From positions 372,001-436,000 of the forward strand of contig BDSL01000079.1 in assembly GCA_003116995.1 (NCBI GenBank): a stretch of 64,000 nucleotides of DNA. The letters are read 5' to 3'. Numbering within the stretch: the first letter of the stretch is position 1; each line of letters opens with the position of its first letter. The notes under the pieces are model-generated. The model saw nothing but the letters and a program-made list of their open reading frames with translations, was not told where the DNA came from and searched no databases. A program made the position numbers and the translations under genes. Positions 1 through 64,000 of this stretch are shown in pieces. Source of the DNA: Yamagishiella unicocca (lineage: Eukaryota > Chlorophyta > Chlorophyceae > Chlamydomonadales > Volvocaceae).

Positions 1-638
1 CCTTATGTACCGCGTGGTTGGGCATACCGTATTTATCGCACGGCCGCCAGCTGGCCGGGAGAGGTTCTACCTATGCACGCTGTGCGTCGCACCGGCCAGC
101 GATCTACCGAGGTTGCCAGCGGCCTGGTCTCGCAGCGGCGCACTCCCCCCCTTGAATGGACCCACTGGGTGGTGACGGCCAGCCACCATTGCCACCGCCA
201 CCACCACTACCTACACCACCACTACCACCACCGAACACGACCATCACACCCACTTCAAGTTGCCGTAACCCACGGCTTCCCCAGACCCCACTTCGGGGGC
301 CCTGTAGCGGCCGCCAGAAGTGAAGGGAGGCTGGAGGGCAGTGCTGGAGCCCACCGGGAATAGGGGCAGAACCGCCCACAGCATAAGGCCATCAGGGGCA
401 GCACTCCCCTCCCCTCCCCTCCTCTGCTCGGGTGGGTCGCGAATGAAGGGCTCAGTGGTGGTGCCCGGCGGCGGTGCAGTCCGGGTCGTCGAAGTCCACC
501 AGGCCGTCACAACTGCAGCAGGGGGCAGGGGTGCGGAGTTTTGACGGGTGCGTTACGGGGCCCGGAGGGAAAGGAAGGCACCCGTCTGTGTGTTCAATGT
601 GGGGGATGCAAGGGGAGGGCGCCACGCGAGTCCGCCAC
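1..638. other. 3' flank of the gametolysin-like gene, no gene seen
   Basis: No exon with good splice sites and coding character was found. The stretch holds a CCACC-rich simple-sequence patch at about 185-240 and otherwise GC-rich sequence. It lies just beyond the stop of the minus-strand gene, so part of it is probably that gene's 3' UTR. No TGTAA signal on the minus strand was spotted here. Confidence 0.4.
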
Positions 639-3600
639 TCACTCGTTGTCGACGGCGTCGTAGCAGGCCCCCCCCGTCTCAGTGGTCGACACGTAGCGGC
701 ACGCAGTGACAGTGGCCAGGCCCCCGCCAGTCACCCCGCCATGGTCGTCGGGGTTAGAAGGAGCCACGGATGCGAACCTGCGGGGCGAGGTGAGGGTTAG
801 GGGAGCGAGCGGGAAGGCGGGCGATGTGGACACAGCTGGCTGCTGGGAGGTGAGGGGCTTGGTTGTCCGCCGCGACGCCGCAATCCGGCACCCGGACATG
901 AAGGGAAACGAAGGGAGGCGGGGGCCACGGGAGTGGCAGTGAAACCCCCCCGAGCCCCGTCCCTGACCTCCGTATCCCACCCACCTGACCACGACCTTGG
1001 CGGCCTCATACCGGTACGACTCGCCTATGCGGGGAAGCAGCAGCCGTTAGCTACGGTGGCGGGGTGTACGGGGGTGATTAGGGATGATGACCGTACGCCA
1101 GAGCAGGTGTGCCGGCGCCGCAGCACGACTGCCTGTCGCCATAAACCTGGCTCACCTGCACCTACATACGTGCTTTGCTCCTTTCCCCCACCCACCCGCG
1201 CTCTCACCCAAGGGCCCGCTACGGCATTCTCCTCCTCCCTCCCTTCTGACTTCCCCCCTATGCACCCACTACAATTCCCATGTCGAGTTACCGGTTCTTT
1301 TATGTAACACCCCCCCCCCCGTCCCGACCCCACCTGGCTGCAGCAGCGCCAGCAGTCGGGTGGCCCCCGCCGTCTGCGTCCCCGCCACTGTGCCCGAGGA
1401 GTTGACCCAGTGCAGCGTCACACGGCCGTGTACGGACGCCGCCAGACCCGCGTCACCGCCGACGGGCATCCGGTACTGTCCGTACAGCGGCGGCGGCGCT
1501 ACGGCGGGCGCCACCACCCAGTTGGGCACCAGGAGGAGCAGGTTGGCTGGGTGGGTGGCGGCGGCTGGGAGCTGCGCGGGGGTGAAGCCGCCTGCGGGGA
1601 GAGGGCGGGGACGGGGGGGGAGGAAGCGCTGATGGAGGGGCTGGAGCGCGGGAAGGGGAGCAGCTGGGGGGAACCCGATCTCCGGGAAGGGGGGAGTCGG
1701 GGGGTGTGATGGGGGGCCGCGGGAGTGGGGGGGAAGGGAGGGAGACCATAGCTCCTGCTCCTGCAGCAAGGTTCAGTCGCTGCCACCTAGCCACGCACCC
1801 AGGAAAGTGTTCGTCCGGTCCAGCCGCCTGGCGGGCTGCGAGAAGAGCAGCTTGTAGGAGTTGGGGCCGTTGAAGCAGCTGCGGGGGGGCATGGCGGGGG
1901 AGGGGGGGTGGGCCGAGCGGGGCGGGATGGGGGTGGGGCAATGTGGCCGATGATTGCTGACCCCGCCGCCCCTAATTACACCCGCCCTCCCCCCTCTGCT
2001 GGTGCGGTTGCCCGGGGCGGCGGTGCTCACCGGTACTCGCCCGGCTGGCTGGAGCCCATAGGGTCTGAGGGGTCCGTGGGGGGCTGGGTGCTGGTGGAGG
2101 TGGCGGGGGCCGCGGGGGGCTGGGTGGCGGGCTGCAGCAGCATGCTGGCGCCCATCTGGGTCAGGGACCACTGCAGCAGGCGGGTGCGGTCGGCCTGAGG
2201 GGGGGGCCGGAGCGGAGCGGGCGGACAGCGGGTCAGGAGGGTTGGGAGGGCAGGGGGGCCACGTTACCAGTCGGGACGGAGCCGCAGGTGGAGGCCCGAG
2301 GAGCCCCCCTTACCAGCGCCATGGGTGGCATGCTATGCGCGCAGCCGCCGTCATCACCACCACACCCGTTTCTTCTCCCCTACCCCAAAACACACACGCA
2401 CACACGCTGCCCACCTTGATCCACATGTCACAACCTGCGGACTCGTCGCAGCCGTAGCTGCCGTGCTGCTGCCAGGCCTGGCACAGAGGCCAGGAGCTGC
2501 TGGGCGGCAGTACCAGCATGCGGCGGCGGTAAGGGGACAAGTCCACTGCCAGGGCCTGCAGCGCAGGAGGCGGGGGCCGGGGTAGAGATGAGGGCAGGGA
2601 CGGAGGGGGCCGGTGATGCGCTCGTCCACCCACTTCCCGCGATCGCTACACCCCGGCCACCGCCAGGACCCGGGTTCAAGCCCCACCTGCTGCGCGTTCA
2701 GAGCGGCGTGTTCCATCCAACCCCACAGCTCGTTGGTCCCGCAGGCCCCCGTCGCGGGATCAGCGCTCCAGGGGGCGCCGTTGAGCCGCATTCCGTTGCA
2801 CGGCAGGCTGACATTCATGATGAGGACGTCCGACCGCTTCAGCCGTACGGCACCGTACGAGCAGGAGTCCCACAGGCGGTTGAGCGGCGTGTGCAGGTGG
2901 CTGCCAGCGGCGGGCCCGGGGGACAGCAGCGCAGCTCCAGGGGGGGGTCCGAAGAACACCTCTGACACGTCCTGGGGGGGTGCACCGGTTTGGGAGGGGC
3001 TAAAATTTGACGCGGGGCTCCCACCGAGGCCGTGCGAGTGGTTTGCCTGGCAGTTCGTCCGGCTGCCCTGCCCTGCTTTCCCCCCGCCCTCCCTCCCTGG
3101 AGCGCCCCCATCCCTGCCCCTCCGCCCCTCCTCTCCGCGCGCCTCACCCCCCGGGCCTACCTCTGCTGTCATGCCTCCCGCCACCTCCTCCCCGCAGACG
3201 CTGGTGACGACCCACACCACGGTCCGCAGCGCCAGCTGGCTGTAGCCCGTGTAGTACACCTGGCTGCTGGTGCTGGGTTCGCCGCCGAACGACACCGCCG
3301 ACCAGGCCCACACGAAGAGGGTGCCGGGCGCCCCGGAGCCCGTGGTTCCGGAGCCGGTGGCCCCGTACACCCAGCCGGACTGGTCCAGGTCCACATACAG
3401 CTGGATGGGGTCGCCTGGCGCCGGGGGTGGAGGGGGATTGTAAAACATACCCGTTTATGCGACGCGAGGAGGTTTCGAGGACGACCCGTGGATGCGAGAA
3501 AAAACAGTTTAGAACAGAGGGGGAGGGAGGGTGGCGGTATCAATGGGAGGGGCTGTCCTCTAATTGCTGCAGCTCCGGCCCTCGAGTGTTCTCCCTTCCT

Positions 3601-4886
3601 TGGCTGGGGGCGAGGCGGAAGTGGAGCCGCCCTCCACTGCTAGGTAGCGGAGCATGTCAGACCGTTCACCCACCCACCCCTGGAGCGCTCTCACCCGTCT
3701 TGAGCTCGTAATCCGGCCTGACGACGTTGGGGCCGAGCACGAGCGTGTATAGCAGGGACTCCTGGTTGCGGGGGAAGGGGGGAACGATTGCAGGCCAGGA
3801 AGGTTTCATCAGGAGGCTCTGCACCCCCTTCCCTTTTCCATGCGCTCCCCTGGACCCCTCCCAACATCGCGGCACCCAAGGGGGGCCCTGCCTCCCTCTC
3901 CCTCTACGTGGGTACCCTTCTGTCCCTCCCCCCGCCTCGCTGTCACCAGCACCCGCGGGCGGCCCTGCCTCACCCCGGGCACATTCGGTGTGTACGTGCG
4001 AAAGTGGTACGACACCTGGCCGACCAGCTGCTGCCCCCGGCGAGGCGCATTGAGCACCACTAGCTTGCCTGGCGCCCGGGGGGGAGGGCGGGGGGGTGAG
4101 TGGGCGTGGACGGGGCACAGTCGTGGGCACAGTCCACAAACCCGCACGGCAATTGCAACGGCTTGTGCTACCTCCGGCCAACATATTACGAACTACTCAG
4201 CACCAGCACCTTCACTACCATCAATCCGCGCCAGCGCCAACTACTGTCCATCACCATTCCAAGCCCTCTAGACTGCCACGATCGAAAGCCCGATGTAGAC
4301 GCAGAGGTGCCCTGGGGAGCGGCGCGGTTGGACGTCCACACACATCCCGCTATACCTCCCCGGCTTGCTCAACTTGGCCCTTTTTCGTACAGATGTCGTG
4401 TGACTCGTCGCCCGCTCACGGGAACGCTCGTGGTGTGCACGTCAAAAGTTCGCTAATAATATTCTCGTATTTCACCGTTACGATAACAAGATGTGAAGCC
4501 AGGATTTACGTCGAGGATGCCTCATGTCGGTCAGCTCCCTCAACCAAACGCCGTCGCAATGGCCTCACAGCGCTGCATCCGTGACCGAGGACCTCATTTC
4601 CGGCCGACACTCTTTTTTGGAAAACTCCAACCGCCCCAGGCACTGTAACCAAGACCACGACAGCACCGGCGGATATTGCTTCATAGTACGTTGGTTTAAT
4701 AGCGCTGGCCCAACATGTGCATCAGCAGCAGAGCTTGTTTGGGCTCTCACCTTGAAACTGGACGATGTTCTGTGCGACTGTTGATTGAAGCGCCAGCAGC
4801 ACAATCCCAAATAGCTGATTCCATTTGCAGCTAGTCGAGCCATAAATCCGACCGCGAGGTGCTCCCCATATCCCTCCTCCCGCCAT
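639..4886 (-). CDS. Gametolysin/VMP-like (peptidase M11) secreted protein, predicted catalytically dead
   Basis: Eleven exons: 4886-4751, 4068-3974, 3761-3695, 3414-3185, 2971-2687, 2555-2415, 2194-2031, 1878-1799, 1591-1334, 1024-985, 777-639. They sum to 1635 nt (544 aa), and every GT-AG junction is phase-compatible. Residues about 20-38 (LFGIVLLALQ followed by STVAQ) look like a signal peptide. The M11 landmarks are visible: SVCGEE near 175, the DSCSYGAVRL block, LPCNGMRLNG, YGCDESAGCDMWIK near 318, the Met-turn-like SDPMGSS, CFNGPNSYKL near 373, and the LPA-type C-terminal beta region. Family members cleave hydroxyproline-rich cell-wall or matrix glycoproteins through a (H/Q)ExxHxxGxxH metal site. 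Here the aligned residues 330-340 read TQMGASMLLQP, so all ligands and the catalytic Glu are gone. An upstream in-frame ATG at 4988 is an alternative start; 4886 was preferred because it places the signal peptide nearer the N terminus. Family call is firm; loss of activity is inferred. Confidence 0.85.
1277..1310 (-). repeat. Dispersed intronic repeat, family B
   Basis: Reverse-orientation copy of a short repeat with core TTACATAAAAGAACCGGTAA. It lies in the intron between the exons at 1591-1334 and 1024-985 of the gametolysin-like gene. Related copies lie at 15171-15199 and 54817-54850. Confidence 0.6.
3471..3515 (+). repeat. Dispersed intronic repeat, family A
   Basis: The copy contains ACGACCCGTGGATGCGAGAA followed by an A-run and CAGTTTAGAA. 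It lies in the intron between the exons at 3761-3695 and 3414-3185 of the gametolysin-like gene, antisense to that gene. Other copies are listed separately. Confidence 0.65.
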
Positions 4887-6880
4887 TTTTGCTGCGCTCG
4901 TCCCGCCGGGTCCTCGTAAAGCGCCTCTTCCGTTGCGCCGTTCTAAGGCCTTGATCAAGTTAAAAACCTTGATATCACTGAAATGCATGGGATAGCCTCG
5001 AGGGCACGGACTACCAGGTTCAGTCGAGGCCGTCAAGGACCGCAACCCACACGTTGGGGAATGTTATATCAGTTGTGATGTAAATTCGCATTCATTCGGT
5101 AGGGAAAAACAAGTGCGGTGCCCGAAAGCGTTCTCTTGCTGCGGTCGACTTTCCTACCGAACAAAGAACGACTAACAGGCAGCCTGCAAGTCCCGCCCAT
5201 AGCAACGATGTGCACTCAATCCGTACTCACCGAAAGGAGTTCCAAGGATGACAGCGGCCACAAAATTTGCAAGCAAGGGCCCATCGATTTGAGCAGGAGG
5301 TTGAGCTTGGACGTCGGTAGCGGCTGTGTATCAGTATTTGGAATGGTGCCTTTCGGGGGTCACACCGAGGTCCCAATATCTATATCCAGGAAAGGCGTTA
5401 TGATGCCACTGATAGTAAGGCTCGGCGCGCGGGAGAGTGGAAAATTATGGTACCTTCCGAGCTGGTTGGCGACAGGTGCGAATGCCGCAGAACCTAATAT
5501 ACCCGGGTTCAATTACTGCTACCTATCTGAGAGCTAGTGTAATTACCTGCCCAGAAGGGTTAGCGTGGCGCTTGCACGACGGTTTGCAGGACCGCAGATT
5601 ACGAACGCGCATGCAACCGCTGAGTCAGGAAGTCCACTTGCAATCAGTTGTGTGTTGGCACGCCATCGCACTTGTACACGTATGAAACGGCGCGTGCTCG
5701 AAATAGCTTAGGCAGCTTGTCTTCCGCCACACAGAGGCTATAATGGGCTAGGCGTTGCTATTCGTCGCTACCTTACAAAAGCGTCGTCGTCGCAGCACCC
5801 CTCAAAACACTTCCAAGTGCAGGTTCGATAATCGCGCGACACGATTGTACGACGACCGGAGGTTTGCAACTGTGCATGCGTCGCAGTGCGGCCAGTGCCG
5901 CCTTACTCCCTGTCGCACAAAACGGCAAGCATCCCTTTCCAGCTGCGACTGCGGTCATCATCGAGTGTTTCAGGGGCGCCCTAATATTAATCGACGCGGT
6001 TTCGACCGTATTGGCGCCTCATGCCCGCGACACACACTTCCGATGCCGCCTCGTCGAACTCCGCTGAGCCCGACCTGCGAACATTGCGAACAAGCCCGTG
6101 AACCTCATATATTGCTGCTGCACTCATTTGCGCCCCATCCCCGACCGAATAGAGCCGGCCAGCCGCAGCCTGGTGCCGTGCGAGCAGAGGTGTTGCGGCT
6201 GGGTCGCGAACAGGCGCGGTCTTGAGGAGCCACCGCACCGGCATTGGGGCCCCGCAGGACGCGTCAAGACGTCGCCAGCGCCTCACAGTGCAGCCGCGTA
6301 CCCCACGTGCAGTGGCGCTCCCATGACGCCCAGCCGCCGTGCTGGAGGCACGGGATTCGCTCGTGGCTTAACTGGCGTTGCCGCTGCATGTCGCCGGCTG
6401 CCTTGCCTCAGCTTTGCGATTGTTGAGCCCTGGCTGGCACGTCCCGCATACGCTGCTCAACTGCCCCTGAGCAAGTCGCCGTCATCCTCGGAGTCCTAGT
6501 GTCGTACAAGTGAGGCTCATGCGGACAGCCTAAATCAGGCGCCGTGTCTCAGACTTTACGGCGCCGGTTGTTGCACCGGCGGAAAAGAGGCGACTGCGAT
6601 CACGAGGCGGTGGTGACGTGGTAAGGCGCATGGGGTCGGGGTTGAGTCGCAGCTTTGATCGCAGCTTCGCCCGCGACTCCTCGAGCGCCTCAACTTGGCC
6701 CTCTGCCCTCAGCCCTCTGCCCTCCGGAGCATTTGATTCATCCAGGCCCCCTGAGGCCTTATGCGCCCTCTGGCAGTGCGCGGCCAGCTCCTACCTCGCG
6801 GAGGGACATCCGAGGGACCCTACGCGAAGCCTAGCTCCAGCAATGGCCGCCCCAAAGAAGCTGCCCGCCCGGCTGGACGC
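4887..6880. other. Intergenic, lower GC, no convincing gene
   Basis: The stretch lies between the 5' ends/flanks of the first gene and the 3' flank of the second. It is markedly less GC-rich than the genes. The open frames are short, lack plausible exon borders and show no domain I recognise. It should contain the promoter and 5' UTR of the gametolysin-like gene just above 4886. No repeat or mobile element was recognised. Confidence 0.4.
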
Positions 6881-6935
6881 AACCACGCCCCCATCCCCTT
6901 TTTTCTGTAGGCCCGTCGCACACAACTTGCCACCC

Positions 6936-6940
6936 TTACA
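6936..6940 (-). terminator. Candidate TGTAA polyadenylation signal
   Basis: TGTAA on the minus strand lies about 160 nt downstream of the stop codon at 7101. TGTAA is the usual polyadenylation signal in Chlamydomonas-type algae. The position is consistent with a 3' UTR of typical length for the Coa1-like gene. Confidence 0.5.
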
Positions 6941-7100
6941 CCTGCATCTCGCCCACCCCTGCCTTCCCTCCACTTCACCCGCCTACACAATTCGTCGACC
7001 GACCTAGCACTCACGCCCCTCCTGTCCTACTACCCGAACTAACACCAAAAACACCTCCACGCCATCCGACCCGCGGGTCAGCTCCTGGCCTTCCCCCCTT

Positions 7101-10100
7101 TCACTTTGCGACCGTGCTGGCCGCCTCGGGGCCCGAGAGCACTCGCCTCCACCAGGACCCCTTCGCCTGGGGCTGCGGGGGCTGGGGTTCGGGTTCGGTC
7201 GGGGGCGCAGGTTGCGCCTTGGGGCTGGGGGCGGGCTCCGGTGCTGGGCTGGGCGGCTGCGGCGCAGAAACATCGTCCGCGCCGCTGGCGGCTGCGGGGG
7301 GCTTGAGCAGCTCAGCGGCCGACGACAGAGCGCCGCGCACCTGCCGTACGGCCGACCCAGCGGCCGACGCCATGGCGCCCGCCTTGGGCACGGCCAGCTC
7401 GTCCAGCTCGTCCTCCAGCTCGTCCTCCACCTCGTACGACTTGGAGTTGCTCAGCGCCTGTGTGGTGGCAATCCCAGGGTTTTAGGGTCCAGGGTTCCGA
7501 TCGCGACTGCGGCCTCACCCGACCATGCCTCCCGGCGCGGTGCACCAACCCAACCAGCTACGCGCCGTACGGCTGTCCCCCCACACCAGTTATGGGCGGG
7601 GCCGAGATGACCACGAAGCCATCCCACCAGCTTCCACCCATTGTAGCGCTCCCTCCCCCTCCCCCTCCACGGGTCTTCCTCGAATCCCCCTCCTCCCCCT
7701 CTTTTTACCCCCTCCCCCTCCCCCTAGGGTCTCTTCCGCAACCTCCCCCTAGGCGCCCAGCCCCTAGCCGCCGCTTCCCCTGCGCCCGCCCGCACCCGCG
7801 CCCGCAGCCGCACCTGCAGGAAGGGCGCCCTCAGCTCCCCCAGCACCCCGCCTCGCTGGTACGCCGCCAGATCGCCCACCACGTACACCCGGTGCTGCGC
7901 CAGGAGGGGGGCCGCGGGCTGGGGCTGGCGGGGCGGGGGGGCCGCGGACAGCCCCGTGGCGCCGCCTGCGGGCAGCACGTGCTGCAGCTCCGGACCCACA
8001 TCAACCGCCAGCAGCTTCCAGATGTAGTGGCCCTGATCGGTTAGACGAGAAGGCGCCGTTGGCAGTTTGCCGGTCGGTTATTGGATTGGTCTGGGTGGTG
8101 TCCTGAGGGGAAGTCAACACACACACGCACATACAGCCCGCCCCCCTCGCTACCATCTCCCGCACGCCCCGGCGCCGCACCTTCTTCCTCTTGGCCTCCA
8201 GCGACACCAGCCCCTTGCGCTCGCCGCCGCTGATGGGGAACATCATCTGGATGCGCCGAGCGCGCAGCTGCAGGGCGGGGGGGAGGGGCGGCAAGAGCAC
8301 CCGGTTACGACATAGGACAGGCGGTAGGGGGGGGCCGGAGTGGATGGGAGGAGTGGGTGGAAGGAGCCCTCCCCACCCGGCCAGCCACACCACCGAGGCC
8401 TTGACCCCCTCCCGCGCTTTGCACCCTGCCTCTGCCTCCGCTGATGATCAGCTGCTCCCTCCCCCAGTACCAAACCTTCGGCCGCCGCCCCCCCCCCCCG
8501 CCCCCTGCCAGCGCTGCCACCCACCTTGATTCTGAACTTCTTGGAGAGGTACACCCCGCCGCCAGTCACCAGGTAGGCCCGCACCGGGCTGCCCACCAGG
8601 GGGGCGCCCATCACCTGTGTGGTGCGTGGTGTGTGGGGGGGAGGTGTGCGTGTGGGCTGTGGGGGGAAGACATATGTGTGTGTGGGGGGGGGGGGAGTCG
8701 GGGCAGCGGAGCACAGGTACCAACCCGCCCAAGGTGTCGGACTGACCCCCTAAAAGCTAAAACCCTAACCCCCCCTCCCGCCTCCCCGCCACCCACCTCC
8801 AGCACCCCCGGGTTCGTGTTGAGCTGCACCATGGCCTTGCGGTATACCGCTGCCGGGTTGACGGCGGTGCGCCAGCGCAGGTAGAGCGCGGCCAGGAGCA
8901 CCACGCTGGCGGCCAGGGCCTGAGGTCCAGGGAGGGGGGAGGGGGAGGGGGCCAGGTGGTGCTTGTGCGGGGCGAGGGGGGGCCCATTGGGTCACTCCAG
9001 GGGGGGGGTAGCGGGCGACCAAGCAGTCAGCGGCGCAGGGACCAAGCAGGGGCATTATCTCCTGTCCCAACCCCGGACCAACTGCCCCCCACCGCTCCCG
9101 CCAAGAACCCGCCCGGCCCCCCGGGGTCGGTGTCTCTCCCCTCCGCACCATCAGGCCGTACTCGGCCATCTTGTCGTTGACGACGATGAAGGTGTTCGTT
9201 ACGGAGTGCATGACCCGCCTGTGAAGGAGGAGTGGGGGGGTGAGAGGAGAGGAGACCCGTGGGTCGGCACTGAAAAGGGAAACCGAAGGGAGGGGTGTTG
9301 AGGCCGCATCACATGATGATGCCGGGGAGCGGGCCAGCTGCAGTGTTGGCAGCTGAGCGGGACAGCAGCATTAAGCTACCTTGTTCGCCACACCCTTACC
9401 GCCTCCTCCTCCACGACACCCCGTTTGCCCCCCCACCCCAACTCCCCACATCACTAACCTACCCATAGCAACCAACCGCACAGCCCTCACAAAACACACT
9501 CTCCCCCCTCACACGGCCAACCGGCAACACCCGGACCCACCACATCAGCCATATGCTCGCCACCGCCACCGTCGCGTACGCCAGGATGCCGTACGCCTGC
9601 CACGCCGCCGCCAGCTGCAGCCGGAGCGCCTCACCGAAGCGGCCCCGGAAGCGGTGCAGCAGCCCGCGGGGGGCAGCGGACGAGGATGACGTGGCGGCCT
9701 GGATGGGGCGCCCGCAGGGGGGCAGGGGGGCAGGGGGTGTGTATGTGTATGTGTGTGTTTGCATCGTCCTTCCTCAGTTAGTGACGCCGCGGGAACCCCG
9801 CCGTGGGGGAGCCGGGAGGTTCGGCGCCCTGCCCTGCTGCACGCCCTCCGCATTCGGCCCCCCCCCCAATTCGCACCACCTCCTATTACTAGCGCCAGTG
9901 CGGCAGATCCCTCGCACCCAACTCCGCCTGCTGGCATCCCACCTAGCTGACCAGCGGGCTCCCCCACGGGGTACAAGCGCGCGGTCACCCCGCCCCCTGC
10001 CTCTCCCCTCCCCGCCCCCGCCCCTGGTCCCCCACCCCACCTAGTCCCCGGGTGGTCGCACCTCCGTCGCCATCTGCCGCAGCGGCAGCGACCGCAGCGG

Positions 10101-10703
10101 CAGAGACAGCCCGCCCGCCGCCCTCCCACCGCCCAGCACGCCGCCGCGTGCTGGCGCCGCTACAGCAGCAGGCGCCGCTGAGCCGCGGGGCAAAGATGGG
10201 AGCAGTCGCTGCTGCTGATGTGGTTGCCGCCACCGGAGGCCGCTGCCAGCTGCGGGGACACGACCCGGGGCCGTAGCAGCCGGGGTAGCGGCGTGGCCGG
10301 CACGAAGCGCACTGGAAGCCAGCCAGCGCCCCGCCAGCCGCCAGGGTGCTGCAGGGGATGCAGCCCCAGCAGGTGCTGAAGATAGTCCGGGTGCTGACGC
10401 AGCTGCTGACGTGGCGAGTTGAGAGGCGGTGGCTGACCCAAAGCCGGCAGTCAGCGGGGTCGCCCCGCCGCGCACGGCGCCCGCATGCAGGGCCGCCCAA
10501 CAGCGCATGGTCCGCGCAAGCGCTCCTACACGGTGGCCGCAGCCAGGAATCGCGGTTGTTGCAGTTGCCGCAAGGGCGATGCCCGCGAGCGCTGATGCAG
10601 TTGCCCGATGCGGTGCTAGGGTCGACCCCGACACAACGGTAGGCCGCACTGGAAGCATCCCAGCCATAGCGCCGAGGGCGCAATCTGATGTTCCTGAGGC
10701 CAT
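7101..10703 (-). CDS. Coa1/Tim21-like domain membrane protein, probably organellar
   Basis: Eight exons: 10703-10062, 9698-9541, 9218-9149, 8919-8797, 8614-8525, 8267-8181, 8032-7814, 7457-7101. They sum to 1746 nt (581 aa) with consistent phases. The first ~210 residues are Ala/Arg/Ser/Pro-rich and poor in acids, resembling an organellar presequence plus low-complexity sequence. Membrane segments are predicted at about 247-267 (YGILAYATVAVASIW) and 291-305 (ALAASVVLLAALYL). Residues about 312-402 match the pattern of the cytochrome oxidase assembly factor Coa1/Tim21 fold: VYRKAMVQLNTNPGVLEV, then MGAPLVGSPV, then MMFPISGGERKG ending in a YIWKLLAVDV strand. The C-terminal tail is acidic (EDELEDELDELAV), then Pro-rich. 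A mitochondrial inner-membrane assembly or import role is inferred from the domain; a plastid location cannot be excluded. Exon structure is well supported, family moderately. Confidence 0.68.
7667..7687 (-). repeat. Dispersed repeat family A, partial copy
   Basis: CCACGGGTCTTCCTCGAA, the reverse of the family A core, lies in the intron between the last two exons of the Coa1-like gene. Only the conserved half is present. Confidence 0.45.
9249..9279 (+). repeat. Dispersed repeat, variant D of the ACCCGTG family
   Basis: The copy reads GGAGACCCGTGGGTCGGCAC followed by TGAAAA. It shares the ACCCGTG core of family A but has a different right half. It lies in an intron of the Coa1-like gene. Related copies are at 37264-37290 and, inverted, at 47525-47554. 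Confidence 0.45.
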
Positions 10704-12820
10704 GGTGCGACTGTGCGAGGCTTCAGAGAAAGGTGTCGCCCAGTGCGCGATGGACTTGCGCAGCGCGGCAGCGTGATCAGAGCCCTGTAATACTTAAATA
10801 CTAACCCAGGAAACCTATCCGTGGCTTTGGCAATGTCGGCTTCAGAAAAGCCTGTCGATGCTGGCACGGGACCCTCGGTAACACAGCGAGTCACAATTTC
10901 GGTCCACGGCGCAATCTGCAGGAGCCCACAAACACCAAAGTCAGGAGTCTACCGCATGGGCCATGACCAGTCAGAGTTGAGCTTGCTGTACGGCTGTCGG
11001 TTTGTTCGTCCCTCTTGATCACGTCAGGAATGTCGCCCCTCCCATCCTTCTACAACCGTCATCAAACAAATTGCTAAGCTTGCCACAAGAGGGCGCTTAT
11101 AGCCTCTTCCCAGCCTCACTTTGGCACAAGCTAGGATCGCCACGCCTACTTCCAACCAAATTCAGCCCCCCCAGCGGATGACTTGTTATAGGGTGACCTC
11201 CCGGTTGCCCTGATAGTTGCCAGCTTCGGCTACTGAGGCTGCTCAAGTGCTCATGCGACGTTTGGGAAGGCGTAGTCCTGTTTTACCACACAGCAGGGGA
11301 CACTGCGTCATGCAGCGGCTGCCCTACCCGCCTGCCCGGAACCCCGCCACCTGCCCATGCGCCAAAATCACTGGGCAGCCTCCGAGGCGTCTGCCTGGTG
11401 GCGGCACTAAATTGACAGGGGCTCCATGTTCCCTGCTCCCAACTCCCAGCAAGCGGGGACCTGCGGGGCTGGCTTCTCTGGGCTTGAAACCAGCCATTCT
11501 TGGTAAGCCGGATGAGAGCCGGAGCCAGCCGACAAGGGGTTGCCAGATAAGCGACAGATGTTGGTCAATAAAGTTGGTAAAGGGCCACTGTCTCGAGCTG
11601 GCCTGCCTGGCCTGCCGCCAAGGAGTGTTGGCCCCGTTACTAGGGGCTGCCACTGGGGTGCTTAGGACGCGGACCCAATCCTGCCATGTTAATCTACGGC
11701 AAGCTGTCTGATAGGCTTAATCTGTAAATATTAGCGCCCTGAAATCGACGAAGGAGTTGGGCCCCGCGGCGACAGGACACCGGAGAGCAGGCGCAGGCTA
11801 TCATATGGGCCGCATTAGCACTGCAGATATGCTCCTCTTCAAGTCATGCTTATCGATTGCCACTCAACTGGGAGCAGGGACCACGTGGTGCTGGTCGTTG
11901 GATGCGCCGCTACCAACAATTTTACAGCCAGCGGTCTATCCTGTAGCATTTAAAGCTTCCAATACAATTTATGTTGCCCATGTCCGGTTGCAATGTGCGT
12001 GCCGTCAGCAGCTGACTGACATGTTGCGCTAAGAACTAGGAAACGAGATCGGGCTTATGCCAATCCAATCAATTGCAATCTCATTGCTTATGCTATGGTC
12101 TGGCGTCGCAAATGCCCCATAGCATGACGGCGATGGAAGAGGGTTTCCGGCACTGTCGGTTGCCTCGCCGCACAATCCAGCAATCCGTGAAGTTACAACA
12201 AACAATGCTTCACATGGCATAACCAAACTACAGACATATAATAAGACTTGTAACAAGCTGCAACAAGAAACTCAGTACGAGAACGAAGGATTGCGCACGG
12301 GCCGTTCGGGACGCCGTTACGTTGGCTTCGACTGGCACTCGCACCTACGATCCAAAGGGTTCGTCAAAGAGAAGCGCGATTTGAATAGTTCGTGTGTTCT
12401 GCGTCCATCATTCTCCTGCGCCCGGTCATCGTGCGTTCCGAGCGGCCTCGGAGAAGTTCCAGGCCATCCAACGCGACGAGTAAGCACCCATTGTATCTCG
12501 GGGTTGTATGTCTTTGTGAGCATGTTGCAATTGATGCCTTGCATGGCTCACTGCTGGAACTTGCAGTTACTGTCGACCGGCCCCAGAAAAGGCGCCAACG
12601 CCAGACTGTCACCTGCGAACCGCTCAAACAATAGCGTCAATTTATCATCCCAAAACACGCAGGATTGACTGCTTGACGATACTGGGATTGCGGAGCCGTC
12701 CCTTCCTCACCGCACAACACCCATCGCACCACGAGGGCCAGTCCACCAGCATAACAGCGAGCCACCCGTTTAGGACATCTCAAATAAGCCCACCGAAACT
12801 CCAAGCCACCATCAATTTCG
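10704..12820. other. Intergenic between divergent genes, no convincing gene
   Basis: The genes on both sides point away from this stretch, so it should hold two promoters. A 164-codon open frame at 11217-11711 on the plus strand is matched by an open minus frame across the same bases and has no recognisable domain, so it is not called. Composition is lower in GC from about 11.7 to 12.7 kb. No element ends or RNA genes were recognised. Confidence 0.4.
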
Positions 12821-15800
12821 ATGAACCCTGGGTCGGTGCGACAGATGGCCAGCATGACGCGGGGGCCGGTCATCCCACGCGACCGCGTCTGCGGCCTCGC
12901 CGGCCCGGCTCGCTCGCGAGCGCTGCCTGCGCCCGTGCCTCTGGTGCCATCGTGCTACGGCGGCAGTAGTGGCAGTAGCGGCAGTGGCTCCACTTGGCGC
13001 GGCTGCCCCGGAGTGGGCTCGCCCCTGTCCCACGTGGGCTCACGCAGCAACCAGCGAGCCAGGCGCACCACCCTCGCGGCGGCGGCGGCTGCAGCTGGCG
13101 TGCCTGCGGACGACAGCGGCCGCGGGGATGACCCCCTCCCCGCCTCCGCCGTCGCCGTCACGCCGTGGAGCCGGTTTATGTCCGTGTTTACGGTCTTCTC
13201 CGACGAGCGCTGCAACAGCAAGCTGCTGGCGCTGGCCGTAGGTGAGGAGGGGTGTAACGCAATATGGGCTCCGGGCATGTGAAGGGAGACGGGAGGAGGC
13301 CGAGGAAGGGCGGTCTCCTCCCGGTGGGGGCCCAGCAGCGGGAAGCCCCGACAGCCTGCCTCCACCCCGCCATGACCCCCGACCCCCCGACCCCCGGCAC
13401 CCTCCGCACTGCCCCCCCCAGGCCAGATGCTGTGCTCCATCGCCACCCTCATCCACGACTCCTACCTGCCCATCTACGTGCACGACGAGCTGGGGCTGTC
13501 AACAACCAAGGTACGGGGGGGGCCCGAAGCCTACGGGAACGGAGCCCCGAGGGGAGGGCGTTAGACGGGGCGGCGCTTACTGTTGCTGCAGCCTGAGCAC
13601 GCCTATTTTGGATCACCCGCGCTACTGCCGCACTGCGGTTCCACAACGCCTTTCACGGGCTGCCCACGACGGGCACCCCCAGGGGGGCTGTTCCGCGGAT
13701 CCAGTGCACTGCTGGCGCCCATGCCGGGCCTCATCGCTGTAACAGTTGCTGTTGCTGGTGTCACCGCTGTCGCTGCCGCTGCTGTCTGCTGGTGTCCGCT
13801 GCAGATTGGTGCGGTGCAGGGCATTGCGCAGTTCCTGTGCCAGCTCAGCAAGGGCGTGAGCGGAGTCGCGGGGGACGTGCTGGGCTCGCAGGTGAGTGAG
13901 GGGCCGGGGGGGATTCCGAGGAAGACCCGTGGATGCGAGAAAAAAACCGTTTAGAAAAGACGTGTGCCCCCCACCGCCACCACGCCGTGCGTCCGCTGTG
14001 TCCACTCCCGCATCCCCAGCAACATGTGCCCTCCCAGCCGGGACCCACCACCCCCGGGTTGCACGAGGCGGAGGGGAAGGATGTGCAGCTGGGGACATGC
14101 GGCTGGCGACAGGCCCTTCTCCCATAGCAATAACACCCCTCCCCCCCTCGGCCCTCGGGGCCCCAGACCCGCGTGCTGGTGTTCGGCACCCTGCTTACCT
14201 TCGCCTGCAAGCCCATGTTCGCGATGCTCAGTACGGTGTACGGCGTGTTTGGTGTCACGGCATGCCTGTACTGGTGAGTGGGTGGGTGGGTGGCTGCGGG
14301 GGGGGATGCGGTTCACTTGGTCCCCTCGGCGGGAGTGGGGGCAAGGCGGGAGGTGGGGACCTGGGGAAGAGACCGGAAGAGAGGTAGATCCAGGATACAT
14401 AGCCCGGCCAACACGACCGTGCTGGGCTTAGAAATGCCGTACGACGCGATACGGGGCTACCTGAAAGGAGCTATTTGATGCGGGAGGGGTGTGGGGTGCC
14501 AGTGACCTCGCCGCTGCAGGTTGGTGCGCGCAAGGCGCGGGAAGGATTGCGGCCCGCGGTCAAACCCTTTGACCCATTTTGAACACCTGGATCCAGGTTC
14601 TTCTTCGCCAAGCTGTTGGACCGGCTGTCCAAGGGCATCCGCGAGGCCCCCACCAAGGCCGTCATGAACGAGCTGGCCAAGGAAAGCGGGGACGCGCCGG
14701 ACGCAGCCTATGGTGGGTGCCGCCCCAACCCCAAGGAGCGGGGTGGGAGTTTTCTGTAACACTCCCCAAAGGAGTGTACGACAGGCGTGGGGCTGCCCAT
14801 CTTCGTAACCGAGCGATGAAGAGGAGGGAAGGGAAGGGAATGTTTATCCCCTGCGCAGCGCAAGCCGGCACCGCCTGCCCTCCTCGCCGCATATGCCACG
14901 CTCTTCATCCCATTGCGCCCTATCGCGCTAGCGACTTCCTCCTCCTCAGACCAGGCCCTCCCCCCTGACGCCCCCTTCGTCCCCGCTGGCTGCAGGTCTG
15001 CGCCAGTCCCTGGCCACTGCGGGCATGTTGATCGGCTCCACCATCGCCTCCCTCACCTTCGCCGCCACGGGCAGCAACTACGTGCTCACCTTCACTGTGG
15101 CATCCATACCGCCCGCACTGGCGATGCTGTGGCTGGTCGCGGTGAGGGGGCGGGCCGCCGGTCGGGAGGGGTTACATAAAAGAACCGGTACCTCGAGGGA
15201 GGGGGGGTGAGGAAGGGGTGAGGAAGGGGGATGAAAGGAAGGAGGGAGGTGAGGATGAGAGCGCAGAGCGCAGTTGGTTCCGAGCCTCGAGCGGCCGTCC
15301 TTCACGGCTCACGCCTCCTCCTCCACCCCCCTGCGCCTTCACCCGGGTTGCCCCTCCCCGCAACCCCCTCCCCTCCTTCAGAATTTCCGTGAAGAGCTGT
15401 TCGGGGCCCCAGCCGGTACCGCCCCCCCGCCGCCTCCCCCCAGCATGACCCTCGGCTCAGCCAGCATGGCCTCCACCGACCTGCCGCCCGACACCCCCCT
15501 GCCCGCGGGGGCGGCTCCGGCTGCTGCAGCCGCCGCGGAGCCCCAGCTGGGGCCGCTGCAGAAGGCCGTGGCCATCATGAAGGCCTTCAAGCCGGCGTAC
15601 TGGCAGGTGGGAACAACCAACCGACACACCAACCAACAAACCGACACACCAACCAACCAACATACATGTATACCCTCCCCCTCGCGCGCCTCCGACGCCG
15701 ACCTCCGTCTTTTAGGCTCCTCACCCAAGTCCTCCAGCATACATCTGAAAACCTATGTCCCAAATGATATTTTTCTTCGTACACGGGTTTTCCTCGCAAC

Positions 15801-18751
15801 TCCTCGCGTGCTGGCTATCGGCGCCGCCGACCCACACCTCGCCCCCACTCCGCCTCCCGCCCCAGGCGCTGCTGGTGGTGTCGGTGCTGTACTTTGCCCG
15901 CTTCGACGCGTCCTTCCTCGGTCTGCGGGCCAAGTCGGTGAGCGGCTGCCGCAGCGTGCCTGCGTTAGGGGGCGCGGAAGGCGGGAGGGCGTGTAGGGGG
16001 GGCGGCGGGTAGAGGGTGGCGGGTAGAGGGTGGCGGGTAGAGGGGGCCATATAGGGGTGCTCACGGGTCGTTAGTGCGGGCAGGTGAGCAAAGTGGGGAG
16101 AGGTGGATTGTCGGATGCGGTTGGGTGGGTCCGGCGGCCCCGTGCCCGGACGGACGGGGCTCGTCCCTTGTCGCCCTCCACCTCTGACGCCAGCGCCGCC
16201 GTATTGTTCCTCATTGACCCATCCCCCCACCCCGCCCGCGCTCCCTGCTCTCTGCCCTCCCTACCCTCCCTGCCCTCCGTGCCCTTCCTGCCCTTCCTGC
16301 CCTCCCTGCCCTCTTTCAAAACGTCTGTTGTAAACGGTTTTTTCTGGCATCCACGGGTCTTCCTTGAAACCCTACCCGCCCTCCCTGCCCGGTCCCAGGT
16401 GATGCCCAAGACTCTGCTCCCCATGATGACCCTGGTCAACAGCCTCATCCAGGTGGGTGGGCGGCGAACAACCGTACTGATCGACACGCAACCACCACCG
16501 CACACAGCCGCCAACGAACTTATAACCGCCATCGCGGGGGGGCACTGCACGGCGCATGCATGCCAGATGTTCTCTCCCAAACCACACCTCTGTGTGTGTA
16601 TGTGTGTGTGGGGGGGGGTGCACGCCACATCACGCGACCCCGAGGCCATCTCTGATCCCAACTGCCCCACCCGGACCCACCCTCGCCCCCCAGATGCTGC
16701 TGACCGCGCCCCTCTCCCGGATCTCCGGCGCCTCCGTGCTCAACCGTAACCGGCTGCTGCTGGTTGGTTTCGGAGCCATGGTGGTGGCGGACGCATGTCT
16801 GTTGCTGCCCATTACGGCTAACCCAGCGGGTGAGCCCGAGGTGTTTTTTAAGAGAATACCGGCGGGTGAAGATAGCGCAGAGCGATGGCAGAGGTGTCCG
16901 GGGGCGGGTCAAGCGGGTGTAGCCGAGGGTAGGCGTGAGGGCGGGGGCGGGGGACTCCGGAGGCGGTTACATTAGGAGGAGGTGGATGTGCGGGCGAGAG
17001 CCCTGAAGCCTGACCTGTGCTGCCGGTCCTCGCGGGCGAGCCACAGCGGCGCCCCTCCCGCCTTCCCCTTCGCCTCCTTCCCCCGTCACCTTCCTCGTTA
17101 CCCCTCCCCGCCCTCCTCCCCTCCCCGGCCCCCCTAGGCATGTTCATCGGCTCCGCGTTCATCGGCATTCACATGGCCATGACTCACGCCATCACCATCT
17201 CCATGGTCTCGTCGTACATGCCCATCGGCGTGCTGCCGGGGGTGGGCAAGCTGAGCGGCACGGCCGTATCCATCACGGACCTCATGCTGGGTGGGTAGAG
17301 GGGGGCACGAGCACAGGGCCGTGTCCATTACGGACCTCATGCTGGGTGGGTAGAGGGGGGCACGAGCACAGGGCCGTGTCCATCACGGACCTCATGCTGG
17401 GTGGGTAGGGGGGGGCACGAGCACAGGGCCGTGTCCATCATGGACCTCATGCTGGGTGGGTAGAGGGGGGCACGAGCACAGGGCCGTGTCCATCACGGAC
17501 CTCATGCTGGGTGGGTAGGGGGGGCACGAGCACAGGGCCGTGTCCATCACGGACCTCATGCTGGGTGGGTAGAGGGGGGCACGAGCACAGGGCCGTGTCC
17601 ATCACGGACCTCATGCTGGGTGGGTAGGGGGGGGCACGAGCACAGGGCCGTGTCCATCATGGACCTCATGCTGGGTGGGTAGAGGGGGGCACGAGCACAG
17701 GGCCGTGTCCATCACGGACCTCATGCTGGGTGGGTAGGGGGGGCACGAGCACAGGGCCGTGTCCATCACGGACCTCATGCTGGGTGGGTAGGGGGGGGCA
17801 CGAGCACACGGCGGGGGGGTCGAGGAAGACCCGTGGATGCCCCACACGGCGGGGGGGGGTCTGTCCTCCCTCCGGCGTGGCTCACGGAGTCGCTCCACCT
17901 CCCCCTCCCGTCTCGTGTCAGTGCACACATCCGCGCATGCCCCCGTCCCGCCACCACCTAAATGAAACCCTCCCTCCGGCCCCCCCTCCCCATTGAGCCC
18001 CCAGGCTTCGTCCTGGCTGCCAGCAACGCAGTGGCGGGCATCCTGACTGACATGTCGCGAGAGGCGGGCATGGGCAATGTGGGCTGCTTCGCGGGTACGA
18101 GGCCTGGAGTCCAGGGAGGGTTTCGAGGAAGACCCATGGATGCGAGGAAAAACCGTCGTCCGGGGAGGGTGGGCGGGGGCTGCTTGCGTGCCGCGCGGGA
18201 CCTGGGAGGGGGCGCCGCTTTCTTCGGGCGCAAGAACCCTCCAGGGGGGTTGTCGCCTCTATGCGGCGAGGGCGGCACCCTGCAGGGCGGCGGGGGGTGG
18301 CTGGCGGCAGTGGCCACCGTGGCCACCTGTAGGGAGGTGGGAGTTCACCGTACTTCATGAGCGCCCCGCCTGTCGAGAGTCGGTAGGTGCTGCACCACCA
18401 CATCACGGTGGCCTGGCCCCAGCCTTCACGATCTGCGGGAGGCCCTTCAGCGCCCCACTGCGTGCACCCGCACACCCACCCGCACAATACGACTGACAAC
18501 CCCGGCCTCGAGCCTGCCAGCTAGGATGCCGTTTCCTCCGCTTTCGGTGCACGGCTTTCCTTCCTACGATCCCAACCCTGCTTCGCCCCGCAGGCGGCGC
18601 CCTGGCTTGCGTGCTGTCCGGTATCCTGCTGGTGCTGTTCGAGCGGTTCGGGGACTTGGGTCGCAGCGATCTGGTGGTGGCTCGGGGGCGCAAGGGCAAG
18701 GGGGGAGGCGGAGGCACCGCTGACGTGGCCGTTAAGGCTAAGCCGCAGTGA
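12821..18751 (+). CDS. Major facilitator superfamily transporter, probably organelle-targeted
   Basis: Thirteen exons: 12821-13241, 13422-13510, 13805-13891, 14167-14273, 14597-14712, 14996-15141, 15382-15606, 15866-15937, 16399-16452, 16694-16829, 17138-17290, 18005-18094, 18594-18751. They sum to 1854 nt (617 aa), all phases consistent. A second in-frame ATG at 12845 could also start it. The first ~115 residues are Arg/Ser/Pro/Ala-rich, like a transit peptide. The rest alternates hydrophobic segments and loops. The clearest MFS signature is RLSKGIREAPTKAVMNELAK followed by YGLRQSLATAGMLIGS, resembling the loop 4-5 region of bacterial-type DHA1/MFS exporters. An Ala/Pro-rich loop joins the two halves (exon 7). 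Substrate is unknown. Intron 11 contains a minisatellite derived from exon 11. Family call is good; location is a guess. Confidence 0.8.
13911..13958 (+). repeat. Dispersed intronic repeat, family A
   Basis: One of the best copies: GAGGAAGACCCGTGGATGCG, then an A-run and CCGTTTAGAAAAG. It begins about 20 bases past the splice donor of exon 3 of the transporter gene, in the sense orientation. Confidence 0.7.
15171..15199 (+). repeat. Dispersed intronic repeat, family B
   Basis: GTTACATAAAAGAACCGGTA followed by CCTCGAGG. It lies in transporter intron 6, about 30 bases after the donor. Confidence 0.6.
15611..15662. repeat. AACC/ACACC simple-sequence repeat in a transporter intron
   Basis: An imperfect run of ACCAACCAAC and CGACACACC units directly follows the splice donor at 15606. 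Confidence 0.7.
15725..15800 (-). repeat. Dispersed repeat family A, extended copy
   Basis: The core TACACGGGTTTTCCTCG at 15780-15797 is preceded by a T-run and by TCCAGCATACATCTGAAAAC. The same left-hand extension is recognisable at 47455-47510 and, inverted, at 58041-58110. The full element may therefore be about 75 bp. It sits in transporter intron 7. Confidence 0.55.
16330..16371 (-). repeat. Dispersed intronic repeat, family A, inverted copy
   Basis: TAAACGGTTTTTTCTGGCAT then CCACGGGTCTTCCTTGAAAC. It lies just upstream of the acceptor of the transporter exon at 16399. It shows that the family occurs in both orientations within one gene. Confidence 0.7.
17262..17811 (+). repeat. 55-bp minisatellite made of an exon end plus its splice donor, 10 copies
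   Basis: Ten head-to-tail units of 54-55 bp. The first unit is the last 29 bases of transporter exon 11 (ending CTCATGCTGG at 17290) plus the donor and the first intronic bases. The following nine units repeat that junction inside the intron, with CTCATGCTGG starting at 17336, 17391, 17446, 17501, 17555, 17610, 17665, 17720 and 17774. Sequence variants (CATCATGG, and TAGAGG versus TAGGGG) recur every four units, so units 3-6 and 7-9 look like a 219-bp higher-order duplication. Each copy keeps the GG/GTGGGT donor sequence. Confidence 0.9.
17820..17840 (+). repeat. Dispersed repeat family A, partial copy
   Basis: TCGAGGAAGACCCGTGGATG lies just beyond the end of the minisatellite in transporter intron 11. 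The A-run half is missing. Confidence 0.55.
18119..18157 (+). repeat. Dispersed intronic repeat, family A
   Basis: TCGAGGAAGACCCATGGATG, then CGAGGAAAAACCGTCGTCC. It begins about 25 bases after the donor of transporter exon 12. Confidence 0.65.
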
Positions 18752-20252
18752 AGCGGCGAGGCGTGAGGGCGGGAAGGGTTGGGGGCCGAACCGCCGGAGG
18801 GGCTTTCGCGCCCTGTGCCCTCGCCACCTCACCAGGCATTATACCATGTTCGTGAGCGGCGGCGGATAAGTTCATTGTTCTATTAACTCCCATCGCGTGG
18901 CAGATTTAGGGTGGTCCATGAATCTGTGCGGCGGCACAAGAGGCGGGCTGCCTGTTCCGCAGGTTGCATCAGCATCAGCAGCAGAACCAGCCTACAATAC
19001 CGGTAGCCATAGACGGAGTGCACATTGGGAGGTTTGCCAGGAGTCTGGTGCTGGGGTCGATGCGGGGTGGGGTGGGGGTAGCGTACGGAAAGGGTTGATG
19101 AGAGTTTTAGACGCTCGGACATGACTCAGTTGTGGAATGAGCTGTTTGTAAGTTGAGGCTCGGACGGGTTGGAGGGGAGTGACGAGGGGTTGAGGCCCTC
19201 ACCCAGGAGGGCGCATGCAGGCAGGCAGGACGCACTGGGACCCTCTGGGACCAGAACTCCGTCCTCGGTTTTATTGTATTGTATGATTTAGCGGCTGGAG
19301 CAGCCGCGACAATTGCTGGACGTATAAATGGAGAACGCAGACAAGGATTCGGTCGTGCCGTGGGTGCCGGTGCGCCTTCCTGTATGCGGTTGGCTGATGC
19401 CGTGTAGCCGCCCAGGTTTCTCGGCACCGCGCTCATCCACTGTCTCCCCACACCACGACGCCTGGTCAGATGTGACGTGTACAAGCCCCAGCGACACTCT
19501 CCGCCAACATTGAGGGGGGCGTGGCGGTGAATGGTGCATGTGCGGACTAGCAGGCGCATACAAGTCGAGGCCCCTGTTGGTTCATTAACCATTCCAAATC
19601 CAACCAGCTGACACGAGCTGAGGCCTGGCAGGAAGCGAAATGCGTAGGAGCTGGCCCTGAATGGAGTGCAGTCGTGGATGCAGGCAAGGGCATTTCCAAA
19701 GCGACCCGTATTGGTACGAGAATGGTACGGACCGCGTTGGCGCAGCCCACTGCTTTACGTGGATTCGTTCCAAGGCGACGTGGTGACGTCCATGCAGGTG
19801 GAGGAGCGACGTGCATGTCAATACGGCTGGTCCTCGCTGGCTACAGGCATAAATGAGCAACCATGCATCGCTGTATGACAATCAGCTTGCACGTAAAGTT
19901 GTTTAGGGTGGGGGGGACAAGTTGTGCCGTACCATTTCCAGCTTTCCTCTTCCAAATGTCCAGATGCGTTGCCAAATTTCAACGCTTGAAGCTTGTGACA
20001 GTCGTATCGTGTATGCTGGAGTCCACTCCATGCTGCTTTAGTAGCTGTGGGTTATTACGAGGTTCACGCCGTCGTCGCTGCTCCCTTTGATCGTCGAGCT
20101 TATAGGCCAAAAGGCGGCCTATGTTGGCACGCTAGGATAGCCGCACGGCACCTCGTAGCACAGCTGGCTGTGAGGCGGCATCTACCGGGGGCGCGGCAGC
20201 CTTAGCGCGCCACTACCTAGCCTACTGAGGAGGGAGCCCCCAGCACAGCGCC
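18752..20252. other. Intergenic: transporter 3' flank and kinase promoter region
   Basis: The first ~400 bases are probably the transporter 3' UTR, ended by TGTAA at 19147. The rest is upstream sequence of the kinase gene. Open frames here are short and show no domain. No tandem repeat or mobile element was recognised. Confidence 0.4.
19147..19151 (+). terminator. Candidate TGTAA polyadenylation signal
   Basis: TGTAA lies about 395 nt after the transporter stop at 18751. It is a reasonable algal 3' UTR end; no other TGTAA was seen closer to the stop. Confidence 0.4.
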
Positions 20253-23200
20253 ATGGCGCGCAGCACGTATGATGATTTCATCATGAAGGAGAAGATTGGC
20301 AGCGGCAGCTATGGGGTTGTGTTCAAGGTGGTGCGCAAGGTCGACAAGCATGTCTATGCCATGAAGGAAATCGACCTAGCGGGCATGTCCCGTAAGGTGC
20401 GGTCGACCAACAGCTTCTACGCCCTTTCCTGTGGGGTGTAAATGTACTTGCTTTGGTTTTGGTACTGGGATGGTCGGGCACTGGTTACGCGTGGCACATT
20501 CCCAATTCTTACGTGTTCAGGAGCAAGAGGAATGCATCCGGGAGACGCGTGTGTTGTCATCTTTGGATTCGGACTACATCATCAGATACTACGACTCGTT
20601 CCTGGAGAAGGTACGTTGCAGCTGGGGGATGCGCGTATCGGTGCACGCCGCGAAGCAAACAGAGAATGGCTTGCGCAGGGCAAGCTCTACATCATCACAG
20701 AGTACGCCGCCAATGGCAATTTGCACGACTACATCAAGAAGCAGAAGTCACGGTTGACGGAGGAGCTCATATGGAAGCTTTACATTCAGGTTCGACGACT
20801 AGGACTGCGGCTGCCTAATTGTTCGCGATTCCTTAAGCGGCTGCCCTATCCACGTGTAGATCCTGCTTGGTCTCAACCATATGCATTCCAAGAAAATCCT
20901 TCACCGTGACATTAAGACGCTCAACGTCTTCCTCGACGAGGACGTGAACGTTAAGCTCGGTGACATGGGCGTGGCGAAGGTTAGTGGGGCGAGACTCATC
21001 CTTCCCCTTGTGTACACCGTTTACAATGCGAAGTTATGCTCACGTTGGCATCGCTCCCACACGCTGGCAGATCCTAAGCACGAACACGAACTTCGCAAAG
21101 ACGATAGTGGGCACGCCCTATTACCTGTCGCCGGAGCTGTGCGAGGACAAGCCCTACAACGAGAAGTCAGACGTATGGGCGCTTGGCGTGGTCTTGTATG
21201 AGTGCTGCACGCAGCGGCACCCCTTCGACGCCGACAACCAGGTTCGCAAAGCTGCAAATCACGGCTGCTGTTTTTATTTTAACCAGCTAACAACCAATCG
21301 TTTCAATGTTATAGGGTGCGCTGATCCTGAAAATCTTGCGGGGCAAGTTTCCGCCGGTGACTGGCTACTCGCCGGACATTTCCGACCTCATCAAACGCTG
21401 CTTGACGCAGGTAACGACCCAAGGCGTATGTCAGGCACTGCAATCGCTTAGTGTATACTAACTTGCATGCCGTTGCTGCCACAGAATGCGAACCGGCGGC
21501 CAAACACGTTTAAGCTGCTTACGCTGCCCAGCATTCGGCAAAAAGCTGAAGAGCTGGGCATCTCGCTGCCAGACCAGGCCTCGCTTGCGCTCATGGCGGA
21601 CCGGAACATGGCAGGCGGCGCCGGCAAGGTACAAGGGGCGTCATTTTTGGGTTGAGGTGGAGTTGGGTGTGATGGGGAACTGCCTCAGTGAAATTGGACT
21701 ATCATACTAACCTGCATCACCACCCTGCCCTGCCCCTTTACCGTAACCCTTTCTTGCGCAGTCTCGACCGAAAACCCCTCTAGGTAAGCTTGGCGGGCGG
21801 CATGGTGGATTGCATCGTGGTTGCTAGCAGGACGGGGCTGTTCATCGCACGAGGTGGCTTGGGGTTACGGATGCCTGCGGGCTCGGACCTGCGGTGGCAA
21901 CGGAGCTTAAAGGTTTTGTGAGCATAGTAGGGCTTGCACGCCACGGACTTCACAGAATTTGCAAAGCTCGCCACGAACGTCACGCATTGGCATGTTGCTG
22001 AGCAAATACATACACCGCTGCAATGTCGTGCTTATGTCTATTACGTATGCAACAATGAAGCCTGGAGATCCATATGAAGGTTCATGCCTGCTGGTTGGGA
22101 TCAGGGGTTGGTAGTCGTCACGAAAGCATGCCGACAAGGGCAGGGTTCTGGTGTGAGCCTGCAGGAATGCCAGGAGGCTCGCGCAAGCCATGCACACGGC
22201 GTGCGGCCTTCAATCGTGCACGCCCCACATATTGCAGGTGCAATGAAAGGCAGCCGGATGTGTGGCTTTCCGTTTATTGGTGGCGAAGGCCGCCTGGATG
22301 TCCTCAGCACCATGCGCCAGTCGGTTGCTTGATAGCATTGCGTTCCGTCATACCAATATTTGCCGCAGACGGAGGTGCGCCAGACGCTGCTGGTCCCTCG
22401 GCAACGGGCGACATGTTCGGGTCTACCATCCGCGCGGATGCACCAGCCGCTCGGCCGGTGGACGTGTCGGTGACGAACGTGGAGCGCACACCCGGGGAGG
22501 GACAGCCGCTGGGGGCACCGCCTGTGCCTGTGCAGGCAGCGTGGAGCGTGGAGGAGGCGAAGCCCAAAGTCAACCGGCCGCCGGCGTGGGGCTTGGCGCA
22601 GCAAATGGGTGAGCATTCGGGCAGTGAGCGCGGCATCTAATGGGATTTTGTGAAAAGGGTCCCGTTCTGGCGGTATGGTTGATTCGTCGTGGATGGGGTC
22701 CGAGCTGTTTGGGGAATTGGAAACGACTACTTGGAGCTGCTTGCATTGGGCAACGTTGATAGGGAGGAAATGCGTCATGGGCCAGTTTCGTCTCCAACTC
22801 GGTGTGGTTGTAGAAAGCAAGCGCGGTCAAATCGGGGATATAGTCCAACCATGGGCCTGTCACTGGATTCCAGGGGCGTTCGTCGAACCGAGACGTGGAC
22901 GCTATAGGATTGACACCGTCCAAAACCTGCATTAGGGAGTCGCTGACGCAACGCATAAGATTCCAGACATGCGCCATGGGAATTGCCGCAGGTCCCGGTT
23001 CCTGGCGGCAGGGGATTGGTACTCGACGGGAATATCATAGGAATCAGCGTAATCCTTCGGGTGTTCTGGCTTAGATGTCTAACATTCATAATAGCGCACC
23101 GTTCTGCCCCGAAAGTTGACATGCGTGAATACCCAAGGCCCACGGTACCATAGCGTGCCTCCAGATGTGCCTAGTATCCGGTACTACTTCTGGACTGCAC

Positions 23201-24117
23201 GTAGCGGTCCTGGCCACATGACACGAACTTATCCGCAAGCGCGTCCTCCAGATGCTTGTGCCATGGTACCGCCACTCAAGTCGTCAGCCCGCTGCAACTT
23301 GGGATTATTGGCCACTTGTGCTTCTCCCTTGGCGGCGAACAACAAAAAACGCGAGGGATAAAACCTCCATCAATGAATGGCCCTTACCCAGAGAACCTCG
23401 AGGTCGAGGAGGAGGGCGACGATGAGGATGACAGCAAGAACCCTTACCTCCACCCGGTGCACGGCGACGAGGAGGAGGGCGATGACGACGAGGAGGGCGA
23501 GGGCGAGGATGACGACGAGGAGTACGAGAACGGAGAGTACGGCGGCGAGGGCGAGGAGGGCGATGCGGGGTGGACGCCCGACCCCACTCGCATTGCGCAC
23601 ATGACGAGCGCCATGATGATCCAGCGCGCTGCGTGCCTGGACCTGGTGGGCGAGAAAGCGTTCAATGAGCTGTGAGTGATATCAGCAACAGCTGCAGGCG
23701 AAGATATGCGGTGGGCGTGCCTTCAACGTACACGGGTTGGCAGATAAGAGGGGATGCCAGACATGGGCGCCTACGGCTGTTAAGGCAGCTGTCGTGGCGG
23801 CTGTGCTGGGCGGTTCGTCCTATAATGGGTAAAATGGCAAGGGCCTCAAATTATCTGGGGGTAAAGCTGTTAACCCGGTGATCGCATAGGCCGTCGGACT
23901 AACCTGCCATAGCATGTTTCCAATGCAGCGCTGCCTTATGCCCCCCCACCCCGCTTCCCCTTTCAGCTACGCCCTGCTGAAGAGCAACCAGGTGGACGAG
24001 GCCAGCATGACGGACCTGTCGCGGCTGGTGTTCAAGATTATCCCGTACGACAAGTCGGAGGTGATTCAGATGATGTACAAGCTTCTGTACCTCGAGTCGC
24101 AGCTGGAGGGGCATTAA
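20253..24117 (+). CDS. NIMA-related (NEK) serine/threonine protein kinase with acidic C-terminal region
   Basis: Eleven exons: 20253-20396, 20521-20610, 20679-20789, 20860-20979, 21071-21241, 21315-21410, 21485-21628, 21762-21783, 22369-22608, 23392-23671, 23967-24117. They sum to 1569 nt (522 aa). The kinase domain is N-terminal (about 9-270): glycine loop GSGSYGVV (16-23), VAIK-type lysine K38 in YAMKEIDL, catalytic HRDIKTLN (130-137), DMG at 150-152, GTPYYLSPE and [18 protein letters not shown] with the [17 protein letters not shown] helix is typical of NEKs. The tail (about 314-522) has a Pro/Ala-rich part, a long Asp/Glu run near 400-440, and an amphipathic C-terminal segment. Algal NEKs act at basal bodies, in deflagellation and in cilium length control; this one most resembles the Chlamydomonas Fa2 type from memory, but orthology was not tested. 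The 585- and 783-nt introns in the tail could hide a missed exon. Confidence 0.85.
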
Positions 24118-25815
24118 CGGGGTTTACGAGGGTGACACTAGGGCGGTGCAGCAACTGCAGCGCCCCTGGCGGAGCCCCCAGGGTCTGATGGCGCTGGTAC
24201 CACTACGCTCATGAGTGCGACAACGCCGGAGGTGCAATAACGACAGTAGGTCTCGATGGGCGTGCAAAAGTGGGAATGCCGGGACGAGTACAGCAGTGCA
24301 GGCTATGCGGTGGGGCGCATTGATGCCGGTGGTGGGATGATGCGCTGCCAACGTGCAAGACGAGGGGATGGTTGCTGAGGTCCTGAATGAAAACCGGGTC
24401 GCAGCAATTATCAGTTTGCGGCGTCCATACCCGGAGCAGCACACCCGTCATCGAAGTGGCGACAAGCTTCGTGCCAAGTGTTAGTGGCAGTGTCGTGGCC
24501 GCCAACGAGCGATTGACGCGAGCGGCTCTAAGGCGGTGTGTTGAGGCGGTGTAGGCCTTAGACCTGAGGCTGTTACCGTCACTGTCTCTTCGCCGGATGA
24601 GGCCGGGTGTGATTAATGTGAAGGTTGGCGCATTGCGCGGAGATGTTTCGCTTTTGCGCCGCTTGTGGGGCATGCTGCTTCGATCTCAATCGCCCTCCGG
24701 CGCGCCTGATTGCTACCGGAGTTGACCCGCTGAATATGTTCGATGGCCAGTAACCGCCAAGTCCCAGGCTGCCTTGGCTGCTGTCATCATGACGGGATAG
24801 ACACGCTGTGCGTCGCGTTGCATTTTACATCCTCTTGTGGGGGGCGGTGGTTGGCGTGAGGCCGGTGGGCAACCAGGTGTCGTCCGGTGGGGCCTGTGGA
24901 TATTAGAGTGCTCATTGCAGCAGCGCAGACATTTAGCCAGGAACCTAATATCGTGTGAGCGTTATCAGGTGGTGGGTTTAGACGAGGGGGGAGCTGCGGC
25001 GCAATGCGCATTGTGCCGCGTGCTTGCTATAATTAACGTACGACGGGGGCGGCGCGAATGCTCGCCCTTTGGCCTGCGATACCCCGGCGTCGAGGAGAGC
25101 GTTGGTGCGTGCGAGGCGTATCCGGCTTCATCAAAGTGTGAGCCTATACGCGTGCGATTGTGAAATGACAGCAAGTTAAGGTAGCGATTCGCTCATCTTA
25201 ATTGTGCCCATCGGCGAAGGGTATCGCAGGGTATGGGGCATCTGGAAGTGTTGCCACGATGCCTAAGGGCGCGCAGGTTAGCTTGTATGGTGGACCGGGC
25301 TGAACAACCACCTAACTGGGAGGGCCGGCGCCGTGTCTTGGGAGCTGTTCACTGATGTTTTGGCTGCAAAGGGCAGACAGACAGGCGTGATGACTTGCAG
25401 GATTGGAGGCCGCAGCTCTGCTATTGCGCTCGGCTGCCTGTGTGCTTGATAACTGCCTGTGGTGGTTCCACCACCGGATATTCGCGTGTGCGTCATTTCC
25501 TGGAGGAAAGTGACACAAAACACCGCGTGCGTACAGAGTTGTGATGAGCTTCGTGAATATTTAGGACCATGTAATGACATGTAGATGCGCGGCTTGGCTT
25601 TTTTACTTGCAGGCCCTATCCATGTCGACTGCAACCATCGGAGTACGAAACCAGTTCGCGCTAAATGAGAACACCGTAGTTGTGTACTGCAAAGCTGTGG
25701 AATTTTTATTTTTGTTTGTGCTTCCCTCGCATTCCATGTCTTTCTTTAGGCAGCATCCCAAAATACTTGCAAAGTATTTCCCCATAAAGAACCTCACATA
25801 CTTATTCGGGCGACC
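24118..25815. other. Intergenic between kinase and sulfiredoxin, no gene seen
   Basis: Lower-GC sequence with only short open frames on either strand. It should contain the kinase 3' UTR and the sulfiredoxin promoter. A short frame at 25574-25915 overlaps the sulfiredoxin start in another frame and is treated as chance. Confidence 0.4.
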
Positions 25816-26758
25816 ATGTCCAATGCTCAGTCTTGCAACCCGGAGTCAACGTGCGACGGGCTTCCCTCCAGCATCTTTGTTGCTGATGAAGCTGAGGTGC
25901 ATGATGTGCCCATGAGCGTGATCCACCGGCCGCTTATTTCAACTGTTGACCGAGCAAAGGTGGAGGACTTCAAGCAAAAGATACAGGTGCGGGTTGGTGC
26001 GGTCTCTAGTTGTAGTCCATTGCAAGCGCGCTTATAATTCATGCTTTCGTGGCCGATATGGTCGGCTCCACTCGTCAAATTTCGCTCGCCACACTGGATG
26101 CGACAGCGCCTTAATTGTTGTATGGGCCTTTAAGGTCTGACCCTCTGCTAGGTGCTAATGCCGCTGCTCGCATGAGTAGCGGCATGAGGGGCAGGCGTAC
26201 TTACGTAAGCCCTGCAGGCCACTGTACTGCGGTTTTTCATGCAGGCTCTGGCATAAACAAACAGCATTTTTATCATCCTCGTGCTTGTTGCGTATTGTAG
26301 GCTGGGTTGGCGCTGACGCCTATCGAGGTAGCGTGGGTTGAGAGGCCGGAGGGGTCCTACTACTTTTCATTTGGAGGTTGCCACCGTTGGGCAGCTCATT
26401 CTGAGGTAAGGGGCTGCGCTGCTGCCACCAACCTACCGGGCTGCTGCTATGGACACCCGCACTGCGAATCCAATCGTGTTGCAGCTGTTGCCCCTTTATT
26501 GCCCCGACCGAGCGAACTTGTCATTGTCCTCCCCCAACCCGCGGCAAATTTAGACTGCAGTATGATCCATTCTCTCTGTCCTGCCCTGTCCATTTCGGCG
26601 TACATGGCTTGACTTGCACTCGTACCTCCCCGGCTCGTCCCTGTACCACGGCCCAGCTCAACAGCGTCACCATCCCCGCCCGGCTTATCCGGGTGTCTCC
26701 CGCGACCATAAACACGTATCTGGGGGCAAGCAGCCCGTTTCGAAACCTAGCTAGCTAA
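25816..26758 (+). CDS. SRX1: Sulfiredoxin
   Basis: Three exons: 25816-25986, 26301-26405, 26657-26758, all phase 0, giving 125 aa. Sulfiredoxin uses ATP to reduce cysteine sulfinic acid in over-oxidised 2-Cys peroxiredoxins. The diagnostic features are present in order: VHDVPMSVIHRPLI (about 29-42), YYFSFGGCHRWAAH (77-90) with the catalytic cysteine at C84 in the family FGGCHR motif, and the C-terminal TINTYLGASSP. The ATP-contacting residues of FGGCHRW are intact, so the enzyme should be active. Only about 28 residues precede the core, shorter than plant plastid sulfiredoxin presequences, so either it is cytosolic or an upstream exon with a transit peptide was missed. The symbol follows usual plant/algal naming. 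Family call is very secure. Confidence 0.93.
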
Positions 26759-27912
26759 GGGGAAGTGAAAGGAAATCCGTTGGTCGGCAGTTACGAGGGG
26801 CTGGGGGGTTCTGAGCTTGGACGGGCCTGAGAGAGAGGAGGGTGCAGGAGTGATGCGCGAGGCTTGGAATGTACGACGTTGGTGTCAATGCTGGGGTGTT
26901 GTCTGAGTAAAGGATAGGCTTCAAGAGAGGTATAGATGCGCGGCTGCTGCTGCTGGAGCAGGCAGTGGAGCATGTGCCATCAGCCGCATGTGAGGGGCAA
27001 GCAATCTGTGGTATCGCTAGGGGTGTGGTTATGGCCGCCCTTCTTGTCCAGTGGTCGATGCCAACAGCTGAAGACGATACGCCGTATCGCTCCGAGGATT
27101 GCAACCAGATAGTGCAAGGAACGGCTAGCGCACTTACAACTGGCAGCAGACGCCATTTTGTACGGAAGCCAGGTTCACGGTAGTGGTGGCAGACACCTCC
27201 CGCTTGCAGTGCCGCAGTTGATGACTTGGCGCGGGTTTGGAGAGCGGTCCTACTCCCCCTCAAACAGGTGCCCCAGTAACAAGGTACAACGAAGTGCACT
27301 TCACAAGCACTTCAACAATACATGGGCATTTTGTCAAGGATAACAGATGTTGCAGACCATGCTGGCGGCACGCAGCGGCCTTCCGGCTGCAACATGCCCC
27401 TGTCCACAATGTCAGGGGTTCGCGGGTCATGTTGCGTTATTCATGAAATCATCGTGTCGCAAAACCCCTCACCGCACGCGTCCAGCCATCGCCACACCCA
27501 CTTCAGCCTCAACCTGGTGCCACCCTCTCAGTGCGTAGCCGGCGGCATCCGGTAACATGTTTCCCGCCAGCACGGCACAGCACGGGGACTCCACAGTCAT
27601 CGCCCGCCGCACGACCCCAACAACCCCCGACACCTCTAGTGCCGTGTCCACCGTTTTCCTCCCTACCCCACAAGCACTTGTCGCGACCACTCAACAAGGA
27701 CGGTACCCAACGCCACAAGGAAACAAGTACATTGGCACAAACCCCTCATCAGACATGTATTCGTCTCTGTACGTTCGTGCCGTGCTACTACGAAGCTGAC
27801 ACCCACACTGTTTCTCCCACGGCTGGCCAGTAGCGGCGCCACCGCCGCAACAAACCACCACAAACATCCACCAGAGCCGCCTCGTCGGTCTGTCATTCAT
27901 TCAGTGCGCGCA
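26759..27912. other. Intergenic, convergent 3' ends
   Basis: Sulfiredoxin and the following minus-strand gene converge here, so the stretch should hold both 3' UTRs. A weak copy of the ACCCGTG-type repeat (AAATCCGTTGGTCGGCAG) lies at about 26770-26790. No coding exon was recognised. Confidence 0.35.
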
Positions 27913-30900
27913 TCAGTTGCCTGCAGCCACCAGGTTGACGCGGATCACGGCGGTGCCCGGCTCCATGGTGACCCCCGCCTGGCGCACGTCGTTGTACCTG
28001 CGGGCGAGGGGCGGGCGGGGAGAGTGGTGGGTGGGTAGCAGCAGAATAAGACCTTGGCCGTCCATCCAGCTCAGCACATCAGTCTCAGAAAAAATCATCG
28101 CGAGTATCGGCCCCACAACCCACAACCGGGGTTACGATTTCTCCGCCTTGCGGTTTCCCCGCCCCACCGCCCCTACCTGGATAGTGTCTTCTGCAGGCCG
28201 GTGATCCAGTAGTTGAAGTGGTTGGGCCGCCGGTGCTTCTTGTACTTGACAATGCGGGCCTGCAGGTGCACACAGCAGCGTTAGCCGCGGCAGCGGCAGG
28301 CCAGTAGGCCACGCATGCACGGATGGATGGATGAGGGGCAGCACGACGCGAGCCACAGGACACCGACACCTCTTGGGGCCGCGGGCCACCAGGACACGCC
28401 CCCCGACTGCTTGCTAGTGAAGGGCTCCCGAGTGCGTTGGTCGCCCCCAACGCGTGTTGCTGCTGTGATGCTACAACACCAGCATCAGCTGCTGCTGCAC
28501 GCGTGGTGCCACTCCGCTGCCACCGCACCTGGACGCTCTCCCCGACCACATCCGAGTTGATGACCACCTTGGTGAGGATGGCCACCGGGAACTGAGGAGC
28601 CGAGGGCCGGGAGGAGGGAGTGGGTCGGGGAGGAGGGAGTGGGTCGGGGAGGAGGGAGTGGGTCGGGGACCAAACAGTAAGGCGGGGGCGCACAAGCTGT
28701 GTCCGGGAGGAGGTGACCGCCGCCCGGCATCGGGGCGGAGCTCACCTCGACATTGGGAAAATGGCTGTTGATGAGGTTGAGCGGCACGTGGATACGGCCG
28801 TCGTACAGTCTTGGGTATTGTTGGTTGCCACCTGCGGGGTGGACAAGCAGTTGACGGAGGCCGCGGGGGAATGGCGCTGTGTGGCTGGGGCATGCATCGA
28901 ACCCAGCGCAGGGGGGAGCCAGGTGGCCCCGGGGCACCCTGGGGTGGCGGGGGTGGCGGGGGGGGTTTCGCCGCCAACCCTCTCAACCAAGTCACCCAAC
29001 CCAGCCACTCCTCACCTGCCGACGCGTTGCTGAGGGTGGTGGGCGGCTGGGGTATCCCCCCCGGCCGCTGCATGCCGAGCAGCCCCATGTGGCCGCCCGA
29101 GAGCAGCGTCTGCACCGGCAGTAGCAGGAGAGCGGCAGCAGCGGAGCGGGCAGCCGATCAGTACGCGGCAGATCAGACAAACAAACAGCGTTGGCCAAGG
29201 GACAGCAGTGGACGCATTCTCACGCCCAGCCTGCGACATGAAGCCACCCAGCCGCACGCACACATCTTGACCTGCCGCAGGGCAGCTGTACTCGTGCGCT
29301 GCTCCCGCTCCCACACGGACCTCCGTCGCCGAACAGCACGACCTCAACCCGTCACCCCCCATTGTTTCCGCCACTCCCCCTGCCTCACCTGGATGGCATC
29401 CATGCTCCACTGCCCGTTTGCCGCCGCCGCCGCCAGCAGGTCGCTGGTGAAGCCCCCGGGGCCCATCATGCCCGGGGGAATACCCGCGGCCAGCGCCGAC
29501 AACGGACCCATATGGCCCGCAGCCGCAGCGGCGGCAGCGGCCGCAGCAGCAGCAGCTGCCGCCGACTGGCCGTCCTGCTGCCCCGCGGCCCCCGCCTGGC
29601 CACCCTGCATGAGCGGCAGCAGGAAGTTGGGTGGTATGGCGAACTGGCTGCCCGGGTGGCCGGGGTGGGGCTGTTGGCCGCCCTGGGAGCCGCCGCCGAG
29701 GGAGCCGATGGCGGGCAGCCCCGGCAGCGGGCCGCTGGCAGCCGAGTGGCCCCCTGCGGCGGCGGTAGCGAAGTGGCTTCCGTGGGGGGGCTGGTGCTGC
29801 TGCATGCCGGGGGCCATCATGAGGCTGTGCATGGCGGCCAGGGCGCTGTCCACGGAGGAGGAGCCGGGGGGGGAAGAGCCGCCGGGCGGGGCGGAGCCGC
29901 CGGCGCCCTGATCCATGGCCTGCTGCACTCCTGCTGCCGCCTGGTCGGCCTGGTGCTGCTGCTGCGCCTGGTGCTGCTGCATGAGGTGCTGGTGGTACAT
30001 GGACGCGTGGGGCATGAGCAACGACGGCATGGCGCCCGGGGCCATGGACATCCCGCCCCACTGCAGGCCCTGCTGCGCCTCCGCAGCCTGCTGAGCCTGC
30101 TCCGCTGCAGCGGCCGCCTGGTCAGCGGCGGCGGCGCCCTGACCGCCCTCGCTGCCGCCGTCTGCCGGGAGCACCCCAGCCGCTGCCGCAGCAGCATCGT
30201 CGCCCTCCCCGGTGAGGTGCCGCTGCTGCGCCTCGCCCGCGGCTGGTCCGTCCTGCAGCCCCAGCGCGGCGGTCATGCTCCCCGGCTCCATGCCGCTGTA
30301 GTCCGCCGGCTGCTGCTGCTGCTGCTGCAGGCTGTCGCCGCCCCCACCGGTGCTGTCGAGTTCTTCTCCGGCGCGGGACGCCTCGGGCCGTCCTGACTCC
30401 CCCCCTGGAGCCCCCGGCACACCTGCCGTACTGGTTTGCCCGTCCGAAGGTAGCTGCTGCTGTTGCTGCTCGCCGTCAATGGGAGCGGCATCGCCCCCCG
30501 ACGTGGCAAGCCCTCCAGCGTCAGTTGGATGGCCACCCTCCCCCTGGGCGGCCGCCAGCTCTCCCGGGTTGCCGGGCTGGTGCTGCTGCTGCAGGTGCGA
30601 GAGCCCCACGCCTTGCGGCATCAGGTGCGGGCTGACCAGGGATGCCCCCGGCCCCGCCCCCGCCGCCGGCCCGCCTCCCAGCATGGCGAGGAAGGTGTTG
30701 GGGCTGGCGCTGGACGGCAGGCCGTGCAGCTGGGAGGGGTGTAGCATGGACATGGCCATGTTGTGGTGGTGGTGGTGGTGGCCCAGCATGGATGGGTGGC
30801 CGGATGCGGCGGCAGCTGCGGCCGCTGCCGCGGCCTGCATGGCCAGCAGCGCACTCAGGTCGAAGCCAGTGCCCCCGGACCCATGGCCGCTGCCATCGGG

Positions 30901-33900
30901 TTTCATTAGGAAGCCTGCGTAAAGCGTACGGCGGCACGGCGAATTATAAAAAGGCGGATACAAGCATCTGGAGGAGTTGCTGATCCATCTACCTTTGGCT
31001 CCGTGCCATGCATAGACACATGCTCAGGACTACCTAGCCAGTTGTGGAGCCGCAACACGGGTGGCCAGTAGCAGCGCGCAGCCACGCCAATCCAGGAACG
31101 GGCGGCCCCCCACCCGCTGGCTCGTTTCTGCTCGTCGTTCCCTATGTCCTGTAACCGGGTCTTTCCGCTCTCCCCCCCCGCCCGCGCACCTCCGTGGCCG
31201 TACGCCGCCCCGCCATGTAGACCCAACAGGCTAGGGTGCGGCAGCCCCGCCAGGCCTCCGCCTCCTGGTGGCCCCAGCTGCATCTGGTGCTGCTGCTGCT
31301 GGGGCGGCTGTGAGGAGTGGGGGTTGTTGGGGTCGTCCCACATGCCGCTGGCCGACAGCAGGATCTTGAGTTTGTTGTTGTCAACCAGCTCAAGACCCGT
31401 CAGCCGCACGTCCTGGTCGGAGGGACGGAGCGTGCGCGGGGGGGAGGGCAAGGGTGAAGGCGAGGGCAAGGGTACGGGGCAAGTCATGCGGAGGCGGAGA
31501 CACATCGTCGGCGAAGGGGGGGGCGTGGTAGGGGCAGAGATCTGGGCGTGGTAGGGGCAGAGACCTGGGCGTGGTAGGGGCAGAGACCTGGCTCCGCAAG
31601 GGTATCGTGTGCAAGGCAACTGCCGGAATGTGTTAGGGGAGGTATAGGATGGCTGGAGGGAGGAAGTGGTCCGCTGCCAACTCCCTGCACGTGCGCACCT
31701 TGTAATGCTTGATCAGCCGCTGGTGGCCAGTGACCCAGTGGTTGCCCAGACCGTGTCGGCGGGTCTTGTTCTGGCTCCGAGCGATCTTGACCTTCGGAAG
31801 CGAGGAAGGGGAGGGGAGGAAGAGGGCAGCAGAAGGCGGTCGGGACCGGGACCACTTTGCAGGACCGGGTAGACTGCACATGCCCCTACCAGCTGAGCTA
31901 GTCCTGGCTGATCGGCGACACCACTTTCCATGCCGCCGTACAGTGGCATCATTCCACCCTGCGCGTGGCGCCCAAGCCCATCCCTCCCCCCCCGCCCCAC
32001 CATGAAACCCTCGTTAATGACCTCCCCGTTGACCACGATGTCCGCCGGGAGCCGCAGCGGGAACTGCTGCTCCGCGAAGTTCTTGTGCACAAAGGGCAGC
32101 GGCACGTAGATGCGCCCGTCAGCCAGCTTCATGCCCTCATCGAACGTCACCTGCGGAACAGCGGGCGGCGGGTGCCGTACACTCAGGGGCGGGTACGGAC
32201 GTCGCCGCGCTGGAGCGGCTACACGCGGTGAACCCTGCCCGCGCGGGGTGCTGGCCCCGCCGTGAGCAACAGTAGCGGCCCAGTAGTAGCGCCGCCGCCG
32301 CCGCAGTATAGCCGCTGACGGCCAGCGGTTGCCGGCGGTACATCCGCGAGGTGCCAGTCCGCACCGCCCCCCCCTGCAGTCCAGTCCGATCTGCCCCCCC
32401 GCACCCAACCCGCACCGCACCTTCATCGCCGGCTCGTAGAAGCGGCGGCACTGCGCAGGGCCCCGCTTGTCCCTCGCCTCCCTCCGCCGTGCCTCCTCGT
32501 CGCTCATCTCCTCCTCAAGGCCGTCAGACTCGCCCCCCGCAGCACGTCGCCGCGCATTGCGCTTCTTGCCGGTGGCGGCTGCGGCTGCAGCGACCGCGGC
32601 TGCGGCGAAGGTGTTCGGATCGGTCCCCGGAGGCAAGCAGTGACCCATGGGTCCCGGAGCCATCAGGCCCTCCGCTGCTGCCGCTGCCGCCGCCATGGCC
32701 GCCGCCAGCGGCTGCGCTCCCCCCGCCGTCGCCGCCATGAGCAGCTCGCTGAGCTGTGTGTGGCTGGACAAGCCGGGTGCCGCCACCCCCATGCTGGCCG
32801 CCTCGTGACTGGCCAGTGCGGCCTGTATGAGCGAGGCCACCATCATGGGCTCTCCCCCTCCTAGCTGCTCCATGCCGGGGATGGACAGGGAGGCCGACAC
32901 CGAGTTGGGGGAGGCACCGGCGGCGGGAGCCGTAAGACCTGCCAGCGGGAGGGGGGCTGCATGCGACTGCGAGTTGGTGGCGGCCTGCGGGGAGTGCGGC
33001 TGCTGCTCGGCCCCCTGCGGCGCCTGGGTCAGTGATGCTGCCGCCAGACTGGCCTGCATCCCGTCCTCGCAGCCGGGGGCCAGGACGAGAGACGCGTCGG
33101 GCAGCTGCGGGTGAGAATGCGAATGCAGCATGGACAAGGGGAGGTTGGGCGGCGGGGAGTGCTGGTAGTGCGCCGAGGGGGCCGCCACCGCCTGGTGCTG
33201 CTGGGCGTCCAGGCTCGCCATGACCCCGGACATCAGCGCAGCAGCAAGCTCGGCGGCGGGGTCCGAGGCCACGGCCGGCAGCGCCAGGGCGGGGCCGGGG
33301 GCGGCCTCCTGCGGCGGCGGCGGCTGCACGGTGCCTGCGGCCGCACCCGCCGCCGCCGCGTCGCCGCCGAAGACCGAGTGGGGCTGCTGGGTTGCGGCAG
33401 GCGGCGCTGCGGCTTGCACTCCGCTGGCGGCCAGCGCTACTGCCGCCGCCGCAGCAGCAGCACCTGCTGCTGCGGAATGGGAAGGCGGCAAGGCCTGCGG
33501 CAACTGGTGCAGCGTCACTGGCGGCGAGTCTAGCTGCTGCTGCTGCAGCCCCATCACCCCTACCAGCGCCTGCTGCTGCACCTGCTCCTCATCCGGCAGC
33601 ACCTCCCCGGCGCTCTCCAGCACAATCCCGTCCGCGCCGCCGCCCGCCTCCTCCGGGTGCTCGCCCTCCTCGCCGCCGCTGTGGACAGCGCCGCCGCCGG
33701 ACCCTTCCGCCAGCAGCGCCTCAGCCCCCAGCCCTGGGACGCCAGCCCCACCACGCCCCGGGCCTGGCGCTCCGGGCAGCGATGACTGGCGCTGGGTGGC
33801 GATGTGCGACGGCAGGGGCCGTCTGGATCGCGGCTTGGTTGGGATCACCGCCGCCGGGAGCGGGGCCGGGGGCTGGGGCTGGGACGGAGGCGGCCCCGGC

Positions 33901-35020
33901 TGGAAGGCCGCCGCAGCGCCGCCGAGCCCCGCGGAGCTCAGCGCCGCCTGGCGGGGCGAGTCCTGCCCGCTGGAGGCACCGATACTGGCGGCAGTGGCCA
34001 GGCCAGCAACGGGGGCGTTGGTCGTACCCAGGGGGCCGATGATGCCGACGCTGCCCCCGCGCGCCGCCCGGGTCGCGGGGGCAGCCGGACTGGGCGCCAC
34101 AGCTGCGACCCCGGCTGCGGCTGCAACCAGCGGCGGCAGACCCCGCACCGGCCCGGCAGCAGCGATTGCTGGTCCGCCGTGCGCGACAGCCACTGTGGGA
34201 CCGTTCGTGACCGCCACACGGGGTTTGGGGGACGCGATCGCGGCTGCGGCTGCTGCGGTTGCTGCTGGCGCCGCTGCGGGGGCTCCGAGGAGGGGCGGCC
34301 CGCCTACCGGCTGTTCCACGTTGGCCTGCGCCAGAGCTGCCGCTGCGAGCACGTCCAGGTTCCGAAGCGGGTCGAACTGCGGGACGGTGCAGGTGTGGCG
34401 GCACGCGGGCCGGAGGCAGGTGTGGGTATTAGGGCCAGGTGGAGACGCACAGGATGCAGAGTGGAAGCCAGTAGGTTGTGCAGGAGTGAAGCAGTGGTGT
34501 GATGCTGGGCCTGTTTCGCTCGCTGACCCGTCGGTACTGCAGGGTTGCGCCGCGAAGGCCATCTTACCTGCGTCTCAGCGCCGGCCACCGTGTCGGATTT
34601 TGCTTTCTTGCGTGGCGGTTGCCCATCCTTGGCGGCTCCGACTCCACCTTTACCGGGCTTGCCACTTTTTGCGCGGTCGTCCGCGTCGTCTTCATCCGCA
34701 TCCTTGCCCTTCTGTCGCGAGGCACCGGCGCGTCCGCCCGTTCCCTTGTCTCCGGCCTTAGAAGCCTTACCCGATCCCTGCTTGCCCTTAGCCAGCCGGT
34801 CAGATGACCGTCGAGCTGCGCCCTCCTCGTTTTCCGAGTCCGTGGTCCCACCATCACTGCCGGCCTCGCCCAGTGCTGCTGCGCCCGAAGCCGACTGCTG
34901 GGCATAGGCCAGAGCTTGCTGCAGGTTCACACCATCGGGCAAAACTGCGCCCTGTGCCAGTAAGTGCTGCTGCAGCGCACGGAGAACGTCCGGAGTGAGC
35001 TCCTGAGGACCGGTGCTCAT
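27913..35020 (-). CDS. Large Gln/Ala-rich protein with two B3-like domains, putative transcription regulator
   Basis: Eleven exons: 35020-34568, 34376-32421, 32150-32001, 31791-31699, 31412-31190, 30914-29389, 29109-29016, 28831-28746, 28591-28529, 28259-28177, 27997-27913. They sum to 4812 nt (1603 aa), all phases consistent. The N-terminal 150 residues contain a basic, Lys/Ser/Asp-rich stretch with PPRKKAKS, a probable nuclear localisation signal. Two long Ala/Gln/Pro/Gly-rich stretches (about 152-780 and 960-1495) resemble activator-type disorder. Domain 1 (about 804-915) and domain 2 (about 1508-1600) are homologous: GRIYVPLPFV versus GRIHVPLNLI, then a FPLRL/FPVAI strand, VVNGEV versus VINSDV, a KTRR/KHRR patch, HWVTGHQRLIK versus YWITGLQKTLS, then DVR. 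The order (basic strand, W-x-T-G-x-Q helix, acidic-hydrophobic end) is reminiscent of plant B3 DNA-binding domains. The duplication is seen directly; the B3 assignment and nuclear role are inference. Confidence 0.75.
28611..28669. repeat. 19-bp minisatellite, three copies, intronic
   Basis: Three copies of AGGAGGGAGTGGGTCGGGG in tandem, between the exons at 28831-28746 and 28591-28529 of the B3-like gene. Confidence 0.8.
31521..31591. repeat. 23-bp minisatellite, three copies, intronic
   Basis: Three tandem copies of GGGCGTGGTAGGGGCAGAGA plus three variable bases, in the intron between the exons at 31791-31699 and 31412-31190 of the B3-like gene. Confidence 0.8.
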
Positions 35021-35645
35021 GTCTCCCTCGCGCGGGGCCCAACGAGAGCCTCCAGCAGTGGCGCACCGCAGTCACAGAGAGGAACGAGCGCCTAGATGCA
35101 ACAGGAGCGCAGGAGGTCTGGAGAGTTGGGGTCAACGCCGGAGGCCCCAAAACGGGGCGCCGATGTTGCGTTGGCAGGACGCATTTATCGCTAGGTTGAA
35201 GCTTGTGTGTCCTAGGAGTAAGAATATCGGTTTTTCCTGGTTAGTTTGTTGACCCCGGGTCCAGCTCCATCGGCTCCGGCCCTGGTTCCGCTCCGTTCCC
35301 CGCGGGCTCCGCTCCGGACCTCGCCTTGCACCGAATTTGCCCGCCACAACCATCATGCCAAGCACGCCAGGGGCCTTGAGAACACAACATCTATCCTTTC
35401 CTTGCGTTGCGCACGCTCCTTGCGTGCATACCTTCCACGTCCACATCGTGCATGCCTGCTCACCACCCTGAGAAACGCGACCACCACAGAGCACTTTTAA
35501 AGCTCATCTGATGCCTAGCATGCGTGTTGACGTGAGGGGTGGTTTGCCGTGGTAAGTCGCGGTTGGGTGCCTCCTATTTCCTTAAACTTCGCGGCGCTTT
35601 GCCTCAATAACGGCACATCGAAAAGGCTGATTGAAGTACCAATCC
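35021..35645. promoter_or_regulatory. Divergent intergenic region between B3-like and J-domain genes
   Basis: About 0.6 kb separates the ATG of the minus-strand B3-like gene from the first candidate ATG of the plus-strand J-domain gene, so both promoters must lie here. No TATA box or other defined element can be assigned confidently. An open frame starting near 35246 lacks an ATG and is not called. Confidence 0.4.
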
Positions 35646-38395
35646 ATGCACCCAAGCGGCATGTGTACAGAAAAGCCCTTGCGCCGAGTAGATGGACGCG
35701 CATTTAGTTGTCCCGAGTATAAACTTATGCCTGTTTCAGTTGAGAAGCTTCCCTGCTTAAAGAAGCCTGGGGATTGGTGGGGAAAAGCCTGGTGTGTGCG
35801 CCCATCTTGCGTCGCAACCCCAACCCTCAGTCTATCACGAGCTAGGGACGCTCATCACCCGCTGCCTCCCGCGTCACCCCGCTGCAGCCATCAACCTGTC
35901 CCAACCGCGGTCGGTCTTTGCCGACCCGGCGGCCCTCTGCATCCAAACCAATCCGCCTGGGCGCCAGCCCCCTCGTCAGCACCTGCAACAGCTGGCTGCC
36001 GCTGCCGGACGAGCCTCCAGGGAGAGGTCTCCGCTGGACGAGGCCGCGTTGCCTGTACGGCGTACAGGAGAGGTAGGGCCTATGCGGCCTAGTGGCTCCA
36101 GCCCCCTGGCCCCCTCCCGCCCAGTGCCGCTGCCACTCGCACTCGCGGACACTGCCGCTACCACTGGCGGTCACCTCTCCCCCCTGCATCCCTGCCCGCA
36201 GGCTCCGGCGGCTCCGACCCCGGCTACTACGAGCTGCTTGGGCTGGAGGTGGACTGCGACGAGGAGGATATTCGGGTGGGGCAGCACCGCTGGGGGCATG
36301 AGCGGCGTTCTCGTTGGGCTGGCGGGGTGCGGGCCTCCAATCTCCCAACTGACGCCGGCATGCCGCCTGCCTCCCGCTTCCGTGCTCACATGTAACCCGT
36401 ACACCCCCCTCCCCCCACCCGCCCGCCTCCCGGTGCCGCAGGTGGCCTTCCGCCGCCGCGCCAAGGAGCTGCACCCCGACTTGAACAAGGAGGTGGGGCG
36501 GCAGGGTGAAGGGGCGGGACACGGGGGGGGAGGAGGGGCCTCGCGGATGCTACTGCCTCTGACGCTGGCGCTGATGCTGGTTACACCGATACTGCTACTG
36601 CTGCCGCTGCTGCTGCCGCTGGCGGTGCCGGTGCCCTGTCGTGGCCCCCCGGCAGGAGGGGGCTACAGAGGCGTTCGTGCAGCTCAGCCGCGCCTACGAG
36701 GTGCTGTCGGACCCAGAGGCGAGGAGGCAGTACGACGTGACGTACAGCACGCGCCGCGTCAACTTCTTCCGCGACATTGTCGAGGTGCGCGGGTTTTGAT
36801 CCCCGAGTCGAAGGGGGGTATATTATTCCGCAAATCCACAAACCAAAGGGCGATGAAGGGGGGGGGCTCTAAAGGCGAGGAGGCCAGGAGCTTGAGGTTG
36901 AGGCCCAGTCCCGAGGGGCCCTGGCCCACGAACCTCCACTCTTACCCCACCCTCCCGCTGTCGCCATTCCCTCCTCTGCGACCACCCTCACAGGACGATG
37001 AGGAGGAGGCTGACCGGCGGAGTCCGTTTCGCTGGTCTCAAGTGGGGCGGCGCCAGGGAGGGCTGCGGCCCGATGACGATGAGGAGGCGGCCGGCAACCG
37101 GGGTGCTGACGGCGGGGATGAAGACGGCGGCGGCGCGGGGGACGAGGACGAGGAGGAGCTCGACTGGCGGCGGCGGCGCACCGACCTGGACTTCCTGGAG
37201 GAGCTGGCCAAGCGCATGTGGGTGACGGGGGAGGGAGGAGGAGCGGCCTGGGGAGAGGGTGTAAGAGGAAAACCCGTGGGCCGGCACTGGCTAGGAAAGC
37301 CGGTTAGGAAAACGGGGAAGACGGGGGATTTATAAGAGAATCCGCGAATCCACGTCCGACAAACCGAGGGCGGTGAAGGTGGTGGTCCAGAGGAGGAGAG
37401 GCGCGGCAACGAGAGGGTGGAGGACCGAAGGCGGGGGCGGGGCGGCCGTGGTGGTTAGGCTGGGGAGCATAAGCAAGGACCTTGCACAGGGCTGCACCGC
37501 TGAGCGACACCGCACCCGCGCTGGGAGGCCAACGGCTTTGCAGCCCCGCCGTAAGCTAGCCGGACCGCCGGCCACCGCCGCACCCTCCCCCCTTGCGGGT
37601 CTGAGCCCCCTGATGCCCCCCCCCCCAACGCTGTTCCCTTCCCCGCTGTTCGCAGGAGCGAGCCCGGGACCCTGCGCGACTGGCAGAGCGGGCGGCTTAA
37701 CCCCTGGGGCACCTCCTCAAGCGACCCATGGTTCCGGCAGGTGGGGGAAGGAGCGTAGCTTGGGGAAAGACACGGGTTGTGTCGGACAGGCTGCTGCGTC
37801 AGCAGGTGTCGTACAAGGGCGTGGCAGTTGGGCCGTAGCTCTGACGTCGACAAGGGCACCACCACGTACCACGGCACCGCACGCACGCAGCGCACTGCTC
37901 GCGGCTCTGCGCCCAGTGGTGCCCACCGTGTAGTGGTGCCCACCGCCGCTGACACCCCTCGCGGCCGCAGGTGGAGCAGCAGACCCGCAGCCCCTACGGC
38001 CCCTCCCGCCCCGGGTACGGCTCCACCGGGGACGAGGGCGACGACGGCGGCGCCAGCGAGTGGGACCCCAGCCGCAGAGTGCCGGGCTGGAGCCCGCCGG
38101 GTGAGTCGGAGGGGGCGGGGACCTTGTCGCTTGTTCGGGCGCAGAGACCTGCTGACGGGCAAGTACCCTTGCACCCGCGCCCACCCATACTACCTCCGCT
38201 CCCGGTCTGGTGATGAGCACCGCCGCCTGGCCGGCACCGCCATGGCCGCGACCCCGCATGCCCCCAGGTCGTGGCAGCGAGTGGAACCACCCCAGGCGGC
38301 AGTGGGACGAGGAGGACCGGCGAGGAGGAGGCGGCGGCGGGCCGGGCAGGCAGGGAGGGGGTGGAAGTGACTTCCGGCGCCCGTTCAAGATCTAG
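35646..38395 (+). CDS. J-domain (DnaJ-like) protein, N terminus uncertain
   Basis: Exons from the J domain onward are well supported: 36202-36275, 36442-36492, 36656-36784, 36994-37217, 37656-37740, 37971-38100, 38268-38395. The first exon is tentatively 35646-36072, which joins in phase and gives 415 aa, but other frames in 35.8-36.07 kb could also supply it. The J domain reads DPGYYELLGLEVDCDEEDIR, RAKELHPDLNKE with the HPD tripeptide intact, and AYEVLSDPEARRQYDV. It should therefore stimulate the ATPase of an Hsp70. There is no Gly/Phe region, zinc finger or DnaJ C-terminal domain, so it is a J-only (class III) protein. A long acidic stretch (DEDEEELDW), a conserved-looking DPWFRQ segment and a Gly-rich basic tail ending DFRRPFKI follow. 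The Arg/Ser/Pro-rich start may be an organellar targeting peptide. ATGs at 35661 and 35727 are alternatives. Confidence 0.72.
36815..36895 (+). repeat. Intron sequence shared with a second intron of the same gene
   Basis: ATTCCGCAAATCCACAAACC, then AAAGGGCGATGAAGG, in the intron after the exon ending at 36784. A diverged copy lies at 37325-37400 in the next intron of the J-domain gene. Confidence 0.5.
37264..37290 (+). repeat. Dispersed repeat, variant D of the ACCCGTG family
   Basis: AGGAAAACCCGTGGGCCGGC followed by ACTGGCTA. It lies in the J-domain gene intron after the exon ending at 37217 and is related to the copies at 9249 and 47525. Confidence 0.45.
37325..37400 (+). repeat. Intron sequence shared with the preceding intron
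   Basis: AATCCGCGAATCCACGTCCG, then ACAAACCGAGGGCGGTGAAGG. It matches 36815-36895 over about 60 bases with substitutions. Confidence 0.5.
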
Positions 38396-40495
38396 GCTGC
38401 CCGACTGCCGCTGCGGAGGCAGGGGGTACGGACGCAGGATGCATGCGGCCCACGGAAGGGTGTACCCATGCATGGGGCCTGATGCTCGGCGGGCGGAATA
38501 TCTGCAGGTGCGCCGCTCGGGTCGATTAGTCTACGGCGCCGGGTGCCGCCACTGCGCTTGTGACGAACAAGCATCACCGATTTTATTCCATGGGCCCGGT
38601 AGGTGTCCGTGAGGTGGCTGGGGGCTCGGCAGGGTGTCCCGGTGTGGCGGCATGCAGCATCGGCCGCAGCCCGCTAGGCGGCGGGACCGCGCCTCCCAGT
38701 CGGCTTGCTTTTGTACTTTCTGGTGGAGGGAAGTGTACTATGTTTCTTGAGGCCATGTGGGCGTTTTACGTGGTGGAGGAAGTTTATTGGTAATTAACTT
38801 ACGGCGGTTTTGAAGGGGGGCTTACCGCAATCGTGTCACTTTGTGCGAGGGCACACGTCAAAACTTTGTTTGCACATGTATGGCACACGAAGCCACACAC
38901 GCCCAGCCCTGTCCAGCAGGGCCACAGGGGAGGCGCGTGTGGTGCCGGGCGGGCTCGCGCGCTTGCCCCAACCATGGTGGTTAATTCACCTCGTCGCCAC
39001 CGCCGACGGACACACGTATATTAATTCGCAACGATTACCGTTTCATTCTTCAACAACTTATTAACGACACTGCTCCACAGGTGCATCTAGGAACGCTATG
39101 ATGTTTTTGCTTCCCGTAAAAAGTGCTGCACCGAAAAGTAAAACCCCCAATTTTTTTGTCGTCCAATAACCTGCGCACCAGCGCGCCACACCATTATTAT
39201 AGGATGACAAGCATTTTACGCTATGGTCGGTGGGTGAATGGCGCGCGCTGACTCGTGAAATCAAGGCATGCTAGCATGAGCTAGCATGAGCTAGCATGTG
39301 ATAGTGTGGTTGTGTAGGAGCGTGTTGATACACTTCTCAGCGCGGTGATAACTGTCGTGTGTATTATTAACGTAAAAAAAACAGATTGAACACGTGCGCC
39401 AACAAAAGTCGACGCCCGCGCAAAATGTCGGCATGCGCGGTCAACGAGGGCCCTCGCGAGCCTTCTACATGCATACCGCCTGCTTGGTTCCTCAACACTG
39501 GCCTCCGGTAGCTCCGGCCCCGCGGCGTCCTGTCCGGCCTCGGACCACCAGCTGGGGCCCCTCCGTCACCACAACCTCCAAGCTCCTGGCAAGACGGTTC
39601 CGCATGTACGATCGGTAACCCACAGCGGTCCCGACGAGGCAACGGTCTGCCATCGGACCCATTGAACAACATCCACCACCACCACCTGGCGCAACAAACG
39701 ACCATCGCTCTGGCGCTCTCCATTCCTTTCTCTCCCCCCTTTCCACACCGCCTCACCCCGGCACCACGACTTTGCTCCCCCACTGGCTGCACCCCCTAAG
39801 CGGCAGGGGCGCGACATGGGACGAGTAGTCGGGCCTGAGCACAGCACGAGCCCTCGCAGCAGCCCTGCCCTCCTTATAACACATATGCACGCCTCACTCC
39901 AGCAAATACGGTACACGGAATGCGGGGGGATGGTTCATGTGCACAATGCGTCCACGCCAATCGGCTGGCTGCAAAGTTGCAAAGGAAACAGCCAATGTAG
40001 CCACTGATACGTACGGCAATAGGGCGAACATCGTTTATTTTATTATCCCAAAAGTTTATTCACATAATCTTCGCAGTGTTGGGGCATTGCAAGCCGCAAC
40101 AGTGGATTTAAGGTTGTAATTGGAGGCTTCACATTATAACGCCTTGAGCGCATCCTTATATGCTCTTGTGGCTACTATGAGGCACGCACTTGTTCATTGC
40201 CCGCTTACTGGGGTTGCTTCGGGCAATGCCTGGCCCCCAACACCCCCCGAGCTGGTGGTGCACTCTGTCCTCCACATCTATGGTAACTTGAACGTGCAGC
40301 ACCGCCGCAACATGCAATTTTAGCGTGACCTAAAGCACTGCCGATAATATACTGTGAGCCGGCATCCCTCGGCCTTCCGGATTGCGTACTCATATCTCGC
40401 TGCCAGGGGCTTTTGGCTTGGCCAGCCAGTGTCCCTTCCAGCCTCGTTGCCGGCGCTCTTCCTCCCACCATGCGATAACTTGTTGGCTCCCCAGA
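38396..40495. other. Convergent intergenic region, no convincing gene
   Basis: The stretch lies between the stops of the J-domain gene and the type II dehydrogenase gene, so it contains both 3' UTRs. It is lower in GC and includes a triple CTAGCATGAG repeat at about 39264-39298. A minus-strand open frame at 39367-39792 and a plus-strand frame at 40120-40323 show no recognisable domain or exon borders. Confidence 0.4.
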
Positions 40496-43400
40496 TCAGA
40501 ACAGCGATATGTCCCTGCCGAACACGCGGGCCTTCATCCAGTCGAACAGAATGAGCACGCGGTTGCGGAACGACACCTGCGGAGGGGGGTTGACGGGGGG
40601 TTGCCAGGAGGCCGTCGAGGGGATTGGACGGAGCGAGGAGAGAGCGAAAACAACAGGTGCAACAGCATCGCCGCAAAGGGCGCCCCGGTAAGCCCCGGGC
40701 TACCCCTGCTTGCCCTCCAGAGCATGCAGCCTAAGACGGCGCCGGCTATCGTACGGAGCCACTCGACATGGAGACGAACATGGAGGTGCCGCGCGGAGGA
40801 GCGCCCACCCGCCCTGCCTTGCCCCCTCCCCCCCTGGAGCGCACCTGCTTGGTGATGTAGACGGACTTCCACAAGAGGAACGCCACGCTGCCGTATAGCT
40901 TGAGGTTGATGACATCGAACGCCTCCACCTGCGTCAGCGCCTTGTCGCTGCCTGCGCCGGGTGGTTGGAGGTGGTTGGGGGCGGTTGGCGGTGAGGTGGG
41001 GGCGGCTTGTGGGCGAGGCGGCCGAGCCAGCACACAGGCAACACAATGGGCCGGGTGAGTGCGGGCTGCAGCGGAAAACACGGGTGCGGGCTGCAGCCGT
41101 TCCGCCACTTTGGCTTGGTTTTGCCGGTGCTCGGTGCCACGCCTGCGCCACCGACCTCCCCGCCACACGGTGTCTAGTGGCTGTGCCCGACACCTCCCCC
41201 TGCCCCGCCTCCCCCGCCCCCTGGCGCTCACCCACGTACGCCATGATGCCCAGGCTGAGGAACTCGAAGGGCCGGTCCCAGTAGCGGACCTCGGTCGCCT
41301 CAGCGGCCTCGCGGGCGGCCTGCTCCTCCGCCTGGAAGGAGCGCAGGCACTCCTGGGAGGCGCGCGCCACTGCGGCGGGGTCGGCCCCCCCCGCCGCCGC
41401 GGCCGCAGCCAGGACCTCGCCGATGTCGCACACGGCTGCTGCGCGGCTGGGCTGGTCCAGTGGGGTGGCGGCTGTGAGCGCCTCGCTGTGCACCCGCACC
41501 CAGGGGGGGGCGTCCATGCGGAACAGCGCATCGGACACCTGGGCGGAGGTGGGAGTGGCAGGGAGAGGGGGAGTGGCAGGAAGCGGGGGAGTGGCAGGAA
41601 GCGGGGGAGTGGCAGGGAGGCGGGGGAGGAGCAGGGAGGCGGGGGAGGGGCAGGGAGGCGGGGGAGGAGCAGGGAGGCGGGGGAGAGGCAGGGAGAGGGG
41701 GAGGGGGTCAGAAAGGTGACCCAGACGGTCCCACCGAATGCATGACAGGAATACTGCCCCGCACTCCAAAAACCATTACTGCAGGATCTGCGACACCCCC
41801 GGCTGGTCAGCTGAGGCATCTGGGCCACATGCTCCGCGCTCTCACCCAGTCAGGGCGATGCGTACCCTCCCCGAGCTGGCCGCTGCCCTCCCCGAGCTGG
41901 CCGCTGCCCTGCCGCTGCCCCACCTGGTTCGCCGCCTCGATCCGCTTGGGCCCGCCCATGATGGCGCTAGCCAGCCACTGCAGCACCGCGTTGTCCTCCG
42001 TGGCGGCCTGGGCGGGAGGGGGCGTGGGCGGGTGGGTGGGTGCTGCTAAGGAGCCAAGGTGACCCCCCAAGTGCTGATACCCGAACCTGCCCCCCTCCCC
42101 ACCTGCAGCCTGTTGCGCTTGACCACCTGGTACGGCGGCGGTTGGGTGTAGCCACCCACGCCCAGGCTGTAGCCGCTGTTGATCAGGTGGGCCAGGTAGG
42201 CGCCCTGCTGGCCGGCAACCTGGGAGAGCGGATGACAGTTGGGTGGGTTGCTGGGCGCGGGAGCGGGGCAGGGTTCCGTCGGACACGGCACCTACCCCGC
42301 CCCTTGAGTAGCTCGCGCAGCCTCCGTCGGTGCGCTCCACCCCCGACGGGTTGGGCGGCTCCGACGCGTGCCGAAACACCCTCTCCCTTGCCCCTTCCCC
42401 ACCTGTGCGGTCGCCGGCAGCCTGTTCCCCAGCACCAGTGAGCAGTCCCCCAGCGCCATCAGGTCGGAGGCGCCAACCACCCGCAGGAACGAGTCCACAC
42501 ACAGCTTGGAGCCGGGGGACACGCGGGAGGCCTGGGGTGGGGGACGAGCGTATGTATGTGTGTGTTTTATAAATGCTGAGCTGAGCCGCGAAGGAGACGG
42601 AGCGCAGAGAGACCAAGGAATCCGAAGGCAAGGCGAGGCGTCAATAGTTACCGAAAGAAGCCCAGAGTGTGTCATGTATGTGTGTGTGTGTGCGGCGAGG
42701 GGACGGGAGGGGGCCGAAGGGGTATTCTCTTAGGTGTGAAAGGTTAAAGTACCGCAACGAGGGCAATAGAGGAATGTAGAACACGAGTCCTGTTGGTACA
42801 ACCTAACCTTGTTGCCCCAGCCCCGGCAGCTGCTGCCAGCTCCTGGCGCCCAACCAGGCCCGACCCGGTGCCCCCGCCATGCCCCACCCACATTGCACGC
42901 CAGCGCCTGCTGCGGCACCGAGGTGGCCACCTGGGTCACCAGCGGCCGCGGGGCGTTGCCGGCGGACCACACGCACACTCCGTACGGCAGCTCCTCGCCG
43001 TCCTTGAGCAGCACCTGAAGGCAGGGAGCCAGGGGGGGTCAGGCGCCGGGTGGTGCCGCTGTGCGTGGTGCCTGACGCGGGGGTGCGGTGACCCGGTCCC
43101 TTGGGACGTAAAAGGGAGGGCTGCAAGGCGGCAGGTGACTAGCAATGTGGCCGGCAGGGGAAAGGCCGCCCTCCTCACCAAATGACTGCTGGGTCCGGGC
43201 ACCAGAGGATAGCGGCGGCAGGAAGACGCCTCAAGTCAGCCGCCCTCCGCCGCCACCCCGCCGGTTTACTCCCTACCCCCCCCCCCGCCCTTCCTCCCCC
43301 TGACCCACCTTGCTGTTGGTGACCTGCACCACCCTCACGCCCGTGCGGACATCCACCCCCGAGCTGGTCAGCGCCTCCAGCGCCCGGTTGCCCAGACCCT

Positions 43401-45946
43401 CGTCGAACTGGGTCAGGATGGACTGGGCGCTCTGGGGGCAGGAGGGCCCGGGAGGGGGGCGGGAGGAGCGGCGGGGCGAGGCGGGCGAGAGGGGCCGTGC
43501 CGGCAGGAGCAGCATCAGCAGCACAGCGGGTGTGAGGTGCCATTCGACTGGGTGGTGGGCAACCCGGCCCGACCGTACGGCACCCACCCGAACCCAGCCC
43601 CCTTCCGTACCTGCAGCAGCGTCACCTTGACGTACTTCATCAGCGACGGGTAGTTCTGGCGCAGATCCTCGCGCAGGAAGTCGCTCAGCGTGCCCGCGAA
43701 CTCCACCCCGGTGGGGCCGCCGCCCACCACCACGAAGCGAAGAGCGGCGTACCTGCGTTCAGGCGCGTCAAGGGAGCGGAAGGGGCCGGCAGCAGAATAT
43801 AGGGGCAGGCCGTAGCGGAGTGACACCCGCCACATGACCGTTCCACCGCCTTTTGTCGGCTCCGCTGCCACGACCGACCCAGTCGACTATGACCAGTGCG
43901 GTAGGTTCCGGCTGGTGCCACGGGCGTGAGGGAGGGCGGCAGCAGCCTGCGCCCCCTCCCTGCAGCCCCTCCCTGCGCCCCCTCCCTGCAGCCCCTCCCT
44001 GCGCCCCCTCCCTGGCGCCATGGGTCGCGCCCGCCGCGTTGCTTACTTGTCGTCCTCCGAGGTCCCGGGCAGGCTAGCCAGCTCGAACCTCTCGGCGATG
44101 CGCTTCCGGAGTCCCACCGCGTCAGCGATCTCTGGTCGGGGGCCAAGCGGCAGTGGAATGTAAGGGCAAGCCGTGGAAAGGAGGGGTGCCGCGGCCGCGG
44201 CGCTGCATCAGGCAGCCTACCCGTCCCCCCACTGACCCACCCTTCATGAAGAAGCAGTTCTCGCGCACTCCGGGCACTCCGAAGGTGGCGGGCTGCTCGC
44301 CCACCGCCACCACCGCCTTGTCGTACTGGATCTGCGACGACGATGGGCGCAGCCCAGGCAGGAACCCCGGGTCAGCAGGCATCACCCCCGCAACCGCAGC
44401 AGCAGCAGCAGCAGCCCCTGCTGGCGGACAATCGTGGTGGTCATGCGGGCTAGTCGTGGGAGGTGGTCATGCGGGCTGGGGGCGTACCTCGAATGTGGGT
44501 CGCCTGCCGTCGTCGTAAGCAATGGACGAAGTGCACACCGCGATCTTGGCTGCGACAGGGGGCCCGTCGGGGAGGAGGTGGGGAACTTGATCGGAAGGAC
44601 GCAAGGCAGTGTTAATGTTAATATATTCACCGCCGTGAATATCTCAGTGAAAATTGATAGTTTCTGCGCCTGTGCCCCTACAGCGCCGACCGTCCCCGCG
44701 AGCAGCACACTCCGACTTTCGCGAATGTGATTCTCGCTAGTCGCGGCGTCCAGAGACACTTCGCTAGTCAGATGTGACACTGCCTTGTATGCTGCCGGGA
44801 CATCCACTTGCTAGGAGGGCAGCGGCCGGCCTCGCTGCGTGTCGCGACGGTGGCACCTACCCTCCTGCTGGCTTCTCTGCAGCTCATTTCTAGCTACCCT
44901 ACACAATCCGCCTGCCGGCCCCGTGCCGCCCATCCCCGCCCGCCCCTCACCCTCCGGGTCCAGGCTGTGGCACTCCGCCTCCAGATATGCGACGCAGGGA
45001 TTGGAGGTGCGGATGGGCTCCAGCAGCGACCGGAACTCAACCGTGCCCACGGCGGTGGACGGCAGCATGGGAGTGAACACGAAGTGGTTTCGGGGCGACA
45101 CCACGACCACGTCGTACGTGTCGGTGTCGATAACCTGCGTCGGAGATGGAGATGGGGCTGGCGGTTTGTATTTGTTTGGCGGTTGAAAGCGCCACTTGCA
45201 TTCTGTCGCACCCAGCCCAGCCCTCACCTTGATGAGCGAGTGCGCGCCCCAGCCGCTGCCCAGGACCAGCACCACGGGCTTGTTGGAAGCACGCAGCCGC
45301 ATGCGGCCGTTGTCGCCTGGAAGGTGGGGCAGCCACGCGGAGAGACAGCACAGTCGGACTAGGGCTGCCCGTAACGTCATGATCGCTGCGGGCATCATGG
45401 CGGCTGCCCGGTCGAAGTGCGCGGCGAGGGGCCCTGCGCTCACAGAGGCAGCAGCGGCGACCGGCTGGTGCAGCAGCGGCCCACGCTGCCCTGCTTCGCT
45501 CCCCTGGCCCCGCGGCCTTTTCACACCGCACCTATCCGCAGCGCGCAACGCACAAATTGCCCCGAATTGGCAGCACCATGTGCCCGGGATGCGCTACTTG
45601 CCGGCCTACCGCCCTGCAGCCCCCCGCAGCGCCACCTACCCGGCACCAGCCTCTCCTGCTGCGCGGGCACATCGCCGACCTCCGCATTCATGCGGCGCAA
45701 GTGGCGGCCCACGTCCACCACCGAGTCCAGGAGGTTGTCCAGGGCGACTGCGGCAAAGGCGCGCTGCGGCGGCCACTGCGGGTCTCCAGGCTTTGGAAAC
45801 AATTGTTGCTCGGGAGAAGGCGACACAACGAACGCAGGTGCGGGTGCGGGAGTGTCCCCGGGCGCCGCAGCCTGAGGATCAAGGGACAGGGAACTCGTAT
45901 CAATAACGCGGCGGGGGGAAACCGTACCACCGAACGAGACGACCAT
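40496..45946 (-). CDS. Type II NAD(P)H dehydrogenase (NDH-2/alternative NAD(P)H:quinone oxidoreductase)
   Basis: Fifteen exons: 45946-45640, 45316-45228, 45134-44951, 44549-44488, 44331-44241, 44131-44047, 43752-43611, 43431-43309, 43014-42892, 42531-42403, 42219-42103, 42007-41924, 41538-41232, 40951-40845, 40576-40496. They sum to 2031 nt (676 aa), all phases consistent. NDH-2 enzymes pass electrons from NAD(P)H to quinone through FAD without proton pumping. Visible are the FAD site [10 protein letters not shown] (118-127), the [20 protein letters not shown] block, [17 protein letters not shown], the NAD(P)H site [14 protein letters not shown] (280-293), and the C-terminal membrane anchor ending [20 protein letters not shown], all hallmarks of the plant/algal NDA/NDB family. 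No EF-hand was seen, so it is NDA-like rather than calcium-binding NDB. The first ~105 residues precede the FAD fold and may target the protein to mitochondrion or plastid; algal relatives occur in both. An Ala-rich insert lies near residues 550-590. Which NDA paralogue this is cannot be decided here. Confidence 0.92.
41545..41706. repeat. Purine-rich minisatellite in a dehydrogenase intron
   Basis: Tandem units of about 18 bp (AGTGGCAGGAAGCGGGGG), grading into [24 protein letters not shown] units. The array fills most of the intron between the exons at 42007-41924 and 41538-41232, close to the acceptor used for 41538. Confidence 0.8.
43950..44014. repeat. CCCTCCCTGC-type minisatellite in a dehydrogenase intron
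   Basis: Alternating CCCCCTCCCTGCAGCCCCTC and CCTGCGCC units, repeated between the exons at 44131-44047 and 43752-43611. Confidence 0.7.
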
Positions 45947-47406
45947 CCACAAGCGTTAGGGCCAGCTTTGGGTTAATCTCCCATGACCTATTCATTTTAG
46001 GTCATCACTGCCAGCAAAGCAACGCGTGCAGAAGCTTTGGCAAAGGCGTCGTTGGGCGGCGAAGGAGGGTGGGGTCCGCAAGGCACGGCTGGTGGACTCG
46101 CCTCTTTTACTGGTGGCTCCTTAACCGCCGTTCGGAGTCCCCTTCCATCAGTGTCGCTATCACGCGGCGCCTCTGCCCGGACGCGAAGGAGCGTGCGGCT
46201 TTGGGCGCGGTGACCTGCGCGAAGGCAAAAAGGGTTTTCGTACTTAACGGAGCCCCACGGAAAAGAACCGAAAATGTCTGCGCTGATATCGGTATATTAG
46301 GCAGCATGGATCATTTGTAATAAATTTCATCCGTGAGGGTTCTCACAGTGAGGTTAACGGAATCTTCCGAAGCAATGTCAACCAGCTCATTGACTACGCC
46401 GGAGCCTGCGTAGATTACCTGAATGGCAAGGAGCGCGTGTTGATGCCTGGGAGCGCAGCGACTTTCGTAGGCCCCCTGCGCTGGTCGTCCTCATTTCTCC
46501 TTCGGAAGCAGCGCAGATACTGGAAAAGCAAGGACGTTCGCCCGTGCTCCGACAGCTAGATTTAGGGAAATGCAATCGAGGTTAAGTGATTGAGCTCGGA
46601 ATTAAAAAAAGGTTAACCTCCGGCTCGGGTAAACGAGAAATTTGACTCGCGAACAGCTTCCTGCCGGCCAAAGTATGCATTCAGAGTCAAGTAGGATTAC
46701 CTAAAGCAGTTCCTATGACGGTTTGCACATTGTAGTATGATCTCCTCCCCTTGCTGACGAGGACTGTACGGCACTGCCGTCCGTACCCTGCTCAGAAAGC
46801 CATGCTTCCGACCCTCCGGTCTATTCTATTAAGTCACTGTGATGGCCAAATTCCATGAAAGACGATAAGAGTAGGAAATGCATCACAGAGGGACCGGCAT
46901 GCGACGGCATGGGTCGTGCAACAAGCTGCACCCACCGTGTTTCGTATTCCTGGAGGCGCCTCAGAGGGTTCTTTGGGGGCATTGCTCCGAAAACGTCAGG
47001 GGTTATGTGGAGCCCGCGTAATAGATTTCAGGGGTCGGAACACAACTGTCAACGAAAAGGAATGGCCGGAGTCAGGACGATTTGAACAGCAGAATAAATA
47101 AAACTTTGTACGTCGACGGGACACATACTCCCCTGCAACTCCTGTCAGCCTATCAGCTTACATACGACCCAGAGCAGCCAGCGTACTTGACCGCGAATCG
47201 CGCGGCCGCTGTCCTCGAAGTGCCGGCCAGCCACACTCGGACATTTTCAGGGGCCAGCATCCGCATACTCAAGTGTTTTGCGGCGGCGCCCAGGCGCTAC
47301 CCTTATACCATGCGCTCGAGGCACTTGTAAGGAACAATGCTTCGTGCTCATTTGCGTGGCACTCAAGAGCGCCCCAACAGAAAGGCACCGACATGCCCCC
47401 TCTGTC

Positions 47407-47443
47407 CTAAACGGTTTTTTTCCCGTACACGGGTCTTCCCTTC
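47407..47443 (-). repeat. Dispersed repeat family A, inverted copy
   Basis: TAAACGGTTTTTTTCCCGTA, then CACGGGTCTTCCC. It is a copy outside any called exon, followed about 110 bases later by a variant D copy. Confidence 0.55.
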
Positions 47444-47524
47444 ATCTCTCAGACCACGACAAAATCCAGGTTCTCCAGCATGCACTTCCAAACGTGTGTA
47501 CCAAACGTTTCCTAATCGGCTGTA

Positions 47525-47554
47525 CTTTTCAGTGCCGACGCACGGGTTTCCTGT
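47525..47554 (-). repeat. Dispersed repeat, variant D, inverted copy
   Basis: CTTTTCAGTGCCGACGCACG, then GGTTTCCTG. Both this copy and the one at 47407 are followed by a CCGACAAAATC- or ACGACAAAATC-type sequence, suggesting tandem units of one element. Confidence 0.5.
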
Positions 47555-47709
47555 CATGGCCCCGACAAAATCACTGCGGCAGGTAGCGCACCTCAGTGCA
47601 CCTCTGACCCTCCCACTCGCTAAACCCAAAAAAAACACCTTCCTGGTGGCACTGCTAGCAACGACGCAGTTGGCGTCAGTGCGCTTGTTCCTTTCTCGCA
47701 CCCTAGGCT

Positions 47710-48857
47710 TCAGCCCTGCGGCTTCATGGGTGACGGGTTAAGCACCTTGCTGATGCCTCGGTCGGCCAGGTCCGCTGCTATGTGCTTGTTGTGGTCCTTA
47801 TCCTGCTGGTTCTGGCTGGAATCGCCGTGGATCCTGCGCCGTTTGCCAGAGTCCTGGATGAGGTACCTGTGGAGGAGGGCGGCAGCGCGGATCACGACGC
47901 ACAGGGTGGGACTACAGGGAGGCTGGGAGGACCACGCATGAATACCTGCAGCTCGGAAACCCCCCCTGTGACGTCATCGTGTGAGGCCTGCCACGATCCG
48001 CTCGGGCGCCGCAGCCGGGTCCCGCCCCCTGTCGGCACCAGCACAACCCCCGGGGCGGTCCCCACCTCGTTCTGCGTGGCGGGCTGCTAGGCTGCCTTCA
48101 CCCCGCACAGCATAAACCTGCGTCATCGCCGTTGGTGGGGTACGGCGATGACGTACTCCACCAACCACACCTACCCACCTTGCTCCGCAGTCACACATCA
48201 GGCAGACGGCTGTCGCCTCAGTGCCGAGCTCTTCCTGGAACTCCTGTGACATCCTCACGGGCAGTTATGTTCAGACGGTCATGCAGCAGCCTCCCAAGAA
48301 ACCGACCATGCAGGGTACCGTGGGCGTGTCAGCCCGACAATCCGTACATATCGGTCGCACCTGTCTGACCTGAAAGCACGCCCATGCACTTCTCCCCCAC
48401 ATATGAATCGTTAAGGCTAAGGGTACCTCACCTTGAGACCTTTGATGATCGATCGTTCCAATCCTTTGATGAACTGGACGTCGGCTACGCGAAGAAACTC
48501 GTAACCCGAAGAAGTATCCTGACAGAAACATTTCAATGTGACGCCGAGACCTGTTACATAGACGGTATTTGGGCATTTATTGGCATTCGTGGCGCTGCAA
48601 CTGCTGGTCATGCCAGGAAACACGGCAAGTCGCGTACCTCCATTTGGGGTATTGCCACTGGTACACTTATCGCAGGCGGCTTTTAAACGGACAAGGAAAA
48701 CACGTTTTAGGAATTCAGCGTACAGCAAGATGTCGCGGTTCAATGCCGACTCACCATACACCTTGTCCTGCGATATGTTAAAATGGCTGAGTTGTCCCTT
48801 GCCATGGCACTTAGTGCAAATCTTAAGATATGGTCGCTCGCGCTTTTGCTTAAACAT
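47710..48857 (-). CDS. Small cysteine-rich putative zinc-binding protein
   Basis: Five exons: 48857-48755, 48679-48638, 48550-48432, 48243-48179, 47866-47710. They sum to 486 nt (161 aa), and all four introns are GT-AG and phase-compatible, including one exon of only 42 nt. Cysteines fall in four clusters: CTKCHGKG (14-21), CDKCTSG (37-43), CFC (56-58) and CLMCDCG (102-108). The first resembles the CxxCxGxG knuckle of DnaJ-type zinc fingers, but the repeats are irregular and there is no J domain. A Leu/Ile-rich helix-like segment (VADVQFIKGLERSIIKGLKE) lies between clusters three and four, and a basic, Gln/Asp-rich tail follows. No signal or transit peptide is obvious. I do not recognise the family. 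The start is the first ATG in the first good exon; an upstream exon is possible. Confidence 0.55.
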
Positions 48858-51238
48858 GTTCACGTTCTGACAGACTGCCAGCCATATGCATGTTCCTCGC
48901 GCACGAGGCAAAGGACACACGCTCAAACAACCACTATAAACCTAAATTGTCGGTGAATGAAAGCACCAAACATAAAGTTTCGCAATCCGTACTAGTGCCC
49001 ATTGTACTCTTGTCTTGCCCTCCACTCGGTGCCTTGGCCACTACCGCGCTTTGGCGCATCAGGCCATCTCACTTTACGAGAGAAATGAAAGAGCAGCGGG
49101 AGGCGCGGGAGGCAATGGGCAAGTGCCAGAAAGCCACAGGCCTCTCTCGCCGGCCATCTCCGCGGCTGTCCTCCAATGAATACCCTGGAAACGTGTTCGC
49201 AAAAAGCGAAAGAAAAGCAAAAGAAGCCTTCCAGGCATTCGCGTTATTGTCTGAAACTAACTCCCTGCTCCAGCACCACGAGGTGAAACCCGGCCTGCCA
49301 GTCCCCAGCTAACCCAAGGGCGAGATGTGCCAGCGTGCTAACGCCAGGTCTGACGCGGGAGCAAACAGCAAGGATACACGACAAACTTTGCAGCGCGCCA
49401 ACACCCACGCAGACGTCCGAATGGATCTGACATCGACCACCTACAACCACATTATTAAAGGCATCGGCACAAACTTTATTGTGCCCGCAGACTCGAGTCT
49501 GCAGGCACTTGCGCCTTGCCGCACTGGGCCCAGGCGCGGGCTATGTGACAAGTCTCAGGCAAACCTGGTCGCCACCTGCGGCGTATCACGGGCTGCTGAC
49601 TTGTGCGTCCACCAATCCAATCCTTTCATACGCAGAGCCGCAAGTAAAACAGCCTCACCTTAAATCATTGGGAGGCAATACACCACGGCGCATCAAGTAC
49701 TCTTTGACCTCCCACCTTTGTTTGATACGCACATGCAGACAGCTTCTAGTGACGCGAGCGCCCCGCGCTGCGCCCGCCCGCCCCGCAAACCCAACTTCGG
49801 GTGTACGGAGCGAGGGGCCAATTTCTTCGAGCAGGCGCACCGCAACAGCACAACACCACGCCACACAACCAGTACGGCAATGGGTAGTCGTGCCGAGGAG
49901 GGGAACCTAATACCACCACCATTTGCAAGGATGCGGGCTGCCAGGATCAGATCAAACAGCAGCATTCGTGAGCCCTCGCAGACGCGGCTAAGGTTACCAC
50001 CACCGTAACCGTCAGCACCAGGACCATCGTCATCACCACGCCTCCCCCAAATCCGTGGATTCACGGATTATCCTTTACCCCCCACGTGCACCATTATCAT
50101 TAGCGCCACACCGACCACCACCATGACTATCATCGCTGCAAGCGCCGTCTCGCCCAGGCGCCTGCCGCCCAGGGACTCCTCCGCACTGTAGGGCCACTCG
50201 CGCCGGCCCGCAACCGCGAGTGCGCCCGCCGGCGCTACCGATAACTCCTCCACTCAACAATTCGCGAACGCAACTGTTATTAGCCTTGACGCCGGCAGTA
50301 CGAGAATTCTCAGGCTTCCCAAGTACCTGGTATGGACAATTCGTGTCAGAGTGCTGGCACTATGCCTACCGCACAAGGCTACGCGCGTAAACAGCAGCGC
50401 GTACCGCACGGGTACCCTATCTCACGGGGACTGCGACGCTCGCGCGCAACACCGAGTTGCGGATACTTCGCAGTCGCGATCAGCACCCGCACCCCACCAT
50501 CTGCTTAGTAATTACCACAACCCCAGTCACTACGTTCCTCGTACCGGTACCTCGGGCCCCTGCTGCTGCCCCGTCCTGCCTCCTCCCTCTGAACGGCTTT
50601 TTTTGCCGCGCCCCTGACAGCCCACTTCAGGATAGCCGTAAGCCGTGCTGGCCCCATCGATGTCGCCCCAGCGGATGAGGCCGTGCAGCCTAGTATGGCA
50701 AAATTTCAGCATCCTACGTGGCCCTGCAGAGAATGACCTATCAGCTGACTGACGCGTTGGCACGCAGCAGCAGCTGGCAGCAGCAGCTGGAGCAGTTGGC
50801 AGCAGCTGGCAGCCTTCGCAAGACACCTGGCGCCGCGACGACGCACCACGCAGCCACCCGTGGGCGTGTTATCGCAAATGAAACGTCTTTTGTCGCCACC
50901 TCCGTCCCGCTACAGCACTCAGGAACCGATTGAGAGAAGAAGGCCGCTCGTCCAGTACTCGCCGTACTAAATCCCGGCGCACAATAAAGAACGGCAAGGC
51001 AGTGCATCTTATAAGGCCCCCAGAGGAAGGGCCCGCTGTCCCCCCACACGCCTCCGCCCCCCTAGCGACGCCTCGCAGCTCCTTGGGTCGCCACCATCCC
51101 GCTGCCGCTGCCCGCATGCGCTCCTCCGCCCGCCCCCGCCCCTAGTCGTGGGGCTTCTCCTCCTCGCCCTCCTCCTTGCCCTACTCTCCTCCTCCTCCTG
51201 CGCTCATCCGCCCTCATCTCGCAGAACCCCGACCCGCC
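48858..51238. other. Intergenic, no convincing gene
   Basis: The stretch lies upstream of the small cysteine-rich gene and downstream of the MYND gene. A 140-codon plus-strand open frame (48890-49312) begins 33 bases from the divergent start but has no domain, and a minus-strand frame at 50076-50253 contains a hydrophobic stretch. Neither is called. No mobile element was recognised. Confidence 0.35.
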
Positions 51239-54200
51239 TCACTTGGCGCACTGCGTCTTGTGCAGCAGGTGCCAGTGCATGGCCTGGCAGTGGCGGCTGC
51301 AGTACCACTCGCGGCTGCAGCGAGGGCAGGGCGCCAGTCGCAGCTCCGCCTCGTGCAGCCCCGACAGGTTCATGCAGCAGGGGTTGCTGCAGTTGCGCAG
51401 CCACATGCTGTTGGAGGGCGGCATCCAGAAGAACTGACCGGCAACGCCGCCGCCTTTGCAGCCCGATGACGCAGTCGCATGGTGTCCGTTGCTGGTGGGG
51501 GCCGGGGCGGTGGCCGCGTTGCGCTTGTTGGACAGGCCGCGGAGCAGCAGGTCGAAGAGGACCCGATCCGCAGCGGAGCCGTACTCGGACACCAGGACCT
51601 GTGAGCAAGGGCATGGCAGGCGGGGGGAGGCGAGTTCAGGAAGTGGACAAGTTGCACCGGAGCTGCAGCAGCAGGGGCAGGAGGACGAGGCGTGTGAGGC
51701 CTGGTGGCGTGTGCGGGTGAACCGCTTCCGGCGGCAGCACAGCAGCGCCGAATGAGCGCCACCAGTACTCCTGAGATCGATGTCTCAGGAGTATCCGTGC
51801 CACAACCAACCAACTAACCAACCAACCAACCAACCAACCAACAGTACGCATCTGCCTCTCCGCCGAGCTCCCGCCCACCCCACCTGCAGCGCGCGAGTGG
51901 GCACCACCGCTGGTCCTGGAGGTGGCGGCAGGTTGGACCAGGCACCCCCCGGTGCCGCCGCCTGCAGCAGCACCACAGGCCGGGGGCTCTGGTTTCGGCC
52001 GTGCTCTCCCTCTGCTTCCGCCTCTTCCTGCCGGGTTCCCTCGTGGTCCTCGCTTCCGGCCGACTCCTTGTCGCCCTCCTGCTCGCCCTCCTGCTTCTCC
52101 TCGTCGCCGATCATGGCCCACTGGTACGCGCGTCCCTCCGGGTTGGCGGAGGTGACAGTGAAGCGGCGCACGCGGCTGAAGAGCGGCCCCTGCACGGGCC
52201 CGCCACCGCCGTTAGCTGCCGCGGCCGGTTGCGGCGGCGGCGGCGGTGGCGGCTGGTCGGCGTCCGCGGGGTCTGCCGCGGCGGAGGGGATGCCGAAGCT
52301 CTCCGGCACCAGCCAGCCCGACTGCACACCGCAGACCGAGGCCGACAGCAGGCTGGACAGCAGGATGGGGTAGGCTAGGCCGCGGCGGGAGCGGCCACTG
52401 TCCGGCCGCAGCCGCTGGCGCTGCATGCCGTGAACCAGCACCTGGACGGTGGGGTTGGGAGTGGTTGCAAAAACGACCCGTTTACGTGGGGGTGAATGTG
52501 GGGTCGGGAGGAGCAAAGGCCGGGGCAGCAGGCGGCAGCAGGCTCCGTTTTTCCCCCTTCCCCCTCCCGGTGCTCCTGCCTCCTCGACACACGAGCCCGG
52601 GGCACCCGGGGATGCCTCAAGCGCCACTTGCTGTCTAGCCCTAGCCCTAGCATAAGCCCTAGCCCCGGGCACCGTCGCGGCGTCCCCTATCCCTGGCCCC
52701 CGGGGGCGAGCCCGCGCGGCCGCCTACCTGCACGGCTCGCGCCAGCAGCTGCTGCGGCTGCAGGCTGGACACCAGCGCCGGCCAGTCGGGGTGCGGCGAG
52801 CGGCGGTTGAGGTCCGACAGCGCCACCATCAGCCGGAACAGCGTGTGGAGGGTGTCCGCGCAGCGGGACAAGACCAGGGCGGACCGCTCGCCCTGCTGCG
52901 GCCAGGACGTGGCGCTGGCGGCGGGGCCCGGAGGAGCCGCAGCCTCGCCGTTCCTGGCGGCTGTGTCGTTGCCGCCCAGGCTGTCCACGACGCCGCCTCG
53001 TACGGACGGCTTCGAGGAGAGGCCGGTGGCCCGGGTCGCGTCAATCGAGCCGCGGCGGCGCATGGGCGACTGCTGCCGGCTGCTCATGCTCCTGCGGCTC
53101 TCCGGCCGGACGAAGTTGGAGTTGGGGTTGGAGTTGGGGTTGGAGTTGGGGTTGGCGTGGGGGTGGTGCGACCGCGGGGCCCCAGACGCGCCCGCCGCCT
53201 CGCCGCCGCCGTCACCGTACAGGCTGCCGCTGCCGTCATCGTTGATCACCTCCTGCGCCAGTGCGTCCACCAGGTCTGAGGCCGGGGCTGCCAGCCACCA
53301 CAGCGCGAAGGGCAGCAGCTGAGCCAGCGGCAGCAGCTCCGTGGCCTCGCGCTCGAAGGAACGGCGCCGCCGCTCCGACACATAATCCGCACCGCCGTCA
53401 CCGCCGTCACCGTCGTCGTCGTCGCCATCGTCGCCGCCGTGCCTGTCCGCGGAGCTCTCCTGGCGCTGCACGTTGCCGGCGGCGTCGATGCGGATGTTGG
53501 ATGCCGCCGCCACTCGGCCCTCGTGCACCTCGATGAAGCGGCCCACCAGCATGGACACCGTCTCCAGCAGCTCCACAGCCAGGGGCAGGATCAGCGGCCG
53601 GCCGTGCACGGTGCCGCTGCTGCTGCGCGCGGCGCTGCCGCTGACGAAGTTAAAGCCGGCAGCCACAGCCGCGGCCGCGTCCATGGAGGGCCGGCCAGTG
53701 GCTGGGCCGCCGCTGCTCGCCCAGTCCTGCACCCTGCCCTGCCCCTGCCCGGGTGTGTTGCATTGCTGCAGGATGAGCGTCAGGCTGCGGCGGGAGTTGG
53801 GGTGCTGCACGGACGGCATCGGGTGCTCCAGGGGGTGCGGGCAGGCCAGGTTGACGCAGGCGATGATCTGCTCAGGGGGAGGTGGCATTCAGACCCGGTT
53901 ACACGACGTGGGTGTAACCAATGGGGGGGGGAGTGGGTGGCGAAGGGCCGGGGTCAACAGGAGGACGTAGCAAGAGGCCAGGCGGCAGCGGGTAAGGACG
54001 GCACGATCATTGTGCCGATGGTGGTTGCGGCGCCGATGGTGCGTAACCCCGCCCGGTCCGGCAGCAGGTCCGTGCGCACCAGTCTCCGCTCCCCGTGAAA
54101 GCCCCGACCGAACCCAGGAAACAAATGCGTGCAGGGCATTGCCCCCGCGTCCCCCGCCCTCCGGGCGCCCCTCCTGCAGGTGTGGTTTTTTATCATTTAT

Positions 54201-57200
54201 TTTTAGTTTTTATCATTTATTATTTTACCCCCTCCGCACCCACCAGCTTGCGCAGCGTCAGGAACAGGTAGCCGTCGCGGCTGAGCAGCAGCTCCTGCAG
54301 CGCCGGCACACTGGACAGCACCGACGTCAGCAGCACCCTCAGCGTCTCCAGCCGGCAGGTCAGCGCTGCGGAGCGGATCACGGCCTCCAGCGCGGGCAGC
54401 AAGCCCGCGCGCGCCGCATACACCACCGCCGCCACCCCTGGAGCGGAACGAGGACGAGGAGGAGGGTGACCACGGTTGTGCGGGCGCCGGTCGTGCGCAG
54501 CAACAAGCCCACAGCCGCGCCCTGCCCCTGCCCGCACCACCACGTCCTCTTCTCCGAGTTCGCCACGTCACATCGTCACACGGGCTGCTCACCTCCCAGG
54601 TACAGCCCGGACTCCCACCAGCCGACCAACGGTTTCTTCCTCCCCCCCACACCCCCCCACATACCTGTACGCAGTCCCTCCCCGGTGGCGGTGCACAGCT
54701 CCAGCAGCTGCTCGTTGCAGCGCTCCACGCCCCTCAGTGTGAGCGGGTCCTTGTCGGGGTCTGGGTGCAGGAAGGCGGAGTAGCACAGCAGGGAGGCCTG
54801 GGGGCCGAGGGGAGGGATTACATAAACGATCCGGTAACTCGACATGGGAAGGGAGGGGGGAGGGAGGAAGGGATGGGCGGGCTGGATGATTCCCCCAAAC
54901 AGCTGGCAGCCCGGGTGGATGGCTAGGAGGGAAGCAGGGGGCATCACTTGCGGGCTAAGACTGGTGGGTTGGGGTTATCCGCCGGCGGCCCAACACGGCT
55001 ACCTCACACGTGGCGTTGCAGGCGCGCCGTCAAGGCCGCCCCGTCACCCCCCCTCCCGCCCTCCACCCCCACCTGGAAGGCGTCCAGCAGCAGCGCGGTG
55101 TGTATCGGCGGCGGCGGCGCGAAGGCCCCAAACATGGAGGAGGCCGCGGTGGAGGGCTGAACGAAGCTGCCGCCCCAGTCGTTGGTCTTACCCCGGGAGC
55201 TGCCGGCCGACGCGTCCTGCGGCAGCAGACCAGGAGCGTAGTGTTGGGGCGGGGTGAGGCAGGGGGTGAGTGCATTCGGGCTTCGACGGGGGTCGGACAC
55301 GTGGTTGGGGCTGCGACGAACCATCCGGGGCGCCACGCTCCAGCGGTGCTGTGTGCCGCGGAGGCAGCCGGTGGCCTTTTACCCCCCCCCCGCCGCGCGC
55401 AGTGACAGGGGTTTACTGCGCAGGGGCTGTGGTGGGATACCAACCCCACAAGGACAGGTGGCAGGGCGGCGGCCGCCCGCGGTGCCCCGCCCCGTCCCCC
55501 CGCCCTTCCCTCACCCTCCCGCCCACCTGCACCAGCTTGTGCATGTCCACAGCGCAGGAGTGCGCCGAGTGGATGGCGGGGTAGGGAGCCAGCTCCGCGT
55601 CCTGAGTGGCGGCCATGGCCTGAGGCAAGCGGCGGGGAAGGGGGGAAGCGGGGGAGGGGGAGCGGGTTGGTGCTGGAGAGGCGGTGCACTCGGCCCTCGA
55701 CCAGGTCCCACTGTCTCAACTGAGGCGGCTGGAGCTGCAACAGAACAGCCGCCGCCGCCGCCGTTGCTGGCCTGGACAGCACCCGAGACCCGCCGACATG
55801 CTTGCATGAGCACCGCCCCTTGCACCGGCACCTCATCCCCCAACGCCACAGGTGCAGCGGTTTCCTCGCCCACCCCCCCGGTCCACCCCCCCTGGCCCTC
55901 ACCTTGAGGCCCCGCACCGTCAGCCGCAGCAGCCGGTTGGCATGTTGCACATCCGGGTCGCGGCCGTCAGCGCACGCCGCTGCGCCGTCATCGCCGCCAT
56001 CAGCCGCGGCGGGGACGCCGAAAAAGTTCTCAATGGAACGACGGCGAGACGAAGGCTGCTGCGGCGGCGTCACCTGCCTCTGCGCCCTGGGGCCCCCGGT
56101 GGCGATGTAGTGGCTGCCGCCCGCTGCAGCGACTGCCAGGCACACGGACAGCAGCAGCGGCAGCTCGTCCCGGTCCACCGGACTGCAAGGCGGGGAGGAG
56201 AACCGGACGACCGACATATGAGCACTTGGGACGAGCCCAAACAGGTAAGCGGCAACAGCGGTCGTAACCCGCCCTCCGAGGCTTTCCAGTTGCAGTGCCT
56301 TGCACCCAAGCGACCCCAACCTCGCACCCTCCCTCCCTGGCGGTGTGGTGGCAGCCCTCTCGCCCCTCGCCACCGTCCTCCCTAACCTGCACGGACCCTC
56401 GCCGCTCAGGTCACGACAACAAACACCCCGAACCGCTAGCCGGCGTCGGGCTACCCCAGTACAGTACGACACGGTATGGCACTGCGCACTCACCCCGGCT
56501 GGTGCAGCAGCGGCGCCACGTTCTGCTGCTGCTGCCGCCCCGACCCAGCCGAGGCGTCCGCCCTCCACACCACCCCCTCCGCCGGCTGACCCTCCCCCGC
56601 CCCCTCCAGCAGCAGCTCGCCGCCGTCCAGCCGCGAAACCACGTGCGCCAGCCACTCCATCGCCAGGGCGTGAGTGGCGGGGCCGGACACCAGCGCCGGC
56701 CAGGCGGCGGTGGAGATGGAGACTCCTGAGCCCAGCAGCGACGACAGCGGCCCCAGCGCGCCCGAGCGGACGTCCGAGGCACTGGCTGCCGCCGCCGCCG
56801 CCGCCAGCAGGTCCGCGACCGTGCCGCTGCCCTCCGGCTCCATGGCCGCCAGCACGTCGCGCACCAGCAGCGGAGGGGGCGGGCCCGCGGCCGCCGCATC
56901 CTCGGCCCGGGCGATGTGGTGCCAGGTGAGGTGGAAGAGGCCCTGAGCCATCGGATGGGTGCGGCGTGTGTGCGGGAGGGGGAGGGGAGGGAAGGTGTAA
57001 CGAGCCCTGTACCGGGGAGTCGCTGCCGGCGACGGGTGTGCGGGGACTATGGGCGGCTTTCGAAAGGAACCGCCAAGTGGCGGCAGTGGTCCACAGGCAG
57101 CTCACGGCAGCCGGCAGCTCATGCCGCGCAGGCGGCTCCAACCAAGATCCGTGCCAGCTGGGGGCCGTGGGGGCCAGCCGTAGGGGGGCCACCATCACCC

Positions 57201-60200
57201 GGTCGCAGTGGCCCGACACGCCCCAACTCCTTCCCTCCCCCCCCACCTCCAGGAACACCTCCACCGCGCCGTACAGCTCGATGTACGTTTCGCCCAGCCG
57301 CTGTCCGCTGCCGCCCAGGCCCCGCGACCCCAGGCCGGCGTCCACGGGTACGCCCGGGGGGGGCGGCGGCCGCCACATCATGTACGACGGGTGTACGGCC
57401 GCGGCCGCGGCGCTGAAGCGCTCCACCAGTCGGGTCACCGTCAGCTGCGCCGTGAACGCGTCCCCCAGCTGCGCCCACAGCGCCGAACACGCCTCGAACT
57501 CCACCATGGCCTTCATGCAGCGGCACATGCCTGGGAGCAGCGGCAGGGGTTGCGAGGACAGCAGCGGGAGGGGTTGCGAGGACAGCAGCGGGAGGGAGGG
57601 ATGGTCGGCCTCCGAAGCACACCGCTGCCCCGTCATCACGTAAGCACGAACCACCCTATGCACTCCAGCCACCCCACCACACCCCAGCCTTACTGAACCG
57701 CGGCGGCCCCCCACCCACCACATCCCTGCAAACCCCACCCGTGAAGTTCCTTGCCACGAAGCCCAGCAGCCAGGCGTGCGAGGCCGCCTCAATGGTGGCC
57801 GGCTTGGCCAGCATCACCCGCAGCTTGACACAGATGTTGGAGAAGGCGGGGAGCATCTGGCTGAAGCTCAGAGCCAGGACCATGTCACGGACCTGGGAGG
57901 GGACGGGGAGGGCGGCCGTCCGGTTGGGCGGGGGCAAGACGAAGTGGCGGGCGCTGTCCAAGGAGCCCGAGGGCTCCAGGGGTGGGGCAGGCGGCTCGGC
58001 TAACTGCAATGCACCAGCAATGTTTCTGAAGGGAAGGGGAGGTTCGAGGGAAACCCGTGGATGTCCGAAAAAAATCGTTTAAAGCAGAAGTTTTGAGATG
58101 CATGCGGGAGAACTGGGTTGGGGATACGAAAGCCGAAGGTCGTAATATGACCTTTGGCGGCTAAGCTATATCGGCTACGGCGAGACGAAAGGAAGCGAGG
58201 ACCCCGCGCGACGCACGTAAACTTTTCGCAGAACCGGTTTTGGGCGCTAGCAGGAGAACTGTGGGAGTTGGTGCGCTATGGGAGAGCGGACATCGCGGTC
58301 CGGTCCCAGTCCCAGTCCTAGTCGGAGTCCCAGTCCCGACCCGCCCGAATACCGACCAGATGCGTGAGGAAGCCGGTCATTACCAGAGAAGGTCCGCGGT
58401 CGTCCAGGAGAGGAGGCCGAAGCCGCGCCGCGCCGCCATGGGGGACGCGAAAGCCCAGACGCAGGTCCCGACGCCCGCAGACAAGAACGCAACGACTAGC
58501 AAAAAACTACCAGAACAGAGGCCCAACCCAGCGGCGGAACTCACCTGACCAGGGCCCAGAGCGGGTGGGGAAGGCGGTCGACGCGAAGCATGCGGGCAAG
58601 GGGCAGCAGGGGGCGTTAGGAACAACATCCAGGCGCGGAGCGGGTGGACAGGGGTCAAAGCAACGAAGAGGCCCCAGCGGCGCGGCGAAAGAGGCGGAGG
58701 CAGGAAAGGGGAGGACGGATATACGGGGAGACGGGGACGCGGGCTGGTACGGCGGCGTACGGCGTTGTACGGGAAGGGGAGGGGAGCGCAGGCAAGCGCA
58801 GCAGTGGAATGCTTACAGGCCCAGCCCACATTCAGGCGGGGCCCGGGGGAGGCGGCGGGTGACAGAGATTTTGAGGTGTTCGCTCCAGGAAGCGGACCTG
58901 TCTTGACTTGGACGGCAGCTCAGGCGGTGCCTGCTAGGCGGCCCATCATACCCACAAGGAAGAACTACTTGCGGTAAAGCAAGGGGGTGGGCCGACCCAC
59001 CCACCCCCCAACGTCTTTCCTAAATGGTCTTTCTCGCATCCCTCGGGTCTTCCTCGACCCCCCCCCCCCCCCACCACATCCACGGGTTTCCCTCGAACCC
59101 CCCACCACCACCTGCCGGATAGCTCACCCTCGGCTGCGCCAGCAGGTCGCGATGGCGCCAGATGGGGTCGAACACGCAGCTCAGCAGCAGCTGGCAGATG
59201 CTCTCCAGCAGGGACTGAGCCGCAGCAGGGGGGGGACAAGCGGCGCGCGGGGGAGGGGGACGACGTGAGAAGTCCGACGGTGGGGCGGTTGCCAGGTTGC
59301 GAAAGGGAGGGGGTGGCGGCACCAGGGAGTGGCGGCACCAGGGAGTGGCGGCACCAGGGAGTGGCGGCCAGGTGGCGGCACCGTCCTGGCGCCAACACCA
59401 CCACTCCAGGCACCAGCCACCGCGACATCGGCTGCCTTCAGGCTCTCATGGGCCTCTCGATGCCTGCAGACAAGTCCTTGCCGGCCGTTGTACGCGACCA
59501 GTGCCCGCCCCCTCGTAGCCCCGCTCGGTCCCCTCCGGCCCTCCAAGCCCCCAACGCTCCCGCCCACCCCACCTGCGCGTGGCCCCCCAGCTTCTGGCTG
59601 CACAGCAGTCCGTCCATGGAGGCGCGGGCGGGGCTGGGTCCTCCGTCCCTCACGTACATGTCCAAGGAGGTCCTCAGATCCAGAGACCTGCGGACAGAGG
59701 TGCACACCGCGGTGATCAGCGAGGAACCCCCGGTGCGAGCAGCAGCCCCTTCGTCAGCGGGGAGCCCATCCAGGAGCGGAAGTGCCCGCAGCTGTGCTGT
59801 GAGCTAGAATGAGGCGAGGCACGCTCGTCGGACGCCGTTGCTTCACACAGTCCAAGGAAACAGCACCTGCCCGTGAAACCCTATCCCACTGGCTGTACGT
59901 GCTTGCCTGCGCCGCTGCTGCTCGTCGTAACGAACAAATTCGTCGCCGCCAACACCTTTCGGTCGCAGACGAAAGGAGGGAAGGAGAAGAACGAGGAGAG
60001 GGCTATTAATTATCAGGAGACGCCAAGAAGGGAGGAAGGCGGCCCAACATAGGGACTTATACTGACTGGATGACACATGCCATAGCTGGCTACCCTGCTA
60101 AATGAACGGAACAAGGCCCCCGGTTGGAAATCCTCTGTTTCAAAACTCAGACGGCAGATCAAAACTCAGACAGCAGACACACCTGTTATGTTCGCGGCGT

Positions 60201-60591
60201 GCTGCGGGCGGGGCCCCAGCAGCGCTGACCCCGCAAGCGCTGTCAGCTCGCCCAGCGCCTCTGGCACGCGGCACTGTAGGAGCATGTCGTACATTTCGGT
60301 AAGGTACTGCTCAGCCTGGTCCTCGGACAGCGTGTCGAGGCCGCCGCTGGCGTGGAGGCCGCCCTCCGCCGGCGCACCCGAGTTGACACTGTCGGTATGG
60401 CCTCCAGAGCGCGGTGGGCCCAGCGCAATGAGTGCTGCCAGCCGATCGATACTTTCCTGCTCAGTCCCGTCAGCGGCAGCGCGCGGGAAGGGGTCAAAGA
60501 GAGTTTGGGGTCTGGAATGGATGGGGTCGGCTGCCGTGGGACCTGTCGCAGGCAAGGGCCTGCCCAACTGAAGCCAGTTCAGGCGAGACAT
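51239..60591 (-). CDS. MYND-type zinc finger protein, 1539 residues
   Basis: Fourteen exons: 60591-60183, 59796-59573, 59214-59128, 58003-57739, 57530-57247, 56942-56494, 56182-55903, 55619-55527, 55216-55073, 54797-54665, 54437-54244, 53867-52728, 52441-51884, 51598-51239. They sum to 4620 nt, all phases consistent. The C terminus carries a MYND finger (1490-1537): C1490 SNP C1494/C1495, then CPRCSREWYCSRHCQAMHWH and HKTQC, matching the volvocine pattern CSNPxCxNLxGxxEA. MYND fingers bind zinc and mediate protein-protein contacts. The remaining 1490 residues are helix-rich, with many Leu/Ala repeats and disordered, acidic and Pro-rich inserts. One insert (exon 53867-52728) holds an in-frame NPNS repeat. 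No SET or other catalytic domain was recognised. Fusion of two genes cannot be excluded, but no internal stop or non-matching phase suggests it. At the exon ending 54244 an alternative donor 15 bases further on is possible. Confidence 0.8.
51797..51842. repeat. AACC simple-sequence repeat in a MYND gene intron
   Basis: A run of ACCAACCAACC units with one AACT variant, between the exons at 52441-51884 and 51598-51239. Confidence 0.8.
53107..53160 (-). repeat. In-frame 12-bp repeat encoding NPNS
   Basis: GGAGTTGGGGTT-type units on the plus strand, read on the minus strand as repeated Asn-Pro-Asn-Ser, inside a MYND protein exon. The 12-bp period preserves frame, so copy number can vary without disrupting the protein. 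Confidence 0.8.
54817..54850 (+). repeat. Dispersed intronic repeat, family B
   Basis: GGATTACATAAACGATCCGG, then TAACTCGACATGGGA. It lies just upstream (on the gene strand) of the acceptor at 54797. It matches the right half of the copy at 1277-1310 closely. Confidence 0.6.
57536..57598. repeat. 28-bp minisatellite in a MYND gene intron
   Basis: Two to three copies of GCAGCGGGAGGGGTTGCGAG plus GACA, directly upstream (on the gene strand) of the exon starting at 57530. Confidence 0.75.
58041..58110 (+). repeat. Dispersed repeat family A, extended copy
   Basis: GAGGGAAACCCGTGGATGTC, then CGAAAAAAATCGTTTAAAGC and on through TTTTGAGATGCATGCGG. The right extension corresponds, inverted, to the extension at 15725-15755. 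It lies in the intron between the MYND exons at 59214-59128 and 58003-57739. Confidence 0.6.
59021..59097 (-). repeat. Two adjacent inverted family A copies
   Basis: TAAATGGTCTTTCTCGCATC, then CCTCGGGTCTTCCTCGA (59021-59057), followed after a C-run by a shorter copy, CATCCACGGGTTTCCCTCGA (59078-59097). They lie in the same MYND intron as the copy at 58041, close to its donor end. Confidence 0.6.
59313..59379. repeat. 16-bp minisatellite in a MYND gene intron
   Basis: Four tandem copies of GGCGGCACCAGGGAGT, between the exons at 59796-59573 and 59214-59128. Confidence 0.8.
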
Positions 60592-60861
60592 TGTCGCAAA
60601 GAGGCTTCACGTCAACAGGAGGAATCAACAGGAAGTATACCGGTAAGATATCCCACGGCACGTATGATGGAGAGCTAAGCCATCCTGGATGGCACCACGT
60701 AACCACCTCTGAAGTCCTTGCGCACGACGGGGGCCAGGCACGGCGGAGACCACTTTCGAGATAAAAGCAGCGAGGGCTTTCAATATACAAGCAGCGCGTC
60801 GTAAAAACCGTGGAGCATTGCCTATGCCTGCCTGCATCAAGGCAACACAAACTTTCCTCCG
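60592..60861. promoter_or_regulatory. Short gap upstream of the MYND gene
   Basis: About 270 bases separate the MYND gene ATG from the stop of the next minus-strand gene. The gap should contain that gene's 3' UTR and the MYND promoter. No defined element was recognised. Confidence 0.35.
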
Positions 60862-61374
60862 TCACCCGCCATCACTTGCCTGAGCAAGCTGAGCATCATC
60901 ACTGGTAAGTAGGCGAGCATTGGTAGCAGCAGGTGTCGAAGGTTTTCCAGCGGTATACGTGTACGATGCGTTCTTGGCAATAGTGGCTCGAACATCTGCC
61001 ATCCGTGTATTCGTCACCACGCCGCTGAGTACCTATGGTTCATGAAATATGAAGCGGGGGACAAAGGCAGGGGAAGGCGATAGGGGCGTCGCTGCCAGCT
61101 TTCTCGTTCGCCCCATCCACAGCGACCTCTGACAAATTAACTCCCAACTATGAGCTAGTCCTCCGGCAATGCTCGAAAGCGTTGCTACGTGACGATTTGG
61201 ACCGTGCCCGTGCGGAACCTCATCCGACTCGCCGTCATTGTTCACAGCGCGCAATCCCCTCTTACATAGGTCCACCAGAGAAGATATGCCTACCTGCGAT
61301 AGCCGGCGCACGCCCTCGCGTGCATCCGGCAGCACGGAAACAATATCCAGCATTCTTCTCTTCGGCCTCGGCCT
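60862..61374 (-). CDS. 3' end of an unidentified gene (partial)
   Basis: Two exons are tentatively recognised, 61374-61294 and 61032-60862, joined in phase 0 across a 261-nt intron. The readable end is LDIVSVLPDAREGVRRLSQ then VLSGVVTNTRMADVRATIAK, ending in a polar Ala/Thr/Ser-rich tail with ARLLTSDDAQLAQASDGG and a stop. Codon use and the polar tail look genuine, but no domain is recognised. Upstream exons were not resolved; an open stretch at about 61390-61560 on the same strand (VDIDKRRTKGPVTAFGL) may belong to it but ends at a stop next to the acceptor. Confidence 0.35.
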
Positions 61375-64000
61375 CTACCCTAGACGCAGAAGGCCGCGTT
61401 GCATTTGACTGTGTATGTATCTATGCACATTTTGGTTCTTGTGTAGTTGGACAAAATAAGTATTCCTGAGGCCGAAAGCAGTGACTGGTCCTTTCGTTCG
61501 CCGCTTGTCGATGTCGACAAGTGTCCTGTACACATGGATTGACAACAATATCAGGTAAGCGCCATGCCATGTCCTCTACATGATCGCATCTGCTAGTGAA
61601 ACACCTTGGCGTAGTACGGCGTGAAAACTTAACATCGTGCCAAGTGGTGCCATACATACAGCACACATGCCAGGATTACATGGGATTAGCAATGTCCGCA
61701 ATCCCGGTCAAGCCCAGGACAAGGGGGGGCAACACACCACCCGACAAGCCAGCGATAGCAACCCCAGGGACACAGGGAAGAACAGGAAACCCTCTCGGGC
61801 CCAAGAGGGCGGGGCCCAATTAAAAACAGATTGTGGTTCACGCGGCCATCCATGCTGATGTCTCGCGTTGGCATGTGCATCCGATGGTCGCAGTGTTGTG
61901 GTCCATGGGACACTCTGGGTGCTCTGTGACACTTCCAGCAGCAGTGTCGTTCCCTAGATTACATGATGCGACAGTTCCTCCGCATAGCGCACTTTGCACT
62001 AGGTACACGCCCTTTCATTTTCGTAAAGCCATCTCCCATGTTCCAGGGTTCCAGGACTGGGCAACTGGGCAACTTCCTGACTGCAGCACTGGACCCAGGA
62101 CGACCCAGGCCGTCCCAGGCGCACCTAGGCATGTGCTGGCCTGTACAAAGGGATATTAAGCATACGTGTATATCGGTTTATCGCCATTTACCGCGCCGTG
62201 GCGCAAACTTGTAACCGAACGTGTCCCTACCGGGTTTCGGTCTCAGCGATGCATCCCTTGTCGACAGGTCGCATCAGGCGCACCAGGGAGGGCTCTGGGT
62301 TCTTTATGCCGTCAAGGATGAGCGGCGGCGGGTTTTACTGTCTGCAGGTGAGTTCGCGGCAACTTTGGCGTGCGCCCAGGGATGATACGACACGATCCGA
62401 CACGGTATCATCACGGCCACCGTTTCAGGCATCCGTCCTGATTTCGTCGGTTATACATTACTGCTTGGTAGGCCCAAACCATGGCCTGGTACTGGCAGGG
62501 TGGTAACTTGAACAATGTTACTGTGAGTGACATCCATGCCCAGGGGATTTAGGGGGAAAACCAAGGCGCAGCGCTGATCGAGTTGCTGCGGGGCTATCGG
62601 TACACATTGAAGGGTTTCGGATGACCCCTGGCTTCTCGGTCACCGTAGGGTTACGTCAGCTTTGGCGCTGCAGGCTGTCCTGCGTGGTCGGCCAGTAGTT
62701 GCCCCTCGCTGGTGTTCGGCCGCTGGCCCGTGTGGGGCTGTGGCTGGTGTAAGCCCCCCTTGGCTGTGAGCAGTTGTTGTAACGGTTACGGTGGGTTCCA
62801 GACCAAGAGATAGAACCATCGGGCACATCGCCTGACACTGAGCAAGACGGAGCAGTGTGTTTAGGATGTTGTCGCCCTGGCCGCCCTCAGTGCGATTGAC
62901 CTCGGCCGCTTCACGCTCCGGGCTGCTTCAAGCCGGCCGGTGGTGCCTTGCCCACCTGGTGGGGTGCGCTCGCGCGCAGTCCACTACGGTCGCTGATATT
63001 TGGGCCCGCCTCGGGGTTTTGCTCAGCTCGGTGTGCCTCGGACCAGGTGGGGTGCAGTCGGGGCCGCCCACCGGTTCCTCCATGTGGTTGGGGTCGCTTG
63101 CGGTGCGCTGGCTGGTCCCTGGCTGGCCCGGAGGGCCTGAGCGGCTCCTGCCTCGTGCCCTTCGCAGGTGGGTGTACCGCCTTGATGTCTCAATTCTCCG
63201 TGGCCGTGTTGGTGGGTGTACCTAGGGCACCGTCTTCCCAGTTTTGCGTTTTCCCCATCCTCGTGACCTTGGTTTGTTAGGACTGCCCGCCGTGCTGAAT
63301 TTCCCCTTGCTGGTTCTTCGAGTGGGGCGTCTTTCGCGGGTGGGTGGCGGCCTGGGCCCGTCGGTCCGGGCTGTTGGCTGGCCCTGACGTTTTTCCGGCG
63401 GTGGGCCTCGGGGTGCGTAGGTCGTTCGTTTTCGTCGGGGCCCCGCCCTCTCCACGGTAACAGTGCGTATCCGAGCTGGGATGGAGCCGGGCTTCACGGC
63501 GTCCCGCCTCACCAGGTCCCAATCCGCTTAACCGGTCCTTCTTCTTGCGCTTCACACGCTACCGCACATTAGTTTGTTTCTTCTTTAACAGGCCGCCGAT
63601 GAGCCACCTCCACAAGTTTCTCAACAGCCAATCCAAGTGCGCTAGCATGCGCGCGTGAGCGCGCGCAAGCAGGCCTCCGAAGTATATGGGCCAACTCTAC
63701 TGCCAACTATACTTCCCACGTTACACGTTGCGTCAACGAGCCGTTTTTGCAAGCGCCTCTTGGGCGCGGCGGGATGTCCTGTTTTCTCCATGTGTCATTT
63801 GGTTCGTCTGCTGGCTATTAGCACTGGCTTGTCGTACGGGGCTGCATCGGTGTGGGTTCCCCCACTTGTCCTGGGTATGCCCGGCGTCTCTGTGCTTTCC
63901 GAGGCTTGCCTGTATCCTTGGGGGCGCCTGCTGGGTTCGGGCCCCGCTCTCATATGGTGAGGCCACGGACATGGACCCCTCTTCTGGTCCTGGGTTCGCC
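61375..64000. other. Right end of the window, genes unresolved
   Basis: A weak plus-strand exon candidate runs to 62346 (ending RMSGGGFYCLQ before GTGAGT), possibly followed by a 39-base exon at 62430-62468, but no complete model could be built. The 62.6-63.9 kb part is GC-rich and intron-poor with only short open frames; it could be part of a mobile element or a gene running off the window. A small perfect hairpin (TGCGCGCG, TGAG loop) lies at 63648-63667. Confidence 0.3.

What the first reader, a model, noticed from the sequence alone, without database searches (positions are those of the whole stretch)
2126..2194. Gametolysin-family protein with every metal-binding residue lost
The exon that should encode the (H/Q)ExxHxxGxxH site reads SLTQMGASMLLQPA. 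Aligned to the family pattern, the first His/Gln is Thr330, Glu is Gln331, the second His is Ala334, Gly is Leu337 and the last His is Pro340. The surrounding Cys pattern, Met-turn and C-terminal region are kept, the frame is intact over 11 exons, and no other frame of this exon contains HExxH. This suggests a maintained pseudoprotease, perhaps a matrix-binding decoy or regulator, rather than a decayed gene.
Basis: partly seen in the sequence, partly recalled or inferred. Interest (0 to 1): 0.75.

Follow-up and report, generated by a model that had tools for sequence, protein, structure and literature searches.

The report
Conserved dead gametolysin in volvocine algae
A green-alga gene related to the wall-cutting enzyme gametolysin has lost every zinc-binding and catalytic residue, as have all nine relatives of it that were found from Chlamydomonas to Volvox, so it likely works as a non-cutting wall or matrix protein kept by selection.

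Summary
The minus-strand gene (12 exons, 4886 to 452, 571 aa) matches Pfam M11 at 51.5 bits (cut-off 21). Where intact M11 genes of the same genome read HExxHxxxxxH or QExxHxxxxxH, it reads TQMGASMLLQP, in ungapped register.

New here: the loss is shared. Nine relatives from eight species (three Chlamydomonas, Edaphochlamys, Astrephomene, Pleodorina, two Volvox) lack the same residues. The replacement motif is fixed: Gln for the catalytic Glu and Pro for the third His in 10 of 10. Twelve cysteines are invariant; four of the ten proteins contain only two His in all. The ten form one clade (87/98), and protein identity lies far above a neutral simulation.

So this is an old, maintained pseudoprotease lineage, not a decayed gene. 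What it binds is inferred, probably hydroxyproline-rich wall glycoproteins. Coding-DNA dN/dS, transcripts and expression were not available, and the homologue searches were capped. Pseudo-metzincins are a known kind (inactive ADAMs); my searches found no description of this algal lineage.

The parts
4751..4886 (-). exon 1: start codon and hydrophobic N-terminus (signal-peptide-like)
   Evidence: splice donor and ATG read; hydrophobic stretch FGIVLLALQSTV; relatives P0001-P0003, P0005, P0009 also have a hydrophobic N-terminus
3974..4068 (-). exon 2: start of N-terminal beta domain (predicted OB-like)
   Evidence: aligned to five of six relatives (P0004 starts later); fold hint
3695..3761 (-). 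exon 3: N-terminal domain
3161..3414 (-). exon 4: end of N-terminal domain, start of M11 core
2687..2971 (-). exon 5: M11 core, upstream half
   Evidence: invariant Cys 221, 242, 261
2415..2555 (-). exon 6: M11 core with CxxWQQ, GCD and GCxxW
2421..2432 (-). C321-x-x-W324 anchor, 17 residues before the pseudo-motif
2031..2194 (-). exon 7: carries the former zinc-site helix and the Met-turn region; no His
2126..2161 (-). pseudo zinc motif T338-A349 (TQMGASMLLQPA) in place of HExxHxxxxxHA
1799..1878 (-). exon 8: CFNGPN..KL after the Met-turn
1334..1591 (-). exon 9: C-terminal part of M11 region
985..1024 (-). exon 10
643..777 (-). exon 11
452..512 (-). exon 12: end of the CxxxxDNDCDGLVDxxDPDC tail (MopE-like, shared with intact paralogues) and stop

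Best explanation
The gene encodes a relative of gametolysin whose three zinc-binding histidines and catalytic glutamate are all replaced, here and in all nine relatives found, so it is predicted to be a secreted, catalytically dead pseudoprotease that likely binds hydroxyproline-rich wall or matrix glycoproteins without cutting them. Shown: the loss, its ungapped register, its sharing by the lineage from Chlamydomonas to Volvox, twelve invariant cysteines, and identity well above a simulated neutral expectation. Inferred: secretion (a hydrophobic N-terminus in six of ten models), loss of catalysis (no assay), and the bound partner, which is taken from the recorded substrates of gametolysin. 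In this view the former active-site helix, with invariant Gln339, Gly341, Ser343, Leu346, Pro348 and Ala349, has become a structural or ligand-contacting element.
For: Pfam M11 in the window protein, 51.5 bits against a cut-off of 21, and in 9 of 9 relatives. Dead motif in 10 of 10 with Gln and Pro invariant. Profile alignment to three intact paralogues, 99.7%. Only two His in the whole protein in four of ten, so those cannot build a three-His zinc site. Twelve Cys invariant in 10 of 10. Identity of C. reinhardtii to C. incerta, C. schloesseri and Edaphochlamys is 80, 76 and 44%, against simulated neutral means of 50, 41 and 19% at the published neutral divergences 34, 45 and 98%. The pseudo-motif is more conserved (0.71) than the mean column (0.51), as are a few other segments; 32 of 368 windows are as high. 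Dead rows are one clade, 87/98. Gametolysin substrates are listed as Pro- and Hyp-rich proteins (PMC8643629, passages).
Against: No binding partner, expression or localisation data. Four of ten gene models lack a hydrophobic N-terminus, perhaps because they start too late. AlphaFold models are of low confidence (mean pLDDT 60.3 and 56.3), and Foldseek finds nothing under E 0.001. dN/dS on DNA was not measured. Relatives are predicted proteins, and each homologue search scored only a capped candidate list, so members with an intact site cannot be excluded.
Confidence: 0.5

Rival explanations
1. It is a secreted regulator of active gametolysins: the dead core, or its N-terminal domain, binds an active M11 protease or its propeptide and damps or shields wall lysis.
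Confidence: 0.25
2. It is a decaying pseudogene or a gene-model error: the true gene uses another exon with HExxH.
For: The finding rests on a gene model without transcripts.
Against: No HExxH or QExxH in any minus frame and no plausible split half. The same replacement motif appears in nine predicted proteins of eight other species. The frame is open over 12 exons with 12 invariant Cys. In the neutral simulation 0 of 300 runs at each of three distances stayed free of stops.
Confidence: 0.04
3. It is still an enzyme, with a different metal site or another chemistry in the old cleft (for example around Gln339 and Ser343).
For: Gln, Gly and Ser in the motif are invariant, which could mark a new active site. 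The acidic tail could bind Ca or another metal (weak MopE match in the window protein and in 7 of 9 relatives, below the cut-off where scores are shown).
Against: Four proteins have only two His, which excludes a three-His zinc site there, and the alignments list only one invariant His column. The acidic tail also lies in 14 of 40 fetched M11 stretches, so it is not a substitute peculiar to this lineage. I recognised no known catalytic motif.
Confidence: 0.08

Closest known systems
Gametolysin family M11 (Pfam PF05548): Chlamydomonas gametolysin and other algal MMPs
   Same: Sequence over the M11 region, cysteines, anchor, CFNxP segment and acidic DNDCDG tail
   Different: No HExxH or QExxH, no third His; Met-turn Met mostly Leu; an N-terminal domain whose profile found no match in 40 other M11 stretches of the genome (stretches may cut off upstream exons)
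Inactive ADAMs of family M12 (ADAM2, 11, 22, 23, 32 and others)
   Different: A different family and kingdom; ADAMs have disintegrin domains and usually a membrane anchor (recalled); no sequence relation was tested
OgpA of Akkermansia (annotated M11, active O-glycopeptidase)
   Different: OgpA keeps the three His and the Glu (PMC7518263, passages)
Chlamydomonas FtsH-like proteins (FtsHi)
   Same: Another algal metalloprotease lineage said to have lost its zinc motif and to be presumably dead (PMC8643629, passage)
   Different: Unrelated family M41

Membership tests
M11 homologue (PF05548 domain) | Profile score over Pfam gathering cut-off | tested here: met
   51.5 bits against 21 for the window protein; 9 of 9 relatives match at E 1 or better, best 5.3e-15, and P0007 scores 46 bits
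M11 peptidase (active gametolysin) | HExxH or QExxH with a third His (three metal ligands, general base Glu) | tested here: not met
   TQMGASMLLQP in register; 0 of 10 lineage proteins have any of the four residues
M11 peptidase (active gametolysin) | Met-turn methionine | tested here: inconclusive
   Met in 4 of 10 (window, P0004, P0005, P0009), Leu in 6
M11 peptidase (active gametolysin) | Zinc-dependent proteolysis | not testable with these tools
   needs protein
Metzincin fold | Predicted fold matches solved metzincins | tested here: inconclusive
Pseudoenzyme (maintained dead homologue) | Loss of catalytic residues shared by orthologues over long time | tested here: met
   10 of 10 in a lineage spanning Chlamydomonas to Volvox; one clade 87/98
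Pseudoenzyme (maintained dead homologue) | Purifying selection | tested here: inconclusive
   Identity above simulated neutral means at three distances; no coding DNA of relatives, so no dN/dS
Pseudogene | Stops, frameshifts or broken splice sites | tested here: not met
   12 exons, all 11 introns GT-AG, open frame
Secreted wall or matrix protein | N-terminal signal peptide | tested here: inconclusive
   Hydrophobic N-terminus in 6 of 10 by a simple hydropathy scan; P0004, P0006, P0007, P0008 lack it

The most novel reading that the evidence does not exclude
Volvocine algae carry a dedicated pseudo-gametolysin, kept since before Chlamydomonas and Volvox parted, in which an OB-like N-terminal domain and a dead metzincin core together act as an endogenous, TIMP-like antagonist or substrate shield that limits when and where gametolysins dissolve the wall.
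Probability: 0.15. Interest if true: 0.8.

Novelty: new variant of a known kind. Interest (0 to 1): 0.55.

Why it matters
Gametolysin strips algal walls before mating and belongs to a family of over 40 genes in Chlamydomonas (PMC8643629, passages). A lineage in which the catalytic site was replaced by a fixed new motif, apparently once, and then held from single cells to Volvox gives a ready genetic test of what an M11 protein does besides cutting. The C. reinhardtii member (CHLRE_05g232600) is in a tractable laboratory species. It also warns that counting PF05548 genes overcounts algal proteases.

Tried and rejected
Searching for an alternative exon or frame with HExxH or QExxH: none on the gene's strand. 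A simple decay story: rejected by nine relatives with the same motif. The acidic DNDCDG tail as a replacement metal site: rejected as specific, since it also lies in 14 of 40 other M11 stretches. Widening the homologue search with the seven-row alignment: it returned the same six proteins. All three searches scored only a capped candidate list of about 8000, so no relative in Volvox carteri, Gonium, Eudorina or outside the volvocines was tested for, and absence there is not claimed. Solved-structure sequence search with the alignment: only a short Teneurin-4 stretch, E 0.01, on the tail. Foldseek on model 1: nothing under E 0.001. Model 2 (mean pLDDT 56.3): the rows shown were OB-fold rows for the N-domain only. 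A regex for an OB-like prodomain in other M11 stretches found nothing, which says little. Long ORFs of the window: 0 of 10 given had a Pfam match, out of 34 of at least 230 aa, one of which belongs to this gene; spliced neighbours were not modelled. Literature: 'gametolysin' with 'pseudoenzyme' gave 0 papers; the C. reinhardtii locus name gave 0; 'gametolysin', 'inactive', 'metalloprotease' and 'zinc' together gave three papers. Two of these (PMC8643629, PMC6313938) showed no dead M11 in the passages I saw, and the third concerns OgpA (passages). A further search on gametolysin, Volvox, zinc-binding and expansion was read as a listing only, as was. Supplements could not be read, so the zinc-site figure cited in PMC8643629 may already show this gene.

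Full report
WHAT IS THERE. On the minus strand, 12 exons from 4886 to 452 give a 571-aa protein with 11 GT-AG introns and one open frame. Pfam M11 (PF05548) matches residues 170-494 at 51.5 bits against a cut-off of 21; a MopE-like acidic motif matches weakly, below its cut-off, at the end. Its assembly has 133,378,104 bases in 1415 contigs. The tree puts the gene beside Pleodorina and Volvox (89/93). Size and contig number are close to those published for Yamagishiella unicocca (134.23 Mb, 1461 contigs; PMC8226300, passage), which is a guess and not a result.

THE SITE. Exon 7 (2194-2031) reads ADRTRLLQWSLTQMGASMLLQPA and holds no His. No [HQ]ExxH exists in any frame of the gene's strand over 1-5200, and no plausible half of a split motif was found. 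To fix the register I read other M11 genes of the same genome. The family search gave 72 exon-level matches, and I fetched 40 stretches that cover most but not all of them. Of the 40, by my count, 32 show a contiguous HExxH or QExxH. Of the other eight, L035 shows both halves on separate exons. L046 and L031 show only the second half in the frames read. L028-L030 show a HEFG start only. L026 has Glu replaced by Gln, and L032 has two His positions replaced. That the intact ones are active is inferred from the motif. From the upstream anchor to the motif there are 17 residues in the 9 of 14 intact seeds that show the anchor, and 17 in 9 of 10 lineage proteins; Pleodorina has 22. Profile-profile comparison aligns 293 columns at 99.7% and sets HEIGHNLYLHHA against TQFGASLTLRPA without a gap (the intact profile has only three rows, one of them with a stretch left out).

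THE LINEAGE. Three protein searches returned nine relatives: Volvox africanus (two entries), V. reticuliferus, Pleodorina starrii, Astrephomene gubernaculifera, Chlamydomonas incerta, C. reinhardtii CHLRE_05g232600, C. schloesseri and Edaphochlamys debaryana. The second search added none. Each scored only the roughly 8000 candidates sharing most words. All nine match PF05548. In all ten proteins (these nine and the window) the first His is Thr (8) or Ala (2), Glu is Gln (10), the second His is Ala (7) or Ser (3), and the third His is Pro (10). The columns for Gln339, Gly341, Ser343, Leu346, Pro348 and Ala349 are invariant. Twelve cysteine columns are invariant. The proteins of C. incerta, C. 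reinhardtii, C. schloesseri and Edaphochlamys contain two His each in all, so a three-His zinc site cannot exist anywhere in these models. The window protein and the Volvox ones have more His (12, and 6 to 11), but only one His column is invariant in either alignment.

SELECTION. A tree of the region from the Met-turn on (220 columns kept) groups the ten dead proteins on one branch, 87/98, in 86% of 200 bootstrap trees, against nine other M11 genes of this genome. Three rows are long (L043, L035, L016), and some paralogue rows (L031, L032, L042) start further upstream, so this is moderate support. Published neutral divergence of C. reinhardtii is 34% to C. incerta, 45% to C. schloesseri and 98% to Edaphochlamys (PMC8226300, passages). 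A simple substitution simulation from the window's coding sequence gives mean protein identities of 0.496, 0.409 and 0.189 at those distances, and 0 of 300 runs without a stop at each. The observed identities are 80, 76 and 44%. The simulation uses one crude base model, and the relatives are gene models, so this is support and not a dN/dS. The twelve residues of the pseudo-motif average 0.71 pairwise identity against 0.51 over 484 columns; 32 of 368 windows of that length are as conserved, and the segment after the Met-turn (0.69) and the acidic tail (0.70) are similar. So the new motif is itself held, which decay would not do. The paper cites about 230 million years for the split of the colonial clade from its unicellular ancestors (PMC8226300, passage); if the clade is right, the loss is at least that old.

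NOVELTY. Dead metzincins are known: the table of PMC11266112 lists ADAM2, 7, 11, 18, 22, 23, 29 and 32 and unc-71 (passages). In that review 'gametolysin' occurs nowhere and 'M11' only inside two reference DOIs. [quoted passage not shown] its supplement could not be read. No held paper names the C. reinhardtii locus or pairs gametolysin with pseudoenzyme; most subscription papers are not held. I therefore rate it a new variant of a known kind: a conserved, dead M11 lineage with its own fixed motif.

Noticed in passing
L032 (G000:C93:257500-262500), near L031 (C93:250000-255000): A second, separate and probably recent site change: this M11 copy reads IQGYSLGLSRS where its close neighbour reads IQGHSLGLSHS.
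   Followed up: partly
L026 (G000:C65:250500-256000): An M11 copy reading LQQSLHNLGIYH: the catalytic Glu is Gln while the other positions of the QExxH type stay, unlike similar copies with QESLH.
   Followed up: no
G000 contigs C292, C1087, C187, C311, C1211 (and C3, C134 with nearly the same score): M11 matches with the same score on several small contigs, a multi-copy or unresolved repeat.
   Followed up: no
L009-L015 (C49, C55, C156, C11): M11 genes of the QExxH type that appear to have an intron inside the zinc motif: QExxHN[YF]G is followed by non-motif sequence in all seven, and GLWH lies further on in the five read.
   Followed up: partly
window 452-512 and 14 of 40 fetched M11 stretches: A C-terminal CxDGxDNDCDG-type tail is common in the algal M11 family; function not looked into.
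   Followed up: partly
window 4068-3161 (N-terminal domain): Both structure models give the N-terminal domain a weak OB-fold resemblance; a profile of it found no match in 40 other M11 stretches.
   Followed up: partly
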